A stretch of DNA of 64,000 nucleotides, taken from the NCBI RefSeq assembly GCF_014203735.1, contig NZ_JACHJQ010000005.1:434001-498000 (forward strand). Direction: 5' to 3'. A program made the translations under genes and the position numbers. Below the pieces are notes generated by a model. It saw only the letters and a program-made list of their open reading frames with translations, searched no databases and had not been told where the DNA came from. Every line of letters begins with the position of its first letter. The stretch's first letter is position 1. Shown here in pieces: positions 1-64,000 of this stretch. Source of the DNA: Actinophytocola algeriensis (GTDB taxonomy: Bacteria; Actinomycetota; Actinomycetes; Mycobacteriales; Pseudonocardiaceae).

Positions 1-648
1 GGGGTCCGCCAGCTGGGTGCAGTCGTCCCGCCCCGCCCGCACGACGACCAGCGCGACGATCGCCTCGCGGGTGGCCTCACGGGCCCGGTTGAGCTGCCGG
101 TCGACCCGGTCGCCGGGTAGTCCGACGGCCGCGCCGAGCGCCCTGCCGACCACTGGCCTGCCCTGCTCGACACTCAGCCGCAGGTGTTCGCGCATCAGGT
201 CGCGCATGGTGGGTTTGAGGCTGGCGACCGCTCTCCCGAGCGTCTGCCACAGCTCTCGTTTGCCGAGCAGGTACAGCAGGTCGTCGGGCACCTCCGGCGG
301 CCCGGCGTCGCGAGCGAGTTCCAACGCGGGCTCCGCGGGCTGCCGCGACCGGTCGCGGCCCGACTCGGCGAGCTTGCGGCGCCGCGTGCCCTCGGTGTAC
401 CGCTCCATGAGCACGTTCCGCGCGATGCCGGCGAGCCATGCGTCCAGCACCTCGATCCGGGCGGACTTGCCGATGCCCTCGAGCGCGCGGGTGACGACCT
501 CGCTGACGCTGTCGTCGATGTCCTCGCGTGCGGACAGCCGGGCGTGGAAGAAGGGGCGCAGCCTCGTGCGGCACCGCTCGAACAGTTCCCGGCGCGCGGC
601 GGGCTCGCCCGCGCGGAGCCGCTCGAGCAGGTCGTCGTCGGTGTTCAC
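1..648 (-). CDS. Sigma-70-family (ECF-like) sigma factor, C-terminus beyond window
   Basis: Read on the minus strand from a GTG at 648 preceded by a CGGAGG ribosome site. 216 codons are open to the window edge, so the C-terminus is missing. The N-terminal half has the look of sigma region 2: an acidic/Arg-rich start, then a stretch containing FFHARLSAREDIDDSVSEVV and WLAGIARNVLMERY. The second half (KPTMRDLMREHLRL onwards) is less standard and may carry region 4 or a regulatory extension. It would direct RNA polymerase to a stress-type promoter set. It is divergent from the cyclase-like gene at 847, with a shared 198 bp promoter region. The sigma call is made by eye; the subfamily is not assigned. 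Confidence 0.6.
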   Translation of the reverse strand, partial: MNTDDDLLERLRAGEPAARRELFERCRTRLRPFFHARLSAREDIDDSVSEVVTRALEGIGKSARIEVLDAWLAGIARNVLMERYTEGTRRRKLAESGRDRSRQPAEPALELARDAGPPEVPDDLLYLLGKRELWQTLGRAVASLKPTMRDLMREHLRLSVEQGRPVVGRALGAAVGLPGDRVDRQLNRAREATREAIVALVVVRAGRDDCTQLADP

Positions 649-846
649 GCGTTGCCTCCGAAAGTCGACCGAACACACCGTGAGACCAGTGGACGCCGCG
701 GTCGAAATCTCCCCACTCCCGACCAGAATTCCGCCCGATCTGTTGCGAATGCAATCGACCATCCCGGTGACCGCCGTCAGCGGGGGAGGAAATACCGCGC
801 ACCGCCACTACCCCCTCATGAACACCCAGCCGAAGGAGGGACTCCG

Positions 847-1467
847 ATGAACACGACATCGTGGTGGCGCCGGAAGTCCCCGGACCACCGCATCCCGGAG
901 CACCGCACGATCGTCGTCGTCGACATGACCGGTTCGGGGAGCTGGCACAACCAGGTACAACTGCGGGCCCGCGCCGCGTTGACCGAGTCGGTCCGGGCCG
1001 CGCTGCGCGGCGCCGGAATCCCGCGCCATTCGGTAGCGGTGGAGGACCGCGGCGACGGGATGATCCTCCTGTTCCCCGCGACTGTCCCGAAGGTCGTGAT
1101 CCTCGACCCGGCGATCCGCCTGCTCGCCGAAGGCATGAACGCCCACAACACGACGTCGGGAGATCCACGCATCCGCCTCAGGCTGTCCGTGCACGCCGGC
1201 GAGGTGCACCGGCACGGACGAGGCTGGGCGGGCAGCGACCTGAACACCGCATGCCGCCTGGTCAACGCGGGCCCGCTGTACGACCTGCTACGCAGGCACC
1301 CCCACACGGACCTGGCACTGGTCCTCTCCGACGTCATCTACCAGGGCACCGCGCGCCACCACTACCGCGACATCGACCCGGCCACCTACCACCCGATCTC
1401 CGTACAGGTCAAGGAACTGCACGCCACTGCCTGGCTCACCGCCCTGAGAACCACAGCTACGTGGTGA
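847..1467 (+). CDS. Class III nucleotide cyclase-like protein (cyclase homology domain only)
   Basis: 206 aa; ATG chosen for the strong GAAGGAGGGACTCCG site just upstream. The protein is essentially one cyclase homology domain: VVVDMTGSG near residue 27 and DRGDGM near residue 75 hold the two Asp expected to bind metal, and GSDLNTACRLVNA near residue 140 supplies the Asn-x3-Arg pair used in class III cyclases. No HAMP, TM or sensor domain is present, so it would be cytosolic. Many actinobacterial stand-alone domains of this kind have no shown cyclase activity, so a catalytic role is uncertain despite the retained residues. The gene is divergent from the sigma-like gene, which may hint at a common signalling role (inference). 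Confidence 0.6.
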   Translation: MNTTSWWRRKSPDHRIPEHRTIVVVDMTGSGSWHNQVQLRARAALTESVRAALRGAGIPRHSVAVEDRGDGMILLFPATVPKVVILDPAIRLLAEGMNAHNTTSGDPRIRLRLSVHAGEVHRHGRGWAGSDLNTACRLVNAGPLYDLLRRHPHTDLALVLSDVIYQGTARHHYRDIDPATYHPISVQVKELHATAWLTALRTTATW

Positions 1468-1495
1468 CCAGCGCGCGCACGTTGGGTTCATCTGG

Positions 1496-1945
1496 TCAGC
1501 GGGCGCGGCCGTCGCGGAGCATGGTGACTGATTTCTCGACGCGTGCTGCTCGTGTCTCGGCTTTCTTGGCGCTGGTCACCTGGTGGACGTGCCATGACTG
1601 CTTGCTGTAGGACAGTGTGTTCCAGAACTTCCTGGCCGCCTCGTCCGCGGTGAGCGCGGCGGCGAGGTCTTCGGGTACCTCGATCTCACGGGGCTCGGTG
1701 TCGAGTTCCACGTCGACGTCGAAGACCTGTCCGGTTTCGATTCCGCTCTGCGCGCGCCGTTCGGCGCTCACACCGAGGAGAAACCGGCCACCCATCCTGG
1801 CGATCGAGGTCCGGAACGTGAAACCGTCGACGGTCACGGTCACCTTCGGGTGACCGCCTCCGCCCACACCCTCGACGACGTCCTCGGGCACCTCGAAGCC
1901 CGCGGTGGTCTTGCCGGTCGACTCCAGCTCAGCACGAAATCTCAT
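1496..1945 (-). CDS. YdeI/OmpD-associated, DUF1905-containing protein
   Basis: 149 aa from the ATG at 1945 (MRFRAELEST); a start at 1978 is possible, but the extra 11 residues do not look like the family. The N-terminal half is a DUF1905 beta-barrel-type domain (GFEVPEDVVEGVGGGGHPKV, then VTVDGFTFRTSIARMGG). The C-terminal half is the YdeI-type tail, with EVPEDLAAAL followed by a helix containing FWNTLSYSKQSWHVHQV and a basic end. Length and order match the usual two-part family of about 150 aa. The biochemical role of the family is not settled. Convergent with the cyclase-like gene and downstream of the histidine kinase on the same strand, with a 60 bp gap. Confidence 0.7.
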   Translation of the reverse strand: MRFRAELESTGKTTAGFEVPEDVVEGVGGGGHPKVTVTVDGFTFRTSIARMGGRFLLGVSAERRAQSGIETGQVFDVDVELDTEPREIEVPEDLAAALTADEAARKFWNTLSYSKQSWHVHQVTSAKKAETRAARVEKSVTMLRDGRAR

Positions 1946-2005
1946 ACGGCCATGATGACAAGCCGGCTTCGCGCTCATGTCTCGCTTTCTCCACCCGGCC
2001 TACCG

Positions 2006-3886
2006 TCAGGCCGGGTTCGCGGGCAGGTGGATGGTGAACGTGGTGCCGGTGCCCGGCGTGCTGCGGACCTCGATCCGGCCGCCGTGCGCGGCGATCAGGT
2101 GATGGGTGATCGCCAAGCCGAGGCCGCTGCCGCCGGAGGCGCGGCTCCTCGACCGGTCGGCGCGCCAGAAGCGGTCGAAGATGTGCGGGAGCGACTCCGC
2201 GTCGATCCCGGAGCCGGTGTCGGCGACGTCGATGAGCACCTCGTCACCGGGCCCGCGGCCGGCCGACAGCGTCACCCGGCCACCGGCCTGGGTGTGACGC
2301 AGGGCGTTGGACACCAGGTTGCCGAGCGCCTGGCGCAACCGGGTGGGGTCGGCGGACAGGTCGGGTTCGCCGTCGATCGTGACCCGCAACGCGACGCCGG
2401 CCGCGTTCGCGTGGCCCTGGTGGGCCGAGGCGACCTGCGCCAGGATCGACCGCACCGACACCTGTTCCTGGTGCATCCGCAGCTTCCCCGCGTCGGCGAG
2501 GGCGAGGTCCTGCAGGTCGTCGATGATGTGCTGCAGGAGCACCGTTTCCTCCACCAGCGAGGCCACCAGTGCGGGCTCGAGGTTCGCCATCCCGTCCTGC
2601 GCGGCCTCCAGCCAGCCGCGGATGTTCACCAGCGGGGTCCGCAGCTCGTGCGCGACATCGCTGACCATCGTCCTGCGCTGCCGCTCGGCGGTCTCGATCT
2701 GCTCGGACATCCGGTTGAACGCCGTCGCCAGCTCGCCGATCTCGCCGCGGGCGGTGGTCTCGACGCGTGCGGACCGTTCGCCGTCGCCCATCTTGCGTGC
2801 CGCGGAGGTGATCGCGTGGATGGGCCGGACGAGGCGGGTGGCGGCGAGCGCGGTCACGCCGACCGTCAGCACGAGCACGGCCAGCGCCGTCCACGCGATC
2901 CTGGAATAGCCCACCGTGGACAGATCGAACCGGTCGGCCCGCGCTCCCGGTTTCCCGATGTACAGGTAGGCGGGCGCGGACACGTGGGACGCGAGCTGTT
3001 CGCGGCGCGCGGAGTCCACGCAGCGCTGGTCGTCCGGCGCTGGGCGCAGCTCGTCCGGCGAGACCAGCTCGGCAGGCAGCGTGGGCAACGGCGCCTTGCC
3101 CTGCCGGTCGAGGCACGCGTTGACCAGCGTCAGCAGTTCGGTGCTCGCCGCGGTCTCGGTCGTGGTCGTCGCCGCCGGTCTCGGACAGAAGTCGGCGTGT
3201 TCGGACGTCGGCGGGACCTCGACCCGGACCGGGCCGGCCACCGGTGAACTCTGGTCGTCCGACGGCCGCAGCGCGACTGGCGGTGCCTGGTCGACCGGCG
3301 CCCCCGGATCCAGCGTCGTCGTGTCGCGGGCGGCGCCGGTCACCTCGTCGACGGCCGAGCGGCCGTTGGGCTTCTCGACGATCACCCCGTCGCGGCCGAG
3401 CCCGCGCAGGCAGGTCAGCTGCGCCTGCGCGGCGCGGCGCAGCCCGTCGCGTTCGGCGGTGGTCAGGCGGTACGGGCCGACGGCGCGCGCGTCGATGCCG
3501 GACTTCCCGGCGTCCGGCTTGAGCACCGGGTCGACCGACAGCGGATCGACCACCGCGGACGGTGTCCTGGGCAGTGGCGACTCCGGTGCCCCGCCGGAGT
3601 CGGCGATCGGCGCCCGCGACGGGGTCGTCACCGTGATGTGCCGTCCGGTCTCCCTGGCCACGCGGTCCACCAGCACCCGCACACCCGACCAGTTCCTGTG
3701 GGTGGCGGCGTGGCCGAGCAGCAGGTCGTAGATCTCCGCGTCGGTGGCCAGCGACTCGCCGATCTCCTGGTTGATCGCGCCGCTGGTGCTCTGCGCGGCC
3801 AGCCACGCCGAGGCGCCGACCGAGCAGCCGGCCACGACCACCGACATCGCGAGCAGTCGCGTGAGCAGGCTATGCCGTCGGGTCAT
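2006..3886 (-). CDS. Sensor histidine kinase, BaeS/HAMP type
   Basis: 626 aa. TM helix at about residues 12-31, a long Pro/Thr-rich extracytoplasmic region of about 290 residues with at least four Cys, a second TM near 330-352 (AVLVLTVGVTALAATRLV), HAMP, then a HisKA domain with the phospho-acceptor in VAHELRTPL near residue 410. A HATPase_c domain follows with N box (LGNLVSNALRHT), G1 (DTGSGID) and G2 (GSGLGLAI). It would autophosphorylate in response to an external signal and pass phosphate to the regulator at 3870-4577. Its ATG overlaps the regulator's 3' end by 17 nt, so the two are co-transcribed and probably translationally coupled. The unusually long sensor domain matches no family I recognise. 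Confidence 0.93.
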   Translation of the reverse strand: MTRRHSLLTRLLAMSVVVAGCSVGASAWLAAQSTSGAINQEIGESLATDAEIYDLLLGHAATHRNWSGVRVLVDRVARETGRHITVTTPSRAPIADSGGAPESPLPRTPSAVVDPLSVDPVLKPDAGKSGIDARAVGPYRLTTAERDGLRRAAQAQLTCLRGLGRDGVIVEKPNGRSAVDEVTGAARDTTTLDPGAPVDQAPPVALRPSDDQSSPVAGPVRVEVPPTSEHADFCPRPAATTTTETAASTELLTLVNACLDRQGKAPLPTLPAELVSPDELRPAPDDQRCVDSARREQLASHVSAPAYLYIGKPGARADRFDLSTVGYSRIAWTALAVLVLTVGVTALAATRLVRPIHAITSAARKMGDGERSARVETTARGEIGELATAFNRMSEQIETAERQRRTMVSDVAHELRTPLVNIRGWLEAAQDGMANLEPALVASLVEETVLLQHIIDDLQDLALADAGKLRMHQEQVSVRSILAQVASAHQGHANAAGVALRVTIDGEPDLSADPTRLRQALGNLVSNALRHTQAGGRVTLSAGRGPGDEVLIDVADTGSGIDAESLPHIFDRFWRADRSRSRASGGSGLGLAITHHLIAAHGGRIEVRSTPGTGTTFTIHLPANPA

Positions 3887-4577
3887 CGGCGCCGATGTCC
3901 CTCAGCTTGTAGCCGACCCCGTACACGGTGAGCAGGTGCACCGGGTTGCGCGGGTCGGGTTCGAGTTTGCGGCGCAGGTTCATCATGTGCACGTCGACCG
4001 TGCGCTCGGTGACGAACTTGTCCATGCCGAACGCCTGGCTGAGCAGCTGGCCCCGGCTGAACGTGCGGCCGGGTTCTGCGACCAGCACCGCGAGCAACCG
4101 GAACTCCGCAGGGGTGCAGTCCAGCGCGACGCCGCCGAACGTGACCTCGTGCCGCTGCTGGTCGACCACCAGGTCCCCGGCCGACAGCACCTGCTGTGCC
4201 CGGCCGCCCGCGCGGTGGGAGCGGCGCAGCACCGCCCGGACGCGCGCCGCGAGCTGTCTCGGGCTGTAGGGCTTGGTGATGTAGTCGTCCGCGCCGAGGT
4301 CGAGGCCGAGCAGCACGTCGTCCTCGGTGGTGCGCGCGGTGAGCAACACGATCGGGACGTCCGACTCGGCACGCAGCACCCGGCACACGTCCAGCCCGTC
4401 GACCCTGGGCATCATCACGTCGAGGACCACGAGATCGGGTTTCCTGCGCCGCGCCTCGTCGATGGCCGCCCGTCCGTCGTGCACGACGATCACGGTGTGG
4501 TTGTCGTGCACCAGGTACCGCCGGATCAGTTCGGCCTGTTTCGGATCGTCCTCGGCGACCAGCACCTGTGCGTACAC
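3870..4577 (-). CDS. OmpR/PhoB-family response regulator
   Basis: 235 aa from the GTG at 4577 (VYAQVLVAEDDPKQ); upstream in-frame codons are Pro/Arg-rich non-coding style, so the longer frame is rejected. The receiver domain (1-115) has the acidic pair AEDD, the phospho-acceptor Asp in LVVLDVMMPRVDG, the conserved Thr in LLTART and the Lys in YITKPYS. The winged-helix DNA-binding domain (about 135-230) ends with TERTVDVHMMNLRRKL and TVYGVGYKL. First gene of a two-gene operon with the kinase at 2006-3886. Divergent from the LAxTG-like surface protein and sortase genes at 4742-5797, which are therefore plausible targets (inference). Confidence 0.93.
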   Translation of the reverse strand: MYAQVLVAEDDPKQAELIRRYLVHDNHTVIVVHDGRAAIDEARRRKPDLVVLDVMMPRVDGLDVCRVLRAESDVPIVLLTARTTEDDVLLGLDLGADDYITKPYSPRQLAARVRAVLRRSHRAGGRAQQVLSAGDLVVDQQRHEVTFGGVALDCTPAEFRLLAVLVAEPGRTFSRGQLLSQAFGMDKFVTERTVDVHMMNLRRKLEPDPRNPVHLLTVYGVGYKLRDIGADDPTA

Positions 4578-4741
4578 CCCCGCATTATGCGTGCTGTCCC
4601 GCCGGGGATCTCGTGACCGCCCGCCGCGGCCGCGAAACCGAACAGGTTCTTCATATTCGGCACACAAGATCCTGAAACCGGCTCCCCAGACTGATCGTCG
4701 TCCGGCAACGGCCGGACACGTGGGCCGAGGAAAGGACAACC

Positions 4742-5116
4742 ATGAAGCTGGGCCGAGCATGCGCCGCGGGAGCCGTGCTGTGGGCGGTGGCACTGCCGCT
4801 GACCGCCGGGACCGCGCTGGCCGACCAGGAGCCCGCGCCGGTGGCGGAACAGCCTGCGCCACCGGTGGCGGACCCGACGGCGGCGCCGTCGGACGCCGCA
4901 CCGCCGTCGGCCCTGCCGGACGACCCTGCTCCGGTGACGGTCAGCGTGCCGCCACGTGACGCTCAGGTGCCCGTGCGGCCGGAGGGGGCGCCGGAGACCG
5001 GCGGCGGGCCGGAGGAGCCGGGCATCGGCCTGGCCGTGACCGGTGGTGCTGCGGCGGTCATCGCCGCGGGCGGTGCCGCGCTGGTGCTGCGCCGCCGCCG
5101 TGCGGGTGCGCGGTAG
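4742..5116 (+). CDS. Small secreted protein with LAxTG-like sortase sorting signal
   Basis: 124 aa. Residues 1-27 are a Sec signal peptide (ends ALA), followed by about 65 residues almost wholly Pro/Ala/Asp/Glu, a spacer type typical of cell-wall-spanning proteins. The C-terminus is a classic sorting signal: LAVTG at 97-101, a hydrophobic run, and a positive tail RRRRAGAR. The five-residue motif fits LAxTG, the form recorded for actinobacterial class E sortases, rather than LPxTG. It would be cleaved between T and G and attached to the cell surface. The sortase-like gene starts 15 bp after its stop. RBS GAGGAAAGGACAACC precedes the ATG. No folded passenger domain is visible, so it may be a surface stalk. 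Confidence 0.75.
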   Translation: MKLGRACAAGAVLWAVALPLTAGTALADQEPAPVAEQPAPPVADPTAAPSDAAPPSALPDDPAPVTVSVPPRDAQVPVRPEGAPETGGGPEEPGIGLAVTGGAAAVIAAGGAALVLRRRRAGAR

Positions 5117-5131
5117 GGCCGGGGATCCACA

Positions 5132-5797
5132 TTGCGGTTCCGCACCACGGGAACCCGGGGAGGCCGCGGCGTGCTCGCGGCCTCCCTGTTCCTCGTCGTA
5201 CTCGTCCTGACCGGCTGCTCGGCAGCCGATACCGCAGCGCAGCCGGCACCGCAGCCGACCCAGCCGGCGTCACCGCGATCCGAGACACCGCCACCACCCG
5301 CCAACGAACCGGGCACGCTCTCCCGGTCGCGCCCGGTGTGGATCGACGTGCCCGGCATCCGCGCGCACTCGTCGCTGGTGCCGCTCGGCCTCAACGCCGA
5401 CCGGACGGTCGAGGTCCCGCCGGTGGACCAGCCGATGCAGGCCGGGTGGTACGAGCACAGCCCGACACCGGGCCAGACCGGTCCCTCGGTCGTCCTCGGT
5501 CACGTCAACGGCGGCGGCCAGGACGGCATCTTCGCGCGCCTGCACGAGCTGGCGCCGGGTGACGAGATCCGGATCGGCCGCGAGGACGAGCAGGTCGCCC
5601 GGTTCGTGGTCGAGCGCACCGAACAGTTCCCGAAGACCGAGTTCCCCGCCGACGAGGTGTACGGCGACACGACGTCACCGGAGCTGCGGCTGATCACGTG
5701 CGGTGGCTCGTTCGACGAGACCGCGAACAGCTACCGCGACAACGTCATCGTGTTCGCCGTCTTCACCGGCGTGGTCGACGCCACCGAACCAGGGTGA
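5132..5797 (+). CDS. Class F sortase (lipoprotein-like N-terminus)
   Basis: 221 aa from a TTG at 5132 with GGGGA upstream. Residues 1-29 are a hydrophobic leader ending LVLTGC, which fits a lipobox, so the enzyme may be lipid-anchored rather than held by an uncleaved TM helix. After a Pro/Ala linker (30-60) comes the sortase beta-barrel: VWIDVPGIRAHSSLVPLGL, catalytic His124 in VVLGHVNG, Cys190 in LRLITCGGSF and Arg202 in YRDNVIVFA. This His/Cys/Arg layout is that of class F sortases. It lies directly behind the LAxTG-like protein at 4742-5116, its likely substrate, and the two form an operon. Confidence 0.88.
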   Translation: MRFRTTGTRGGRGVLAASLFLVVLVLTGCSAADTAAQPAPQPTQPASPRSETPPPPANEPGTLSRSRPVWIDVPGIRAHSSLVPLGLNADRTVEVPPVDQPMQAGWYEHSPTPGQTGPSVVLGHVNGGGQDGIFARLHELAPGDEIRIGREDEQVARFVVERTEQFPKTEFPADEVYGDTTSPELRLITCGGSFDETANSYRDNVIVFAVFTGVVDATEPG

Positions 5798-5856
5798 CGC
5801 GAGCCGAACCGGCGGAAGACCGGTCGCGTCCACGAAGGACTGGTCGGGTACGCCGG

Positions 5857-7032
5857 TCATGACGCCCTGGCCGGGCTCGCGTCCCACACCGCGTCGAGTG
5901 GCCCCGGTAGCCGTAGTTTCCAGCCGTGCGGCGCTGCCTGCCAGCCAGGTGCCGGTAGCAGGCCGGGCATTCGTTCGAGCAGGACGTCCAGTGCGGTGCG
6001 CGCCGTGGCGGTGACCAGTGGATGTGCCGGGCAGTGGTGTGGTCCGGTGCCGAAACCGAGGTGGGTACGGACGTCGCGGTACAGGTCGAACCGGCCGGGA
6101 TCGAGGAACATCGTCTCGTCGCGGTTGGCTGAGGCGATGGCCGCCGCGATCACGCTGTTCGCCGGGATCTCCCGTTCGGCCAGCACCACGGCACGTGTCG
6201 TGCGCCTGCCCAGCACGCCCACCGGTCCGCTCCACCGCAGAGCCTCGTACACCGCCGCGCCGAGCAGTGAGCGGTCGGCGCGGACCGCGGCGAGTTGGTC
6301 TGGCACGGACCACAGCGCCAGCAGTGTCCAGCCCGCCAGCCAGCCCGGCTCGATCACGCTCAGCCCGAGGTGCTTGAGCACCGGCACCACGTCGGCGTCC
6401 GGTCGCGCCTCGCCGCGCCGGTTGTGGTGCAGCAGGTGGGAGGTCACCGACTCGTCCGGTTGCTCGCGCAGCCGGTCGACCACCGTGGTCACCGCCTTGT
6501 CCTCGGCCATCAGCGGCGCTGCGGCCTCATCCACTCCCGGATCGCGACCGAAGTTGTTCGCCACCCTGGTCAGCAGGTTGCCCCAGCGGCGCATCGTGTC
6601 GGCGCCGTCGGGATCGAGCCCGAGCAGTGTGCACATGGCGGTGACCGCGACCGGTTCGAAGTAGTCCACGGTCAGGTCGGCCCGTCCGGACGGGCCGACC
6701 TCGTCGGCGACCCGGTGGGCGACCGGGCGAGCGATGGTGTCGACGAAGTCGTTCACCCGGTGGGGGTCGAAGTCGTGTCGGAACGCTTCCCGCACGTCCT
6801 GGTGGGACTCGCCCTCCCGCATCAGCAACGGTGTCCCGCCGCACAGACCGAGCATCGGCACCCCTGGCTGGTCGGTGGTGAACCGCTCCACATCAGTCAG
6901 GACCGTGTGCACGTCGTGCCAGCGGCTGACCAGCCACTGGCGGATCTCCGGTACCCAGGTGACCGGTTCCTTCGCGCGTAGCCGGAGGTAGGCGGGGTAG
7001 GGGTCGATCTCCAGTTCCGCGATCGTCACCAT
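5857..7032 (-). CDS. Cytochrome P450 with atypical I-helix
   Basis: 391 aa, slightly short for a soluble bacterial P450. The K-helix ExxR is at 263-266 (YEALRWSGP), and the haem-thiolate loop is LGFGTGPHHC with Cys334. The expected I-helix oxygen-activation motif (A/G-G-x-D/E-T) is not present: the equivalent stretch reads GLSVIEPGWLAGW, lacking the acid-alcohol pair. This argues for unusual chemistry, peroxide use, or loss of monooxygenase activity. Starts 4 nt after the stop of the glutamate decarboxylase gene, so it is the second gene of that operon. No ferredoxin or ferredoxin reductase lies nearby. The ATG at 7032 fits the family start. Confidence 0.9.
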   Translation of the reverse strand: MVTIAELEIDPYPAYLRLRAKEPVTWVPEIRQWLVSRWHDVHTVLTDVERFTTDQPGVPMLGLCGGTPLLMREGESHQDVREAFRHDFDPHRVNDFVDTIARPVAHRVADEVGPSGRADLTVDYFEPVAVTAMCTLLGLDPDGADTMRRWGNLLTRVANNFGRDPGVDEAAAPLMAEDKAVTTVVDRLREQPDESVTSHLLHHNRRGEARPDADVVPVLKHLGLSVIEPGWLAGWTLLALWSVPDQLAAVRADRSLLGAAVYEALRWSGPVGVLGRRTTRAVVLAEREIPANSVIAAAIASANRDETMFLDPGRFDLYRDVRTHLGFGTGPHHCPAHPLVTATARTALDVLLERMPGLLPAPGWQAAPHGWKLRLPGPLDAVWDASPARAS

Positions 7033-7036
7033 GGTG

Positions 7037-8410
7037 TCAGTCGGCGAACGTCAGGACGGTCGCGACCTCGGGCAGGGGGAACGGGTGACCGGCCAGGCGT
7101 TCGGTGTGCTTGACGAGGCTTTCGAGGAACCTCGCCGCGAGGTCGAGGGTGAACCCCTGCCTGCAGACCACGCGGATGACGTCCACGTGCTCCAGGTTGG
7201 GCGGCAGGCTGTAGGCGGGCACATGCCAGCCGTCACCCTTGAGCGCCTCGGACAGGTGGTACACGGTGAAGCCGTCCGCCTCCGGGTCACGAAGCCGGAA
7301 CGCCACCACCGGCAGGTCCTCACCGTCGCTGATGACCTCGTACGGGCCGATCGCCTCGACGCACTTCGCGACGTACCGCGCGGCTTCCTGGCAGCGTTGG
7401 GCGATCAGCTGGAAGCCCGTCATGCCGTTGCGCAGGAACTCGTAGTACTGCGCGATCACCCCGGAGGCCGGCCGGGAGAAGTTCAGGGTGAACGTGGGGT
7501 GGTGGCCGCCGAGGACGTTGCAGTCGAAGATGAGTGACTCCGGCAGGTACTCCGGATCCCGCCACAGACACCACCCGGAGCCGGGGTACACCAGTCCGAA
7601 CTTGTGGCCGGACGCGTTGATCGACACCACCCGGGGCAGCGCGAAGTCCCAGGCGACGTCCATGTCGAGGAACGGCGCGACGAACCCGCCGCTGGCCGCG
7701 TCGACGTGCAGCGGCACGTCGACGCCCCGGTCTGCCGCCACACCGTCGAGAGCGGCCGCGATGTCGGCGACCGGGTCGTAGCGCCCGTCCTGCGTGCTGC
7801 CCAGCACCGCGACGACGCCGATCGTGTTCTCGTCGACCGCGGCCGCGGTGAGCGCCGGGTCCAGGGTGGTGCGGCCCTCCTCGAGCGGCACCATCCGAGC
7901 TTCCACGTCCCAGAAGTTGCAGAACTTCGGCCAGCAGACGTGCACATGGGTGCCGAACACCATGTTCGGCCGGCCGGTGCCGCCCCGCTCCCGCCACCGG
8001 CGCAGCATGGCCAGACCGGCGAGCATGGCCGCCTCCGAGCTGCCGCTCGTGGAGCAGCCGATGAACCGCCCGTCGTCGTCGTGCCACAGGTTCGCGAGCG
8101 CGTTGATGCACTCCTGCTCGATGAGGGAACTCGCCGGGTACTCCTCACGGTTCATCAGGTTGATCGACGCGGTCTCGGCGTAGATTCGTTCCAGCTCGGG
8201 CTCCGCGGTCGTCGTGCAGAACGTGGCGAGGTTGAGCGCCGCCCGCCCGTCGAGCAACAACCGGGACCGCACGATGCCGGCCGCCACTCCCGCGGGCATC
8301 GACTTCTCCGGCAACCGGCCTTTCGGGACGACGTCCTCGTCGATCCGCTGTGCGAACACCGGAGCCAGCTGCAGATCGTGCTCATCGGTGATCACGCGTT
8401 GCAGGCTCAT
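7037..8410 (-). CDS. gadB: Glutamate decarboxylase (PLP-dependent)
   Basis: 457 aa from the ATG at 8410, preceded by CGGAGG with 5 nt spacing; the 40 residues further upstream do not match the family. Catalyses L-glutamate to GABA plus CO2 with proton use. Fold-type I PLP enzyme with STSGSSEAAMLAG for phosphate binding near residue 120, VDAASGGF with the PLP-pairing Asp, and the Schiff-base lysine in ASGHKFGLVYPG (Lys270). Length matches bacterial GadB (about 465). No GadC-type antiporter is adjacent. The partner gene is instead the P450 at 5857-7032, so GABA production may serve metabolism rather than acid resistance here (inference). Confidence 0.93.
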   Translation of the reverse strand: MSLQRVITDEHDLQLAPVFAQRIDEDVVPKGRLPEKSMPAGVAAGIVRSRLLLDGRAALNLATFCTTTAEPELERIYAETASINLMNREEYPASSLIEQECINALANLWHDDDGRFIGCSTSGSSEAAMLAGLAMLRRWRERGGTGRPNMVFGTHVHVCWPKFCNFWDVEARMVPLEEGRTTLDPALTAAAVDENTIGVVAVLGSTQDGRYDPVADIAAALDGVAADRGVDVPLHVDAASGGFVAPFLDMDVAWDFALPRVVSINASGHKFGLVYPGSGWCLWRDPEYLPESLIFDCNVLGGHHPTFTLNFSRPASGVIAQYYEFLRNGMTGFQLIAQRCQEAARYVAKCVEAIGPYEVISDGEDLPVVAFRLRDPEADGFTVYHLSEALKGDGWHVPAYSLPPNLEHVDVIRVVCRQGFTLDLAARFLESLVKHTERLAGHPFPLPEVATVLTFAD

Positions 8411-8889
8411 GACAACCTCCGAAATGCCTTGGGTTTTACGAGAGGATCGGCCGGATGGCGCGTCGTCGGTCAGCTGACTCGGTGCGGTCCCGCGGCGACA
8501 GGACGATGGTGTCAGTTGGTGCAGAGGCAAGGGAACATCACCGACAACTCACAACCCGGATAGGTGGACCTGAAACCTCCGCTGGCTGACAGCGCACTCA
8601 CGTAACGTCGACACGTTCCGGTTGACCTCTCGATGTGACGCCGCACGTTGCGCCACCCGGGCCGGGAACCATCACCGAAAGCAGCCGCTTCACTGTCGAA
8701 CCTCGAACCAGCGGGTTCACCGTCCGCTCGACGGCAGAATGCGGTGCCGGCATTGGTGATTGCACTGGTTGTCGCGAGGCGATATACGCGGCCGATCGTT
8801 GAACCGAAGAAATGGTCGGGGGAATGGCCGGGGCGTGCCAACGGAACATCGAATCCCCTGAAGGCAGCGCGAAAGAGCGCGAGGAGAGG
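8411..8889. other. Intergenic region, about 480 bp
   Basis: Lies between the start of gadB and the end of selO, both on the minus strand. It should contain the gadB promoter. I see no convincing coding frame, RNA gene or strong inverted repeat here, and no clear -10/-35 pair. Confidence 0.4.
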
Positions 8890-10341
8890 TCAGGTTCCAC
8901 AGAAGGTCTGGTACGTGGCGCCGAAGTCCACGGGCGCGGGGGTGGCGTAGCGCTCGAGGCCGGGGCGTTGTTCGCAGGGGCGGTTCAGTGCGGCCAGCAG
9001 GTGCTCGAACGAACCGTGGTCACCCGTGGTCGCGGCGGCCAGGGCCTCCTCGACGAGGTGGTTGCGGGGGATGTACAGCGGGTTCACGCGGTCCATCGCG
9101 TCGGCGTCCGGGCCGAGCGACCGCCAGCGGGTCAGCCAGTCGTCGATCGCCGCGAGGTCGAGGAACAGTTCTCTGGCGGGTTCGGCGTCGCCGCGTGCGG
9201 CCGCGGCCAGGCGGCGGTAGAACGACGTGTGGTCGACGTGGTTGGCCTGGAGAAGGGTGAGCAGCTCGGCGGTCAGCGTCTCGTCGAGGCTGTCGGTCAG
9301 TCCGAGTTTGGCGCGCATGCCGGCCGACCAGGCGGCGTCGTACCGCGGGCGGAACGCGTCGAGTGCCTCGGTCGCCACTGCGATCGCCTGGTCCTGGTCG
9401 TCGGCGAACAGGGGGAGGAGGGACTCGGCGAGTCGCGCGAGGTTCCACTCCGCCATGCGCGGCTGGTTGCCGTAGGCGTAGCGCCCGCCGTGGTCGATGG
9501 AGCTGTAGACGGTGGCGGGCTCGAACGCGTCCAGGAACGCGCAGGGCCCGTAGTCGATGGTCTCGCCCGAGATCGTCATGTTGTCGGTGTTCATGACCCC
9601 GTGGATGAACCCGGCGAGCATCCACCTGGCCACCAGCGACGCCTGGGCGGCGACCACCGCCTCGAACAACGCGAGGTGCGGGCGTGCCGCCTCGGCGGCG
9701 GCGGGGTGGTGCCGGGCGATCGCGTGATCGGCGAGACGGCGCAGCAGGTCGAGGTCGCCGGTGGCCCGTGCGTACTGGAAACTGCCGACGCGCAGGTGGC
9801 TGCTCGCGACCCGCGCCAGTACGGCCCCCGGCAGCAGCGTGTCGCGGCGCACCGGACGCCCGGTCGCCACCACCGCCAGAGCGCGGGTCGTGGGGATGCC
9901 GAGTGCGTGCATCGCCTCGCTGACGACGTACTCGCGCAGCATCGGACCGACCGCGGCCAGGCCGTCGCCGCCACGGGCGAACGGGGTGCGCCCGGAGCCC
10001 TTGAGGTGCAGGTCGCGCGGGTGGCCGTCGGCGTGGGCGAGCTCCCCCAGCAGCAGCGCGCGGCCGTCACCCAGACGCGGTGAGTACTGGCCGAACTGGT
10101 GTCCGGCGTAAGCCTGCGCCACCGGGGTGGCGCCGTCGGGCACCTGGTTGCCGACGAGCAGGCGAACTCCCTCGGGGCCGCGCAACCAGGCGGGGTCGAG
10201 GCCGAGTTCTGCGGCCAGCGGCTCGTTGAGCACGAGCAACCGCGGTGCGGGAGCCTCCTCGGCCTGCCACGGCACAGCCATCTCGGGCAGGGCACGGGCG
10301 AAGTGGCCGCTCAGGGCAACGGTCGGCGGGGCGATGCTCAC
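8890..10341 (-). CDS. selO: Protein adenylyltransferase SelO (YdiU/UPF0061), Cys form
   Basis: 483 aa from the GTG at 10341 ([15 protein letters not shown]); the longer frame adds residues foreign to the family. A pseudokinase-fold enzyme that transfers AMP to Ser/Thr/Tyr of proteins and is linked to redox stress. Hallmarks: [60 protein letters not shown], and the metal site [20 protein letters not shown]. The extreme C-terminus ends TFCGT, where other family members place selenocysteine or cysteine; here it is Cys. Length agrees with E. coli SelO (478 aa). Stands alone in its operon as far as can be seen. Confidence 0.95.
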
Positions 10342-10639
10342 GCCATCAACCGTACGTGCCACGTGCACGGCTGTCGGGTGGCCGGGGTCCCGCCGGCCGC
10401 TGCCCACCGCGTGCTCAGCGGACCATGATGCTGTCGATGAGCGTCTCGTCGGTGCCGCCGTCGGCCTGCTGGGATCGGAACTGCAGTGCGGCGACCGGTC
10501 GGCGCGGGACTGCTCGCACTGGTCCCGGCGGCGTGACCCGGGTGATCACGCCGCGGCCGGCAGAAGCCGCGATGTGACGGTTGAGTGAGCCAGGCGCCTC
10601 GTAGCGCATCGCGGTCCGGTCGTCAGCGGGCTGACCCGG

Positions 10640-11344
10640 TCAGGCCAGGGGCGCCTGCTGGTGCGCGGTGCCTTCCATGGTGGTGCGGGGCGTGGTCTGC
10701 CATTCGGTGATCTGGCGGACCACCCGGATCAGCAGGATGCCGGCGACGAGCGTGAGGCCCGTGCTGATCGTCGAGTAGACGGCGATCGTCTCGAAGTAGC
10801 CGACGGTCACGTCGCTCGTGTTCGTCTGGAGGCGGAGGAGGTACTGCATGGCGTAGTTGGCGATGAGGACCAGCCACCAGGCGCGGACCAGTGGGCTCAG
10901 GGGCAGGGGGTCGATCTGGTGCTGGTCGGCCGGTACGCCGGGGCGGCTGGCGCGCCAGATGTCGTCGACGATGCGGCGGGGGAACCAGAGGTTCACGACC
11001 GGGCAGAACCAGGCGCCGATGGTCCAGCCGCGGCCCATGCGGTGGTGGACGCCGGACAGGCGTTCGGAGTTCACGCGGGCACGCCACAACCAGGTCAGGA
11101 ACACGGTCACCGACGCGACCATGGCGAGCAGGCTCACCCAGACCGCGGTGATCGTGGCGTCGTCGGCGGCGTACAGGTCGCTGTCGGTGACCCCCGGCAG
11201 GCCGGCGACGTAGTCGGCGACGACGGAGTGCGCGTTCCACGCCGTCCACGTCCCGTACAGGTTGGTGGCGCAGACAGCGCCGATGAGCACGGACGCGGCC
11301 GCGGCAAGGGTCCGGACAGGCGTGAGCGGAGGCGGTGTGTACAC
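10640..11344 (-). CDS. DUF4328-domain membrane protein
   Basis: 234 aa from a GTG at 11344. Four or five TM helices: about 10-27, 65-88 (AVWVSLLAMVASVTVFLTWLW), 112-125, 155-172 and 185-212. The DUF4328 signature is clear between TM2 and TM3: WRARVNSERLSG, then MGRGWTIGAWFCPVVNLWFP and a following DIWRASRP. The family is abundant in actinobacteria and of unknown function. Its small, self-contained layout gives no hint of a partner, and the neighbours (selO downstream, SUKH-like genes divergent upstream) are probably unrelated. Confidence 0.85.
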   Translation of the reverse strand: MYTPPPLTPVRTLAAAASVLIGAVCATNLYGTWTAWNAHSVVADYVAGLPGVTDSDLYAADDATITAVWVSLLAMVASVTVFLTWLWRARVNSERLSGVHHRMGRGWTIGAWFCPVVNLWFPRRIVDDIWRASRPGVPADQHQIDPLPLSPLVRAWWLVLIANYAMQYLLRLQTNTSDVTVGYFETIAVYSTISTGLTLVAGILLIRVVRQITEWQTTPRTTMEGTAHQQAPLA

Positions 11345-11826
11345 AGTGATCCCCAGACGAGTCGAAACGAGTCACCTGCCCATCGCTCCGGCCTGATCAA
11401 CTGTTTCACTCGCCACGGGCGAAGTGTTCGCCTGTGTCGGGGCCGCGTGGTCGGACTGCTACACGAGGATCGTGGGGTGGGCAGCCCGTTCGCCCCGGGT
11501 GGCCAGATCCCCGGGTGTTCTCTGACGGGACCGGTCCACGCCAAACCCCATGTGGTAGCGGGAGAAGCGGACGCCGGGCGTCACTCCGCCGCGGCAACCC
11601 GAGCGTCCGTCGAATGTGGACGCGGTCCACATCCTGGCCACGCTCGCCGGTGGACGACCAGGCCGACATCCCCGTCCCGCCACCGGACCGCCGCCCGCCA
11701 GGACCTGGTCCTCCGTAGCGCCGCGACCTGTCGCGGGGTCCTTTCGGTTCAGTGGCAGACATCGTGCGAGACTGCTACGCGGTGAACGCCACCGAAGAGC
11801 CGCACACCACCACGAGGGACATGTCG
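11345..11826. other. Divergent intergenic region, about 480 bp
   Basis: Separates the DUF4328 gene (minus) from the SUKH-like gene (plus). No convincing coding frame. It holds the perfect palindrome listed at 11614-11632 and nothing else I can name. Confidence 0.5.
11614..11632. promoter_or_regulatory. Perfect 8-3-8 palindrome, candidate operator
   Basis: ATGTGGAC-gcg-GTCCACAT, both arms perfect, in the divergent intergenic region about 270 bp upstream of the DUF4328 start and 213 bp upstream of the plus-strand start at 11827. Size and symmetry suit a dimeric repressor such as TetR, GntR or MarR. No regulator gene is adjacent. Confidence 0.4.
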
Positions 11827-12351
11827 ATGGTTCCCGAAGATCTCGCCGTTTGGCGCCGCCGGCAGGATGCGGGCGAGCCGAACCCCTGGTCGGATGGCCT
11901 GCGCCTGCTTGCCGACGACGAGCAGCCCGCGGCGCTGGACACCGGCTACCTGACCGCCGGGGACCTCGCGAATCCCGACATCGCCGCCAACGTCAGGGCG
12001 ATCGAGGAAACGGCCGCGCTGATCACGTGGGTCGCCGAAGATGAGGACGAGGGCCAGGCGTTCGGTTACTGGCGTGGCCCGAACGACCTTCCGCTCGCCG
12101 CGGCGCCCGTCGTCAGCCTCGACAACGAGGGCCAGTTCCAGGTCCTCCGGGGCACCAACCTCAGCGAAGCCCTGAGCGACGAGTACGGCCAGTGGGCCGA
12201 CGACGGCTATCCCGGCCTGGTCGCGCGGTGCCGGTCCCAGGGCGTGACGATCAGCGCCGAGGATCCCGCCGAGCTCCCGGAGCCGACGGTGTCGCCGACC
12301 CCGGCGGAGCACCACGTCGCTCGCTACCGCGAGTTGCTCGCAGGCAGTTGA
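11827..12351 (+). CDS. SUKH/SMI1-KNR4-like protein (putative)
   Basis: 174 aa from the ATG at 11827, chosen because GAGGG lies 8 nt upstream. ATG 11821 and a GTG at 11752 are in frame but less well placed. Acidic, soluble, no signal peptide. The core resembles the C-terminal part of SUKH proteins: ETAALITWVAEDEDEGQAFG, then a GYW motif, then VVSLDNEGQFQVL and GTNLSEALSDEY. SUKH proteins often act as immunity proteins to polymorphic toxins or as cytosolic partners. No toxin gene is adjacent, so no such role is shown. It starts an operon with the gene at 12368 (16 nt gap). Confidence 0.55.
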   Translation: MVPEDLAVWRRRQDAGEPNPWSDGLRLLADDEQPAALDTGYLTAGDLANPDIAANVRAIEETAALITWVAEDEDEGQAFGYWRGPNDLPLAAAPVVSLDNEGQFQVLRGTNLSEALSDEYGQWADDGYPGLVARCRSQGVTISAEDPAELPEPTVSPTPAEHHVARYRELLAGS

Positions 12352-12367
12352 CCCGGGGGTCCAGCCG

Positions 12368-13306
12368 ATGACTGACGAGATCGTCGATGCCAGTCCTGAG
12401 CAGGTGGTGGCCGTCATCGAGCAGATGGCCGACCTGCCGTGGCCGGACGGCGACGAGTGGCTCGAATGGGAGATCGACGGGCTCGAAGGGCAAACCAGCT
12501 TCCTCATGCACGTGCTCCCCCTCGGTGCCACCTCGGACGCGGCGGCCCTGACGTCCTTGACGACGCCCCTCAGCAAGCTGGCCGACCAGCGCTGGGGCGT
12601 CCGCTACCGCTTCGACGCGACGCGCTTCACCGACGACGCCGACACCGATCCGGCGTCGTACGACCGGCGCAGCGCGCCCGCGAGCCTGGTGCGAGCGCTC
12701 GGCTCGGACAACGCGGCGTGGTGGCGGTCCGGGAGTGACGCCGTGGTTCTCGTTGACAACTCAGCTGCCGCGCCGGAGACCAGCAAAGCCGCCGTGCTCG
12801 TGCTGCCGGCGCAGTGGCTGGCCGGGCCGGGTGCTGAAGAGGACGCGCTCCGGTCCCCACTCGTCGCGGACTTCCTCTCCGGCGACAAGGACCGCGTCCT
12901 CCCTGCGTTGTGGGCGGTCTTCGCGACCCGTGATCCCGAGATCCTGGCGCCGCTGGCACGCGCGTTGCCTGCCATTGAGAAAGCGACCGCGGACACGGAG
13001 CTCGGCGGCATGCTCGCGTCCAACAACTCCAACCTGGACCACGTACTCGACCGGATCTCGCTGTTCGGCAAGGGCGCCTGCCTCTGCGCCGCCTACTTCT
13101 CGCACCAGTTCTACGATCCCGAGAAGGAGGCGCATCGGCGGCACGTCCGGATCGTGGAGACGGTCCCCAACGACGGGCAATGGGTGCCCGACCGCATCTG
13201 CGAGTGTCGCGACTGCGGCAGGCGGTTCCAGGTCGAGAAGGGGGAGTACCACTACACCTGGTGGAAGTGGACCGAGGTCGCCCAGCTCGGGGGAAAGCAT
13301 GCGTGA
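12368..13306 (+). CDS. Hypothetical protein with C-terminal Cys-rich (zinc-ribbon-like) motif
   Basis: 312 aa; I do not recognise the family. Soluble and acidic, with a repetitive helical middle (FATRDPEILAPLARALPAIE). The C-terminal 45 residues carry ICECRDCGRRFQVEKGEYHY, a C-x-C-x2-C cluster followed by aromatic residues, resembling half of a zinc ribbon. Earlier Cys at GACLCAAYF may complete the site. Sixteen nucleotides behind the SUKH-like gene, so probably co-transcribed and possibly its functional partner. ATG start without a strong ribosome site, which suits translational coupling. Confidence 0.6.
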   Translation: MTDEIVDASPEQVVAVIEQMADLPWPDGDEWLEWEIDGLEGQTSFLMHVLPLGATSDAAALTSLTTPLSKLADQRWGVRYRFDATRFTDDADTDPASYDRRSAPASLVRALGSDNAAWWRSGSDAVVLVDNSAAAPETSKAAVLVLPAQWLAGPGAEEDALRSPLVADFLSGDKDRVLPALWAVFATRDPEILAPLARALPAIEKATADTELGGMLASNNSNLDHVLDRISLFGKGACLCAAYFSHQFYDPEKEAHRRHVRIVETVPNDGQWVPDRICECRDCGRRFQVEKGEYHYTWWKWTEVAQLGGKHA

Positions 13307-13463
13307 GGTTGCTGGCGTCACCTTGCAGGGCATCAAACGCACCGAACAGGCGACGGATCACCGCCGCAGACGACGCTGAGTGTCCAGCCGGGTGAGCATT
13401 GCTTCGCCATCTCACAGACGATAATCTTCACCCATATCGACTGAGATGAGGGGGAAGCTTTAC

Positions 13464-14342
13464 ATGCGATGGAAGATTCCGGCCAGCGTGCTATTGGTAC
13501 TCGCTTTATTGATCCCGGCGTCAACGGCGGTGGCGCAAACCGGATCGTCGAGGCTGGACGAGACAACCTGTCAAGCGGTCGTGTACACGGATATTCGTGA
13601 GCTTTTCGTCGTTGACTTGGATACCGCGTCCGATCTCGAGATCCGGATGCTGGCCAACCGAATCTCTTCTGTGGCCGGCGCCGAATCGTTGACCGGGTTG
13701 TATGAAGCTGTGCAGGAGCTGCTGAGGAACGGGTCGCCTGATGAGATCCGCGCGTTCCTCCAGGAAGGCTGGCAGACCCACTGGACAATAGATCTGCGAG
13801 TTACGGTGCTCCGCACGATGGGAGATCCGGCCGCCGGTGCCAACGTGCGGGCGGCAGCGCAAGAAGCGCTCGACGACGGAACCATCGACACGTTCCTGAC
13901 CTACCTCAATCACGGCCTGTACGTCGCACGCGCGCTAGACGCCGGGTGGTCCCTGGAGGTGCACACGGATATCCGTGGGCTTTTCGTCGTTGACTTGGAT
14001 ACCGCGTCCGATCTCGAGATCCGGATGCTGGCCAACCGAATCTCTTCTGTGGCCGGCGCCGAATCGTTGACCGGGTTGTATGAAGCTGTGCAGGAGCTGC
14101 TGAGGAACGGGTCGCCTGATGAGATCCGCGCGTTCCTCCAGGAAGGCTGGCAGACCCACTGGACAATGGATCTGCGAGTCACGGTGCTCCGCACGATGGG
14201 AGATCCGGCCGCCGGTGCCAACGTGCGGGCGGCAGCGCAAGAAGCGCTCGACGACGGAACCATCGACACCTTTCTGACCTACCTCAACCACGGCCTGTAC
14301 GTCGCACGCGCGCTTGACGCCTGCGAGTCTCAGCCGGCGTAG
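13464..14342 (+). CDS. Exported ALF-repeat protein with internal tandem duplication
   Basis: 292 aa from the ATG at 13464 (MRWKIPASVL), with GAGGGGGAA upstream; ATG 13446 is the alternative. Sec signal peptide at 1-25 ending VAQ. The mature protein is two copies of a unit of about 126 aa, each holding helical ALF-type segments (VRAAAQEALDDGTIDTFLTY, EIRAFLQEGWQ). ALF repeats are actinobacterial helical repeats of unknown role, often in large secreted proteins; here nothing else is present. Codons are less GC-biased than in neighbouring genes (GACTTGGATACC, AATCTCTTCT). A Cys near the mature N-terminus and one at the C-terminus could form a disulfide. Single gene. Confidence 0.7.
   Translation: MRWKIPASVLLVLALLIPASTAVAQTGSSRLDETTCQAVVYTDIRELFVVDLDTASDLEIRMLANRISSVAGAESLTGLYEAVQELLRNGSPDEIRAFLQEGWQTHWTIDLRVTVLRTMGDPAAGANVRAAAQEALDDGTIDTFLTYLNHGLYVARALDAGWSLEVHTDIRGLFVVDLDTASDLEIRMLANRISSVAGAESLTGLYEAVQELLRNGSPDEIRAFLQEGWQTHWTMDLRVTVLRTMGDPAAGANVRAAAQEALDDGTIDTFLTYLNHGLYVARALDACESQPA
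13581..13942 (+). repeat. Tandem intragenic repeat, copy 1
   Basis: First copy of a 362 bp element repeated with a 378 bp period (126 codons) inside the ALF-repeat gene. It differs from copy 2 at about nine positions, roughly 97.5 percent identity, with a central stretch of over 180 bp identical. Confidence 0.95.
13959..14320 (+). repeat. Tandem intragenic repeat, copy 2
   Basis: Second copy of the 362 bp element, separated from copy 1 by 16 bp. Several of the differences are silent. The near identity implies a recent in-frame duplication or ongoing gene conversion. Confidence 0.95.
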
Positions 14343-14635
14343 TCAAGCGCCATCATCCGTCAGGCGGCGATCTACTACACGGCCGCCTTCACCTCAGCAC
14401 TCGCCGCGAAACGAGTAAAAGAGACTATGGGGACTGCAGGCGACCACGCCGTGCAGAGCAAGTGCATACCAGACCCCATCGTCGCGCCCGAGTCGTGAGG
14501 TGAAGGCGGCACGTTCTCCGGCTGTCGCGGAGCAGAGCAGTCGTCGGCAACCGACACCAGTGTCACGTCGTCCCAACGGGATACGAACCTACTCAAGATC
14601 CTGACGCGTGGCCGCCGACGTTGTAGGGTCCCGGC

Positions 14636-15511
14636 GTGCATTTACTCACCGCCGCGCAACAGGACCGGCTGCGGCACCTCGCTCGCCGCAGCCCGGCGTT
14701 CATCGGCATGCGGGTCGTCGTCCACGACGACCATGTCGAGGTCACCCACCCCGAGTCGCTCGTGCTCGGGTTCGAGTCGCTTTCGGCGGCGCTGGCGGGC
14801 GCTCCGGCCGGGCAGTGGCCGGAGCTGGTCGACGAGCACTTCCGGCGGATCATCGCCCACGGGACGGCGGACAGGTCCGACGTCGAAGGGCCGACCGAGG
14901 CCGTGCTCCAGCGCACCTATCCGCACCTGGCCCTCTCGGACAGCGAGGCGTCGGAGGTGGCGTCCTACGCCGACGAGATCACCCCCGGTCTGCTCCGGGT
15001 ACTCGCCTTCGACCGGCCCGACGTCATCGTGACCATGACGGACGAGGACGTGCGGCGGCACGGCTACGACCGGCTTTACGACGCCGGCATGGAGAACCTG
15101 GCGAAGGAAGTGCCGGACCGGTGCGTCGAGGTCGACGGCGTCTACTACCTGCGGGGTTCGGACTACGTCGCCTCGCTGGTGCTGATCATCCCGTGGGTGA
15201 TCGAGGCCGTGACCGGGGTGGCCGACGCACCGTACGGCGCACTGGTCGCGATGCCGGCCCGCGACCAGTTCATCTTCCACGTCATCCGGGACCGGGACAC
15301 CGCGGGAGTGCTGGCGGCACTGGACGAGGTCGGGCAGCTCGCCGCCGAGTGCTACGCGAACAGTGCGTACCAGCTCAGCTCACTGGTGTACTGGTGGCGT
15401 CCCATGCCCGTGGGTGCGCTCGAGATCGTCGGGTACCACAACGGTGCGGGTGTGGTCACCGACTACTCGGACGACTTCGAGGACGTGCTCTTCACCGTGG
15501 GGCTGAACTAA
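14636..15511 (+). CDS. DUF1444-like hypothetical protein
   Basis: 291 aa from a GTG at 14636. Soluble, acidic, no signal. A segment near residues 165-190 (VYYLRGSDYVASLVLIIPW) and the order of conserved blocks resemble DUF1444/YtpQ-type proteins, whose role is unknown. The C-terminal part (HNGAGVVTDYSDDFEDVLFT) looks like a compact beta domain. Followed 50 bp later on the same strand by the gene at 15562. No clear ribosome site, so the exact start is less certain. The function cannot be assigned. Confidence 0.6.
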   Translation: MHLLTAAQQDRLRHLARRSPAFIGMRVVVHDDHVEVTHPESLVLGFESLSAALAGAPAGQWPELVDEHFRRIIAHGTADRSDVEGPTEAVLQRTYPHLALSDSEASEVASYADEITPGLLRVLAFDRPDVIVTMTDEDVRRHGYDRLYDAGMENLAKEVPDRCVEVDGVYYLRGSDYVASLVLIIPWVIEAVTGVADAPYGALVAMPARDQFIFHVIRDRDTAGVLAALDEVGQLAAECYANSAYQLSSLVYWWRPMPVGALEIVGYHNGAGVVTDYSDDFEDVLFTVGLN

Positions 15512-15561
15512 GGCATCGCCTGCCCCGAGCCGCTACCTGGACACAAGAGGTTCATCGTGCG

Positions 15562-15915
15562 ATGGACACCGAGTTGCCGTCGCTGCTTGCTCGGTGGAAC
15601 ACCGAGCCGCCGCTCACCCGGTACGTCCTCGGATGCGTTGCCGCGCACTATCCGCATCACGGTCGGCTGATCACCGGGCAGGTCAGCGACATGAGTTCGG
15701 ACTACGCCGGCACCCAACCAGGCGTCTACCTGAAGCTCGCAGAGGCGTTGCTGCGTGCCGACGACACGCAGACGTTCACCATCGCCGCGGATATCATCAG
15801 CTGGGCTGAGGACCTCGACCCTGGCTGGCTCGACGCGCCAGGTGTCAGCCCCGCGCTGAAAGGCACGCACACCTTGGCCATGGGTGCACCTCGCGCGGCG
15901 AACACCACGGCTTGA
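15562..15915 (+). CDS. Small hypothetical protein
   Basis: 117 aa; ATG with AAGAGG about 11 nt upstream. Soluble, helical, with no motif I recognise (LPSLLARWNTEPPLTRYVLG at the start; ITGQVSDMSSDYAGTQPGVY in the middle). Codon third positions are GC-rich as expected for a real gene here. Lies between the DUF1444-like gene and a membrane protein gene on the same strand, possibly one transcript. Confidence 0.5.
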   Translation: MDTELPSLLARWNTEPPLTRYVLGCVAAHYPHHGRLITGQVSDMSSDYAGTQPGVYLKLAEALLRADDTQTFTIAADIISWAEDLDPGWLDAPGVSPALKGTHTLAMGAPRAANTTA

Positions 15916-16000
15916 TCGACGCGGCCGCCACGGCCGGTGGGCCCCGCTCCCGCGTCCGCCGCGCACCGAGGACAGCACCCAGAACGGGATCTTGAACAGG

Positions 16001-16867
16001 ATGTCGAGCAACAGACGCAAGACGAAGACGAAGCCTGGCAGGGCAGTCGGCACCAAACCGGTCACACAGCGCCCACCCGTGGCCCCGGAACCCGAAGCCC
16101 CGGAGGCTCCTCTCGAAACGCGGGAGAAGCCCTACCGTTGGGCCGTCGGAGCCGTGCTCGTGGTCTGCGCGGTAGCCGTCACACTGGCGGTCGCCAGCGG
16201 ACGATTCGTCCCGTTCATCCGGCAGCCGTTCGACCTGTGGGAACGGTGGGCAGGCGGGGAACAACTGGCTGACACGCGTCTGTGGGGCTGGCCGCTGTTG
16301 GGCTGGGGTCGATTGGGCAAGGTGTTTCAGTTCCTCGCCGGGCTCACCATCGTCCTCGATCTGATCGGCCCGGAGCCCCTTCGTGCCTTCGGTGCCCGGC
16401 TTCGCGAAGTGTCGTGGCGACAGCTTGCCGACAAGGCCGAGAAGTTCGTCATCGCAATCACCGCATTGTTCCTGCTGTCTTATTACTTGCTATTTTTCCT
16501 GTTCATCTTCGCCGGCCCCTTCATGGCAGAGGTTGGCATGTCCATTGATCTGCTATTCGGCACGTTCGGGTTCATCGTGGCGCTGTTGAGTCTGTTCGGT
16601 GTCGGGTTCTTGCTGGCCAGAGGGTGGCGCAGAGAGTCAAGGCACAAGGAGCAAGGCGGCGTGCTCTGGTATGCGGCGAAGGCACCTTTCTTCATCGTTG
16701 CAGCGGTTCCAGTCGGGTTGTGGGTCGCAGTATCTCGCGGACTGCTGGTGCCACTCGTCAACGGACTCTCCACGATATTTGACCGTGCACAACCGGGCCA
16801 TCCACTCCGCTGGGGCGCGTTCGTGTTGTTCGTCATCGGGTTTCAGTTCGATCTGCTCGCGTCCTGA
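16001..16867 (+). CDS. Hypothetical integral membrane protein
   Basis: 288 aa from the ATG at 16001 (MSSNRRKTKTKPG); the preceding Arg-rich frame is not coding style. A basic, Pro/Glu-rich cytosolic N-terminus (1-47) leads to TM1 near 50-68. Further TMs lie around 105-122, 152-182 (a strong pair), 190-212 and 235-260, with another near 272-286. There are no transporter or enzyme motifs. A long amphipathic stretch between TM2 and TM3 (FGARLREVSWRQLADKAEKF) may lie at the membrane face. Base composition drops towards AT in the TM-coding part, as usual for Phe/Leu-rich helices. Unknown function. Confidence 0.65.
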   Translation: MSSNRRKTKTKPGRAVGTKPVTQRPPVAPEPEAPEAPLETREKPYRWAVGAVLVVCAVAVTLAVASGRFVPFIRQPFDLWERWAGGEQLADTRLWGWPLLGWGRLGKVFQFLAGLTIVLDLIGPEPLRAFGARLREVSWRQLADKAEKFVIAITALFLLSYYLLFFLFIFAGPFMAEVGMSIDLLFGTFGFIVALLSLFGVGFLLARGWRRESRHKEQGGVLWYAAKAPFFIVAAVPVGLWVAVSRGLLVPLVNGLSTIFDRAQPGHPLRWGAFVLFVIGFQFDLLAS

Positions 16868-16939
16868 GCCGGGCTGTGACCGAGTGATGTTGGTCAACCT
16901 CAGTACTCGCGCGACGTTTGACGGGGTCATGCTGTTGCC

Positions 16940-17728
16940 GTGAACCGTTACCTGCTCGACAACCGCCGCCCGGAAGCGGGCGAGAGGTTCGCAGCGCTCG
17001 CCGAACTGTTCGATCCATGGACGTTTCGCCACCTCGACGACTTGGGGCTCGGCGAGGGATGGCGGTGTTGGGAGGTCGGTGCCGGCGGTGTCTCGGTACC
17101 GAACGGCCTGGCGGAGCGAGTGGGGCCCAGCGGCCGGGTGCTGGCCACCGACATCGACGTGTCGTGGACCGAGCCCGCGGCAGGCGGTGTTCTGGAAGTA
17201 CGTCGGCACGACGTGACAAGCGATCCGCCGCCGGCGGAGACGTTCGACCTGGTCCACGCCCGGCTGGTGCTGGTCCACCTGAAGGATCGCGCGGCCGCGC
17301 TGCGGGTCATGATCGATGCGCTCCGGCCTGGCGGATGGCTGGTGATCGAGGATGCGGACCCCTCGCTGCAGCCGCTTGCCTGTCCGGACGAGCGCGGCCC
17401 CGCCGAGGAGTTGGCGAACCGGCTGCGCACCCGCATCCGCACGCTGCTGGCCGAGCGCGGCGCGGACCTCGCGTATGGTCGCACGCTGCACAGGCTGCTG
17501 CGTGAGTCAGACCTGGAGGGCGTCAGTGCGGAGGCCTACTTCCCGATCGGATCACCCGCCTGCGTCGTCCTGGAAGCGGCCACGATCCAGCACGTTCGCG
17601 ACCAGCTGCTGGCCGCGGAACTGGCGACCCCCGAGGAGATCGAGACAAACCTCGCGAACCTCGCCAGCGGCGACCTGCACCTCATGCTCGCACCGATGAT
17701 CACCGCATGGGGCCGCAAGCCGACCTGA
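16940..17728 (+). CDS. SAM-dependent class I methyltransferase
   Basis: 262 aa from a GTG at 16940 (MNRYLLDNRRPEAGERFAAL). Rossmann-type methyltransferase: motif I CWEVGAGGVSVPNGLAE at about 43-60, acidic ribose-binding residue in VLATDIDV, motif with FDLVHARLVLVHL around 101-113, and post-motif LRPGGWLVIEDAD. Binds S-adenosylmethionine; the substrate cannot be told. The DNRRPEAGERFAALAELFDP opening is common to a group of actinobacterial small-molecule methyltransferases. Convergent with the exporter gene at 17878. Confidence 0.85.
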   Translation: MNRYLLDNRRPEAGERFAALAELFDPWTFRHLDDLGLGEGWRCWEVGAGGVSVPNGLAERVGPSGRVLATDIDVSWTEPAAGGVLEVRRHDVTSDPPPAETFDLVHARLVLVHLKDRAAALRVMIDALRPGGWLVIEDADPSLQPLACPDERGPAEELANRLRTRIRTLLAERGADLAYGRTLHRLLRESDLEGVSAEAYFPIGSPACVVLEAATIQHVRDQLLAAELATPEEIETNLANLASGDLHLMLAPMITAWGRKPT

Positions 17729-17877
17729 GAGGTCGCGCGGACAGGCAACCGGTCAAGGACGTCGGTCACCCTCGCCAGGGTCGCGAACCCACGGTTGTGC
17801 CACGAGTTGGTCCGCTCCACGACCAGGGACGCGCCGCCACGCTGCCGTCGGATGGCAGTGCGTGGCGGCGCGGTCTC

Positions 17878-19293
17878 CTACTCGGCCTGCGGCTGCACCT
17901 CCGTGGTGGCCGAGGAGCGGCTGATGATTACGGCACCGGCGGCCAGCCCTGCGATCGCGAGCACCGCTGCGATCAGGAACGGGTCGCCCGCGTGCACAGC
18001 GGGAGCGAACCCGATGCCCACGTAGACGGCCACGCCGCTGGCCCCGCCGAGCTGGTCGGCTGCTCGCTGGACACCGGAGGCAATCCCGGCGTCCTCGTCG
18101 GTGGTTCCGCTGACCGCGATGTACTGCAGCCCCACGAGCCCGAAGCCCATCCCGACGGCGATCAGCAGCATCGCCGGTAGCAACCACGCTGCCCCGGCAC
18201 TCAGAGCTGCCACGAGAGCGATCACCGTCATCGCGCCCGCAGCGGCTCCGAGGCCTGCCAGCACGCACACGCGTGCTCCCCAACGGCCCAGCAGCCGGGG
18301 TACGAGAACCGAGGCCGCGATCAGCGCGACAGCCAACGGCAGCATCGTGAGTCCGGCTCCTAGCGAACCGATTCCGAGACGGTCCTGCAGGTAGAACGTG
18401 AACAGCAGGAACGAGGTCGACAACGCGCCGCTGAGCAGCATCGTCGTCAGGTTCGCCCGCACCCGGGGACGGTTGGCGAGGACGGCAAGGGGCACCAGCG
18501 GGTTCGGTGACTGCGATTCGACCCGCACGAACCCGGCAGCGGCCAGCACCGCACCGACCAGCGCCGCCAGGCTCACCCACGGGCTCGTGCCGGGTTCAGC
18601 GGCCTCGACCGCGGCATAAGCGAACAGCAGCGGGCACGCGGTCAGCAGGAACGCGCCCGGCAGGTCCAGCCGGGCCCGTTCTCTGGAAGCGGGACGGTCG
18701 GCCTGGACAAGCACGAGCGCGGCCACGAGCACGACCAGGATGAAGGGCACCGAGATCAGGAAGATCCAGCGCCAGCCCAGGTGGGCGGTGATGATTCCCG
18801 AGAGGGCGAACCCGAGCACCAGCCCGCAGCTGGCGACCGCGGCCCACACACTCAGGGCCCGCGACCGTCGAGGGCCCTCGGGGAACATCAGCACGATGGT
18901 GGCCATCGCGGCGGGCAGTGCGATGGCCTCACCGGCCCCTTGGAGGAGGCGCGCGGCCACCAGGGCCGGGAACGAGGGTGCCAAGCCCGCCAGCAGAGAT
19001 GCCGCACCGAACAGGGTCGTACCGGCCAGCAGCGTGCGGCGGCGGCCCAGCAGGTCGCTGAGGCGACCGCCGAGCATCAGCAGCCCGCCGCCGGTGATGG
19101 TGTAGCCGACCACTACCCAGGTCAGTGAGTGGCCGCCGACGCCGAAATCGACGCCCATCGAGGGCAGCGCGATGTTGACCACGGTCACGTCGACCGCGAT
19201 GAAGAACTGCAGCATCGACATGGCGCACAACACCAGCCATGCGTGCCTGGTAGAAGGGCTTTGCCCGCGTGAAGAAGAAATGCCCGAAAGCAT
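17878..19293 (-). CDS. MFS drug exporter, DHA2 (QacA/EmrB-like) 14-TM family
   Basis: 471 aa from the ATG at 19293, with GGAG 7 nt upstream; the longer frame to 19356 is not needed. Fourteen TM helices typical of DHA2. Motif D1-like VDVTVVNIALPSMG in TM1, motif A GGRLSDLLGRRRTL in the first cytosolic loop, and motif C-type AASCGLVLGFALSG in TM5, a mark of antiporters. It would export drugs or antibiotic-like compounds in exchange for protons. No TetR or MarR repressor gene is adjacent. A hairpin at 19398-19420 lies about 105 bp upstream of the start. Confidence 0.9.
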   Translation of the reverse strand: MLSGISSSRGQSPSTRHAWLVLCAMSMLQFFIAVDVTVVNIALPSMGVDFGVGGHSLTWVVVGYTITGGGLLMLGGRLSDLLGRRRTLLAGTTLFGAASLLAGLAPSFPALVAARLLQGAGEAIALPAAMATIVLMFPEGPRRSRALSVWAAVASCGLVLGFALSGIITAHLGWRWIFLISVPFILVVLVAALVLVQADRPASRERARLDLPGAFLLTACPLLFAYAAVEAAEPGTSPWVSLAALVGAVLAAAGFVRVESQSPNPLVPLAVLANRPRVRANLTTMLLSGALSTSFLLFTFYLQDRLGIGSLGAGLTMLPLAVALIAASVLVPRLLGRWGARVCVLAGLGAAAGAMTVIALVAALSAGAAWLLPAMLLIAVGMGFGLVGLQYIAVSGTTDEDAGIASGVQRAADQLGGASGVAVYVGIGFAPAVHAGDPFLIAAVLAIAGLAAGAVIISRSSATTEVQPQAE

Positions 19294-19738
19294 CAAGGTG
19301 CTCCGTCGCTCAGAAGAGTTTCCGAGCGGCGCAAAGGGCCGCTCCGGACTGATCACGAAGCGGCTGGACGTTCCAGGTGAGTGGGGCTGTGAGTCGAACG
19401 TCCCGCCGCTAGCGGGACGTCCTGGTCACTGCCGCGCAAGCGGCCGAGCATGATGCGGCTGACATGCTGTTCAGCCTAGCAGCGGGTTCCTGTGCCGCCG
19501 TTGCGTCAGGAGCACCTATCCGCGCGACCGCTAACTCTTCGGCGAAGTGATCGTGGCCGGCGGAACCGGCCGCACGCCCCGACACAGGCGAACGGTTGCT
19601 GCGCCGCGACGGTGGCCAGTCGACCCGTCCGTACAGTTTGGACGGTGAGCTGATCGCCGTGCGCTCCACCACGGGCGTGGACTACGTCGACGCGGACGGG
19701 TCGGGTTCCGTCGAGCAGGTGGCCGCGTCGGGTTCGCA
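19294..19738. other. Intergenic region, about 445 bp
   Basis: Between the divergent exporter start and the methyltransferase remnant. Apart from the inverted repeat at 19398-19420, I see no gene. Part may be eroded upstream sequence of the remnant. Confidence 0.4.
19398..19420. promoter_or_regulatory. Perfect 9-5-9 inverted repeat upstream of the exporter
   Basis: Arms ACGTCCCGC and GCGGGACGT flank CGCTA. Located 105-127 bp upstream of the DHA2 exporter start and in the right place to be an operator for it, or a hairpin in its leader. No T-tract follows, so a terminator role is less likely. Confidence 0.4.
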
Positions 19739-20035
19739 GCGACCGACGACGCCCGCCAGCTCGTGACGCTGCTGCCGCCGGGGTACGTCGGTCAGGCGGC
19801 GCTGGTGGTGCCGTCCCCGCCCTATGGGCCCTCGACCCACGGACAGGTGTCACCCGCATCCTCGCCGCCCTGTGGACCTTCCTGAATCCGGGCGGGCACA
19901 TCGCCAGCACCATCCGTCCCTGGCACGAACACGCCGAGCTGATCGACCTCCCCGCCCAGATCCTCGCCCGCGGCCGCGCGGCCGGCCTGATCCCCCGTCC
20001 GCCGCCTCGGCGTCGCGCGCATCGTTGGGCGGCAC
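19739..20035 (+). pseudogene. Remnant of an SPPY-type DNA/RNA methyltransferase
   Basis: Two frames hold consecutive pieces of one protein. The first has TDDARQLVTLLPPGYVGQAA, then LVVPSPPYGPSTHGQV, including the catalytic SPPY motif of N4/N6 amino-methyltransferases. About 19848 the frame changes and continues TRILAALWTFLNPGGHIAST, then IRPWHEHAELIDLPAQIL. The N-terminal SAM-binding half is absent and a segment between the pieces is missing, so the gene is dead. Intact homologues of this type are common as solitary genes in Pseudonocardiaceae (family knowledge). Immediately upstream of the oxidoreductase gene at 20135. Confidence 0.65.
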
Positions 20036-20134
20036 CCGCGGCTCTGTGACCCATGCCACCTGCGGTTCCTGTCAGCAATGAGGGCGTCGTTCCGCTCAAG
20101 TCACCGACAGCAAGCGAACCGATAGGAGCAACAC

Positions 20135-21325
20135 ATGAAGCACCGCATCGTCGTCCTCGGCGCCGGCTATGCCGGGGCCTACGCGGCCGGGAACCTGGCC
20201 CGCCGGCTGTCCCCGGCGGACACGGAGATCACCGTGGTCAACGCTGAGCCGGACTTCGTCGAGCGGCTGCGGATGCACCAGCTCGCGGCGGGCCGGCGGA
20301 TCGAGGCTCCGAAGCTCGCCGACGTCTTCGCGGGCACGGGGATACGGCTGCGCCTGGCCCGTGTCACCGCCGTCGACCCCGAGCGCCAAGTCGTCGCGGT
20401 GGCCGACGCCGACGGGGGCGGTGAGCTCGGCTACGACACGCTTCTCTACACGCTCGGCAGCCACGTCGCCGACCGCGGCGTCCCCGGCGTGGCCGAGCAC
20501 GCCTTCGACGTCGCCGGCCGACCCTCCGCGCTGCGCCTGCGCGAGCGCCTGGACAGCCTGGGCGAAGGCGGGAAGGTGCTGGTCGTCGGCGACGGGTTGA
20601 CCGGCATCGAGACCGTCACCGAGATCGCCGAAGCCCGGCCAGGTCTGTCGGTGGCGCTGGTCGCCCCCGGCGAGCTGGGCGCCCGGCTCTCCGCCGGAGC
20701 CCGCAGCCACCTGCGCCGGGCCTGCGACCGGATGGGCATCACCGTCCTGGAGCACACCAGCGTCGAAGCCGTCGAAGCGAAGCGGGTGCTGTGCGCCGAC
20801 GGCACCGTCCTGGCGTCCGACGCAACCGTGTGGACGGCCGGGTTCACGGTCAACCCCATCGCCGCCGCCAGCGGCCTGGAGGTCACCGAGAACGGTCAGA
20901 TCGTCGTCGATCGCACCATGCGGTCGGTCTCGCACGCGAATGTCTACGCCGCCGGCGACAGCGCCTACGCCATCGGCGACAACGGCCGGCCGCTGCCGAT
21001 GTCCTGCGCCTCGGCCGGCTACACCAGCAGGCAGGCGATCGACGCGATCGTCGGACGCCTGACCGGCCGCAAGATCCCACACACCAAGTTGACCTACCCT
21101 GGCAACCACATCAGCCTCGGCAGGCGGGACGGGATCCTGCAGATGGTGGACGACGAAGCGCAGGCAAAGCCGAAGTACGTGGGCGGCCGAAAAGCCGCGC
21201 GGATCAAGGCGGGCATCGTCAAGATCTCACTGTGGGCCACCTCGCACCCGACCTTCGGCCTGCCCAAGCGCAAGCGCCGTCTGGCCGTCGCACCGGAGGT
21301 GTCCGCCCGGAAGGCGGTCGCGTAG
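20135..21325 (+). CDS. NAD(P)/FAD-dependent oxidoreductase, NDH-2-like
   Basis: 396 aa; ATG preceded by ATAGGAGCAACAC. Two-dinucleotide-binding-domain flavoprotein: FAD-binding IVVLGAGYAGAYAAGNLAR at 5-23, a second Rossmann motif VLVVGDGLTGIETVTEIAE near 150 for NAD(P)H, and the C-terminal FAD contact VYAAGDSAYAI near 272. Resembles type II NADH:quinone dehydrogenases in layout; the C-terminus is basic (LPKRKRRLA), which may aid membrane contact. It ends 18 bp before the ECF41 sigma factor gene. Oxidoreductases are the usual neighbours and targets of ECF41 sigma factors, so it is the likely target of that regulator. Confidence 0.88.
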   Translation: MKHRIVVLGAGYAGAYAAGNLARRLSPADTEITVVNAEPDFVERLRMHQLAAGRRIEAPKLADVFAGTGIRLRLARVTAVDPERQVVAVADADGGGELGYDTLLYTLGSHVADRGVPGVAEHAFDVAGRPSALRLRERLDSLGEGGKVLVVGDGLTGIETVTEIAEARPGLSVALVAPGELGARLSAGARSHLRRACDRMGITVLEHTSVEAVEAKRVLCADGTVLASDATVWTAGFTVNPIAAASGLEVTENGQIVVDRTMRSVSHANVYAAGDSAYAIGDNGRPLPMSCASAGYTSRQAIDAIVGRLTGRKIPHTKLTYPGNHISLGRRDGILQMVDDEAQAKPKYVGGRKAARIKAGIVKISLWATSHPTFGLPKRKRRLAVAPEVSARKAVA

Positions 21326-21343
21326 CCGCCTAAGGTGGTTCAC

Positions 21344-22294
21344 GTGGACAGCGCCGCCACTGATCGCTTCGACACCGGTCGGTTCGAGGCCAGCCGGAAC
21401 CGGCTGGCCTCGCTGGCGTACCGGCTGCTGGGCTCCGCCGCCGACGCCGAAGACGCCGTGCAGGACGCGTTCCTGAACTGGCAGGCCGCCGACCGGCAGC
21501 TGATCAAGGTGCCGGAAGCATGGCTGACCAAGGTCGTCACCAACCTGTGCCTCGACCGGCTCCGCTCGGCACAGGCCCGCCGCGAACGCACCGTCGGCGC
21601 CTGGCTGCCGGAACCGCTCCTCGACGGCGACCCGATGCTCGGTCCGGCCGACACCGTCGAGCAGCGCGAATCGGTCTCTCTTGCCGTGCTGACGCTCATG
21701 GAGCGCCTGTCACCCCTCGAGCGGGCCGTCTACCTCCTGCGGGAAGCGTTCTCCTACAGCCATGCCGAGATCGCCGAGATCCTCGACATCACCGAGTCCG
21801 CAAGCCAGCAGCACCTCCACCGAGCCCGGCGCCGCATCACCGCCGCGCGCCGCGGCGGCGAAGTCGACCCGGCATCCGCTCGCAGGATCGTCGAGAAATT
21901 CCTCGCCGCTGCCTCCTCGGGCCGCACCGAACAACTGGTGGCGCTGCTCACCGACGACGCGACCGCGATCTCCGACGGCGCGGGCCTGACCGAGACGCTG
22001 CTGCGCTACGACACCCCGCAGCGCATCGCCGCCGTCGCCCGGGCCGGCTTCACACCCACACCCGCCAAACGGCGATTGGCCGGCGGCACGCCCGCCATCC
22101 ATTACGCGCTCGTCAACGGCGCCCCCGCCATCCTCTTCGTGCTCGGCGACCAGGTCGTCGGCGCCGTGACGTTCGACATCGCCAACGGCAGGATCGCAAC
22201 CGTGCGCGGCATCGCCGCCCCCGCCCGCCTCGCCCGCATCACCGAAGCCTGGCGCCGCCACGAACCAGACCCGCCACTCGTCACCCGGTGGTGA
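21344..22294 (+). CDS. ECF41-type RNA polymerase sigma factor (SigJ-like) with SnoaL-like tail
   Basis: 316 aa from the GTG at 21344, with AAGG 8 nt upstream; a GTG at 21335 is also in frame. Sigma2 at about 10-80 (ASLAYRLLGSAADAEDAVQD), sigma4 at about 115-170 with YSHAEIAEILDITESASQQH, then a SnoaL-like C-terminal domain. ECF41 marks: WLPEPL in the linker, a degenerate DGGGK box (here ISDGAGL) and an NGxPA-type motif (VNGAPAILF). In characterised ECF41 proteins this tail acts as a built-in anti-sigma element, and no separate anti-sigma gene is present here. Neighbour and likely target: the flavin oxidoreductase just upstream. Confidence 0.9.
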   Translation: MDSAATDRFDTGRFEASRNRLASLAYRLLGSAADAEDAVQDAFLNWQAADRQLIKVPEAWLTKVVTNLCLDRLRSAQARRERTVGAWLPEPLLDGDPMLGPADTVEQRESVSLAVLTLMERLSPLERAVYLLREAFSYSHAEIAEILDITESASQQHLHRARRRITAARRGGEVDPASARRIVEKFLAAASSGRTEQLVALLTDDATAISDGAGLTETLLRYDTPQRIAAVARAGFTPTPAKRRLAGGTPAIHYALVNGAPAILFVLGDQVVGAVTFDIANGRIATVRGIAAPARLARITEAWRRHEPDPPLVTRW

Positions 22295-22507
22295 CCCGAC
22301 GCCGACCGACGGCGGACCTGCGCCGGACATGGTGCATTCGGTCGGGTCAGGCACGTCGTCGGAGGGACGGTGACATGTCAGCGGTGGTCGTGGTCCCTGC
22401 CGATCACCGGTTCGGACCCTGAACAGGAGTTCGTGACGGACGATCCACTATGGGCGTTGTACGACAACGTCCCATCGGGACCGCCGGGGCGGGCGTCGGG
22501 CACGTGC

Positions 22508-22735
22508 CTACTGACCGTGGCGGAAAACGTCCGCGACGGACGGGGGCGACACGGCCGGCCCGGTGATCGGTAGCGCGATCAGGTGCGCTCGGACCCGGTC
22601 GATCATGAGTTGGGCCTGGGCCGCGGTGAACAGCCCCAGTTCGACGGCGCGCACGATGGCCGCGACCGTGCTCTGGTGGGGTTCGGCGATCTGCTCGGCA
22701 CTCGCGGTGTTCGGGATCGGCTCGATGTGTGCCAT
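22508..22735 (-). CDS. Small hypothetical protein
   Basis: 75 aa from the ATG at 22735 (MAHIEPIPNTASAEQIAEPH); GAGGGGCAAGAT lies upstream. Soluble, mostly helical; no family recognised. The middle helix (TVAAIVRAVELGLFTAAQAQ) is regular and amphipathic. Convergent with the sigma factor gene. A weak plus-strand frame from a GTG at 22433 overlaps it in antisense. Confidence 0.45.
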   Translation of the reverse strand: MAHIEPIPNTASAEQIAEPHQSTVAAIVRAVELGLFTAAQAQLMIDRVRAHLIALPITGPAVSPPSVADVFRHGQ

Positions 22736-22877
22736 GGGATCTTGCCCCTCGGTCGGCTGACGTCGTACCGGGGTCCCGGGCAACTATCCCCTTGATGGTA
22801 CGCGCTCGGCCGCGGTGATGGTGCCGGTGGCGTACACGCGCTTGGCGGGCCGGACCCTGTGGACCGTCGACAGTGGA

Positions 22878-23036
22878 GTGACCCACGGTGTTGCCGGCCG
22901 CGAGAGCAGGCGCGACCATCTGCGGCATCGGGTAGTTCCACGGCGCGAGCAACGCGCACGCTCCGACCGGCTCACGCACGACCCTGCTGCTCCGCTCGGT
23001 CACCGAGAAGCGAGCCGACACGATGGCCGAGTACAA
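22878..23036 (-). pseudogene. Aldehyde dehydrogenase remnant
   Basis: The minus-strand frame preserves one block of the aldehyde dehydrogenase superfamily: VTERSSRVVREPVGACALLA continuing PWNYPMPQMVAPALAAGNTV. This is the substrate-entry/Rossmann PWNYP region. The frame then turns to nonsense, and the catalytic Cys and Glu regions are absent. So it is an internal fragment of a gene of about 480 codons. Confidence 0.65.
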
Positions 23037-23145
23037 CCTCTACGCGCTCGCGCCGCACCGCGACCAGTGGACGATGGAGTGCGGGGGAGTGGCAGGTCAT
23101 CGAGGTCGGCGGTGGCTCACCCCGTCGGGTGGTCGGCAAGGTCGT

Positions 23146-23166
23146 GGTTGCCGGTGGTCGGCAACC
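23146..23166. promoter_or_regulatory. Perfect 8-5-8 palindrome upstream of the antiporter cluster
   Basis: Arms GGTTGCCG and CGGCAACC flank GTGGT. Located 111 bp upstream of the first gene (23277) of the CBS-PucR-antiporter cluster, the only operon start nearby. A near-direct repeat GGTGGTCGGCAA also begins at about 23129. Candidate operator for the PucR protein or another regulator, or a leader hairpin. Confidence 0.4.
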
Positions 23167-23276
23167 AAGCGGGGTGGTTGGTTGGCCGCCGCGCCCATTG
23201 GGGGCGCGGGGGACATGGTCGAGAATCAGGGGGATGTGGCCGCGGGGTGCTGAGGGATCGATGACGGGAGACAGTC

Positions 23277-23747
23277 GTGCGCGCTTCCGATGTCGTGCAG
23301 ACTCTGCCTGTCGCGCGGCTCGGTGACGCGGTACTGCCCGCGATGCGGACGGTGACCCGGCGTGATCTGCCCGGTCTCGTCGTGGTCGACGAGCAGGACC
23401 AGGTCGTCGCCTGTGTGTCGTTGACCGACCTGATTGGCCTGGTGTTGCCGCGTTACCTGCGGGACAGCGGGCCGTGTCTGGCTCGCACGTTCGATGAGGC
23501 ACATGCCGACCGGATCGCCGAGAGTCTGCTGGGTGCCGCGGTCCGGGACGTCGTCGGCGAGGCGGCGGAGCGGATTCCGGTCGTCCGCGCCGATGCGACG
23601 CTGGTCGAGCTCGCGGAGACGATGTCGCGGCAGCGCTGTGCACTGGTTATGGTCGAGCAGCGCGAGACCGGCATGCTCGGGGTCGTCACGGCCAGGCGGC
23701 TGCTCGAGGTTCTGGTCGACGCCGCGGTGGATGAGACACCGCGATGA
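23277..23747 (+). CDS. CBS-domain protein heading the antiporter cluster
   Basis: 156 aa from a GTG at 23277 with GGGAGA upstream. Two CBS motifs: about 12-60 (VARLGDAVLPAMRTVTRRDL, then GLVVVDEQDQVVACVSLTDL) and about 88-150 (RIPVVRADATLVELAETMSR with LGVVTARRLLEVL). Paired CBS motifs bind adenine nucleotides such as AMP, ATP or c-di-AMP and act as energy or osmotic sensors. Overlaps the PucR gene by 4 nt (ATGA), so the two are co-translated. A role in tuning the antiporter or its expression is an inference from position. No catalytic domain is attached. Confidence 0.85.
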   Translation: MRASDVVQTLPVARLGDAVLPAMRTVTRRDLPGLVVVDEQDQVVACVSLTDLIGLVLPRYLRDSGPCLARTFDEAHADRIAESLLGAAVRDVVGEAAERIPVVRADATLVELAETMSRQRCALVMVEQRETGMLGVVTARRLLEVLVDAAVDETPR

Positions 23748-24934
23748 CCGTTCCCGCGTTGGCCGACCGCGAAGGTGGTGTTGATCTGTCTGCCGACGAC
23801 TTGGGCGTTCTCGCCGCGAAAGCCAGTGCCGGGGCGGATGGTGTGCCTGCCGACCTGCTTGACGGGTACCTGCAGACACTGGTCGAGGTGAGCGAGAGCG
23901 GACGGCGGATCCGCGAGGACGAGCTGCGACGGTGGCGGGACATCGGCGCGCAGGCCGCGGAGCGCGGCGTGCCGATGCGCGGGTTGATCAACCTGTACAT
24001 GAGTGCCACCTGGTTGGCGTGGCCCATACTGCCGGGCGTGCGGCACCCGGCGCGGGCCGACCGGCTGGGTCCGGTCGGCGAGTCGGTCTTCCGTGCGGCT
24101 GACGCTGCCATCATGACGCTGACCGCGGGCTATGAGGAGGTGCAGCGGTGGGCGGTGCGCCGGGAGGAGTCGATCCGGCGTGAGTTCATCGACGATCTCC
24201 TCGACGGGCGAGGTCTCGGCCGGCTCGCCGAGCGCGCCGAGCGGTATGGCCTGCAGCTCGCGGGCACCCATGTCGTCGCGGTGGCCCAGGCTCCGGAGGC
24301 GTTCCTGGACGGCGGGTCGGCCGCCCGGGAGGTCGAGAACGCACTGCGGTTCCAGTTCGGCCCCCGGGACGTGCTGGTGTGTACCAAGGACGGCTTGCTC
24401 GTCTGTCTTGCCCCGCACCACCTCGAGACCGTCCCGGACGAGTTCGTCCGCCAGCTCACCACCACCCTCGGCAGCGGCACGCCGTGGCGGGTCGGCGTCG
24501 GCCGCCCCCAGCCCGGTCCTGGCGGCGCGGTGCGTTCCTTCGAGCAGGCGCGCAACGCGCTCGACATCGGCAGTCGGCTCGATTTGCCAGGGCGCGTCCT
24601 CCGGGCTCGTGATTTGCTGGTGTACCAGGTGCTGCGGCGCGACAGCGCGGCGCTGACCGAACTCGTCGAGGAGGTACTCGAACCGTTGCGTGGCACCAGG
24701 ATGGGTCCGGGGCCGCTCCTGGAGACCCTGCTCGCCTATTTCATGGCCGGCGGCGTCGCCACGATCGCGGCCAAGCGGCTGCACGTCGGCGTCCGGACCG
24801 TCACCTACCGCCTGAATCGCGTCAAGCAGCTCACCGGCTACGCGGCAGACGATCCGGCGCAGGCGTTCGCCTTGCAGGTCGCGGTCCTGGGAGCCAGCCT
24901 CATCGGGTGGCCCGACCACCACGGTGCGGTATGA
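23744..24934 (+). CDS. PucR-family transcriptional regulator
   Basis: 396 aa. N-terminal helical region (1-130), a middle GGDEF-like domain (about 165-285: YGLQLAGTHVVAVAQAPEAF to WRVGVGRPQPGPGGAVRSF), and a C-terminal PucR helix-turn-helix (about 325-380) with LLETLLAYFMAGGVATIAAK and RLHVGVRTVTYRLNRVKQLT. Such proteins activate nearby operons in response to metabolites. Wedged by 4-nt overlaps between the CBS gene and the antiporter subunit E gene, so it is part of the same transcript and probably its own regulator. Confidence 0.9.
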   Translation: MTVPALADREGGVDLSADDLGVLAAKASAGADGVPADLLDGYLQTLVEVSESGRRIREDELRRWRDIGAQAAERGVPMRGLINLYMSATWLAWPILPGVRHPARADRLGPVGESVFRAADAAIMTLTAGYEEVQRWAVRREESIRREFIDDLLDGRGLGRLAERAERYGLQLAGTHVVAVAQAPEAFLDGGSAAREVENALRFQFGPRDVLVCTKDGLLVCLAPHHLETVPDEFVRQLTTTLGSGTPWRVGVGRPQPGPGGAVRSFEQARNALDIGSRLDLPGRVLRARDLLVYQVLRRDSAALTELVEEVLEPLRGTRMGPGPLLETLLAYFMAGGVATIAAKRLHVGVRTVTYRLNRVKQLTGYAADDPAQAFALQVAVLGASLIGWPDHHGAV

Positions 24935-25446
24935 CAGGAGAGCGCCGTCCGCCTGTCCGGCGGGAAGTCGTGCGGTGGACCGCCATGATGGTGCCTCCTC
25001 TCGCGCTGTTCTGGCTCGTCCTCTCCGGGCACTACACGTTTCTGCTGATCGTTCTCGGGGCGGTCTCGGTCGTCCTGGTCTGCTGGTTGGCCTGGCGGGC
25101 GGACTTCCCCGAGCGGGACGACGTCGTCCTGCCCCTGTCGCCGCGGCTGCCCCGGTATGTGCTGTGGCTCGGCAAGGAGGTGCTCGTCTCGGCCGTCGCG
25201 GTGGTGCGGAAGGTGTGGTCACCGCGTCCGGACCTGCGACCTGTTGTCGGCGTGACACCGTCGCCGGACATGTCCGTGTTCACCCAGGTGGTCTACGCGA
25301 ACTCCATCACGTTGACTCCCGGCACCCTGTCCCTGGACGTCGACGAGGACCGCATCGAGGTCCACAGCCTCGACGCCGAGGACGTCGACGTGCTACGGGA
25401 CGGGGAGATGATGCGCCGGGCACGGGGACTGGAGACGCGCCGATGA
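24931..25446 (+). CDS. mnhE: Cation/proton antiporter subunit E (MrpE/MnhE)
   Basis: 171 aa from the ATG at 24931, overlapping the PucR stop by 4 nt. Two N-terminal TM helices (about 18-36 and 39-57), then a cytosolic domain with the family core VVYANSITLTPGTLSLDVDE. MrpE is an accessory subunit of Mrp-type Na+(K+)/H+ antiporters, membrane complexes related to complex I that trade protons for monovalent cations. Length is usual (about 160). It leads the E-F-G block. Confidence 0.9.
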   Translation: MTGERRPPVRREVVRWTAMMVPPLALFWLVLSGHYTFLLIVLGAVSVVLVCWLAWRADFPERDDVVLPLSPRLPRYVLWLGKEVLVSAVAVVRKVWSPRPDLRPVVGVTPSPDMSVFTQVVYANSITLTPGTLSLDVDEDRIEVHSLDAEDVDVLRDGEMMRRARGLETRR

Positions 25447-25724
25447 TCTTCGCCGTGATGGCCGCCCTGCTCGTCACCATGGTGCTCGCCCTGGTACGGG
25501 CGTTCCTGGGGCCCGATCTCTACAACCGCATCCTGGCCATCAACATGTTCGGCACGAAGACGGTGCTGTTCGTCGCCGTCGCGGGTTTCCTGTTCGGCCG
25601 GCCGGACTTCCTCGACATCGGCATCCTCTACGCGCTGGTCAACTTCGTCGCGGTCGTCGCGGTGCTCCGCCTGACCCACCACGACGAACCGGCGACCGGG
25701 CGGAACGGGGACGGACACTCATGA
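25443..25724 (+). CDS. mnhF: Antiporter subunit F (MrpF/MnhF)
   Basis: 93 aa; ATG overlaps the E gene stop by 4 nt. Three TM helices, with the family motif AFLGPDLYNRILAINMFGTK between TM1 and TM2 and FLDIGILYALVNFVAVVAVL in TM3. Small membrane subunit needed for Mrp complex assembly. Length typical of the family. Confidence 0.92.
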   Translation: MIFAVMAALLVTMVLALVRAFLGPDLYNRILAINMFGTKTVLFVAVAGFLFGRPDFLDIGILYALVNFVAVVAVLRLTHHDEPATGRNGDGHS

Positions 25725-26035
25725 TCGTCCTCGAGATCGCCAGTGGCGTGCTGCTGGCCGCCGGTGCGTTGTTCGTGATCTCCGGCGGAGTCGGGCTGCT
25801 CCGCTTCCCCGACTTCTACACCCGCACCCACGCGGCGGGTCTCACCGACTCCGCCGGGGCGGGCCTGATCCTGCTCGGGCTGCTGCTGCAGGGCGCGGGC
25901 TGGGAGACCGCGGTCCGGCTCCTGATCATCATGTTGTTCCTGGCGCTGACCAGCCCGACCTCGACGCACATCCTGGCGCACGCGGCGCGGCGCGACGGCG
26001 TGCCGGTCTGGCGGGAGGGTGATCCGCGGCGGTGA
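25721..26035 (+). CDS. mnhG: Antiporter subunit G (MrpG/MnhG)
   Basis: 104 aa; overlaps the F gene by 4 nt. Three TM helices; the diagnostic MrpG stretch LLRFPDFYTRTHAAGLTDS lies between TM1 and TM2 and is followed by GAGLILLGLLLQ. Small subunit of the Mrp complex. Ends overlapping the start of the fused A-tail/B gene. Confidence 0.92.
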   Translation: MIVLEIASGVLLAAGALFVISGGVGLLRFPDFYTRTHAAGLTDSAGAGLILLGLLLQGAGWETAVRLLIIMLFLALTSPTSTHILAHAARRDGVPVWREGDPRR

Positions 26036-27030
26036 TGACGACCTTCGTACTGATCAACGTCACGCTGCTCGCGATCCTCATCGCGACGGCGCTGACCATC
26101 TCAGGGATGCGCACCCTGTACGCGGCCACCATGCTGACCGCGTTGTTCAGCCTGGTCACCGCGTGCCTGTTCGTGCTGCTGGACGCGGTGGACGTGGCGT
26201 TCACCGAGGCGGCGGTCGGGGTCGGCATCAGCACCGTGCTGCTGCTCGGTGTGCTCTCGCTGACCCGGTCGCGCGAAGCGGTCACACCGCGACTGCGGCG
26301 GCTGCCCGGCGCGGTCGTCGTGCTCTTCACCGGGGGCACGCTGATCTACGCGAGCCAGGACCTGCCCGAGTTCGGCAGCCCCACCACCCCGGTGCAGACC
26401 CACCCGCTCACCGACGTCTACCTGCGACAGTCCCAGGAGGACATCGGCATTCCCAACACCGTCACCTCCGTGCTGGCCAGCTACCGAGGACTGGACACGC
26501 TCGGGGAACTGGTCGTGGTGTTCACCGCCGGTGTCGCGGTCCTGGCGCTGCTCGGGCCGCTCATGCAGCCCGCTGAGGCGCGGGAACGGGAGGTGCTCGA
26601 CCTGGTCGACTACCGCGTGCTGCGGGTGGTGACCGGCATGCTCATGCCGTTCATCCTGCTGTTCGCGCTCTACGTGCTCTTCCACGGCGACTTCGGCCCC
26701 GGTGGCGGGTTCCAGGCCGGGGTGATCTTCGCGTCCGGGTTCGTGCTGTACGGCCTGGTGTTCGGGTTGGACCGGGCCCAGCAGGTGCTGCCCCGCCGGG
26801 TCCTGTGGGTGCTGATCGCGGTCGGCCCCGTGCTCTACGCCGGGGTGGGCGTGGCGAACATGCTCCTCGGCGGCGCGTTCCTCGACTACGACACCTTCGC
26901 CCCGGACGACGCGGCCGCCGGCCAGCACATCGGGATCCTGCTCGTCGAGTCGGCCATCGGCGTCACCGTCGCGGCGGTCATGACGTCGATCTTCTTCGGC
27001 TTCGCCAACCGGGTGGAGTCGTCGCGGTGA
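26032..27030 (+). CDS. Fused antiporter subunit: MrpA C-terminal (MbhD/MbhE-like) plus MrpB
   Basis: 332 aa (GTG 26032; ATG 26035 equally possible). Residues 1-85 are a DUF4040/MbhD-like TM block (FTEAAVGVGISTVLLLGVLS). Residues 90-180 are MbhE-like (LYASQDLPEFGSPTTPVQTH; GLDTLGELVVVFTAGVAVLA). Residues 200-325 are a MnhB domain (LFHGDFGPGGGFQAGVIFAS). In classical Mrp operons the first two blocks are the tail of the large MrpA protein; here they are detached from the proton-channel part and fused to MrpB. The MrpA channel-like portion must be supplied by one of the three large subunits downstream. Confidence 0.85.
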   Translation: MMTTFVLINVTLLAILIATALTISGMRTLYAATMLTALFSLVTACLFVLLDAVDVAFTEAAVGVGISTVLLLGVLSLTRSREAVTPRLRRLPGAVVVLFTGGTLIYASQDLPEFGSPTTPVQTHPLTDVYLRQSQEDIGIPNTVTSVLASYRGLDTLGELVVVFTAGVAVLALLGPLMQPAEAREREVLDLVDYRVLRVVTGMLMPFILLFALYVLFHGDFGPGGGFQAGVIFASGFVLYGLVFGLDRAQQVLPRRVLWVLIAVGPVLYAGVGVANMLLGGAFLDYDTFAPDDAAAGQHIGILLVESAIGVTVAAVMTSIFFGFANRVESSR

Positions 27031-27401
27031 TCGCCACCCACTACGTCTACTGGCTGCTGTTCGCCCTCATGATGATCGGGCTCTACGTCGTCATCAGCCA
27101 CGGCAACATGCTGAAGAAGCTGATCGGCCTGTCCCTGTTCCAGGTCGGGGTCTTCCTGTTCTTCATCAGCCTGGGCAAGGTCGACGGCGGCAGCGCGCCG
27201 ATCGTCTCCGAGGACGTCGAGACCTACTCCCATCCGTTGCCGCAGGTGCTGATCCTGACCGCGATCGTGGTCGGGGTGGCCACCCTGGCGGTCGGCCTGG
27301 CACTGGCGGTCCGCATCTTCGAGTCCTACGGCACGGTGGAGGAAGACCAGGTGCTCCTGCGCGACGCCGACGATCGCGAGCAGGACGGGGGCGCCTCATG
27401 A
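27027..27401 (+). CDS. mnhC: Antiporter subunit C (MrpC/MnhC, NuoK-like)
   Basis: 124 aa from a GTG at 27027 overlapping the previous stop. Three TM helices homologous to NuoK: MMIGLYVVISHGNMLKKLIG (with the conserved Gly-Asn segment), LFQVGVFLFFISLGKVDGG, and HPLPQVLILTAIVVGVATLA. Couples the small-subunit module to the large channel subunits. Length typical (about 115). Confidence 0.92.
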   Translation: MIATHYVYWLLFALMMIGLYVVISHGNMLKKLIGLSLFQVGVFLFFISLGKVDGGSAPIVSEDVETYSHPLPQVLILTAIVVGVATLAVGLALAVRIFESYGTVEEDQVLLRDADDREQDGGAS

Positions 27402-28897
27402 CGGCACACCTGCCCGTGCTGCAGGTGCTGGTACCCCTGGTTTGCGCGCCGTTCTGCGTGCTCCTGCGGTCCCGCACCGCGGCGTGGCTGCTGTTCCTGT
27501 TCGCGGCACTGGCCTCGCTGACGTGTGCGGTCCTGCTCGCCGTGCGGGTGGGGGGCGATGGCGCGCAGCGGTACGAGATGGGCGGCTGGCCCGCACCGGC
27601 GGGCATCGAGTTCGTGGTCGGTGCCTTCAACACACCGGTGCTGCTCGTGGTGTCGGCCGTGGCGGTGGTCGTCGCGGTGTACAGCAGGCGCAGCGTCACC
27701 TCGGAAGTGGACGCCAGGCGGGTGCCGCTGCTCTACACGTGCCTGTGCCTGACCCTGGCCGGTCTGCTCGGCCTCACCGTCACCGGTGACGTGTTCAACG
27801 CGTTCGTGTTCCTGGAGATCAGCTCACTGTCGACCTACGCGCTGGTCGCGATGGGCCGCCACCGGCGTGCACTGCTGGCGTCGTTCCGCTATCTGGTGAT
27901 CGGTACGGTCGGCGCCACGTTCCTGCTGATCGGCATCGGGCTGGCCTACGCGGTCACCGGCACGCTCAACATGTCCGACCTGGCGCGGCGGGTGGCCGAC
28001 CTGGGTGACGACGGCGGTGGCAACCGCGCCCTGTACGCGGCGGTGGTGTTCGTCTTCGTCGGTCTCGCCGTCAAGATCGCCGTGTTCCCGCTGCACGCCT
28101 GGCTCCCCGGGGCCTACGCGCAGGCTCCGTCGGCGATCGGCGCGTTCCTGTCCGCGACCAGCACCAAGGTCGCGATCTACGTGTTCTGCCGGTTCGCGTT
28201 CACCGTCTTCGGCACCACGCTCGTGTTCGGGACGATGCCGATCGACCGGATCGGGCTGGCGCTCGCGTGCCTGGCGATGGTGGCCGGGTCGGCCGTCGCG
28301 TGTTTCCAGACCGACCTCAAGTACCTGCTGGCCTGGTCGAGCATCGCGCAGATCGGGTACATCCTCGCCGGGATCAGCCTCGCCACCACGGCAGGCGTGT
28401 CGGCCGGGTACCTGCACGTGATCAACCACGCGGTCCTCAAGGCGGCGTTGTTCTGCGCGGCCGGACTGCTGGTGCTGCGGCTGGGCTCGGCCCGGTTCAC
28501 CGCGCTGGCCGGGCTCGGCCGTCGGATGCCGTGGACGTTCGCGGCGGTCGTGATCGCGGGCCTCGGTCTGGTCGGCGTGCCACCGACCGCCGGGTTCGCC
28601 AGCAAATGGGCGCTGCTGACGGCGCTGGTGGACCAGGGACAGTGGGCCGTGGTCGCGGCTGTGCTGGCCAGCTCGTTGCTCGCCATGGTCTACATAGGAC
28701 GCATAGTGGAGGTCGCCTGGTTCCGGGAGCCGGCCGAACCCGGCACGGGACCGACCGCCTCGAAGGCCCCGGCCTCGATGGTCGCCGCGATCTGGGTCCT
28801 GGTGCTCGCCTCGGTGTACTTCGGACTCGACGCGACGTGGCCCGCCGGGCTCGCCGACGCCGCCGCGGACGCCCTGCTCGCGAACGGGGGTGAGTGA
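27398..28897 (+). CDS. Antiporter large subunit D (MrpD-like, proton-conducting transporter family)
   Basis: 499 aa, about 14 TM helices of the NuoL/M/N-MrpA/D superfamily. Family signatures: FVFLEISSLSTYALVAMG with the conserved TM5 Glu, FPLHAWLPGAYAQAPSAIGA with the TM7 channel stretch, and LKYLLAWSSIAQIGYILAGI. First of three large proton-channel-like subunits. Overlaps the C gene by 4 nt and the next gene by 8 nt. Confidence 0.9.
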   Translation: MTAHLPVLQVLVPLVCAPFCVLLRSRTAAWLLFLFAALASLTCAVLLAVRVGGDGAQRYEMGGWPAPAGIEFVVGAFNTPVLLVVSAVAVVVAVYSRRSVTSEVDARRVPLLYTCLCLTLAGLLGLTVTGDVFNAFVFLEISSLSTYALVAMGRHRRALLASFRYLVIGTVGATFLLIGIGLAYAVTGTLNMSDLARRVADLGDDGGGNRALYAAVVFVFVGLAVKIAVFPLHAWLPGAYAQAPSAIGAFLSATSTKVAIYVFCRFAFTVFGTTLVFGTMPIDRIGLALACLAMVAGSAVACFQTDLKYLLAWSSIAQIGYILAGISLATTAGVSAGYLHVINHAVLKAALFCAAGLLVLRLGSARFTALAGLGRRMPWTFAAVVIAGLGLVGVPPTAGFASKWALLTALVDQGQWAVVAAVLASSLLAMVYIGRIVEVAWFREPAEPGTGPTASKAPASMVAAIWVLVLASVYFGLDATWPAGLADAAADALLANGGE

Positions 28898-30371
28898 GCT
28901 GCTCACCGGCTGGACCTCGCCCGACCGTGCCCTGGCGTTGCCGGTCACGGTCGCCATCCCGCTGCTGGGCATCGCCGCTCTGTTGTTGGTGCGCCGCAAC
29001 CCCAACGCGCGTGAGGCCGCCTCGCTGCTCAGCGGCGTCGCGCTGGTGGTCGCGGTGCTCGGCCTGTGGCCGGTGGCCGGTGACGACCTGCGCTTCGAGC
29101 TGTGGACGTGGCTGCCCGGGCTCTCGCTGGAGTTCGCGCTGGAGCCGCTCGGCCTGCTGTTCGCCACCGTCGCCGCCGTCCTGTGGCCGGTGACCACGGT
29201 CTTCGCCGCCGGTTACCTGCGTGCGGACGGTGAGCACGCCCAGACCCGGTTCTTCAGCTTCTTCGCACTGACGATCGCGGCCGCGATGTGGATCGCGCTG
29301 TCGGGCAACCTGGTCACCCTGTTCATCGGCTACGAGATCATGACGCTGGCGACCTGGCCGCTGGTCGCCCACAAAGGCGGCGCTGACGCGCGGCGCGGTG
29401 CCCGCACCTACCTCGTGGTCCTGCTGACCACGTCGGTCGGGCTGCTGTTGCCCGCGATCGTGTGGACCTGGCTGCTGGCGGGCAGCACCGAGTTCCGGCC
29501 GGGTGGCCTGCTGACCGGCCATGCGGGCACGGGCGTCCTCACCGTGCTGTTCGCCCTCTACCTGTTCGGCATCGGCAAGGCCGCGCTGATGCCCGTGCAC
29601 CGCTGGCTACCCGCCGCGATGGTCGCGCCCACCCCGGTGTCGGCGCTGCTGCACGCCGTCGCCGTGGTCAAGGCGGGCGTGTTCACGGTGCTCAAGGTCG
29701 CCGTCTACGTGTTCGGGCTCGACACACTGGGCGAGAGCGGCGCGTCCCGGCCCGTGATGTGGGTCGCCGCGTTCACCGTGCTCGCCGCGGCCGTGGTCGC
29801 GCTGCGTTCGGACAACCTCAAGCGGCGGCTCGCGTACTCCACGGTCAGCCAGCTCGCCTACATCGTGCTCGCCGCGACGCTCGCCCGTGACGTGGCCCTC
29901 GCGGGCGGCGCGTTGCACATGGTGACGCACGCGGTCGGCAAGATCACCCTGTTCCTCTGCGCGGGCGCCATCTACGTCACGGCGAAGAAGACGAAGGTCA
30001 GCGAGCTCGACGGGCTGGGGCGTGCCATGCCCTGGACCTTCGGGGCCTTCCTGGTGGCCACCGTCTCGATCGTCGGCCTCCCGCCGGCAGGCGGCATGTG
30101 GAGCAAGTGGCTGTTGTTGCTGGGCACGGTGGATGCCGAGCAGTTCGTGATGCTGGCGGTCCTGCTGGTGGGTTCCGTGCTGTCGCTGGGCTACCTGATG
30201 CCGATCACCGTCCGCGCCTTCTTCCGGCCACCACACGGACCACTGACCCACGGTGAGGCCCACCCGGCCATCGCCGGACCACTGACCCTGACCGCACTCG
30301 GCTGCGTCGCGTTGTTCTTCGCCGCCGATGCCGTGCTCGCACCGCTGACAGGGATCCTGGAGCTGCCGTGA
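28890..30371 (+). CDS. Second antiporter large subunit (MrpD/NuoL-like)
   Basis: 493 aa from a GTG at 28890, overlapping the previous gene by 8 nt. Same superfamily, about 14 TM: IGYEIMTLATWPLVAHKGGA (TM5 Glu), LMPVHRWLPAAMVAPTPVSA LLHAVAVVKAG (TM7-8, written here in two parts), and RRLAYSTVSQLAYIVLAATL. The TPVSALLHAVAVVKAG block is closest to NuoL/MrpA-type channels, so it may stand in for the missing N-terminal part of MrpA (inference). Confidence 0.88.
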   Translation: MSELLTGWTSPDRALALPVTVAIPLLGIAALLLVRRNPNAREAASLLSGVALVVAVLGLWPVAGDDLRFELWTWLPGLSLEFALEPLGLLFATVAAVLWPVTTVFAAGYLRADGEHAQTRFFSFFALTIAAAMWIALSGNLVTLFIGYEIMTLATWPLVAHKGGADARRGARTYLVVLLTTSVGLLLPAIVWTWLLAGSTEFRPGGLLTGHAGTGVLTVLFALYLFGIGKAALMPVHRWLPAAMVAPTPVSALLHAVAVVKAGVFTVLKVAVYVFGLDTLGESGASRPVMWVAAFTVLAAAVVALRSDNLKRRLAYSTVSQLAYIVLAATLARDVALAGGALHMVTHAVGKITLFLCAGAIYVTAKKTKVSELDGLGRAMPWTFGAFLVATVSIVGLPPAGGMWSKWLLLLGTVDAEQFVMLAVLLVGSVLSLGYLMPITVRAFFRPPHGPLTHGEAHPAIAGPLTLTALGCVALFFAADAVLAPLTGILELP

Positions 30372-30649
30372 ACGACGACGACCACGGTGACGACCGTCGC
30401 TGGCTGGACGACCCTCGCAACGTGACCCGGGTCGTGTACGGGCTCGTTGTGCTGTGCGTGCTGGCGTTCGCCGCCGACCTGTTCTACGAGAAGCACCCGC
30501 ACTTCGGCTTCGAAGGGTGGTTCGGCTTCTACGCGGTCTACGGATTCGTCGGCAGTGTGGGCCTGGTGCTCTCGGCGAAGTGGTTGCGGCGATTCCTGCG
30601 CCGCGACGAGGACCACTACGAGCGAGCGGAACGGGACGCGGATGAGTAA
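30368..30649 (+). CDS. Small membrane protein within the antiporter operon
   Basis: 93 aa from a GTG at 30368, overlapping both flanking genes (4 and 8 nt). Acidic N-terminus (NDDDHGDDRRW), TM1 at about 22-40 (VVYGLVVLCVLAFAADLFYE), TM2 near 50-68 (WFGFYAVYGFVGSVGLVLSA), and a charged C-tail. I do not recognise the family. Its tight coupling makes it a likely accessory subunit. The sequence FYEKHPHFGFEGWFGFYAVY is rich in aromatics at the membrane edge. Confidence 0.75.
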   Translation: MNDDDHGDDRRWLDDPRNVTRVVYGLVVLCVLAFAADLFYEKHPHFGFEGWFGFYAVYGFVGSVGLVLSAKWLRRFLRRDEDHYERAERDADE

Positions 30650-32324
30650 CCCCGGCCTGCTGCTGATCCTCGGTGCGCTCGGGGTGCCGCTGCTCCGCGG
30701 CTGGGCACGCCGGGCGCTGATGGTGGTGCTCCCGGTGGCGGCACTCGTCGTGCTGTGGCTGCTCCCGGAGGGGAGCGGTGCCACGATCGAGATGCTCGGC
30801 CTGGAACTGAACCCGTTGCGCGTGGACGCCCTGTCCCGGGTGTTCGCGACCGGTTTCCTCGTCGCCGCGGTGCTGACCGCCGTGTTCGCCTTCCACGTGC
30901 GGGACTCGTTGCAGCAGGCGGTGATCCTGGTCTACGCGGGTACCGCGGTCGGTGGATCGCTCGCGGGTGACCTGCTGACCCTCTTCGTGTTCTGGGAGCT
31001 CGCCGGGCTGTCCTCGGTCTTCCTGATCTGGGCGCGCCGCACCGAGCGAAGCAATCGCGCCGGGTCGCGGTACCTGGTCGCGCAGGTGGTCTCCGGCGTG
31101 CTGATGATGGGCGGGATCGCGGTCCGGGTGGGAGCGGGCGAAGGCCTGGAGTTCAGCTACATCGGACTGGACGGTCCCGGCGGCGCGCTGATCCTGGCCG
31201 CGGTCGGCATCAAGTGCGCGTTCCCCGTGTTGCACGCGTGGCTGACCGACACCTATCCGGAGGCGACGATCGTCGGCGCGGTGGCGCTGTCGGCGTTCAC
31301 GACGAAGTTCGCGGTCTACACGCTGGCCAGGGGGTTCGCGGGCACCGAGGCGCTGGTGTGGGTCGGCGCGGTCATGACCTGCTTCCCGATCTTCTACGCG
31401 GTGATCGAGAACGACCTGCGGCGGGTGCTGGCCTACAGCATGGTCAACCAGCTCGGGTTCATGGTCGTGGGCGTCGGGATCGGCGGCTCGCTCGGGATCA
31501 ACGGCGCGGCCGCCCACGCGGTGGCGGACATGGTGTTCAAGGGTCTGCTCTTCATGAGCATGGGGGCCGTGCTGCTGCGGACCGGCACCACCAAGGGGTC
31601 CGAGCTCGGTGGGCTCTACAAGTCCATGCCCCAGACCACCGTCCTGTGCATGGTCGGCGCCGCGTCGATCTCGGCTTTTCCGCTGTTCTCCGGCTTCGCC
31701 ACGAAGTCGCTGATCCTGACAGCGGTCGCGGAGGAACACCGAACGGTGATCTGGCTGATGTTGCTGTTCGCCTCCGCCGGTGTCTTCCACCATGCCGGGA
31801 TCAAGATCCCGTACTTCGCGTTCTTCGCCCACGACCGCGGTTTCCGGGTGGCCGAGCCCCCGGTCAACATGCGGGTGGCGATGGCGATGGCGGCCGCTGT
31901 GTGCGTCACGATCGGTGTGGCGCCCGCCTTGCTGTACGACATGCTGCCGTACGCCATGGACTACGAGGTCTTCACCACCGCCCACGTGATCAACCAGCTG
32001 CAGTTGCTGCTGTTCGCCGCACTGGCCTTCACCCTCCTGGTCCGCACCGGTCTCTACCCGCCGGAGATCCGGTCGGTGAACCTGGACTTCGACGCCGTCT
32101 ACCGCCGTGCCGTACCGTCCGGGTGGCAGGCGCTGACCCGCGGAACGACGGTTCTTGGCGACCGGCTGGCGAAACCGTTGCGGCGCAGGACGGAACGACT
32201 GTGGACGGTTGCGTCTGGTCCACTGCGACCGGAAGGCAGGGTCGGGGCGCCGTGGTCCACGCACCAGATGGTCTGGTGGCTCGCGCTGCTGCTGGGCCTC
32301 GTGCTCCTGCTGGCGCTGTTGTGA
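30642..32324 (+). CDS. Third antiporter large subunit (proton-conducting transporter family)
   Basis: 560 aa; ATG overlaps the previous stop by 8 nt. About 14 TM plus a C-terminal extension. Signatures: FVFWELAGLSSVFLIWARRT (TM5 Glu), IKCAFPVLHAWLTDTYPEAT, VGAVALSAFTTKFAVYTLAR and LRRVLAYSMVNQLGFMVVGV. After the core, residues 475-545 form a cytosolic stretch (DFDAVYRRAVPSGWQALTRG) and a final TM, unlike MrpD. Having three large subunits instead of two (A and D) sets this complex apart from classical Mrp and nearer to Mbh or formate-hydrogenlyase-type modules. Confidence 0.87.
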   Translation: MSNPGLLLILGALGVPLLRGWARRALMVVLPVAALVVLWLLPEGSGATIEMLGLELNPLRVDALSRVFATGFLVAAVLTAVFAFHVRDSLQQAVILVYAGTAVGGSLAGDLLTLFVFWELAGLSSVFLIWARRTERSNRAGSRYLVAQVVSGVLMMGGIAVRVGAGEGLEFSYIGLDGPGGALILAAVGIKCAFPVLHAWLTDTYPEATIVGAVALSAFTTKFAVYTLARGFAGTEALVWVGAVMTCFPIFYAVIENDLRRVLAYSMVNQLGFMVVGVGIGGSLGINGAAAHAVADMVFKGLLFMSMGAVLLRTGTTKGSELGGLYKSMPQTTVLCMVGAASISAFPLFSGFATKSLILTAVAEEHRTVIWLMLLFASAGVFHHAGIKIPYFAFFAHDRGFRVAEPPVNMRVAMAMAAAVCVTIGVAPALLYDMLPYAMDYEVFTTAHVINQLQLLLFAALAFTLLVRTGLYPPEIRSVNLDFDAVYRRAVPSGWQALTRGTTVLGDRLAKPLRRRTERLWTVASGPLRPEGRVGAPWSTHQMVWWLALLLGLVLLLALL

Positions 32325-32342
32325 ATTGGACGGGAGTGAGGC

Positions 32343-33368
32343 GTGCCGTTCCTGCTGTCGCGACTGCTGGCCCGGTTGTCGGTCCTGACCAAATGGGCGA
32401 CCCCGATGATCGTGATCCTCTTCGTCTTCGTGACGAGCTGGCCGCTGATGGCGCTCGCCGAGCCTGCCGGCAGCCCACTGGTCCAGCCGGGTAACTACTG
32501 GTGGTATTTCGTGGTCACCGCGGCCACCGTCGGCTACGGCGACTTCTTCCCGGAAACGGGTCTCGGCCACGCCGTCGGCGTCTACGTCATCGTCGGTGGC
32601 ATCGCGACGCTGACGACCGTGTTCACCAAGCTGGCCTCGATGATCGAACAGGCGAAAGGACTGCGCATGCAAGGGGCGATCGCCGTCACCGCGTCCGATC
32701 ACGTCGTCGTGCTCGGCTACCTGCCGGGACGCACCGAGCGCATCGTCAGTCAGCTGCTCAGCGACGACTGCACTGTCGTGCTGTCCGCGTGGGACGACGT
32801 GGGCACACATCCGATGCCCGAGCACGGCATCGACTTCGTGCGCGGCGACCTGACCGAGGAGGCGACACTGCGCCGCGCCGCCGTGCCCGCCGCGGCCGCC
32901 GTGCTCGTCGACGCCCGCGACGACAACGAAGCCCTCGCGATCGCGGTGACCGTCCACCATGTCAACCCGGACGTGCACCTGGTCGTTCCCCTGCGCGACA
33001 TGGACCGGGCGACCCTGCTGCGCCGGATCAACGAGAACATCCGGTGCGTGCAGTGGCACACCCCGCGCATGATCACCGAGGAGCTGACCACTCCCGGCAT
33101 CACCGAGGTGTACGCGGACCTGATGACCTACGGCGGCGCCAACACCTACTCCCTGCGGTTACCGGAGTCGTTGGGGCCTGTGCTCGTCGAACGGTGCCAG
33201 ATCGCGCTGGGCCGCCGCCACGGCGCGACGGTGCTCGCCGCACGCACCGACGGTCGGCTCCTCGTCAACCCGTCGTGGCAGACCGAACTGCCCGCCGGTT
33301 CGGTGTTGTACTACGTCAGCCCGCGGCCGCTCACCGCTGCTCAGATCTCCGAAGCACTGGTCACCTGA
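32343..33368 (+). CDS. Two-TM potassium channel with RCK/TrkA-N domain
   Basis: 341 aa from a GTG at 32343 with GGGAGTGAGGC just upstream, 18 nt after the last antiporter gene. TM1 at about 18-38, pore helix and selectivity filter TVGYGD at 62-67, TM2 at about 77-95 (VGVYVIVGGIATLTTVFTKL), then a cytosolic RCK domain (about 117-230) with VVVLGYLPGRTERIVSQLLS and acidic ligand residues, plus an RCK-C-like end. Such channels pass K+ and are gated by NAD(H), nucleotides or Ca2+. Placed in the antiporter operon, it could recycle K+ or set the membrane potential against which the antiporter works (inference). Confidence 0.9.
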   Translation: MPFLLSRLLARLSVLTKWATPMIVILFVFVTSWPLMALAEPAGSPLVQPGNYWWYFVVTAATVGYGDFFPETGLGHAVGVYVIVGGIATLTTVFTKLASMIEQAKGLRMQGAIAVTASDHVVVLGYLPGRTERIVSQLLSDDCTVVLSAWDDVGTHPMPEHGIDFVRGDLTEEATLRRAAVPAAAAVLVDARDDNEALAIAVTVHHVNPDVHLVVPLRDMDRATLLRRINENIRCVQWHTPRMITEELTTPGITEVYADLMTYGGANTYSLRLPESLGPVLVERCQIALGRRHGATVLAARTDGRLLVNPSWQTELPAGSVLYYVSPRPLTAAQISEALVT

Positions 33369-33425
33369 GTCTCCGTGCCAGGTTTATGCTGAAAAATGTT
33401 GTCCCTCAACGGTGAGGAGCACGTG

Positions 33426-33563
33426 ATGTCCGGCCTGATGCCGGCGATCCTGCTGATCGTCACTTTCCTCGTCCTCGCGCTGGTCCTGCGCATGGTGGGC
33501 AGACGCGCCAGCCCGGCGCCGACACGCGACACCGAGACCGACAACGGGACTGACGAGCGGTGA
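33426..33563 (+). CDS. Single-TM small protein after the K+ channel
   Basis: 45 aa; ATG preceded by GGTGAGGAGCACGTG, a strong ribosome site. One TM helix at about 4-22 (LMPAILLIVTFLVLALVLRM) followed by a polar tail (RRASPAPTRDTETDNGTDER). Sits 57 nt after the K+ channel gene on the same strand, probably the last gene of the cluster. Size and position suggest a channel or antiporter accessory peptide. No family recognised. Confidence 0.6.
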   Translation: MSGLMPAILLIVTFLVLALVLRMVGRRASPAPTRDTETDNGTDER

Positions 33564-33573
33564 CATGGGGGTG

Positions 33574-34077
33574 TCAGCGGGTCACGCGGCCCAGGGGGTC
33601 CTCGTCGAACCACTGGTCGTCGTTGTGGTCGCGTCTGGTGCGGCGGGTGGTGGTGACCGGGGGCTCGGCGGGTGGCTGGTCCGCCGGCGGGGCCGGGAGC
33701 ACACCTAGCTGGACCAGGTCATCCATGCTCGCGGGCGGCACTCTGTGCAACGACCGGAGCGCGGCGGCGACCTCGCGGTCGAGGGTGCCGTAGAACAGCC
33801 CGTCGACGATCTCCCGCCACGTCACCTCACCGCGGTCGATCCGCTTGGCCACCTGCCGCCACTCCTCGGTCATGGCATGGCCGAGGATGTACTTCTTCAT
33901 CCGCTCGACATCCTCGTCCGAGGGTGGGGCCTTCTCGCTGAGCCGCTGCTCGAACTGCTCGACCTTCGCCTCGAGCCCGCGCGCCAGGTTGTGTGCGTAG
34001 TCGGCGCGGGCGTTGAGCTCCCGCTCCGCGTGGTCCATCTCGGGCGTGTACGGGCCCTTGTCCAGTTGCATGCGCAC
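33574..34077 (-). CDS. Hypothetical partner of the WXG-type protein
   Basis: 167 aa from GTG 34077 (ATG 34071 is the alternative). Charged and helical: a long coiled-coil-like first half (MDHAERELNARADYAHNLAR then GLEAKVEQFEQRLSEKAPPS), a middle HAMTEEWRQVAKRIDRGEVT, and a Pro/Thr/Asp-rich disordered tail. No known domain. Starts 5 nt after the stop of the WXG-type gene, so both are co-transcribed. A chaperone or immunity role towards that protein is inferred from position only. Confidence 0.65.
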   Translation of the reverse strand: MRMQLDKGPYTPEMDHAERELNARADYAHNLARGLEAKVEQFEQRLSEKAPPSDEDVERMKKYILGHAMTEEWRQVAKRIDRGEVTWREIVDGLFYGTLDREVAAALRSLHRVPPASMDDLVQLGVLPAPPADQPPAEPPVTTTRRTRRDHNDDQWFDEDPLGRVTR

Positions 34078-34082
34078 AGCCC

Positions 34083-35345
34083 CTAGCTCCCCGCGTTTTC
34101 GGCGATCTCGTCGAGTTCGTTGAGTGCGTCGTCGGCTGTGTCGGAGCTCTCCTCGAGCTGGGTCTTCTGCTCCTCCAGCGCGGTCGCGCTCTCGTTGATC
34201 GACTCGGCGGTCGCCACGGCGTCCGAGAAGTTGCCGATCTCCGGGATCTGTTTGACCGTGTTGACGAGTTCCTCGAGGGTGTTGAAGTAGTTCTGCATCG
34301 TCTCGACGATGTTCTTCAACGCGTCGAACAGGTCGAGCACCGCCGGGACCATCTCCACGATGGCCTGGATGTCGTCGATCAGGTCGTTGATGTCGACGCC
34401 GAAGACCTTGCCGACCCACTTGGCGGCCGACTCGAGGACGCCCCAGGCCCAGCCGACGAACGGGATGGCCTTCGTGGCGATCCGCGCGGCCGCCCGGACG
34501 ATGGCGTTGATGGCGTCGACCGCCACCTGTGCGATCGCCTTGGAGACTTCGGCGATCTTGTTGAAGCCGGCGGCGACGAACGTGCCGAGCTTCTCGCCCG
34601 CCCAGACAGCGCCCTTCTGCCAGAAGACATCGAGGAACTGGGTGAAGGCGGTGGCGGCATCGCCCTCCCAGTGGTTGGTGGCGAGCGTGGTCCCGTTGCT
34701 CAGCAGGTTCGCCGCGAGCAGGCCGAAGTTCGTACCGACGTTCGTCCACGCCTCGCCGTTGGCCTCGATGCTCTTGTAGTTGCCGGCGAGCGGCGAGACG
34801 AGCGAGTCGGTGAAGCCCTTCCCGCCGTCGACGTTGCACTCCGTCCAGATCCAGTCGAGTACAGTCAGCACCGGCCCGTAGTCGTCGAGGTCGTCGGAGT
34901 ACGCGGTGTCCGGCCGCTCGATCTCGCCGATCTCGAGGCTCGTGTAGTGGAACGTCGACGAGCCGCCCTCGGTGTAGTTCGCGTAGCCGTCGTGGCCGTA
35001 GCCCGCGCCGTAGCTGATCTCCTCGTCGGTGTCTTCGTTCAGCTTGCTGTAATCGAACATCGAGACGTTGCCGTACTCGACGTGGCCGTAGTCCCTGGCC
35101 GCCGCTCGGATGCTGTCGCCGAGGTCGCAGAGCTTGCGTTGCATGAGGCTGAACGCCGAGCCGACGAGCACGGACGCGTCGCCTGTGACGGCTTCGCCGA
35201 GTGGTTCGAGCACCCCGACGAAGCCGTTGGCGCTCATGCCTTCGTTGCGGGCCAGGGTCTCGATGGTTGGCAGCGAGTAGCCGGCCTCCGCCGCGAGATA
35301 GTGGCCAAAGTCGGCGACCGTCGCCTCATCAACGTCAAAACCCAC
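34083..35345 (-). CDS. WXG100-like type VII secretion substrate (large)
   Basis: 420 aa from a GTG at 35345 with a GGGGGGCAAG ribosome site; the frame continuing to 35738 is not coding style. The middle carries a WXG signature in helix-turn-helix context (NHWEGDAATAFTQFLDVFWQ near residue 225), followed by a hydrophobic/glycine segment (ARIATKAIPFVGWAWGVLES) and a long C-terminal coiled coil (ATALEEQKTQLEESSDTADD). An acidic, Tyr/Gly-rich N-terminal part (YGAGYGHDGYANYTEGGSST) is unusual. No toxin domain is evident. No ESX machinery genes lie in the window. Confidence 0.7.
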   Translation of the reverse strand: MGFDVDEATVADFGHYLAAEAGYSLPTIETLARNEGMSANGFVGVLEPLGEAVTGDASVLVGSAFSLMQRKLCDLGDSIRAAARDYGHVEYGNVSMFDYSKLNEDTDEEISYGAGYGHDGYANYTEGGSSTFHYTSLEIGEIERPDTAYSDDLDDYGPVLTVLDWIWTECNVDGGKGFTDSLVSPLAGNYKSIEANGEAWTNVGTNFGLLAANLLSNGTTLATNHWEGDAATAFTQFLDVFWQKGAVWAGEKLGTFVAAGFNKIAEVSKAIAQVAVDAINAIVRAAARIATKAIPFVGWAWGVLESAAKWVGKVFGVDINDLIDDIQAIVEMVPAVLDLFDALKNIVETMQNYFNTLEELVNTVKQIPEIGNFSDAVATAESINESATALEEQKTQLEESSDTADDALNELDEIAENAGS

Positions 35346-35557
35346 GTTTCTTGCCCCCCGCTGGCGCTGGCCCCTATTGACTGGAGATCCGGCTGTGGCA
35401 TTCCACGCTAGGACCGCGTCGGTCGCCCTCGTGTCCGGTGAACACCGGACACGAGGAGAGGGTCCTGACCGCATGATCAGCTTTGGGTCGGCGTTTCCCT
35501 GCGGACGTTGGTCTGCGAGTGACACAATCCGCCCAACAATTACGAAGGGGGGCCGGC

Positions 35558-36181
35558 ATGTTCCGTAGGGTGACGGGGATCGTCGTGGTGACGGCGGCGG
35601 CGTTGCTCGGCGGCTGCGGCAGGGACTCCGGCGACTCAGGCGGTGCGACGACCACCGCCGGGCCGGAGGCCACTGTGGCCGACGGCCCGCTTGCCGGTCT
35701 GGACGGCGACAAGCTCTGTGGCATGGTCGACGTCGCACTGCTCGAGGAACACTTCGGCGAACCGTTCGCCGACGCGTTGGGTGGGGTGAACCCGCCGGAG
35801 CAGGACGGCTCGGTCGTGTGCACGTACCCTTCCCAGGCGTTCGTCGACGCGGAGATCGCCGATCTCGCGAACAAGCTGCAGGTCACCACCACGGTGACGC
35901 ACGTGACCGACGCGTCAACCGCGCAGGACGCGCTCGATGCGTCCCTGGCCGACGATGGGAAGACACTCGCCTACCAGCCGGTCGACGGGTTGGGTGCGGT
36001 CGCCGGCTACGCGGGCAGCGACCTGAACGTCGACTCCGGCGGCAGCCATCTGGTCGCGGTCATCGCGATCGACGGCGCGTTCGTGGAGGTCGTTACCCAG
36101 GCGGACCCGGAGGGCACGGTTGAGCAGCTCCGGCCGATCGCCGACGAGTTGCTCACGAAAGTGGAGTCCGAGCCGCGGTAA
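35558..36181 (+). CDS. DUF3558-like lipoprotein
   Basis: 207 aa from the ATG at 35558, with GAAGGGGGGCC upstream. Lipoprotein signal peptide with lipobox LGGC (Cys near residue 20), then a Gly/Thr/Asp-rich linker and a compact extracytoplasmic domain. That domain contains KLCGMVDVALLEEHFGEPFA and a second Cys in GSVVCTYPSQ, a pattern like the DUF3558 lipoproteins of actinobacteria, where two Cys pair. Function unknown. Divergent from the WXG-type gene pair. Confidence 0.7.
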   Translation: MFRRVTGIVVVTAAALLGGCGRDSGDSGGATTTAGPEATVADGPLAGLDGDKLCGMVDVALLEEHFGEPFADALGGVNPPEQDGSVVCTYPSQAFVDAEIADLANKLQVTTTVTHVTDASTAQDALDASLADDGKTLAYQPVDGLGAVAGYAGSDLNVDSGGSHLVAVIAIDGAFVEVVTQADPEGTVEQLRPIADELLTKVESEPR

Positions 36182-36586
36182 CCGACCTCACTGCCGGGCA
36201 TCTGCTCGCCCATTCTTGAGTCCACATGGTCGACGCACCGTTCGCACGGCATTTCTGACCGTTCTACGCAACGACGGCACCATCCGCGCCTGGTCGCGAG
36301 CTGTGAGCGAAGCTCCAACAGGAGGGGAATTCACGCGGTCACACCTTGGTTCCGGGGCCCCTCCCGAGCTTCGCCGCATGTGGACATCGGTGTCCGCGTT
36401 GTGAAGATACGGCGGCGCCTTTTGTTGTCGACCTGGCACCGGTGAAGTGTTGACTTCTTGACCTTGCCGTCTTTTCTGTGGGGCGGATTATTCCGCCGGC
36501 GTGTTGGAACGGCGTCATCGGCAGTGGTTCTCGGATTTGTGTTCCGGCAACTATAGACTCCCCGCACTGGGACGTTGGAGGTTTGG
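36182..36586. other. Intergenic region, about 400 bp, with a possible promoter
   Basis: No coding frame or RNA gene is evident. TATAGA at about 36552-36557 sits 30 bp upstream of the TTG start at 36587 and could be a -10 element; a matching -35 is not clear. The region is less GC-rich than the surrounding DNA. Confidence 0.35.
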
Positions 36587-37579
36587 TTGACGGAGAATAA
36601 TGCGGACGACGCCCGGGTCGCGTCGTCCGGGGGCGGACGGCCGAGGTGGTTGCCGATCCGGGGGTTGCGGCTCGTCGCGCTCGTGACGGTGCTGGTGGTC
36701 GTGGTGGGTGGCGGGTTCGTCTACCTGCGGTTCGCCGATCCGACCGAGGCCGATCTGCGCGCGGACGCCCAGCTGATCGGGAAGACCGAGTTGCTGATCG
36801 GGGTCAAGAACGACGTTCCCGGTGTCGCTCACAAGGAAGAGGGGGGCCGGTTCACCGGGTTCGACATCGACATCGCCTACATGATCGCCGCGGATCTGGG
36901 GTTCTCCGCGCACGAGGTGCGGTTCCTGCGCGTCGAGGACGAGGATCGCAGCCGGATGCTCGCCTGGGACGCGGACGCGAAGCGCAACATCAAGGTCGAC
37001 CTCGTCATCGCCTCCTACAGCGTCACCGAGGAACGCGAGAAGGCGTCGAACGTCAGCTTCTCCGCGCCCTACCTCGAGACCGAGCAGTCGGTGATGACAC
37101 TCAAGGACCACGCGGACGTGCACGACCTCGAGGACCTGGCCGGCGATCACAAGGTCTGCACACTCAGCACGTCGACCTCGGCGTCACCGGCGAGCGAGGC
37201 AGGCCTCGACGTCAAGCGCGTGGGCCAACTCCAGACCTGCGTGGAGGGGCTGCGCGACAGGACCTACGACGCGGTCACCACCGACGCACCGCTCATCGCC
37301 GGGTTCGTCGCCCAATACCCGGGTGCCTTCAAGCATCACGACATCGGCCTCTCCACGCCCGAACTGTGGGCGGTGAACACCGGCGGAAACGAGGCGCTCC
37401 GCACGCTCGTGAACCTCATCCTGTACCGCTCCCTGAACGACCCGGACGACCGGCGGTGGGAAGAGGCCTACGACCGGAACCTGCGGCCGCTGGAGGCGGC
37501 GAGCCTGCCGCAGCCGATCGCGGCGGACGAGCAGCCCTTCGTGCCCGAGGTGGAGGTTCGCCAGTGGCCGTGGGAGTGA
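36587..37579 (+). CDS. Membrane-anchored family 3 solute-binding-like protein
   Basis: 330 aa from a TTG at 36587, with GGAGG 5 nt upstream (a TTG at 36575 is the alternative). Not a lipoprotein: a cytosolic Arg/Gly segment leads to one TM helix near residues 27-45 (VALVTVLVVVVGGGFVYLRF). Then comes an SBP_bac_3 fold resembling glutamate-binding GluB: LLIGVKNDVPGVAHKEEGG, FTGFDIDIAYMIAADLGFSA, and DLVIASYSVTEEREKASNVS. The ligand would be a polar amino acid. No ABC permease or ATPase follows. The next gene is an unrelated polytopic protein overlapping by 16 nt, so a sensory role is plausible. Confidence 0.8.
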   Translation: MTENNADDARVASSGGGRPRWLPIRGLRLVALVTVLVVVVGGGFVYLRFADPTEADLRADAQLIGKTELLIGVKNDVPGVAHKEEGGRFTGFDIDIAYMIAADLGFSAHEVRFLRVEDEDRSRMLAWDADAKRNIKVDLVIASYSVTEEREKASNVSFSAPYLETEQSVMTLKDHADVHDLEDLAGDHKVCTLSTSTSASPASEAGLDVKRVGQLQTCVEGLRDRTYDAVTTDAPLIAGFVAQYPGAFKHHDIGLSTPELWAVNTGGNEALRTLVNLILYRSLNDPDDRRWEEAYDRNLRPLEAASLPQPIAADEQPFVPEVEVRQWPWE

Positions 37580-38556
37580 CTCCTCCCGCCCCTACCGAGG
37601 CACGGGGCTTCCAGTGGACCCTGACACTGCTGCCCGCGTTCCCGATCGTCCTGCTGGTGCTGCGCTTGTGGCACCTCAGCAGGCAGGACCGGAACACGAT
37701 GCTCGTGCTGGTGCAGAACGTCGGGCCGCTGGACCTGGTCAGCTCGCTCGTGATCTCGCTGATGTGGGTGCCGCCGCTCGTGGTGCTGACCGGGCAGGCG
37801 CTGGGGTTGCTGTACCAGGTGAGCGTGCCGGAGGACGCGGCGGCGCGACCGTCGTGGCTCACCCGCACGGCCGACCGCACCCCGGACTGGGCGATCGCGT
37901 TCACCGTGATGTGGGCGGGTATCACCTGGGAGTTGCGGTTCCTGCCGCTGTTGTCCCTGCTGACGCTGGTGATCCTGGGCCTGACCGTGCGCAGGCGTTC
38001 TTCCCGGCGGCGGAACCTGGTGGTCGGAACTTGCGTGGTCCTGCCGATGGCCGCGCTCGTGGTGGAGGTCGTCTGGTTCTGGGGCGCGATCGTCGACGCG
38101 TTCGACGAGCCGACGCTGATGCTCCTCCTGCTGGCGCCGCCCCTGCTGGCCCCGTTGCTGACCGGGCCGCTGCCGCCGCGCTTCGCCCGTGTGGCGACCC
38201 ACGTGCCCGCGATGCTGGCGGCGCTGGTCGGGCCGTTCGTGCTGATCGTGATCTTCCTGCGCACACCGGTGCTGCCGTCGGTAGCGATACAGCTGACCGA
38301 CGACGAGGTGGTGCTCGGGTACGTGGTGACGATCGACGACACGGTCACCACTCTGCTCGACGACGAGGGCACGGTGCGGTTCGTGCCGAACCACGCGGTG
38401 GTCGCCAAGGTGCTGTGCGGCAACGCCGAGCAGGTTCCGTACACGGACGTGTACGCGCACGGCTGGCACGTCGAGAAGTCGATGCTGGAGTGGTTCCTGC
38501 CCCAGCGCGATCCCGAGCCGGTCGACGAGGTCCGGTGCGCCGGCCGGGCCCGGTAG
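37564..38556 (+). CDS. Polytopic membrane protein with C-terminal soluble domain
   Basis: 330 aa from the GTG at 37564, with GGAGG 7 nt upstream (GTG 37576 also possible). About seven TM helices: near 20-38, 60-85, 115-132, 134-150, 166-186, 190-208 and 223-243. A soluble C-terminal domain of about 85 residues follows (LTDDEVVLGYVVTIDDTVTT; VRFVPNHAVVAKVLCGNAEQ). No family recognised. It overlaps the solute-binding-like gene by 16 nt, and the two are co-expressed. Together they look like a sensor pair: external ligand binding plus membrane output. Confidence 0.65.
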   Translation: MAVGVTPPAPTEARGFQWTLTLLPAFPIVLLVLRLWHLSRQDRNTMLVLVQNVGPLDLVSSLVISLMWVPPLVVLTGQALGLLYQVSVPEDAAARPSWLTRTADRTPDWAIAFTVMWAGITWELRFLPLLSLLTLVILGLTVRRRSSRRRNLVVGTCVVLPMAALVVEVVWFWGAIVDAFDEPTLMLLLLAPPLLAPLLTGPLPPRFARVATHVPAMLAALVGPFVLIVIFLRTPVLPSVAIQLTDDEVVLGYVVTIDDTVTTLLDDEGTVRFVPNHAVVAKVLCGNAEQVPYTDVYAHGWHVEKSMLEWFLPQRDPEPVDEVRCAGRAR

Positions 38557-38596
38557 ATGAGCTTGAATCCGGACCGGCTGGCGCGTACCTGCCGCG

Positions 38597-38712
38597 GACG
38601 ACGTCCTGCGCGTCACCGGCGGGGCGATCACCGAGATCGTCACCTTCCACGCCGACCAGTTCCCGCGGCTCGGACTGCCGGCGCGCCTGCCCGCGGACGG
38701 CAGTGTTCTGAC
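38597..38712 (+). pseudogene. C-terminal remnant of an ECF sigma factor (SigG/SnoaL-like tail)
   Basis: One frame reads VLRVTGGAITEIVTFHADQF followed by PRLGLPARLPADG, which is the end of the SnoaL-like domain found at the C-terminus of SigG-type ECF sigma factors. Everything N-terminal, including sigma2 and sigma4, is missing. Adjacent frames give nothing. Confidence 0.5.
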
Positions 38713-39137
38713 CACGATCTCTGAAGCGACTGACGTCGACCGGTTCGACCAGCCGTGGCTACTCGGCCACAGCGGAGTTCTGGCTCCAGACCGAGGGGCC
38801 GGATATAGCTGCGCTGGTCGGACGGTCCGCTGGACACTGAAGAGGCGCGCTGACCGACACTCCGGGACCCCTTGTTCATGATCCCGATCTTCCCGGCCAC
38901 CCCACGCCGAACAGCTGCTACCGATCCGGAGTCGCCGCACGTTGGCCAACGTCGGGCACGACATTTTGCAGGTGTGGCGGACCTTCCAGTTTTTGGTCTC
39001 GTAGCGACCTGCGGGTTGCCCTGTTTCTCACTGACTTTTTCGCGTCCCTGCCTCACTATTTTCATTTCCCTCCGGGCTGGCGCGTCTGCAGCCTGATTCT
39101 GGTTTGCCTGGCCTCATCGCGAACGCCTTTCACGCTG
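38713..39137. other. Non-coding stretch, about 425 bp
   Basis: No intact gene. Short coding-like pieces such as ATAEFWLQTEGPDIAALVGR (near 38775-38835) may be further eroded fragments. Nothing else is identified. Confidence 0.35.
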
Positions 39138-39925
39138 ATGGTTAGCAGCGCGAAGAATGATCCAAACAGGTGTAGTTGGCGCAGCGTCGGGTTCACCCCC
39201 ACGGACCGGCCGGCCTACGCAGACCTCCGGCTCCGTGGGCGGACCAGGCTGCTCGGACGGAAGCTCACCGGCTGGGCCGAAGGCGGACTGATGCTGAGGT
39301 TCGTGCCTGGTTTCGCGGTCGGGCTCGTGCTCGGCGGCGTCCTCGGGTTCGCCGGCGAGGTGGAGAATGGACTGGTGTCCGGGTTGCTGTCCGGGCTCGT
39401 GTTCGGGTTCGCCTCCTGGCTCGCGATCGGGGTGATCGCGTGGGCCGAAACCCCGATCACCGAGGAGCGCCCCGAGACCCCCGCCATCACGTTCGTGCGT
39501 GACCTGCGATTGGTCTACGTCAAATCGCTCGCCGGAGGGTGTGCACTCGGGGTGGCCTTCGGCGTGCATGAACTACTCACCGGTGCGAACGGGCTGGCGA
39601 CCGGCCTCTCCGTCGGAGCCGTCGGAGCCGTCGCGATCGTCCTCGGTGTCGGCCTCCACCAACCCAGCGGGCGCTACCTCGTCACCATGGCCGCATTCCG
39701 TGGCCGCAAGCGGATCCCCCTGCGCCTCCTGCGTTTCTCGACGACGCCCACCGGTTGGGTGTACTCCGGCAAACCGGCCCGGTGTACCAGTTCCGGCACG
39801 CGAAGCTACAAGACCGCCTCGTCAGCGGACAGCACCATTCACAGCCAGCCGCGTCAACGCCCAAACGGTTGGCCAGACGGGCCTCGCCGAACCCACGCAA
39901 GCGCAACATAGGCGCAAATCGGTGA
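39138..39925 (+). pseudogene. Truncated, frameshifted NACHT-type NTPase (C-terminal membrane domain)
   Basis: The first frame gives a membrane domain typical of the C-terminus of actinobacterial NACHT proteins: PAYADLRLRGRTRLLGRKLT, several Gly-rich TM helices, then GRYLVTMAAFRGRKRIPLRL. About 39738 one base is missing. The +1 frame then continues with the conserved ending LDDAHRLGVLRQTGPVYQFR and HAKLQDRLVSGQ, stopping at 39925. The whole ATPase part (P-loop, Walker B) is absent upstream. Intact relatives are STAND-type NTPases, several of them in antiphage or signalling roles. Confidence 0.7.
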
Positions 39926-39943
39926 GAAGCGTCGTCGGGAGCA

Positions 39944-41140
39944 TCAGTGCCCGGCCGGCTGGGCGGACCCTGGTCGATCGAGAAGGACGAGGGGGACCGT
40001 GGCCAGGGCCAAGGCGACGCCGATCCACGACACGGAGGTGACCGGGGCGTCCAGGTGGAGTGCCGCGGCGGCGAAGACCGGGGTGAGGCTGATGCCGAGC
40101 TGGAACGCCGAGACGGTGGTGGCACCCGCGAGGGTCGGTGCGTCGGCGGCGATGGTGAACACCCGTCCGTAGATGGCGGGGTTGAGTACGAACGCCGCGA
40201 TCCCGAGCAGGAAGACGATGGGCACCACGGCGGTCGCGTGGCCGGCGAGCGTGGCCAGGAGGGACGAGAGGATCGCGATGCCGGTCGCTCCGATGAGGAG
40301 TGCGTGGCGGGGACGCCGGTCGGAGATCCGGCCGCCGATGGACAGACCGATGAACGCGCCGATTCCGAACAGTGAGAGGACGGCCGGAATCCACAGCGCG
40401 GGGACGCCGGTGACGTCGGCGAGGATGGCCGCCAGGTAGTTGAAGGAGATCATGTACGCGGCGGTGCTCAGGATGGTCACCGCGTACAGGCTCCACAGGC
40501 GGGGCTTGCGCATCGTGGTGAGTTCCCGCCGGAGGCTCGGCTTGACCGCGGCCTTCGTGGCCGGCAACCCGAGCGCGCAGGCGATCGTGCTGACGATGGT
40601 GAGGACGACCACGGCCCAGAAACCACCGCGCCATTCCGTGAGGTTGCTGAGCAACGTGCCCAACGGGCCGCCTGCGACCATGGCCACACTGAGCCCACTG
40701 ACCACCACACCCGACGCGCGGGCGTTGCGGTCCGGCGTGACCAGGCTGATCGCGGTCACGGCGGCGACCGCGAAGAACCCGGCGTAGGCGAGTCCGGCGA
40801 CGAACCTGGTGATCAGCAGGACCCGGTAGTCGGCGACCAGGCCGACGGCGATCGCAGCGGCGAAGACGAGCTGGCTCGTCATCAGCGCGGTACGCCGCGG
40901 CCAGCGCAGGCTGAGGACCGCGAATGGCGGGCCGCCGAGAACCACGCCGAGCGCGAACACCGTGATGAGGGCGCCGGCAGCGGACAGAGAGACGTCGAGG
41001 TCGGCGGCGACCGAGGGCAGCACACCGGCGACCAGGAACTCGGCGCTGCCCATCGCGAACAGGCTGAAGGCAAGCAGGTACACCCCGACCGGCAGCCGGC
41101 TTGCGCCACGGGACTGGTGCTGTTCGGTGACCGTGCTCAT
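39944..41140 (-). CDS. MFS transporter, 12-TM DHA1 (AraJ/Cmx-like)
   Basis: 398 aa from the ATG at 41140, overlapping the reductase stop by 4 nt (ATGA). Twelve TM helices. The TM1 motif FAMGSAEFLVAGVLPSVAAD is typical of the AraJ/chloramphenicol-exporter group; the motif A region is LGGPPFAVLSLRWPRRTALM; TM5 carries MVAGGPLGTLLSNLTEWRGG. Likely exports a drug or sugar-like compound using the proton gradient. Second gene of an operon with the thioredoxin-reductase-like gene, opposite an XRE-cupin regulator. Confidence 0.9.
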   Translation of the reverse strand: MSTVTEQHQSRGASRLPVGVYLLAFSLFAMGSAEFLVAGVLPSVAADLDVSLSAAGALITVFALGVVLGGPPFAVLSLRWPRRTALMTSQLVFAAAIAVGLVADYRVLLITRFVAGLAYAGFFAVAAVTAISLVTPDRNARASGVVVSGLSVAMVAGGPLGTLLSNLTEWRGGFWAVVVLTIVSTIACALGLPATKAAVKPSLRRELTTMRKPRLWSLYAVTILSTAAYMISFNYLAAILADVTGVPALWIPAVLSLFGIGAFIGLSIGGRISDRRPRHALLIGATGIAILSSLLATLAGHATAVVPIVFLLGIAAFVLNPAIYGRVFTIAADAPTLAGATTVSAFQLGISLTPVFAAAALHLDAPVTSVSWIGVALALATVPLVLLDRPGSAQPAGH

Positions 41141-42090
41141 CGGCGGGCACCCCCGATGTCTGCCGACCGGTTGCCGGCGGCGGCGAGGTCCTGTTCGAGA
41201 AGCCATCCGGTGATGGCGATCGCGGCCACACAACCAGCGCTTGCGGCGGTGACCACTTGCGCGCGTGGGTTGACGACGTTCCCGGCCGCCCACACCCCCG
41301 GAACGTCGGTGGCACCTCGCTCGTCGACCGCGATCAGGCCCGTGAGCGGGTCCTTGCGGCAGCCGAGTGCCGTCAGGAGCGCGTCGTGTGGCCGAGGCCG
41401 GGGCGCGACGAAGACGGTGTCGCACGGGACGGTCTCTCCGTGTCCGAGTTCGATCCCGGTCAGCGTCCCGTGTTCGGCGACGACCCGGTGCACCTCGCCG
41501 TCGACCAGCCGCACCCCGTACGCGGTGAGGCGGTCTCGTTCGGTGCCGTTCAGCTCGATGCCGTTGAGGCAGAACGTCACTGTCGGGCTGTAGCGGCGGA
41601 GCAACGCCGCCAGGTGTACCGACATCTCGACCATCGGGCCGCCGATGACCGCGATCGACGTGCCGCGGACCTCGTAGCCGTGGCAGTGCGGGCAGTGGTG
41701 CACGTCGACGGCCCAGCGCTCACGCAGGCCGGGCACCTCGGGCAACTCGTCGGCCAGCCCGGTCGCGACCAGCACCGCCCGTGCCTGGAGCTCCCGCCCC
41801 TGCGCCAGCGTCAAGCTGGTCGACCCGTCCGCCCGGCGGGCGGCGCCGGTCACCGTCGCGTGCGTCAGTGTCCCGCCGTAGCCGGTGAACTCGGCCTTTC
41901 CGGTCCTGAGGAGCTCCGCCGGTGCCATGCCGTCCCGGGACAGGTACCCGTGCATGTGTGCGGCCGGGGCGTTCCTGGCCTCGCCACCGTCGATCACGAG
42001 AGTCGTGAACTGGGCCCTGGCAAGCACGATTCCGGCGGTCAGCCCGGCGGAACCCCCGCCGACGATGACCGCGTCCCACTGAGTGTCCAT
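41137..42090 (-). CDS. Thioredoxin-reductase-like FAD/NAD(P) oxidoreductase
   Basis: 317 aa from the ATG at 42090, with GTGGAGG 8 nt upstream. FAD-binding DAVIVGGGSAGLTAGIVLAR at 6-25, redox-active CPHC in HCPHCHGYEVRG near residue 133, NAD(P)-binding IAVIGGPMVEMSVHLAALLR near 148, and a second FAD contact GVWAAGNVVNPRAQ near 272. The second nucleotide motif (GGPM) departs from GxGxxA/G, as in related low-molecular-weight reductases such as those acting on dithiol compounds. Translationally coupled to the exporter gene. Divergent from the XRE-cupin regulator, with a palindrome at 42134-42151 between them. Confidence 0.88.
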   Translation of the reverse strand: MDTQWDAVIVGGGSAGLTAGIVLARAQFTTLVIDGGEARNAPAAHMHGYLSRDGMAPAELLRTGKAEFTGYGGTLTHATVTGAARRADGSTSLTLAQGRELQARAVLVATGLADELPEVPGLRERWAVDVHHCPHCHGYEVRGTSIAVIGGPMVEMSVHLAALLRRYSPTVTFCLNGIELNGTERDRLTAYGVRLVDGEVHRVVAEHGTLTGIELGHGETVPCDTVFVAPRPRPHDALLTALGCRKDPLTGLIAVDERGATDVPGVWAAGNVVNPRAQVVTAASAGCVAAIAITGWLLEQDLAAAGNRSADIGGARR

Positions 42091-42133
42091 GGTGAATACC
42101 TCCACCCGCAGCATCCGCGGGACCGGGCGGCAC

Positions 42134-42151
42134 CGGCAACCTTCGTTGCCG
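42134..42151. promoter_or_regulatory. Perfect 7-4-7 palindromic operator candidate
   Basis: CGGCAACCTTCGTTGCCG lies in the 91 bp divergent region between the reductase-exporter operon (start 42090) and the XRE-cupin regulator (start 42182). It is immediately followed by AAACCGGGAC. A close relative with the same flank occurs at 46065-46082 in another divergent promoter. The likely binder is the adjacent XRE regulator (inference). Confidence 0.55.
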
Positions 42152-42181
42152 AAACCGGGACAAGGTGGTGGACTGGACGTC

Positions 42182-42787
42182 ATGGAGGACCAGCCGGCCG
42201 TCGCCGCGGCGATCGATCAGATCGCTCCCCGACTGCGCCGCGCCCGGGAGAAGAAGGGCGTGACGCTGGCGGAGCTCGGCCGCAGCACCGGTATCTCCAC
42301 CAGCACCCTGTCCCGGCTGGAGTCCGGGCAGCGCAAGCCCAGCCTCGAACTGCTGTTGCCGATCACCGCCGCGCTCGGGCTGCGCCTCGACGAGATCGTG
42401 TCCGCGCCCCGGGTGCTGGATCCTCGGGTGCCCCAGACACCGGCTCGAGTGGACGGCAGGTTGCTGATCCCGCTCACCCGTCAACAGAGCGGGCCACGCG
42501 CCTACAAGATGACGATCCCGGCCGACGACAAGGAGCCCCGGCTGCGGAGGCATGCCGGATACGAATGGCTCTACGTGCTGCGGGGCCGGCTTCGCGTCAT
42601 GCTCGGCGACCAGGACGTCGTCCTCGGTCCGGGCGAGGCCGCCGAGTTCGACTGCCAAACGCCACACTGGTTCGGTGCCACCGGGCGCGGCAGTGTCGAG
42701 GTGCTCAGCCTGTTCGGCAAGCAGGGCGAGCGGATCCATGTCCGCGCGCGCACCGGCCGCCGCACGCCGGATCACGGTCAGGAGTGA
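42182..42787 (+). CDS. XRE-family regulator with C-terminal cupin domain
   Basis: 201 aa from the ATG at 42182; the upstream frame is not family-like. N-terminal helix-turn-helix (about 18-70: LRRAREKKGVTLAELGRSTG, ISTSTLSRLESGQRKPSLEL), then a cupin sensor domain (about 120-190: HAGYEWLYVLRGRLRVMLGD, VVLGPGEAAEFDCQTPHWFG). Such proteins sense a small ligand through the cupin and repress adjacent operons. Divergent from the reductase-exporter operon, its likely target, across the palindrome at 42134. Confidence 0.9.
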   Translation: MEDQPAVAAAIDQIAPRLRRAREKKGVTLAELGRSTGISTSTLSRLESGQRKPSLELLLPITAALGLRLDEIVSAPRVLDPRVPQTPARVDGRLLIPLTRQQSGPRAYKMTIPADDKEPRLRRHAGYEWLYVLRGRLRVMLGDQDVVLGPGEAAEFDCQTPHWFGATGRGSVEVLSLFGKQGERIHVRARTGRRTPDHGQE

Positions 42788-42857
42788 CGCAGAAGGACGC
42801 GCCGGACCGGCCGGGCCCTGAGTGGGTCTTCGTGGCCCGCCGGCCCTGACGCGGGGG

Positions 42858-44000
42858 TCAGGAAATGCCGCGGAAGAAGGTGCGGATGTCGTCCGCGAGC
42901 AGCTCCGTCTCCTCCATTGCGGGGAAGTGACCGCCCTCGGTGAACTCGTTCCAGTGACCGATCGCCTTCCACGGGTCCATCGCGCGGCGCACGAGCGGGT
43001 GGGTGTCGAACACGGCCCATCCGGACGGCACGCCGGAGGCCATGAACAAGTCGACTCCGGAGTGCTCGGACTCGTAGTAGAACTGCGCACTCGACGCGCC
43101 GCTGCGGGTGAACCAGTACAGGCTGATGTTCGTCAAGAGCTGGTCGCGGTCGACCGACTCGTCCGGCGTCCGGTAGTCGCCGCTGGTCCTGGTCTTGAAC
43201 TTCTCGGCGATCCACGCGAGCTGACCGACCGGCGAGTCGGTGAGCGCCGCGCCGATCGTGTCGGGACGGTGGTTCTGCATCTGGAGATAGCCGCGGTCGG
43301 CCGCATCCTCGGTGCGCACTGCCTCGATCTGGGCGATCTCGTCATCGGACAGGCCGTCGGGGTAGGGGAACTTGTCGCCGACCAACCCGAGCAACCGGGG
43401 GTCGCATCCGATGTGCGTGCCGATGACGCGCTCCGGGGAGAGCGCCGCGAGGCGGCCGGTGGTGCCCGCACCGATGTCGGTGCCGTGAGCCGCGAACCTC
43501 TCGTAGCCGAGCCGCGTCATGATCTCGGCGTAGGCCTCCGTCGTCCGCGCCAGCTCCCAGCCGGTCCCTGACAGCGGGGTGGAGAACCCGAAGCCGGGCA
43601 GCGACGGGATGACCACGTGGAACTCGTCGGTCAGCAGCGGGATGAGTCGCTGGTACTCGACGAACGAGCCCGGCCAGCCGTGGTTCAGGATCAGCGGGGT
43701 GGCATCCGGGTTCGTCGATCGCGCGTGGACGACGTGGAACGTCTGGCCGTCGACGACCGTCGTGAACTGTTCGTACTCGTTGAGCTTCTCCTCCTGCGCA
43801 CGCCAGTCGAACCCGTCGCGCCAGTACTCGGCGAGCTCCTTCAGGTACACCTGCGGGATGCCGCGGCTGAAGTCGGTGCGATCGTCTCGGCCCGGCACGG
43901 GGATCGGCCAGCGCGCGTGTGCCAGCCGGTTACGAAGGTCGTCGATGTCGGCCTGCGGGATGTCGATGCGGAACGGTGTGAGTGCGTTGTTCTCGTTCAT
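42858..44000 (-). CDS. Epoxide hydrolase (alpha/beta hydrolase with EHN domain)
   Basis: 380 aa from the ATG at 44000. N-terminal epoxide-hydrolase domain (about 5-110: TPFRIDIPQADIDDLRNRLA) followed by the alpha/beta hydrolase core. Oxyanion motif NHGWPGSFVEY near 125, nucleophile Asp in HGTDIGAGTTGRLAA, lid Tyr residues (SLYWFTRSG), and the terminal His in EFTEGGHFPAMEE. Hydrolyses epoxides to diols, likely in detoxification. Length matches the microsomal-type bacterial family. Divergent from the WYL regulator at 44055, its probable controller. Confidence 0.9.
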   Translation of the reverse strand: MNENNALTPFRIDIPQADIDDLRNRLAHARWPIPVPGRDDRTDFSRGIPQVYLKELAEYWRDGFDWRAQEEKLNEYEQFTTVVDGQTFHVVHARSTNPDATPLILNHGWPGSFVEYQRLIPLLTDEFHVVIPSLPGFGFSTPLSGTGWELARTTEAYAEIMTRLGYERFAAHGTDIGAGTTGRLAALSPERVIGTHIGCDPRLLGLVGDKFPYPDGLSDDEIAQIEAVRTEDAADRGYLQMQNHRPDTIGAALTDSPVGQLAWIAEKFKTRTSGDYRTPDESVDRDQLLTNISLYWFTRSGASSAQFYYESEHSGVDLFMASGVPSGWAVFDTHPLVRRAMDPWKAIGHWNEFTEGGHFPAMEETELLADDIRTFFRGIS

Positions 44001-44054
44001 GACACCGACGTTCCCAGGCAATGCGGCAGGTCAGCTTCCGCAATTGCTGAAACG

Positions 44055-45023
44055 ATGGAGAACATGTTGGAGACCTCGGCCCGCCTGCTCGAACTGCTGT
44101 CATTGCTCCAGCTCAAGCGGGACTGGACGAGCTCCGAGCTCGCCGGCCGGCTCGATGTGAGCACGAGGACTGTGCGCGCCGACATCGGCAAGCTGCGGTC
44201 GCTCGGCTATCCCGTGGGTGCGCGCCCCGGCGTCGCGGGCGGGTACCGGCTGGCCGCCGGGACGGCGATGCCCCCACTGCTGCTCGACGACGACGAGGCC
44301 GTCGCCGTCGCGGTCGGACTGGGTGCGGTCGCGACCCAAAGGCTCGGCGTCGAAGAGACATCACTCACCGCGCTCGCGAAGCTGGAGCAGGTGCTGCCCT
44401 CGCGCCTGCGTCGGCGCGTCGAGGCGGTACGCGAGGCGACGAGCGTCGTGCCAGGGACTGAACCGCCGCTCGACCTCTCGGTTCTCGGCGCGGTCGCTGC
44501 CGCGATCCGCGGCCACGAACGGCTCCGGTTCGGATACACGAAGCCCGGGGGCGGCGAAGGGGCCCGCCACACCGAACCGCAACGGCTGGTGACCTGGGGG
44601 CCGCTCTGGTACCTGCTCGCGTGGGATCTCGACCGTGACGACTGGCGGGTCTTCCGCGTCGACCGCATGGTTCCGCACGCACCGACGGGTGCGCGGTTCC
44701 AGCCGCGCGTGATCCCGGAGGACGATGTCGTCGAGTACGTCGTCGGACGCGTCAGCAAGGCGGCCTGGACGTACCGCGCCCGGGTACTCGCGCATGCTCC
44801 CGCCGCCAAGGTCGCCGCGAAGATCCCCTTCCCGGTCCACATCGAGGTGGTCGACGAGTCCACCTGCCATGTCGAGCTGGGTGCCGACGACCCAGACCGG
44901 CTCGCGCTGTGGATGACACAGCTCGACGTCGACATCGAGGTGATCGACGGAGACGAGCTCGCGGCGGCGTTCGACCGCCTCGCGACGAGGTTCCGCCGCG
45001 CGGCGGCGGGCGCATCCACGTGA
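44055..45023 (+). CDS. WYL-domain transcriptional regulator (YafY-like)
   Basis: 322 aa from ATG 44055; ATG 44064 is possible. N-terminal HTH_11 (RLLELLSLLQLKRDWTSSEL, LDVSTRTVRADIGKLRSLGY), a WYL domain (about 145-235: PQRLVTWGPLWYLLAWDLDR, DDWRVFRVDRM) and a WCX-type C-terminal domain. WYL domains sense nucleic acid or small ligands. Only 54 bp separate its start from that of the divergent epoxide hydrolase, so a shared operator and local control are likely. Ends 14 bp before the 3' end of the convergent epimerase gene. Confidence 0.9.
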   Translation: MENMLETSARLLELLSLLQLKRDWTSSELAGRLDVSTRTVRADIGKLRSLGYPVGARPGVAGGYRLAAGTAMPPLLLDDDEAVAVAVGLGAVATQRLGVEETSLTALAKLEQVLPSRLRRRVEAVREATSVVPGTEPPLDLSVLGAVAAAIRGHERLRFGYTKPGGGEGARHTEPQRLVTWGPLWYLLAWDLDRDDWRVFRVDRMVPHAPTGARFQPRVIPEDDVVEYVVGRVSKAAWTYRARVLAHAPAAKVAAKIPFPVHIEVVDESTCHVELGADDPDRLALWMTQLDVDIEVIDGDELAAAFDRLATRFRRAAAGAST

Positions 45024-45037
45024 ATCTCGGCCGTCGG

Positions 45038-45976
45038 TCATTCAGGTTGTCGACCGACTGCGCCACTGAGGTCCGTGTTGGTGATCCAGTCGATGATCGA
45101 GTGGTGTCGGGGACGCCAGCCGAGCAGTTCGCGTGCTGCGGCGCCGCGTACGCGGCTGTTGGAGCCCAAAGCGTGGAGGGCGAACTGGTGGTTCCAGATG
45201 TTGTCGGGAGAGTCGGGGTGCCACGGCTGCGGGCCGGGCAGGCCGAGGGAACGCGCGAGGGCCACGGTCATCGCGGCGAAGGACTCCTCACCGTTCTCGA
45301 CGAAGTAGAACGTTCCGGGAGGTGACTTTTCCAGGGCGAGGAGATACAGGTCGGCTACATCGTCGAGGTGCACGGTGGACCAGACGTTGCGGCCGGCACC
45401 AACGTGTCGGACGACTCCGCCGGACCGTGCCTGCCGGACCAGCGCGGCGATCAGGACGCTGTCGTGGCCTGGCCCGCGTCCATGGCCATAGATGAGGCTG
45501 TGGCACAGGACCGCGGTGCGTATCCCTTTGTCCGCAGCGGTCAGGACCAGGCGGTCGATGGCGACGCGTCCCTTGCGCAGGGGGTGGTCCGGTTCCCAGG
45601 TGGAGTCCGGGTCGAGGATGTCCTCGTAGAAGATCGCTTCGGAGATCTCACCTTCGGTGCCGGTGCCGACGATGCTGGAGCCGCTGGTGTGGATCAGTGG
45701 CTTGTCGGACCCGGCCAGGGCCGCGATGAGTGTTTCGACGGCGTCGCGGTGGTCGCTGTCGGCCGCGTTGACGACCGCATCGGCGCGGCAGGCATGCTCA
45801 GTGAGCACGGCCGCGTCGTCCAAGGTGCCCACCACCGGCTGGATACCAAGCCGGGCGACGTCTGCGGCCGTGGCCACGTCGCGAGTCAGACCGGTGACGG
45901 TGTGACCAGCCCGAACCAGACGAGAAGCGACGGTGCCGCCGATGTAGCCACCCGCACCGGTGACGAAGACGTGCAT
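45038..45976 (-). CDS. NAD-dependent epimerase/dehydratase (extended SDR)
   Basis: 312 aa from the ATG at 45976, with GGAG 8 nt upstream. NAD(P)-binding MHVFVTGAGGYIGGTVASRL at the N-terminus, an active-site region with HTSGSSIVGTG near residue 95, a C-terminal domain with VWSTVHLDDVADLYLLALEK. The expected YxxxK is not evident: the segment after DHPLRKGRVAIDRLVL has Arg where Tyr would be, so it is an atypical SDR, perhaps a reductase-like or regulatory NmrA-type protein. Divergent from the AraC regulator at 46286. A palindrome at 46065 lies between them. Confidence 0.85.
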   Translation of the reverse strand: MHVFVTGAGGYIGGTVASRLVRAGHTVTGLTRDVATAADVARLGIQPVVGTLDDAAVLTEHACRADAVVNAADSDHRDAVETLIAALAGSDKPLIHTSGSSIVGTGTEGEISEAIFYEDILDPDSTWEPDHPLRKGRVAIDRLVLTAADKGIRTAVLCHSLIYGHGRGPGHDSVLIAALVRQARSGGVVRHVGAGRNVWSTVHLDDVADLYLLALEKSPPGTFYFVENGEESFAAMTVALARSLGLPGPQPWHPDSPDNIWNHQFALHALGSNSRVRGAAARELLGWRPRHHSIIDWITNTDLSGAVGRQPE

Positions 45977-46064
45977 CTGGGAGCTCCGCTCTTGTCGTCC
46001 GCCCCAGGCGCCTGCCGCACCTGGTTGCTGCCCGGTGGGCAGCATCGTCGCCGCTCAGCCGCAC

Positions 46065-46082
46065 CCACAACGCTCGTTGCCG
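46065..46082. promoter_or_regulatory. Imperfect palindrome matching the 42134 operator candidate
   Basis: CCACAACGCTCGTTGCCG: right arm GTTGCCG identical and left arm 5/7 matching the 42134 element, same 4-nt spacer and same following AAACCG. In the region between the divergent epimerase (start 45976) and AraC-type gene (start 46286). Confidence 0.45.
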
Positions 46083-46285
46083 AAACCGCAAACCGGGACT
46101 GCGCAACGCGGCTCTTCCGCGACCAGGAACGAGGAAGGGACGCTTGTGTTGCCCGATCGGTGAGCTGGGGACCGAGCGTTCTGGAGTGTGGAGATCGTGT
46201 TGTCGATGCCACGAAGCTGTTCACGCGGTGTCGGCGCCGCATCCCCGCGCGCGATGCCTGGCGGGGCGTCGGCGATGCTGTTCGC

Positions 46286-47125
46286 GTGGAGTACGTGTCC
46301 AGAGTGCCGCGACCGCCGCTGGACGGGCTGATCGACGACCTCTACTACCTGGCGGGTGCGCCGCCGTACGCTCGGCTGACGCTGCCGCCGGCGCCGGCGG
46401 CGCTGCTCATCGTCAACCTCGGGGCACCGTTCCGCATCCGCGCCGGCGCCGACATCGAGACGGCCGAGTACGCCGACGGCTGCGTGGTCACCACGCCCAC
46501 CCGCGCGTGGGAGTTCGGCTACCCACTCCGGACCCGGTCCGTCGGTGCGCACGTCAAGCCGTGGGGACTGGCGCCGTTCCTGCCGATGCCCGCGGCCGAG
46601 CTGTCTGACCGGCCGGTGACGGTAGCGCAGGTTTGGGGCTGGCCCGCCATCGCTGAGCTGCGAGACCGGCTGGCCACGGCGGACGGACCGCACGAGATGC
46701 TGACGCTGCTCGAGGAGGAGCTGATGCGACGGCTGTGCGAGACCCCCGGCCTGGGGCTGGTCCGCCATACGAGCAGCGTCATCGCGGCGACCAACGGGGC
46801 GGTTCCGGTCGGCGACCTGAGCGAGGCCGCAGGTGTCAGCAGCACTCATCTGGCACGGCGGTTCAAGGACCTCGTCGGCGTCACGCCGAAGCGGCTGGCC
46901 CGCACCCGCCGCTTCGCCGCCACCGTGCTCGCGATCAACCCCGCCGAACCGATCGACTGGGGCGAGGTCGCCGGTGGCGCAGGCTACTTCGACCAGGCCC
47001 ACTTCGGCCACGAGTTCCGGGAGTTCACCGGGCTCACGCCGACGCGGTACGTCGAAGTCCGGCGGCGGTTCCTGCGCGAACATCCCGGCCACGTGCTGGA
47101 CGGCTGGCCGCTGCCTGCCGATTGA
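46286..47125 (+). CDS. AraC-family transcriptional regulator (DUF6597-type N-terminus)
   Basis: 279 aa from a GTG at 46286; earlier in-frame codons are non-coding style. N-terminal sensor region similar to DUF6597 (DGLIDDLYYLAGAPPYARLT; VVTTPTRAWEFGYPLRTRSV). C-terminal AraC DNA-binding domain (about 170-260) with two helix-turn-helix units: VGDLSEAAGVSSTHLARRFK, GVTPKRLARTRRFAAT, and GGAGYFDQAHFGHEFREFTG. Binds as an activator or repressor near its own gene. Divergent from the epimerase and 68 bp ahead of the DHFR-family gene. Confidence 0.9.
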   Translation: MEYVSRVPRPPLDGLIDDLYYLAGAPPYARLTLPPAPAALLIVNLGAPFRIRAGADIETAEYADGCVVTTPTRAWEFGYPLRTRSVGAHVKPWGLAPFLPMPAAELSDRPVTVAQVWGWPAIAELRDRLATADGPHEMLTLLEEELMRRLCETPGLGLVRHTSSVIAATNGAVPVGDLSEAAGVSSTHLARRFKDLVGVTPKRLARTRRFAATVLAINPAEPIDWGEVAGGAGYFDQAHFGHEFREFTGLTPTRYVEVRRRFLREHPGHVLDGWPLPAD

Positions 47126-47192
47126 TTTCTTACAAGAGCGACAGCTCACGACACGCTAACTTCGGGGGCACCCCGAAGTAGAGGAGAAACCC

Positions 47193-47774
47193 GTGGGCAA
47201 AGTGGTCATGTACAGCTCAGTCTCGGTGGACGGCTTCATCGCGGACGAGAACGACCAGCCCGGACCGCTGTTCGACTGGTTGACCAGCGGTGACGTCCCG
47301 TTGGACGAGAGCGGCGTGGTGAAGGTGTCCCAGACGTCCTACGACTACACCCGGCCGTACTGGGACCAGATCGGGGCGACAATCGCCGGCCGCCACGTCT
47401 TCGACATGACGGACGGCTGGGACGGGAAGCCTCCGGGCGGGATCGACCACGTGGTCGTCGTGACGCACCGCCCGCAGCCCGAGGGCTGGGACCCCGAGGC
47501 GCCGTTTCACTTCGTCGACGGCGTCGAGGCAGCCGTGGCCAAGGCGCAGGAGCTTGCGGGTGACCGCATGGTCGAGGTCGCCGCTGGCGACGTCGGCGGC
47601 CAGGTGCTTGCCGCGGGCCTGGTCGACGAGGTGCGCATGGACGTCGTACCCGTCGTGTTCGGGTCCGGCAAGCGCTACTTCGGGTCGGTCCACGCGCAGC
47701 ACCTGTTGGAGGACCCTGACGTGGTGATTCAGGGCAACCGGGTGCTTCACCTGCGCTATCGGGTGCGCCGTTGA
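47193..47774 (+). CDS. Dihydrofolate reductase-family (RibD C-terminal-like) protein
   Basis: 193 aa; GTG with GAGGAGAAACCC upstream. RibD-C/DHFR fold: VVMYSSVSVDGFIADENDQP at the N-terminus, GATIAGRHVFDMTDGW, VVVTHRP, VEVAAGDVGGQVLAAGLVDE and RMDVVPVVFGSGKRYF. Members reduce varied heterocycles with NADPH; the substrate is unknown. Directly downstream of the AraC regulator on the same strand. Confidence 0.9.
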   Translation: MGKVVMYSSVSVDGFIADENDQPGPLFDWLTSGDVPLDESGVVKVSQTSYDYTRPYWDQIGATIAGRHVFDMTDGWDGKPPGGIDHVVVVTHRPQPEGWDPEAPFHFVDGVEAAVAKAQELAGDRMVEVAAGDVGGQVLAAGLVDEVRMDVVPVVFGSGKRYFGSVHAQHLLEDPDVVIQGNRVLHLRYRVRR

Positions 47775-47929
47775 CCGATCCGAATGGGTACGCGACGAAG
47801 TCCACTGCGAACAACGACTGTACCGGGATTCCCTTGCGGCCAAGGCACCGGCGCTCTCCGGCGTGACCCCGGCCCGGTCCGCGAAACGAAACGCGGCGGT
47901 GGGCCGGGGTCTGGGCCGGTCCGCGCTGA

Positions 47930-50900
47930 TCAGCCGACCAGGCCGTAGGCGCGGATGAAGGTGTGGGTGACCGCGCTGCCGCCGTCCGCGGTGGCCTTGG
48001 CACGCAACGAGACGAAACCAGAGCCCGGGTTGTCGACGGTCGCGAGCCAGCCGTCGCCGTCGGCCCGGACCGGGACCTCCCGCCAGGTCTGACCGTCGTC
48101 GAAGGACGCCTCGATCGACGTGAGTTCCTTGCCGGACGGTGGGCCTTCGATCCGGACCGGGATCTCGGTGGTGGCCCCGGCCTCGGCGCGGTTCATCGTG
48201 TCCAGCCCGCGTGGTACCAGCCGTACGGCGATCAGCGGCAGGACGGTCGCCTCCGTCGTTTGTGCGGACCGGAAGCGCCACTCGGTGTCCACCTTGTTGC
48301 CGGTGGCCCCGGCCGGAAAGGAGCCGGACCGGTCGGCGTGCACGGTGAGTGTGTATTCGCCGTCCTCCGGCGGCAGCTCGACGCCGAGGTTGAGGAACCG
48401 GCCGTAGGCCACGCTGGCGACCACCTCGCCGCGCGCGTCGCCGTGTGTCAGCGTCACCGTCCCGTTGCCGTGCGCGTTGCCCCAGTGACCCGGCGTCGAG
48501 TCGGCGAAGTAGTCCATGGGCGAGTAGCGCAGGCGGTTGCCGTCACGGGTGCCCACCTTTTCCGGGTTGTGCATCGAAGGCCCGATCACGCCGCCGTTCC
48601 ACAGCTCCTCCCGTTGGTCACCGGCCTCGAGGGTGATCTCGGTACCGATCGTCGCGCTGCCGCCGAAGTCCGCCGGGTACGGTGCCGTCATCGAGCGCCG
48701 CCACGTGTACCCCGCGGTGACGTACTGGTCGATCACCGCGGGCGCGGCGAAGTGGAACTGCGGCGTCGCGGTGTCCAACCCTGGGACGAGTGGTCCCATG
48801 CCCAGGTAGGAGTACCACGGGATGTCGGTGTTGCCGGATCGGTAGGTCGCCCGGGTCTTGGCCATGTCGGCCCGGTCGGCCCGGACGGACGGGTCCTCTG
48901 GCACGCCATCGGAGTTGTTCCGGACGACCTGGTAGGCATACGGGGTGCGTTCGGTGTTCTCCTTGACCCAGACCGACTGGTGGAAGAACGTGAGTCCGTC
49001 GCGCTTGATCGGCATCACGTAGGGAAGCTCCTCCGGGACGGATCCCTCGTCCCAGTTGTAGCCGAGATACCCGTAGCTGAAGTCGCTCTCGCCTGCCAGG
49101 AACTTGTAGACGATCCAATGGCCGCGGTGCCTGGCATCGGGCTCACCGACGTCAACCTTGAGGTGCTTGGCCTGCCGCGCGTCGACGGTGACCTTCTGCG
49201 GCACGCCGTCCACCTTGACGGTGTCGGAGGCGATGGTCATCTCGCTCGGCCCGTCGCCCGGGGTGATGACGTAGGTCTGCAGGTGCCAGTCTCCCGGCGG
49301 CAGCCGCAGGACCGCGGCCCCCTGGTTGGTGCGTGCCTGCAAGAACTCACCGGTGGCCAGGTTGTTGAAGGAGACCACGTTGCTCGTGGACGCCGGCTTC
49401 CCATCGCGGTCGATCACGTCGACGGTGACCTTGTAGCGTTCGGTGTCCACGGTGACGGCGATCGCGGTGCGGAGCTTGGTCCGGCCGTCGGACGAGGTGG
49501 CGGTGAGAGCGCCGGTGTACGTGCCGGGCGGTACGTCGCCGTGGATGGTGACCGGCACCTCGCGCCGGCTGCGTGGCGGCACGACCAGGTGCCGGTGCCG
49601 CACCTCGAGCAGTTTGCCGGGGGCGCGCCGGCCGTCCGCCCCGGTCAGTTCCGTCCCGAACCTCAGGAAGACCGGCCGGTTCGTGTCGTTGTGATAGGTG
49701 ACCTTTCTGGTGACCCGCTGCCGGGGGCCGTGCGGCCACTCCAGGAACTCCGAGATGCTTCCGGTGTCCGAGCGGACTCCCTGGACTGCCCGGCCGAGGT
49801 CGACCCGGCCGGTTCCCTGGTCGTGCACGCTGGCGCCGTTGGTCGGCTCGGCGGTGCTCATGAGTGCGGCCTTCAGCTCGCCCGGCGACAGCGCCTCGCG
49901 CCGCGACTCGTACCGCTGTGCGAGTACCGCCGCCGCCCCAGCGACGTGAGGTGTCGCCATGGACGTGCCGCTGGCGGCCGTGTAGCCCTCGCCGCTCGGC
50001 TGGCCCATGCTGGTGCCCTTGGCGCGGGCCGCCACGATGGACACCCCGGGCGCGGTGACGTCCGGCTTGATCGCGTTGTCGTCCTGACGCGGGCCGCGTG
50101 ACGAGAAGGAGGCGAGCTGGTCGGACCGGTCGACGGCTCCGACGGTCAGCGCGGCGTCGGCGGTCCCCGGCGAGGTGACACTGCCCGGCTCGTTGCCGTT
50201 GTTGCCCGCGGCGACGACGAACAGCGTGCCGGTCTCCTCGGTGAGCAGGTTGACGGCCTCCTCGATCGGGTCGAGACCGGGACCGTCCGCGATGCCAAGG
50301 CTCAGGTTGACGATGTCCGCCTCGGTCTCCGTGACGGCCCACTCCATGCCTTGCAGAACCCAGGATTCGGCTCCGGAGCCGCCGTCGTCGAGCACCTTGC
50401 CGACCGCGAGCCGGGCGCCGGGAGCCACGCCCCGGTACTTGCCTCCGGAGGCTTCGCCCGAGCCCGCGATGATCGACGCGACGTGCGTGCCGTGCCCGTG
50501 CCCGTCCGATGCCGAGGTGGCGCCGGTGAAGCTCTTCGCGACGGTGACCGCGTTCTTGATGTCCGGGTGGCCGGGGTCGTACCCGGTGTCGAGGACGGCG
50601 ACGGTGACGCCGCTGCCGTCGTAGCCCTGCCGCCACGCGGTGGGCGCTCCGATCTGTGCGGTGCTGCGGTCGAGGCTCGCCTCGACCTTGCCGTCCAGCC
50701 AGACGCGGGAGATGCCGGTGCTGAGCGTGCTCGGGCCGGCCATGTCACGCCACGCGGTGGTGGCCTTGTCCTTGGGCACCCGCATCGCCGTCATCCCCAG
50801 GCCGGCCAGCGGCCGGGTCGCCTCGGTCGCGGCGATGCGCCGGTGCGCGTCCGCCTGCTGGACGATCAGGGGGATCTCGCTCGCCTTGGCGTCGCCGTAA

Positions 50901-51244
50901 CCCCACTCGATCAGCTGGGTCACGTTGAAGAGCCGGGGATCCAGTGTTCCGTCCACGACCAGGGCCTCGACGTCTGACGGGAGGACGGAGAGCTGCCCGT
51001 CGTGCCGCATGGTCGAGAACCGCACTCCGTCGCGGCCTGGCCCTGGCTCGACGTTGATCTGGGCGGCGCCTTCGGGTCCATTCGTGACGGTCACCACGTC
51101 GCCGGTCAGCAGGGTCACCGTGTCGGATACCGGTGCTTGCTGCTGGTGCCGGGGAGCGGCCGATATCGGTGAGCTCGTCGCTCCTACGGTTGTCGTGATC
51201 GCCACGGCCGTGATGGCCGCCGCGATCACCAATGGCCGTCGCAT
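47930..51244 (-). CDS. Secreted S8 (subtilisin-like) serine protease, large
   Basis: 1104 aa; ATG preceded by AAGGGAGACGA. Signal peptide 1-30 and a propeptide-like region to about 195. Peptidase S8 domain about 205-480 with the triad Asp219 (VAVLDTGYDPGHPDI), His251 (HGHGTHVASIIAGSG) and Ser428 (GTSMATPHVAGAAAVL), and the oxyanion Asn in VVAAGNNGNEPG. About 600 further residues form beta-rich C-terminal domains (for example REVPVTIHGDVPPGTYTGAL) resembling those of large actinomycete subtilases. An exported protease, probably for nutrition or processing of other secreted proteins. Single gene; upstream region 51245-51456 contains its promoter. Confidence 0.93.
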   Translation of the reverse strand: MRRPLVIAAAITAVAITTTVGATSSPISAAPRHQQQAPVSDTVTLLTGDVVTVTNGPEGAAQINVEPGPGRDGVRFSTMRHDGQLSVLPSDVEALVVDGTLDPRLFNVTQLIEWGYGDAKASEIPLIVQQADAHRRIAATEATRPLAGLGMTAMRVPKDKATTAWRDMAGPSTLSTGISRVWLDGKVEASLDRSTAQIGAPTAWRQGYDGSGVTVAVLDTGYDPGHPDIKNAVTVAKSFTGATSASDGHGHGTHVASIIAGSGEASGGKYRGVAPGARLAVGKVLDDGGSGAESWVLQGMEWAVTETEADIVNLSLGIADGPGLDPIEEAVNLLTEETGTLFVVAAGNNGNEPGSVTSPGTADAALTVGAVDRSDQLASFSSRGPRQDDNAIKPDVTAPGVSIVAARAKGTSMGQPSGEGYTAASGTSMATPHVAGAAAVLAQRYESRREALSPGELKAALMSTAEPTNGASVHDQGTGRVDLGRAVQGVRSDTGSISEFLEWPHGPRQRVTRKVTYHNDTNRPVFLRFGTELTGADGRRAPGKLLEVRHRHLVVPPRSRREVPVTIHGDVPPGTYTGALTATSSDGRTKLRTAIAVTVDTERYKVTVDVIDRDGKPASTSNVVSFNNLATGEFLQARTNQGAAVLRLPPGDWHLQTYVITPGDGPSEMTIASDTVKVDGVPQKVTVDARQAKHLKVDVGEPDARHRGHWIVYKFLAGESDFSYGYLGYNWDEGSVPEELPYVMPIKRDGLTFFHQSVWVKENTERTPYAYQVVRNNSDGVPEDPSVRADRADMAKTRATYRSGNTDIPWYSYLGMGPLVPGLDTATPQFHFAAPAVIDQYVTAGYTWRRSMTAPYPADFGGSATIGTEITLEAGDQREELWNGGVIGPSMHNPEKVGTRDGNRLRYSPMDYFADSTPGHWGNAHGNGTVTLTHGDARGEVVASVAYGRFLNLGVELPPEDGEYTLTVHADRSGSFPAGATGNKVDTEWRFRSAQTTEATVLPLIAVRLVPRGLDTMNRAEAGATTEIPVRIEGPPSGKELTSIEASFDDGQTWREVPVRADGDGWLATVDNPGSGFVSLRAKATADGGSAVTHTFIRAYGLVG

Positions 51245-51456
51245 TCGTCTCCCTTGCGCCTGTCCGGTGCGGAGGTGGCTTCTGTCCGCATGGGACAGTT
51301 CTTACTGGACGCTGCGGGGTCAGGGGAACGGCTATGTGATGGCGCGTTGTCGCCATGTCCAGTATCCGCCAGCCCGACAGCAACCGCCGTCGGTGAAATC
51401 CGATCGCTCGCCCTACGTCGACAGGCCACGGCGACCGCGATCACCGAGCACAGGGC

Positions 51457-53082
51457 TCAGCGTGGCTCGAGGGCGGCGCTGTGTTCCCAGTGGGTGCCGG
51501 TGGTCGCGGGCGCGACCTGCCGTGCCCAGCTCGCCGCGTCGTGCAGGGACGAGGTGCCGGTCAGGGCGGCGGTGGCCAGCCCGGGCGGCCGCGCGTCACC
51601 GAGGTGTGTCCACTGCGGTCCCGAGAGGGTGAGGTTGCGCAGGGTCGGGTAGCCGGTGAGCACGCCGAGGTCGGCCACCCGGCTCGCGGAGACGTCGAGC
51701 GACTCGATGCGGGGGAGCGTGGCGGGCAGCCGCAGCGCCGGTTCGGTCACGCCGCGCACGGTCAGGAAGCGCAGTGCCGGGTGACCGTTCAGGTCGGTCA
51801 GGTCTGCTTGCCGGGCGATGATGGTCAGCTGCTCCAGTGGGCACGCCGACAGGCCGCGGCTGCCGGTGACAGCCGCGACGTCCCGCAGGTGCAGGATGCG
51901 CAGCCGCGGTAGGGCGGCGAGTGGTGACAGGTCGACCGTGTCCCCGTCGCTGATGAACAGTTCCTGCACCGCGTCCGGAGCGGACAGTGTCGCGAGCCAG
52001 TGGGGCAGGGACTCCTGCGTCACGCGGTGGCTGTAGTCGGGGGTCTCGATCTGAGTGTTGGTGGGGAACACCCAGAAGTGCTCGCCCGGCTCGACGTCGA
52101 GCTTGCCCGCCGCCATCCGCGCGAGCAGGTCGGCCATCAGGTCGGTCACGCTGTCCGCCACGAACGTGACGGGCTCGTCGTCGTAGTCGACGCCGAACTC
52201 GATCACCTGCCCGACGGTGCCGTTCGGGCCAGGAGCCAGGTCGACGGCGAAGAAGTTGCCGTCGTTGCCGTTGCCGAAGGGGATCCAGCGCGGGTGCCAG
52301 GTCACCGGGCGGACGGTGCCGGGCGGGTGGCCCTCGATCCCGACGTGGTCGTCGTGGGACGACGGCGGGTCCTCGTCGGGCGCCGAGAAGTACTTCCATT
52401 GGTCGACGACGTCCACCAACGCGAGGAAGGTCGGCCCGCCGAACAGGCCGTAGTTGTTGTACTCCCCGTCGAGCAGGCCGTAGAGCGCGCGCAGGTCGGC
52501 AGGAAACGTGACCCCCAGCTCCGCCTCCGCGGCGGCGATCTCCGCCTCGGTGGCCGGCGGCTGCAGCTCCAGGGGCTGTCCCATGAGCCGGGCGTAGGAC
52601 TCGCAGTACTCCTGGGCAAGCTCGACCACCCGGCGCGGATCTCCGCTGGCGGCCTTGGGATTCCCGGTATCGGGGCCGTGCTCCGGTTGTGTGCGCCGCG
52701 CGGCGTCGACCACCACGCGGTAGGTGGGCGGGAGGTGGCCGGTCGACTGCGTGAGCACCGTGTTCACGACCGCCTCGACCCGCCCCGGCTCGACGGTCAG
52801 CTCGACCGCGTGCCACACCGCGCCGTCGGCCGCCCGCAACGCGATCCCGAGCCGCGTGGCGGCCTCCCGTGCGTGCCGATCCGACACCAGCCCCATCGCG
52901 AACGCGGTCGCGACCGCGTCCGCCTCGACCCCGGCCGAGTCGAACACGGAGAGACGTTCCTGGAACCCGCCGGCGTACAGGGTCGCCCGCCAGACCAGCC
53001 GCGCCCATCCGGCGATCGCCTTGCCGGCCAGGACATCCGCCACCTCGGCGACAGCGGCCTCACGACTCGGATCAGTGTCCAC
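51457..53082 (-). CDS. SUKH (SMI1/KNR4) protein with leucine-rich-repeat tail
   Basis: 541 aa from a GTG at 53082. N-terminal helical region (1-130), a SUKH domain about 165-345 (TEAEIAAAEAELGVTFPADL, RALYGLLDGEYNNYGLFGGP, WIPFGNGNDGNFFAVDLAPG), then degenerate leucine-rich repeats about 380-520 (LSPLAALPRLRILHLRDVAA, SLDVSASRVADLGVLTGYPT). SUKH folds often act as immunity proteins; the LRR fan may recognise a partner protein. No toxin gene is adjacent, but the window holds a second SUKH-like gene at 11827 and WXG-type loci. Single gene as far as can be seen. Confidence 0.8.
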   Translation of the reverse strand: MDTDPSREAAVAEVADVLAGKAIAGWARLVWRATLYAGGFQERLSVFDSAGVEADAVATAFAMGLVSDRHAREAATRLGIALRAADGAVWHAVELTVEPGRVEAVVNTVLTQSTGHLPPTYRVVVDAARRTQPEHGPDTGNPKAASGDPRRVVELAQEYCESYARLMGQPLELQPPATEAEIAAAEAELGVTFPADLRALYGLLDGEYNNYGLFGGPTFLALVDVVDQWKYFSAPDEDPPSSHDDHVGIEGHPPGTVRPVTWHPRWIPFGNGNDGNFFAVDLAPGPNGTVGQVIEFGVDYDDEPVTFVADSVTDLMADLLARMAAGKLDVEPGEHFWVFPTNTQIETPDYSHRVTQESLPHWLATLSAPDAVQELFISDGDTVDLSPLAALPRLRILHLRDVAAVTGSRGLSACPLEQLTIIARQADLTDLNGHPALRFLTVRGVTEPALRLPATLPRIESLDVSASRVADLGVLTGYPTLRNLTLSGPQWTHLGDARPPGLATAALTGTSSLHDAASWARQVAPATTGTHWEHSAALEPR

Positions 53083-53231
53083 CTGTGGGACCGTACAGAC
53101 GACACAGTCATCCCCTGACCCCGATGTGCGGAGGCTGTGCTCATCGCGGATCAGTGCGACCACGCAGGTCATGCTCAACGCGTTGAGCGCAGCGGTGAAC
53201 CCGCACGTCGCCGGGTGGCGCCGGTGGCCGG

Positions 53232-53950
53232 TCAGCTCTCGGTTCGGGGGAAGGTCCACACGGCGTGGTCGCCGGGGCCGACCACCAGCGTCGACCGGCC
53301 GATCCGCTCCGTGTGGCGGTAGCCGACGGACCGGTTGAGCGAGAAGTCGACCTGGCGCAGCCCCACCTGGTGGACGGGAACGACGTCGAACCGGATCGTG
53401 GTCTTGCCGCTGCGGGCGGTGATTCCGCCCGGCGCGGAGCGGACCTGGAACCCGCCGGCCCGCAGCAGCGGCACCGTGCTGTCCAGGTCTCGTTGGGTGA
53501 CCGCGAGCCGGATCGTGGTCACGTCACGCATCAGGTGGTCCTGGTAGGCGTCGGACAGGTAGCGCTCCCGGCCGACGTCGCCCGGGCGGCTCGGCGGTTC
53601 GGTGTTGCCGCGCGGGTCGGCGAAGTACTCCGGCCGCCACTCCATCGCCCACGCGCCGAACGAGTCGTACTCGACGGTGGTGAGGATCGCGTCGAACCAC
53701 GGCACCGGTACACCGTCACCGAAGTCGCGGGTCTGGCGGAACTCGATCGGCTCGGTGACACCCTCGGCCACCAGCCGGCCGGTGACCGACGCCAGGTCAC
53801 CGGCCCGCTCGGTCGAGATGCCCCGTACGCGTGGTTGAAATACAGCAGCGGCGCGGTCGGCCTGCTTTCCTCGGCGCTCGCGCCACCCACCCCAGCTGCG
53901 GCGACCGCGAGTGCCGCCGCGACAACGACCATCATCCGACGAGTCATCAT
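53232..53950 (-). pseudogene. DUF5829 secreted protein, broken by a one-base frameshift
   Basis: Two frames make one protein. From the ATG at 53950 (or 53947) comes a signal peptide (VVVAAALAVAAAGVGGASAE) and the family opening PTAPLLYFNHAYG. About 53820 the run TACGGGGCATC is one base short, and the protein goes on in another frame as GISTERAGDLASVTGRLVAE to PVPWFDAILTTVEYDSFGAW and on to FPRTES at 53232. Intact DUF5829 proteins have LYFNHAYG directly joined to such a sequence. The remaining 190 codons are clean, so the break is recent or a sequencing error in a G-run. Confidence 0.7.
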
Positions 53951-54167
53951 GCGCCGGATGGTAGATCCGCGGGAACGCCGCCGTCCTCGCTGTCGCCGGG
54001 GTTGGTGCGGAACGCCGACGGCTGTCCCGCCGACGTGGACCGGGCTCCTTGTCAGGGCTCGATGTTCTTGGAGATCTCACCGAATTTCGGGAGGTTGGAA
54101 CCATTCGCCGCAGTGGTACATCCAACATCTCGATGTAACACTCACGAAGTCCGGGGTGATATGCGGC

Positions 54168-54464
54168 ATGAGCGATTTTCACGTTGATCCGGCTGAGCTG
54201 ACCCATGCGGCCGGCATGATCAGGAGCTCGGTGGCCCCCTCCGACGCCATGAACCTGAAGGCGGACGTGGAGGGCGGTAAGGCAGCCGGCGACGACGCGG
54301 TCACCGACGCGTTGACCGAGTTCGGCGCCGCCTGGCACCTGGCCGTGGACATCTTGCGACGCCGGTCCCGGTCGACCGCCACCGGCCTGGAGCACGCCGC
54401 CGCTGCCTACGTCGCCCACGACGAGGGTGCCAGGGCCGAACTGAAGGCCGCACGCCATGGCTGA
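54168..54464 (+). CDS. WXG100/ESX-like small protein (type C-like)
   Basis: 98 aa from the ATG at 54168. A two-helix layout with FHVDPAELTHAAGMIRSSVA, a short hinge near 30-40, and EFGAAWHLAVDILRRRSRST, like DUF2580/EspC-type secreted helical hairpins. The ribosome site is weak. Overlaps the next gene by 8 nt, so it is made together with the large WXG protein, its probable secretion partner. Confidence 0.75.
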   Translation: MSDFHVDPAELTHAAGMIRSSVAPSDAMNLKADVEGGKAAGDDAVTDALTEFGAAWHLAVDILRRRSRSTATGLEHAAAAYVAHDEGARAELKAARHG

Positions 54465-55866
54465 GCTCGGTACCACCACCGATCCCAAGGAACTGGTGCC
54501 CGGGGACGCGGCGGCGCTCCATGCCATCGCCGACAAGCTCACCACTCTGGCCGGCACGTTCGCCGATGTCGGCGCGGCACTGGGCGCCGTCCGGATGGAC
54601 AACTGGACCGGCAACGCCAGCGACATGTTCTGGGAGGCCTACGCCGCCGAGAAGCCGTCGTGGCAGCTGGGCAGCGACGCCATGACGTCGGTGGCGAGCA
54701 CCCTGTCCGCCCACGCGGACACCGTCGCCTGGGCCCAGGGGCAGGCACAGGAGGCGATCGAGCTCTACGAACAGGGCAGGCAGGCCACCCTCGACGCGAC
54801 CGCGGCGAACGCCGCCAAGCTCACCCCGGAGCCGGTTGCGGCGATCGATCCCGGCCAGGCGCTCCGCCAGCAGGCGCAGGAGACCCTGGACCGGGCCAGA
54901 GAACAGCTCAAGAGCGCCGGAGCGGCCAACGCCTCGGCCATCGCCGGGCAGGGCAGCCACGGCGTGAACGCGCCTGCGTGGCTGTCCGGGCCGGCCACCT
55001 ATGTTTCGAAGGCGGGCAACGGCACCATCACGGCGTCCAAGAAGTTCGACCTGAACGCGGGCCGCGAAGGCAGGACGAAGATCTCGTCGAGCTACCTGGA
55101 CATGGCCAAGAACGGCAGCGAGCGCTGGAAGAACATGGACAAGTGGGACTGGTCCACCTTCCGCAACGACGTCCTCGACACCTACACCAAGAAGGGCTTC
55201 GACTTCGCCGCCGACAAGAAGAACGCCCAGGAGGCCGCCAAGCTCCGCGGGGAGAAGTACCGCCAGGCACCGCCGGTGAGCGTCAAGATCGGGTCCGTCG
55301 GCACCGGGGACAAGTTCATGGTCGGCCCGAAGGTGGAAGGTGCCACCCAGGTCGGCGATGTGACGATGGCCGGGTCGGCGGAAGCGAAGGCCGGCGCCAA
55401 GGCCAACGCGTCGCTCTCGGCGGGGCTGGACGGTGTCAAGGGATCGGCCGCCGCCTCGGTGGGAGCGACCGCGCAGGCCCAGGGCAGCCTGGTCTCCGGC
55501 CCGGCCGAACTCAACGGCAAGGCCGAGGCGTTCGTCGGTGCGGAGGCAGGCGCCAACCTCTCCGCCGGCCCGACCGGGGTCACAGCCGGGGTCGACGCCT
55601 TTGCCGGCGCCCGGGTCGAGGGCTCGGTCAGCGCCGACGTCGGCGGTGTCGGCGCCGGGCTCAAGGGCGAGGCCTGGGCGGGCATCGGCGCGGAGGCCAA
55701 CGTGACCTTCGGCATGGACGAGGCCGGGAAGTTCCGTCTCGGCGGCGAGGCGGGCGTGGGGCTGGGGGTTGGTGCCAAACTGGGTGGTGAGATCGTCCTC
55801 GATCCCGCCGAGCTGACCAAGACGGCGACCGACGTGGCCAACACGATCGGCTCACTGTTCGACTGA
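54457..55866 (+). CDS. Large WXG-domain type VII substrate with Gly/Ala repeat C-terminus
   Basis: 469 aa. N-terminal WXG-type helical hairpin (about 10-125) with the turn motif RMDNWTGNASDMFWEAYAAE, then a long helix and linker. A charged middle (about 195-280: LDMAKNGSERWKNMDKWDWS) follows. The C-terminal 190 residues (about 275-460) are degenerate Gly/Ala repeats of alternating VxG/AxA type (AEAKAGAKANASLSAGLDGV; VGAEAGANLSAGPTGVTAG), which may form a beta-solenoid or glycine-zipper. No nuclease, ADP-ribosyl or deaminase toxin tail is seen. Overlaps the 98-aa partner by 8 nt; followed 12 bp later by the gene at 55879. Confidence 0.8.
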   Translation: MAELGTTTDPKELVPGDAAALHAIADKLTTLAGTFADVGAALGAVRMDNWTGNASDMFWEAYAAEKPSWQLGSDAMTSVASTLSAHADTVAWAQGQAQEAIELYEQGRQATLDATAANAAKLTPEPVAAIDPGQALRQQAQETLDRAREQLKSAGAANASAIAGQGSHGVNAPAWLSGPATYVSKAGNGTITASKKFDLNAGREGRTKISSSYLDMAKNGSERWKNMDKWDWSTFRNDVLDTYTKKGFDFAADKKNAQEAAKLRGEKYRQAPPVSVKIGSVGTGDKFMVGPKVEGATQVGDVTMAGSAEAKAGAKANASLSAGLDGVKGSAAASVGATAQAQGSLVSGPAELNGKAEAFVGAEAGANLSAGPTGVTAGVDAFAGARVEGSVSADVGGVGAGLKGEAWAGIGAEANVTFGMDEAGKFRLGGEAGVGLGVGAKLGGEIVLDPAELTKTATDVANTIGSLFD

Positions 55867-55878
55867 CTGGGAGATCAG

Positions 55879-56367
55879 GTGGCAACACAGCTTCCCGTCC
55901 GGATCGAGTTCCGGCTGCCGGACGGCTGGCAAGCGGCTCCGCCGGACGAGGTGGGGGCGCCGGGCGCGGCATTCGTGGCCCTGCACCGCGGCTCGGTCGA
56001 CCACGGGTTCACCGCGAACATCACCGTCGCAGGCCAGATCCGCGAACCCAACCTCTCACTCGACGCCATCGGCGACGAGTCGGTGCGCCGGCTGACCGAC
56101 GCGATGGACTCGGTGTCGCTGCGCGAACGTGCCCATGCCGGCTCGGCCGCGGCACCGGCGATGACCCAGCTCCTGGACGTCACCACCACCGCGAACGAGC
56201 GGACACTGCGCCTGGTCCAGAACCAGGTCTACCTCTCCGTACGGGACGTCGACGAACCCGCCGTCCACGCGGTACTCGAGTTCACGCTCACCTGCACACC
56301 CGCCCAGGTCGCCACCGTGGTCGACGACTTCCGCACCTTCGTCGCCGGTATCCAAACCAGCAGGTGA
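55879..56367 (+). CDS. DUF1795/LpqN-like cytosolic protein in the WXG operon
   Basis: 162 aa from a GTG at 55879 with GGGAGATCAG upstream. Single beta-alpha domain: VRIEFRLPDGWQAAPPDEVG, LHRGSVDHGFTANITVAGQI, LRLVQNQVYLSVRDVDEPAV, resembling DUF1795 and LpqN/EspG-type folds. No signal peptide. Last gene of the 54168-56367 operon, 12 bp after the large WXG protein. By position it could be a chaperone or immunity protein for that substrate (inference). Confidence 0.7.
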   Translation: MATQLPVRIEFRLPDGWQAAPPDEVGAPGAAFVALHRGSVDHGFTANITVAGQIREPNLSLDAIGDESVRRLTDAMDSVSLRERAHAGSAAAPAMTQLLDVTTTANERTLRLVQNQVYLSVRDVDEPAVHAVLEFTLTCTPAQVATVVDDFRTFVAGIQTSR

Positions 56368-56459
56368 CGGTGACCGAACGGCCGATCAGGGGCGGCCGCG
56401 GTCGAACGTGCGACGGTTCACCGCTGCTGCCGCGCGCCCGTCGGCAGCGGGGGATGCGT

Positions 56460-56590
56460 CGGGTTTCATGCCCGCCAGTAGGCGGAGCGCCGGCACTGGG
56501 GGCAGGCTGTTGCCCCTGCGCCGGCAGCCGGGCGAGGACCGCGCGGCCGCCGAAGGAGGTGTTCGCCGCCAGGGCCAGCAGCACGACCGT
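56460..56590 (-). pseudogene. APC-family amino acid permease fragment
   Basis: Minus-strand frame from about 56590 reads LLALAANTSFGGRAVLARLP, close to the conserved ALAANTSFGGLPVL segment of APC-superfamily permeases. A neighbouring frame continues NSLPPVPALR, so the frame is broken. Only some 40 codons of a gene of about 600 codons survive. Confidence 0.4.
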
Positions 56591-56601
56591 GGCGAACTGG
56601 C

Positions 56602-56796
56602 CCGGTGATACCCGAATCCGCCGGCCAGGACGACGACCTGACCACCATCCCGAACGTGATCGCCCTGTCGCGGCGCGCCCGTCGCGTCGTCATCGCCAAC
56701 CTGGTCATCGCGGGCACGTTCATCACCGGCCTCGTCCGGTGGGACCTGTTGGGCACCCTTCCCCTGCCGCTGGGTGTGGCGGGCGACGATGACCAA
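56602..56796 (+). pseudogene. C-terminal fragment of a heavy-metal P1B-type ATPase
   Basis: Reads DLTTIPNVIALSRRARRVVI, ANLVIAGTFITGLVRWDLLG and TLPLPLGVAG, which matches the last membrane segments of CtpD/CadA-type metal ATPases, where LSRRARRVVxANLxxA and LPLPLGVAGHEG are conserved. The catalytic DKTG and metal-binding CPx regions are absent, and the gene ends abruptly before its usual terminus. Confidence 0.6.
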
Positions 56797-56803
56797 CGTC
56801 ACT

Positions 56804-56818
56804 TGATAATGATTATCA
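56804..56818. promoter_or_regulatory. Perfect 7-1-7 Fur-superfamily-type box
   Basis: TGATAAT-G-ATTATCA, the classical 7-1-7 palindrome bound by Fur-superfamily regulators (Fur, Zur). It is the most AT-rich spot in a GC-rich block, right after the P-type ATPase fragment and upstream of degraded sequence and the HtrA remnant. No intact gene follows within 600 bp on the plus strand. Confidence 0.65.
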
Positions 56819-56969
56819 GGTGCGGTTAGGGTCGCTGCGTCCCCCCGGCTCGGAGTGATCGGCTTCCCCATGCTTGTTCGTCCGCGGTTACCCGCGTCCG
56901 TCGATGGTCGGCGGGTCCTTGTTCGCCGGTCGCGTGCCGGGCAGCGAGTGACGGTCGCGGTGCTCGTCG

Positions 56970-57364
56970 TGGCGAGGTCGCGGTCGCCATCGGCAGCCCG
57001 CTGGGTTTCGAGAACTCGGTCACCGCCGGCATCATCTCGGGTCTGCACCGGGAGATCCCCGGTTCCGCGGCACGGACGCAGTCGCTGGTGGACCTGATCC
57101 AGACCGACGCCGCGATCTCGCCCGGCAACTCGGGTGGCGCGCTCCTGGACGCGCGGGGCCAGGTCGTCGGGATCAACGAGGCCTACATCCCACCCAGCGC
57201 CGGGCGACGTCATCGTCGGGTTCGCCGACCGGGACGTCGCCGCGGTCGAGGACGTGCTGGCCGGGTTGCGAGAGGTGGACCCGGGCGAGCGGGTCGCGGT
57301 GACGGTGGTGCGGGATGGCGAGCGGCAGAAGCTCACCGTCACCGTCGGAGAACGGAACGGGTGA
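56970..57364 (+). pseudogene. HtrA/DegP-like serine protease remnant
   Basis: The first frame gives AIGSPLGFENSVTAGIISGL, then DLIQTDAAISPGNSGGALLD and QVVGINEAYIPP, the HtrA protease core with catalytic Ser in GNSGG. His and Asp regions are missing upstream. About 57200 the frame shifts and the PDZ domain end follows: DVIVGFADRDVAAVEDVLAG to KLTVTVGERNG, stopping at 57364. A piece between protease and PDZ (including the Gly-Leu carboxylate loop) is deleted. Confidence 0.75.
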
Positions 57365-57425
57365 CCGGGCAACGAGCCCCTCTCCACTCTCCCCATCACC
57401 CACCCACAGCTGAGAGGAGCATGTG

Positions 57426-57935
57426 ATGACTCCGAGAAATACGGTGCTGGGAGCCGCCCTTGTGCTCATGTCCGCCGCGGGATGTGGCGAGGGCTGGCAG
57501 CACGGCGCGGACACGATGGGCAGTAACGGATCGGCCGGGCCGATGTTGCTGCGCAACGTCTACGTGGCCGCGCCCGGCGGGGACGGCTACGAGCACGGCG
57601 ACAACGCCTCCGTCCGGCTGACCCTCGTCAACCACGCGGCGAACGACGATGCGCTCGTCGCCGTACGTTCCAGCCATGCCACGGACGTCGTCATGCGGTG
57701 GGACCGCGAATGCGATGGCCGGCTCGAAGAGGTCGGGCAGATACCGGTGCTGCGGAACGGCACCGTGCCCGGCGCCGACTACCGGCTCGAGTTGGTCGAC
57801 CTCAACCAGAAGGTGCGTGCGGGCACCAGCATCCCGGTGACCTTCACGTTCCGGGACGCGGGCGAGACACGGCTCGGCGTGATGGTCGAGGCAACCCACG
57901 ACGGCGACGTACCCGCGGTCATGGACTGCAGGTGA
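57426..57935 (+). CDS. Lipoprotein, LpqE-like (putative copper-chaperone-type fold)
   Basis: 169 aa from the ATG at 57426, with GAGAGGAG 7 nt upstream (GTG 57423 is the alternative). Signal peptide with lipobox SAAGC, Cys near residue 19. The mature domain is all-beta (MLLRNVYVAAPGGDGYEHGD, VRLTLVNHAANDDALVAVRS, VRAGTSIPVTFTFRDAGETR), similar in plan to mycobacterial LpqE and related PCu(A)C-type proteins. The Met/His copper motif of that family is not obvious, so metal binding is unproven. The only intact gene within a block of pseudogenes. Confidence 0.7.
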   Translation: MTPRNTVLGAALVLMSAAGCGEGWQHGADTMGSNGSAGPMLLRNVYVAAPGGDGYEHGDNASVRLTLVNHAANDDALVAVRSSHATDVVMRWDRECDGRLEEVGQIPVLRNGTVPGADYRLELVDLNQKVRAGTSIPVTFTFRDAGETRLGVMVEATHDGDVPAVMDCR

Positions 57936-58135
57936 GGAGCCAGGCCATCGAGATCACCGACGACGGTGACGGCGGCGCTGGTTCCGTGCGGTCCCCGCTG
58001 CCCGGTGGCAACGGGCTAATCGGCATCCGGGAACGGGTGGCCACCTGCGGCGGCACCGCGGACATCGGGCCGCGCGAGGATGTGCCGGGTTCCGGGTCTT
58101 CGTCACGCTGCCGTTCACGACCGGAGGAGTGCTGT
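57936..58135 (+). pseudogene. Histidine kinase C-terminal remnant (NarX/DesK type)
   Basis: Frame reads IEITDDGDGG, a G1-like motif, then NGLIGIRERVATCGGTADIG, the conserved end of the HATPase_c domain of NarL-partner kinases, then shifts frame near 58080 to a terminal FRVFVTLPF-like end. All N-terminal parts are gone. Directly ahead of the response-regulator remnant, as in an intact two-component operon. Confidence 0.65.
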
Positions 58136-58532
58136 GACCGTGCGGATCGTGGTGCTGCTGGACATCCGGATGCCGAACCTGGACGGGATCGAGGCGGCGA
58201 AGATCATCTGCGCGAATACCGGGTGCAAGGTGCTGATGCTGACCACGATCGATCTCGACGACTACGTCCACCAGGCGCTGCGGACGGGAGCGAGTGTCTC
58301 CCGCCGCACCGGACGCGAAACGGCTCGCCGTGCTCACCGCGCGGGAACGGGAAAACCCCTGGCGCTGATCGCCCGCGGGCTGTCCAACGCGGAGATCGCG
58401 CAGGAGATGGTGGTCAGCGATCACACGGTGACAACGTACGTCAGCAACGTGCTCAGCAAACTCGGCCTGCGTGACCGGGTCCAGGCGGTGATCACCGCGG
58501 ACGAGACGCGTTTGACCGTCCCGGGCGTCTGA
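58134..58532 (+). pseudogene. NarL/LuxR-family response regulator remnant with internal deletions
   Basis: GTG at 58134 with GGAGGAG upstream opens MTVRIVVLLDIRMPNLDGIE. About 45 codons between IVVL and LDIRMPNLDG, including the acidic pocket, are deleted; the phospho-acceptor Asp remains. After DDYVHQALRTGAS another piece is lost, and a +1 frame holds PDAKRLAVLTARERE. The original frame resumes with ARGLSNAEIAQEMVVSDHTV and TTYVSNVLSKLGLRDRVQAV, an intact LuxR helix-turn-helix. The open frame could still yield a 132-aa protein, but without a working receiver. Confidence 0.7.
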
Positions 58533-58573
58533 ACACTCTCACCCTGGCTTCCCAGTACACTTCGCCCACGAAC

Positions 58574-58952
58574 TCAAGGCGGCGGATGCGCGTCGTCTCG
58601 GTTGAGCAGGTCGCGTACTTCGGAGAGGTGTGTGGGCCAGCGCTTCACGACGGTCCGCCACGCTGCCCACAATGACACTCCTTGTGCCAGTACGAGAACC
58701 GGTCCCTCCCGCCATGGACTTGCCACGACCGTGCCGACCCGGTCCGGAGTGCCCGGCTTCGGTGGTCCACCGGGCAGGAAGTCGACGATCATCGCGCCGG
58801 GTGTTCATCAGGTCGTCGACCAGGCCTCGCATGGCGACGTGGTAACCCCGCAACTGATGCCGCGCCGCAAGTTCGGTCGGCATCGCGCAGGCTGGGTACG
58901 CGGCGTTGTAGGCGGCGACCGAGGGATATCGGCGGAGTTCGGGGGCGGTCAC
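58574..58952 (-). pseudogene. Hypothetical gene with a frame break (or two overlapping small genes)
   Basis: From the ATG at 58952: MTAPELRRYPSVAAYNAAYP, then LRGYHVAMRGLVDDLMNTRR. Near 58793 the sensible reading moves to another frame: MIVDFLPGGPPKPGTPDRVG, WREGPVLVLAQGVSLWAAWR, ending at 58574. In the first frame the continuation is Arg-rich noise. Either a one-base insertion in GGCGCGATG broke one gene of about 125 codons, or a second 72-codon gene starts at the ATG at 58792. Family not recognised. Confidence 0.4.
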
Positions 58953-59097
58953 GTCTGGACCCTATCGAGGTCCGGTGGGTGGTGCATTGGCCGAGGGCGA
59001 AGCGGCCGCCGCGTGTCGTCGACTGTGGCTGGCTTGAGCGAGCGTGGTGTTACCTCGGCCTGGTCACGTGGTGACCGGCTTGGCTTACCGTCGCCGC

Positions 59098-61482
59098 ATG
59101 GCAACTCCGGCGGCGCCGAATGTGCGCGACGAGGATTTGTTTCCGGAGATACTGGCGCGCTTCGCCGCTGGCGACATGCCGTTCCTGCGACGGGCGCGGC
59201 GTCGTGCGCTGCGCACCCGGCCGTACGCCGGGTTGGCGGTGTTGCACAACGTACCGCTCACCGCCGAGACGATGTGCAAGATCGAGGTGCTCGTAGCGGG
59301 CGGGGCCGACCTCGTGGTCACTTCCCCGAGCTTCACGGAAGCCGACCCGCGGTCGGTCGCAGCTCTGGCGGCCGCTGGTGTCGAGTTCCGCATGGAGTAC
59401 CGCTTCTCCGAGGAGTTCGACGTCGTACTGGACTGCGGCGGTGAACTCCAGCCACTCGTGACACCACGGCTGGGCACCTGTGAGCTGACCAGAACCGGAA
59501 CCCTGCGCTACCGCGCCGCCAACCCCGCCTACCCGGTCATCGCGGTCGACGAGAGCCGGGTGAAGAACCTCGAGTCGTTGCTCGGCACAGGACGCGCGTT
59601 CGTACACGCCTTCCGACGTCTCGTGGACGAGCCGATCGACGGCAAGCCGTTCCTGGTCTTCGGTTACGGCAAGGTAGGAAAAGGTGTGGTGCGTGCTCTT
59701 GCCCCGCACACCGATCGCATCGGCGTCGTCGACACCGATCCCGGTGCGGTCGACGCGGCGAGGCTGGCCGGTTGCGACGCGATGCACGCCACCGAGGCCG
59801 ATCGCGTGGAAGCCTGGGCCAGACAGGCGTTCGCGGTGGTCACCGCGACCGGCGTGCCAGGGATCGTATCGTCAGGTTACGACGCCGGCCCGTTCCGCGG
59901 CGCGCACCTCGCGAACATGGGCGGCGAGGACGAGTTCGGCGAAGCGTTCACGACCGGTGACGTCCTGTACGGCAAGCGCCCGGTCAACTTCGCGCACAGC
60001 GATCCCCATACGATGCGCTACCTGGACCCGGTCTTCCACGCCCACAATCTGGGCATCGACCTGCTGGCCTGTGCGCAGCCGGGGCCCGGCGTCACACCGT
60101 TCCCGGCGTTCCTCGCAGACGAGATCGTCGACGCGTGGCAACGCGTGTTCGGGGAGCGGCTCGAAGACGGTGCCAACCCAGCTCGCGACACGAACCGTCC
60201 GGCGCCGCCGAGCCGCCGATGGGACGACGGCCTTCGGCACTGCGCGTCCCACTACGTCACCACCGCGCCGTTCACCGTCGGCGAGTCGCCTGAGTTCAGG
60301 CCGATGACCGAGAGCTCCGGCATGCTCGTCGCCGACCTGTTCGCCGCCATGCGACACGAACCGGGCAACCCGCTGGTGCGTGCGTCGTACCAGCAGTACA
60401 TCCGGGAGATCACCGAGCAGTACGAGTTCGCCGTCGCCGAGTTGGGACTGCGGGTCGAGCCGTGGCCGCACTCCGGCGAGCCCTACCGCGACAGCCGCCG
60501 GATGATCGAGGACGTCCGGCAGCGCAGGCACCTGTACTTCCTGACTACGCACGCCAGATGGGGCGAGGCGGGTACCGGGCACGTCGACCACCCGATGCTC
60601 AACCCGACCGGCATCGTGATCGGCGGTGTCGAACTGCTCGCCAACGACCTGTTCCGAGTGGTGCACGACGTGTTCGGGCACGCCAAGGAGGGGCACCAGT
60701 TCGGCCCGGTCGGCGAAGAGAAGGCCTGGCTCGCGCACCACGGCATGTTCTCCCCGCTGGCCCGGCCCGCGCTGACCGCGGAGACCCGCGGTCAGACCTG
60801 CTGGGCCTACTTCGGTGCGCACCTGCGCGGCCCCTCCGGAGCGCTGGTCGGCAAGGACGAGCCCGGCTGGGTGCCGGTGCCGCGGCGCCCGTTCGCCGAA
60901 CAGAAGGCCGGCCTGCTGCCTGCCGACGTCAGCGGCGTACGGCTGACCCACGACCCCGGGAGCGGTCACGTGCGAGCATGGCCGCTGACCGGCTGGCGTC
61001 CGGACACCCACCACGCACTGCGCACTGGCCGGCAGCCAACCGAGATCGACGGTCAGCTCGCCGACGCCTACCGGAACACCACCTTCCGTGCGCTGACGAC
61101 AGCCGGTCCGATCGACATCCATGTCGGACAGAGTTGTCCGGACCTGGATGCGCTACTGCGCCGCGAAAGCGTCTCCTGCTGGGCGTTCCTCACCGCCTGC
61201 AGCCCTGGCGGGCGCATCCTGCCCGCGGCGGAGAACCAACAGCGCCACCTCGCACTCCGGCGCCGCCTGCACGGTTCGGGTGTACCGGTTGTGCCGGGGC
61301 TCGGTATCGGTGTCGACCCGGACTGGCTGCCGGAGGACAGTGTGCTCGCAGTGGGACTCGACCGGTCGACCGCCGCGACCCTCGGCGCGGAGTTCGGACA
61401 GGACGCCATCGTGGTGGGCGACCTCGGTGCGGCCGCGGAGCTGCTGTGGTGCCGTACGCGAGCGGCAACTGGCGGCCAGTGA
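59098..61482 (+). CDS. Three-domain fusion: AdoHcyase-like, HDxFGH metal-site-like, DUF3293
   Basis: 794 aa from the ATG at 59098. No ribosome site is seen; TACCGT just upstream could be a -10 of a leaderless transcript. Residues 1-360 resemble the NAD-binding part of S-adenosylhomocysteine hydrolase: FGYGKVGKGVVRAL at 188-201, VVDTDPGAVDAARLAGCDAM, VVTATGVPGIVSS and LANMGGEDEFGEAF. Residues 400-615 are a domain known to me mainly from phage proteins of unassigned function: NDLFRVVHDVFGHAKEGHQF (His523, His528), then VGEEKAWLAHHGMFSPLARP and TAETRGQTCWAYFG. The H-x4-H with later Glu recalls the 2-His-1-carboxylate iron site of aromatic amino acid hydroxylases. Residues 655-785 are DUF3293 (HVGQSCPDLDALLRRE; EFGQDAIVVGDLGAAAEL). 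Possibly nucleoside or SAM-metabolite chemistry; not assignable. Confidence 0.75.
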   Translation: MATPAAPNVRDEDLFPEILARFAAGDMPFLRRARRRALRTRPYAGLAVLHNVPLTAETMCKIEVLVAGGADLVVTSPSFTEADPRSVAALAAAGVEFRMEYRFSEEFDVVLDCGGELQPLVTPRLGTCELTRTGTLRYRAANPAYPVIAVDESRVKNLESLLGTGRAFVHAFRRLVDEPIDGKPFLVFGYGKVGKGVVRALAPHTDRIGVVDTDPGAVDAARLAGCDAMHATEADRVEAWARQAFAVVTATGVPGIVSSGYDAGPFRGAHLANMGGEDEFGEAFTTGDVLYGKRPVNFAHSDPHTMRYLDPVFHAHNLGIDLLACAQPGPGVTPFPAFLADEIVDAWQRVFGERLEDGANPARDTNRPAPPSRRWDDGLRHCASHYVTTAPFTVGESPEFRPMTESSGMLVADLFAAMRHEPGNPLVRASYQQYIREITEQYEFAVAELGLRVEPWPHSGEPYRDSRRMIEDVRQRRHLYFLTTHARWGEAGTGHVDHPMLNPTGIVIGGVELLANDLFRVVHDVFGHAKEGHQFGPVGEEKAWLAHHGMFSPLARPALTAETRGQTCWAYFGAHLRGPSGALVGKDEPGWVPVPRRPFAEQKAGLLPADVSGVRLTHDPGSGHVRAWPLTGWRPDTHHALRTGRQPTEIDGQLADAYRNTTFRALTTAGPIDIHVGQSCPDLDALLRRESVSCWAFLTACSPGGRILPAAENQQRHLALRRRLHGSGVPVVPGLGIGVDPDWLPEDSVLAVGLDRSTAATLGAEFGQDAIVVGDLGAAAELLWCRTRAATGGQ

Positions 61483-61604
61483 CGTCACGAACCGCGCCCG
61501 AACGCGGCGCTGGTCAGCAGATAGTGGCGACAGAAAGCCCGGCTTCTGCTCGCGTTGTCTCAACCGTCGTCGGCCAGCTCACGTCCAGCGTGTAACCACT
61601 TTGG

Positions 61605-61618
61605 GGAGAACGTTCTCC
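61605..61618. promoter_or_regulatory. Perfect 14-bp palindrome (LacI-type operator shape)
   Basis: GGAGAACGTTCTCC with a central CG, the form of LacI-family operators. It is 123 bp after the fusion gene stop and 540 bp before lcp. Without the 4-nt spacer it does not fit the actinobacterial LexA box (GAACnnnnGTTC). Confidence 0.4.
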
Positions 61619-61691
61619 TGCGCGAAATACGCGGCAGCCCGCTGTCTACACAGAACACCACCCCGGGGCTTCCGCGCGATCTGACCAACCC

Positions 61692-61738
61692 GCGAGCCGA
61701 CCTGCAGCCGATCTCGAACCCCGTGCAGGTCGGCTCGC
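61692..61738 (+). terminator. Strong 15-bp perfect hairpin downstream of the fusion gene
   Basis: Arms GCGAGCCGACCTGCA and TGCAGGTCGGCTCGC with a 17-nt loop. A GC-rich stem of this strength without a T-tract is the usual form of actinobacterial terminators. It lies 210 bp after the stop at 61482, so it may end that transcript. A role as a regulatory RNA element cannot be excluded. Confidence 0.5.
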
Positions 61739-62159
61739 CGTCAGGCCGCCGGAACAGCGACCCGAGCACAAGGAGTGCTGAGGAAAGGGCGTTGCCCGCC
61801 CGGGAGCTCATCGTCGAGAACGTCGACCAATTCGACCGCCTGATCCGTTAAGACGGGCCGACCAGCGGCCCTTGGGGCATCTCCGCCGGGTGCGGTGCCC
61901 GCACCGACGGCGATCTGCGCGGTCTTTCCGTGCGTCTCGGTGTCAGGGCAAGCCAGGCGTCGAGCGGACCAGCCCCGCGCGTGCGGGGACGACGATGCCT
62001 CCGGCCAGAGCTTCGCGGTCCTGGAATTACGTCGGCCGGGGCCCGTGGGCGATATGCAGGTTGTTCGCCAAGTGCGCGACACCGCCCTTGTGATGATACG
62101 CGGCAACGTGTTAAGTATCAGGGTATCACCGTGTTGGGGGCTCAAGGAGGAGTCAGGCG

Positions 62160-63377
62160 ATGGCGGAGCTGAGCAGGCGCAAGATGTTGTTGTCGGGCGG
62201 TGCTCTTGGCGCGCTCGGCGTGATGGGCATGGCGGTCCCGGCGCAGGCGCGCACCGCGCCTTGGGCTTGGGCGCCCAGTGGTTCGATGGCGGGCACTGGC
62301 GTGGGTGCCGATCCCCGATGGGTGTGGGACGAAGAGGCCGACCCCGTTGTCGCGGCGCTGTTCGAACGCGGTCAGGTGCCCGAGGTCAACCGCCTGCTGT
62401 GGGACTGGAACCGCAACGATCAGCCCCTGCCTGATGGATTGCCCGCGGATCTGCGGGACTTCATCGAGCGGAACCGTCAGCTGCCGTCGTGGGCGGATCG
62501 GCGCAAGCTGGAGACCGCCGCGGAGTTCAACAAGAGCAGGGGGTTGTACCTCAACCTCCTCAACGGTGTGGGCGGCGGCATGCTGAGCACCGCCATTCCC
62601 AAGGAGGCACGCTCGGTCTACTACTCGGCCGGTGGGGCGGACATGGAGGACCGCGTCGCCAAGACGAGCATCCTGGGGTTCGCTGTCGGCGCGTTGAACG
62701 CCTACCGGCCCGACGGCACCTGCATGGTCAACTCCGTGAAGACGCGGCTGGTGCACGCGGCGGTGCGGCACCTGCTGCCGCAGTCGCCGCACTGGTCGGG
62801 TGACATCCCGATCAGCCAGGAGGACATCCTGGTCACCTGGCACACCCTGCCGACCTACGCCATGCGCAAGATGCTCGAGTGGAAGGTCCCGATGAGCGCC
62901 GCCGACCGTGACGCGTACCTGCACGTGTGGCAGGTGACCGCGCACATGCTGGGCGTTCGGGACGAGTACATCCCCGCCACGTGGGCCGCGGCCAACGCCC
63001 AGTCCGACCAGGTGCTGCCGCCGAACATGGGGCCGACACCGGAAGGTGTCGAGCTGACCGACATCCTGCTCGGGCAACTCGCGGAGCAGACCAGCCCGGG
63101 CGGCATCAGCAGGCCGCTGGTCAACGCGCTCGCCCGGTTCCTGGTCGATGAACAGGTCGCCGAATGGGACCAGATCCCCCGCGAGCCGTTCTGGGAGGGG
63201 ACGATCAGGACCGTGTGGCCGATCCTGGTGAGGTTCCGGGAAGGGCTCATCCCGCTGCCCCTGGTGCCCGAGATCGCGTGGACCGTCGACGAGGCATTGC
63301 GCCAGTACATCCTGTTCTTCCTGACCAAGGGGCAGGAGACGAAGATCGTGATCCCCACCGGCAACCGACCGAACTGA
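62160..63377 (+). CDS. lcp: Latex-clearing protein (Lcp), rubber oxygenase, DUF2236 family
   Basis: 405 aa; ATG preceded by CAAGGAGGAGTCAGGCG. Twin-arginine signal (SRRKMLLSGGALGALGVMGM), then the whole Lcp pattern: APSGSMAGTGVGADPRWVWD, EEADPVVAALFERGQVPEVN, EFNKSRGLYLNLLNGVGGGM, STAIPKEARSVYYSAGGADM, and the haem pocket VKTRLVHAAVRHLLPQSPHW (His199, His204), ending VIPTGNRPN. Lcp is a secreted b-type haem dioxygenase that cleaves cis-1,4-polyisoprene endo-wise into oligo-isoprenoid keto-aldehydes. Length agrees with the Streptomyces K30 enzyme. Followed 9 bp later by an oxiB-like gene, the known neighbour in rubber degraders. Confidence 0.93.
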   Translation: MAELSRRKMLLSGGALGALGVMGMAVPAQARTAPWAWAPSGSMAGTGVGADPRWVWDEEADPVVAALFERGQVPEVNRLLWDWNRNDQPLPDGLPADLRDFIERNRQLPSWADRRKLETAAEFNKSRGLYLNLLNGVGGGMLSTAIPKEARSVYYSAGGADMEDRVAKTSILGFAVGALNAYRPDGTCMVNSVKTRLVHAAVRHLLPQSPHWSGDIPISQEDILVTWHTLPTYAMRKMLEWKVPMSAADRDAYLHVWQVTAHMLGVRDEYIPATWAAANAQSDQVLPPNMGPTPEGVELTDILLGQLAEQTSPGGISRPLVNALARFLVDEQVAEWDQIPREPFWEGTIRTVWPILVRFREGLIPLPLVPEIAWTVDEALRQYILFFLTKGQETKIVIPTGNRPN

Positions 63378-63386
63378 GCCGGGCCG

Positions 63387-64000
63387 ATGACAGGAACGAA
63401 CGGGGAACGCGTCGGTCGGCGGCGATTCCTCGGATACGTGCTGGCCGCGCCGACCCTGGTGACCGCCGCGGAGTTCGGCCTGGCGCCCGTGGCCGCGTCG
63501 GCGCCGGCGCCGGCGTCCGGTGCTCAGTTGCCGTCGCCGGACATCACCGACGTGATCGACCTCAACGACATGATGACCCTGGCGGCGCTGCCGACCTCGG
63601 GGCTGATCTCGGTCGAGGTCAACCAGGACGGCACCGTGTCGTTCGCGCTGCCCAGGGCCGAGGTGGGGCAGGGCATCACCACCTCGACGGCCATGCTGAT
63701 CGCCGAGGAGCTGTCCGTGCCGCTGGACCGGGTGCGGGTCACGCTGGCCGACGCCCGGCTTGAACTGGTGTTCAACCAGCTCACCGGTGGGTCGAACACG
63801 ACCTTCGCGACCTACACCCCGATCCGGGTCGCCGCGGCCATCGCGCGGCGGCGGTTGCTGGACGCCGCCGCGACCGAACTGGGGTCGGCTGTCACTGACC
63901 TGACCCTCGACACCGGGGTGATCACCGACCGTTCCGGGCGGAGCGTCGACATCGGGGCCTTGGCCGAAAAGGCGGCGAGCACGCGGAACCAACAGGTGCC
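63387..64000 (+). CDS. oxiB: OxiB-like molybdenum hydroxylase large subunit (cut by window end)
   Basis: 204 codons visible, open at the window edge. Twin-arginine signal (GRRRFLGYVLAAPTLVTAAE), then the start of an isoquinoline 1-oxidoreductase beta-type, molybdopterin-binding protein: GLISVEVNQDGTVSFALPRA, VGQGITTSTAMLIAEELSVP, LDRVRVTLADARLELVFNQL, TGGSNTTFA. In Streptomyces K30 lcp is followed by oxiB and oxiA, whose products oxidise the aldehydes released from rubber to acids. The 9 bp gap to lcp shows co-transcription. Catalytic Glu and most of the protein lie beyond the window. Confidence 0.88.
   Translation, partial: MTGTNGERVGRRRFLGYVLAAPTLVTAAEFGLAPVAASAPAPASGAQLPSPDITDVIDLNDMMTLAALPTSGLISVEVNQDGTVSFALPRAEVGQGITTSTAMLIAEELSVPLDRVRVTLADARLELVFNQLTGGSNTTFATYTPIRVAAAIARRRLLDAAATELGSAVTDLTLDTGVITDRSGRSVDIGALAEKAASTRNQQV

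Follow-up and report, generated by a model that had tools for sequence, protein, structure and literature searches.

A three-domain fusion gene of Actinophytocola algeriensis as a candidate three-enzyme module for a SAM-derived metabolite

Gene and domain layout

The window, the whole stretch of 64,000 nucleotides of Actinophytocola algeriensis DNA that was analysed, contains a single open frame running from an ATG at 59098 to a stop at 61482 (59098..61482, + strand), which encodes 794 aa; starting instead from an in-frame GTG at 59044 would lengthen it to 812 aa. The gene is a triple fusion by its open frame and its Pfam matches. An SAHH-like NAD domain occupies approximately residues 8-358 (59119..60171, +; 516-bit profile match), an HDxFGH domain approximately residues 373-622 (60214..60963, +; 300 bits with profile A3), and a DUF3293 domain of SAM-lyase-like appearance residues 649-794 (61042..61479, +; Pfam DUF3293, structural model and Foldseek). 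The SAHH-like profile consists of 11 rows with the window itself among them, and profile A3 was also built with the window included. Pfam assigns AdoHcyase_NAD to residues 163-260 (E 9e-8) and DUF3293 to residues 698-771 (E 2e-16) of the 794-aa protein, leaving the middle region without any Pfam family. This region matches PHROG 3170, of unknown function, at residues 431-569 (E 9e-17). The three-domain fusion in one frame, first proposed in a sequence-only reading of this DNA, is thus borne out by the open frame, Pfam and PHROG. The fusion frame is not due to chance because all three domains align with genes that stand separately in other phyla, and chance assembly is rejected because the same genes are neighbours in other genomes. 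None of the seven frames flanking the fusion gene encodes a SAM enzyme detectable by Pfam.

A recurring cassette of three genes

The sequence-only reading regarded the three families as normally seen apart. They are fused here, but in the genome loci they recur as a three-gene cassette. Unfused homologues, which that reading had proposed to look for, indeed lie side by side: SAHH-like and HDxFGH genes are adjacent in 11 of 80 genome loci, which were the top 80 among 126 confirmed relatives (in the other relative set, the top 80 among 577 were kept). Ten of these 11 loci also have DUF3293, as a neighbour or as a fused domain, and the order of the fusion is found in seven. The 11 loci represent 10 organisms, Aquimarina and Ruegeria among them, as L035 and L036 are from one isolate. 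The SAHH-like genes of the cassette are matched at E 8e-79 or better, and the matches that come next, none better than E 6e-18, are ordinary SAHHs. The 11 cassette rows form one cluster in a tree built from 83 HDxFGH domains, with a support of 90/4 including the window and 98/79 for the other ten.

The triple fusion itself was seen only in the window among 397 genomes of its order. A search for the SAHH-like family across 246 genomes of the order of the Aquimarina genome found it in that genome only. Five more SAHH-like genes have neither partner in the fetched DNA around them. Standing alone appears to be usual for DUF3293, the partners of which are found within 1.5 kb only at cassette locus L243, one of 14 gammaproteobacterial loci; the contexts of the stand-alone genes among these loci are uninformative. 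A second gene cluster links HDxFGH with enzymes of homocysteine, cysteine and SAM.

The SAHH-derived N-terminal domain

Judged from its alignments, the N-terminal domain is of SAHH ancestry, with the NAD site and one lysine kept and most catalytic residues gone. It is 40-47% identical to ten cassette proteins and 24-27% identical to four SAHHs including that of the host, and the NCBIfam ahcY model matches residues 21-273 with 72 bits versus a cut-off of 498. Alignment with SAHHs reveals a Rossmann NAD site with the motif G-Y-G-K-V-G-K-G (residues 189-196; 59662..59685, +), the glycines of which are invariant, and Lys156 (59563..59565, +) is the counterpart of SAHH Lys186, a retained catalytic residue. 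In contrast, comparison of five cassette rows with four SAHHs indicates that the catalytic residues His55, Asp131, Glu156, Asp190 and His301 of SAHH are not retained. A working SAH hydrolase is unlikely and is rejected because the hydrolase residues are mostly replaced. The earlier designation of an AdoHcyase-like Rossmann enzyme holds for the homology and the NAD site. The host has a separate 502-aa SAHH-like gene (G000:C1) with intact SAHH motifs. At another locus (L232), the frame of an SAHH-like relative also contains, by eye, PAS, histidine-kinase and receiver-like sequence.

The HDxFGH middle domain

HDxFGH is a protein family absent from the Pfam copy searched. Scanning of 87 members met 11 Pfam families at E ≤ 0.1, all at chance level and without Biopterin_H among them, and PDB sequence profiles provided nothing useful for this domain. 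The search patterns were NDxFR(A/V/I)VHD or FR(A/V/I)VHD(V/A/Y)(F/I), and 169 domain matches yielded 111 non-redundant ones listed, 87 rows including the window, and 83 rows for conservation and the tree; L002 and L046 are identical DNA. The conservation of the pattern letters, including His523, is partly by construction because the patterns contain them. His528, Glu540, His547, Glu562 and Gln566 lie outside the patterns, and the His/Glu set is also present in relatives found without them.

The sequence HDVFGH (residues 523-528; 60664..60681, +) is present in 83/83 rows, confirming His523 and His528, candidate metal ligands, and so is His547 (60736..60738, +; 83/83). The sequence-only reading had also pointed to a downstream Glu pair in GEEKAW. 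Glu540 (60715..60717, +) is kept in 82/83 rows, but Glu541 is conserved in just 41/83, and the pair is rejected as ligands because of this variation. Glu562 (60781..60783, +; 83/83 rows) is the likely third metal ligand on the basis of the alignment.

The likeness to the iron site of aromatic amino acid hydroxylases, suggested at the same time, survives in part. Redone without a motif filter, the profile-profile comparison scores 36.8 when the full set of 14 hydroxylase loci is used, with 60 column shuffles reaching no more than 21.1; a set of 12 loci scores 37.3, and its 60 shuffles reach 26.3 at most. Earlier row sets gave 30.8 (11 full-length frames), 34.0 (11 trimmed) and 43.3 (9 rows), but these sets leaned to the motif because they had been picked by an HxxxxH-type filter, which dropped L188, L189 and L196. 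The score of the 9-row set beats 100/100 shuffles and 30/30 other families, and it falls to 17.5, the background level, when the six-residue motif is masked, while the residual alignment to the hydroxylases stays in register. The hydroxylase link appears partly supported in that it beats shuffles, yet it rests on the HDxFGH motif. AlphaFold2 models residues 395-640 well (mean pLDDT 94.8), but Foldseek finds no fold match for this domain in the PDB (best E 2.2), and no aromatic amino acid hydroxylase is present in the 50 of 99 matches listed.

The domain might instead be another hydrolase or transferase, not a metal oxygenase, in which the motif arose independently. The lack of a PDB fold match and the drop to background upon masking are both in its favour, although it has to face the unmasked score exceeding 60/60 column shuffles with the 14 loci, the performance of the 9-row set against shuffles and other families, and the register of the masked alignment. 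This alternative is doubtful but is the strongest one.

DUF3293 as a putative SAM-lyase relative

SAM lyases are trimers with the active site between subunits, and they convert SAM to MTA and homoserine lactone. From its sequence and predicted structure, DUF3293 looks like a relative of these enzymes, a relationship that is new in this analysis. The AlphaFold2 model (pLDDT 94.4) has the strand/helix order b-a-b-b-a-b of the PII-like ferredoxin type. SAM lyase entries (6znb and four 7ock chains) occupy ranks 1-5 of the Foldseek search of the PDB with the DUF3293 of the window, with probabilities of 0.97-0.99 but weak E-values of 0.0067-0.18, none below 0.001, and low TM-scores of 0.31-0.48. A DUF3293 profile aligns with 13 T3-type SAMases over 93 columns with a score of 31.9 (at most 23.9 in 100 shuffles), pairing Asn713 with Asn27, Glu746 with Glu68 and Gln768 with Gln94. 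Glu746 (61333..61335, +; Glu in 23/24 rows and Asp in one) is equivalent to Glu68 of T3 SAMase and Glu69 of Svi3-3, given as the catalytic Glu in one study (PMC7877911), which also reports that SAM lyases rescue an E. coli ilvA deletion. Gln768 (61399..61401, +; 24/24 rows) lies at the B-loop position, in a loop that joins helix 2 to strand 4; Q104/Q108 are the Gln of SAM lyase/SAM-AMP lyase in another (PMC12255297). The row set omits L239 and L242, for which no clean frame was picked, and the window has Ser702 where 22/24 rows have Asn.

Pfam S-AdoMet_lyase (PF23780) matches 7/24 DUF3293 members at E ≤ 1 (best 2e-6). Its matches to 3/10 cassette members (E 0.0021, 0.0066 and 0.21) are all below the Pfam cut-off, that to phage locus L160 is just under it (27.1 versus 28 bits), and the DUF3293 of the window has no match at E ≤ 1. 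Among 274 gammaproteobacterial genomes, this model gave one weak match under the cut-off. Alignment of DUF3293 with the T3 enzyme alone is poor (HMMER, 6.1 bits in register; hhalign, 17.0 off register), and PDB sequence profiles gave no SAM lyases, the matches being at chance level and mostly to retroviral capsid.

According to PMC12255297, SAM lyases are proteins of the PII superfamily, which includes signalling proteins. It can be imagined from this, from the loss of most SAHH catalytic residues and from the PAS, histidine-kinase and receiver-like sequence in the frame of the L232 relative that the SAHH-like domain and the PII-like DUF3293 bind NAD and compounds of the SAM/SAH type but do not convert them, and so regulate the HDxFGH enzyme. 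Such a sensor is unlikely; a pure binder might not need the SAM-lyase Glu and Gln, which are retained in 23/24 and 24/24 rows.

Phage relatives

The sequence-only reading rightly associated the HDxFGH domain with phages and mobile elements. In addition to PHROG 3170, the 794-aa protein has matches in 201 of 50,697 phage records, 187 of them from Mycobacterium phages, and the 20 matches listed are all to the middle domain. DUF3293 and HDxFGH share single large frames at L157, L160, L186 and L038, of which L186 carries a polyvalent-protein ADP-ribosyltransferase domain and L038 carries one just below the Pfam cut-off. A SAM-depleting conflict module, either a domesticated phage counter-restriction protein or a bacterial defence that destroys SAM, would agree with these phage matches and shared frames, but it is the least probable alternative, considering that PADLOC gives no match for the window and nothing convincing for two cassette proteins (E 0.01 and 0.019), that no common mobile or defence genes are seen by eye in the cassette flanks displayed, that the cassette rows are grouped apart in the HDxFGH tree, and that SAM destruction needs no NAD enzyme.

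A possible branch of SAM metabolism

The best explanation of the gene is a module of three enzymes devoted to a SAM-derived metabolite, fused from a cassette of genes that are adjacent in other phyla, to which we assign a probability of about one half. In the best reading of the alignments and models, the module would cleave SAM or a SAM-like sulfonium and then oxidise a product. The earlier guess of one pathway, for SAM-derived compounds, gains weight because DUF3293 looks SAM-lyase-like in fold and residues. In the first step, DUF3293 would split SAM or a close adenosyl-sulfonium into 5'-thioadenosine and homoserine-lactone-type parts, as suggested by its family, fold and catalytic residues. 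Less firmly, the SAHH-derived domain with bound NAD may oxidise an alcohol of the adenosyl- or homoserine-like product. The third and weakest step would fall to HDxFGH, a putative metal enzyme with His523, His528 and Glu562 as its ligands; it would probably be an iron oxygenase that modifies the amino-acid part, by analogy to aromatic amino acid hydroxylases. The order of the three steps is a proposal.

More tentatively, a cellular SAM lyase, a repurposed SAHH and a new metal oxygenase might constitute an undescribed branch of SAM metabolism producing a small molecule, united here in one polypeptide; as part of the same tentative reading, the cassette would reach Bacteroidota, Proteobacteria and an actinomycete. 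The open-licence PMC literature yielded nothing on DUF3293, PF11697, the HDxFGH motif or the second gene cluster, and no activity reports for DUF3293 or HDxFGH proteins.

DUF3293, which ordinary bacteria have and which is probably related to the SAM lyases of phages, gains a testable function, and both DUF3293 and HDxFGH are tied to a repurposed SAHH through one recurring cassette. If the SAM-lyase assignment is true, some bacteria cleave SAM deliberately, and the presence of the partners points to further processing of the product. The single fused gene is a handy entry point to the pathway.

Comparison with known systems

The N-terminal domain shares with AhcY homology across approximately residues 21-276, the NAD motif and the equivalent of Lys186. 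It and the cassette proteins differ in having a shorter C-terminal region and in their residues at SAHH positions: His55 is replaced by Pro, Asp131 by Cys, Glu156 by Ile or Leu, Asp190 by Glu and His301 by Gly or Ala, and the position of Asn191 is variable. HDxFGH resembles the biopterin-dependent aromatic amino acid hydroxylases (PF00351) in the motif and in a Glu conserved two helices further on, but it has no Biopterin_H match and the likeness hangs on the motif. PHROG 3170 and large polyvalent phage proteins have the same HDxFGH domain, and a few also have DUF3293; they are phage-type, however, and the SAHH-like domain of the family of the window is found in none of 80 viral loci. DUF3293 is similar to T3 SAMase, Svi3-3 and SAM-AMP lyase in its predicted ferredoxin-type order, its Glu at the T-loop end and its B-loop Gln. 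Unlike the phage SAM lyases, it is cellular and is extended at its N-terminus by two helices and two strands; in the window it misses the PF23780 model and is joined to two further domains.

The fusion gene and the cassette

The fusion gene runs from an ATG at 59098 to a stop codon at 61482 on the plus strand and encodes 794 amino acids, so the three-domain frame claimed by the sequence-only reading is borne out. Pfam recognizes AdoHcyase_NAD and DUF3293 in the protein and assigns no family to the middle region, which matches PHROG 3170 (function unassigned). The flanking frames in this 9.7-Mb genome match a PCuAC-type copper chaperone, a LuxR-type response regulator, an MPAB/Lcp oxygenase and a molybdopterin-binding domain (Pfam), and show no tie to the fusion gene. 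In a 469-aa frame at 54457-55866, a putative signal domain for type VII secretion (PF21725) precedes a Gly/Ala-rich repeat-like tail. Among 397 genomes of the order, the middle (HDxFGH) domain occurs in 19, and all three domains together only in this gene.

The HDxFGH domain was aligned with six relatives before loci were collected, and six-frame products of the fetched loci (the best 80 of 126 genome loci and the best 80 of at least 577 viral loci) were searched with the N- and C-terminal domains of the fusion. A gene of the window's own S-adenosylhomocysteine hydrolase (SAHH)-like type adjoins the HDxFGH gene in 11 of these best 80 genome loci, from 10 organisms (E = 8e-79 to 3e-103), which answers affirmatively whether unfused homologues lie side by side. 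The hosts are Aquimarina, Chryseobacterium, Aureispira, Enterovibrio, Ruegeria, Pelagibius and an isolate of the BD1-7 clade. DUF3293 adjoins or is fused with HDxFGH in 10 of the 11 cassettes, the six-frame search finding none at the Chryseobacterium locus. Seven of these ten share the order of the fusion (SAHH-like, HDxFGH, DUF3293), while the three loci of Ruegeria and Pelagibius have HDxFGH, DUF3293, SAHH-like; at both BD1-7 loci HDxFGH and DUF3293 form a single 430-aa frame. The outer flanks have no common genes by eye. A tree built from 83 HDxFGH domains groups the 11 cassette rows together, with support of 98/79 for the ten without the window and weak support (90/4) for the window's own position among them. 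The best reading of the fusion is that such a cassette has collapsed into one gene.

The DUF3293 domain

DUF3293 looks like a relative of SAM lyase (SAMase). Pfam S-AdoMet_lyase matches 7 of 24 DUF3293 members at E ≤ 1 (best 2e-6) and three of the ten in cassettes (E = 0.0021 to 0.21), the window's own giving no match at E ≤ 1; in a phage protein (locus L160) the two families overlap on the same stretch, S-AdoMet_lyase scoring 27.1 bits where the cut-off is 28. In the structure predicted for the window's domain (pLDDT 94.4), a b-a-b-b-a-b order follows an N-terminal extension. The top five PDB matches to this model comprise 6znb, a phage SAM lyase, and four 7ock chains (probability 0.97-0.99); their E-values are weak (0.0067 to 0.18) and their TM-scores low (0.31-0.48). 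7ock is a MAT-SAMase complex, and the matched chains are taken as SAMase because of their size (147-152 residues).

Compared with 13 aligned T3-type SAMases, the DUF3293 profile scores 31.9 over 93 columns (best of 100 column shuffles, 23.9), pairing Asn713 with Asn27, Glu746 with Glu68 and Gln768 with Gln94. Against the single T3 protein, HMMER gives a poor 6.1 bits in the same register and hhalign 17.0 off-register. The Glu746 position is Glu in 23 of 24 rows and the Gln768 position Gln in all 24; a departure is Ser702, which is Asn in 22 of 24. According to PMC7877911, changes of Svi3-3 Glu69 lower activity 1500- to 4500-fold, and none of Svi3-3 E69Q, E69A and T3 E68Q rescues the test strain, T3 E68Q retaining 20-30% activity in vitro. 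Gln768, between helix 2 and strand 4, takes the place of a B-loop Gln, Q104 in SAM lyase and Q108 in SAM-AMP lyase; PMC12255297 reports structural conservation between these two enzymes for two residues, this Gln and the Glu. In the phage T3 record, the gene at L250:302-760, a match to the T3 SAM lyase, bears the annotation 'SAM-dependent methyltransferase'.

The SAHH-like and HDxFGH domains

The N-terminal domain can be aligned with SAHH across about residues 21-276. In an alignment of five cassette proteins and four SAHHs, one of which is the host's own, the cassette proteins retain (in SAHH numbering) the NAD glycines and Lys186 (Lys156 in the fusion) and replace His55 by Pro, Asp131 by Cys, Glu156 by Ile/Leu, Asp190 by Glu and His301 by Gly/Ala. 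Judging from these residues, the domain, although SAHH-derived, is most likely not an SAHH, and the invariance of the Pro, Cys and Glu in all 11 cassette rows suggests a new reaction rather than decay. Five further members occur among 229 gammaproteobacterial genomes, the fetched DNA lacking HDxFGH and DUF3293 partners, and among 246 genomes of the order of the Aquimarina genome the family was seen only in that genome itself. One of the five, an 879-aa frame (L232:4374-7013, minus strand), joins an SAHH-like domain by eye to PAS, histidine-kinase and receiver-like sequence, and at L234:5191-8506 an SAHH-like gene lies immediately downstream of UPF0261 and PEP-hydrolase-like genes (Pfam).

The HDxFGH domain forms a separate family. 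His523 and His528, whose conservation had been claimed, are present in 83 of 83 rows, as are His547, Glu562 and Gln566 (Glu540 in 82). The set recurs in relatives that profile or BLAST searches retrieved without the use of a letter pattern, in 19 of 20 loci (the window's own included, L221 partial) and three annotated phages. With the predicted model (pLDDT 94.8), Foldseek against PDB returned nothing meaningful, and no aromatic amino acid hydroxylase, among the 50 of 99 matches listed (best E 2.2); among viral predicted structures there are 21 matches at E ≤ 0.001, those listed all being phage or unnamed proteins. The proposed likeness to aromatic amino acid hydroxylases stands in part: the profile score over all 14 loci is 36.8 (maximum of 60 shuffles, 21.1), and a 9-row hydroxylase set gives 43.3 (100 shuffles reach at most 27.6, 30 other families 20.4 and the reversed profile 14.0), which falls to 17.5 once the HDxFGH motif is masked. 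On sequence grounds, the domain may be read as one that works like these hydroxylases, membership being unproven. A divergent branch, mostly in Microbacterium, Arthrobacter and Oerskovia, has HDxxAH instead (L024, L025, L044, L045, L049-L056, L059, L060, L069, L072, L083, L084); L024 and L025 are linear plasmids.

Other contexts of HDxFGH

A separate HDxFGH clade (21 rows, support 100/100) from Actinomycetota, Paraburkholderia and one gammaproteobacterium has a different neighbourhood. Neighbours were counted over 82 loci (80 plus L002 and L003), L002 being a duplicate of L046 (Goodfellowiella), identical over 3,804 bases. The fetched DNA contains a SufS-family PLP enzyme in 33 of the 82, and a UbiE-type methyltransferase and a cystathionine-gamma-synthase-type enzyme in 30 each; 22 have a homocysteine S-methyltransferase and six a full SAHH. 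No SufS-type gene was found at L061 and L100, which are counted within the clade. By the enzymes of this neighbourhood and of the cassette, both cellular HDxFGH contexts centre on SAM, SAH, homocysteine and cysteine. In a recurring cluster (L047:5902-12289, L087:5136-10947, L086:2715-10822 and similar loci), HDxFGH is followed by a SufS-like PLP enzyme, a methyltransferase, a cystathionine-gamma-synthase-like enzyme and a homocysteine S-methyltransferase, some copies adding SAHH, adenosine deaminase, an HxlR regulator or an MFS-like frame; it appears to be an undescribed biosynthetic cluster that depends on sulfur/SAM. HDxFGH and DUF3293 also share large phage-type frames (three viral frames out of 80, plus one genome contig), and an ADP-ribosyltransferase domain accompanies HDxFGH in such frames at L186 and, just below the cut-off, at L038.

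Proposed mechanism and relation to known enzymes

In the most economical reading, DUF3293 would cleave SAM or a SAM-like sulfonium, as fold and profile agree, and the NAD domain, by its ancestry, and the HDxFGH domain, by its conserved site, would process a product. The odds of this reading are kept despite the weaker Pfam evidence and the lower hydroxylase score, since the window's own domain retains its support from fold and profile. As rivals, the two outer domains, SAHH-like and DUF3293, might serve ligand sensing, or the fusion might play a SAM-depleting role in conflict. DUF3293, PF11697 and the HDxFGH motif were not found in the open-licence library searched. Under the cleavage-and-processing reading, the fusion brings a domain without assigned function, HDxFGH, together with an enzyme of a known kind, SAM lyase, here in a new form that is cellular, carried in a cassette and accompanied by these partners.
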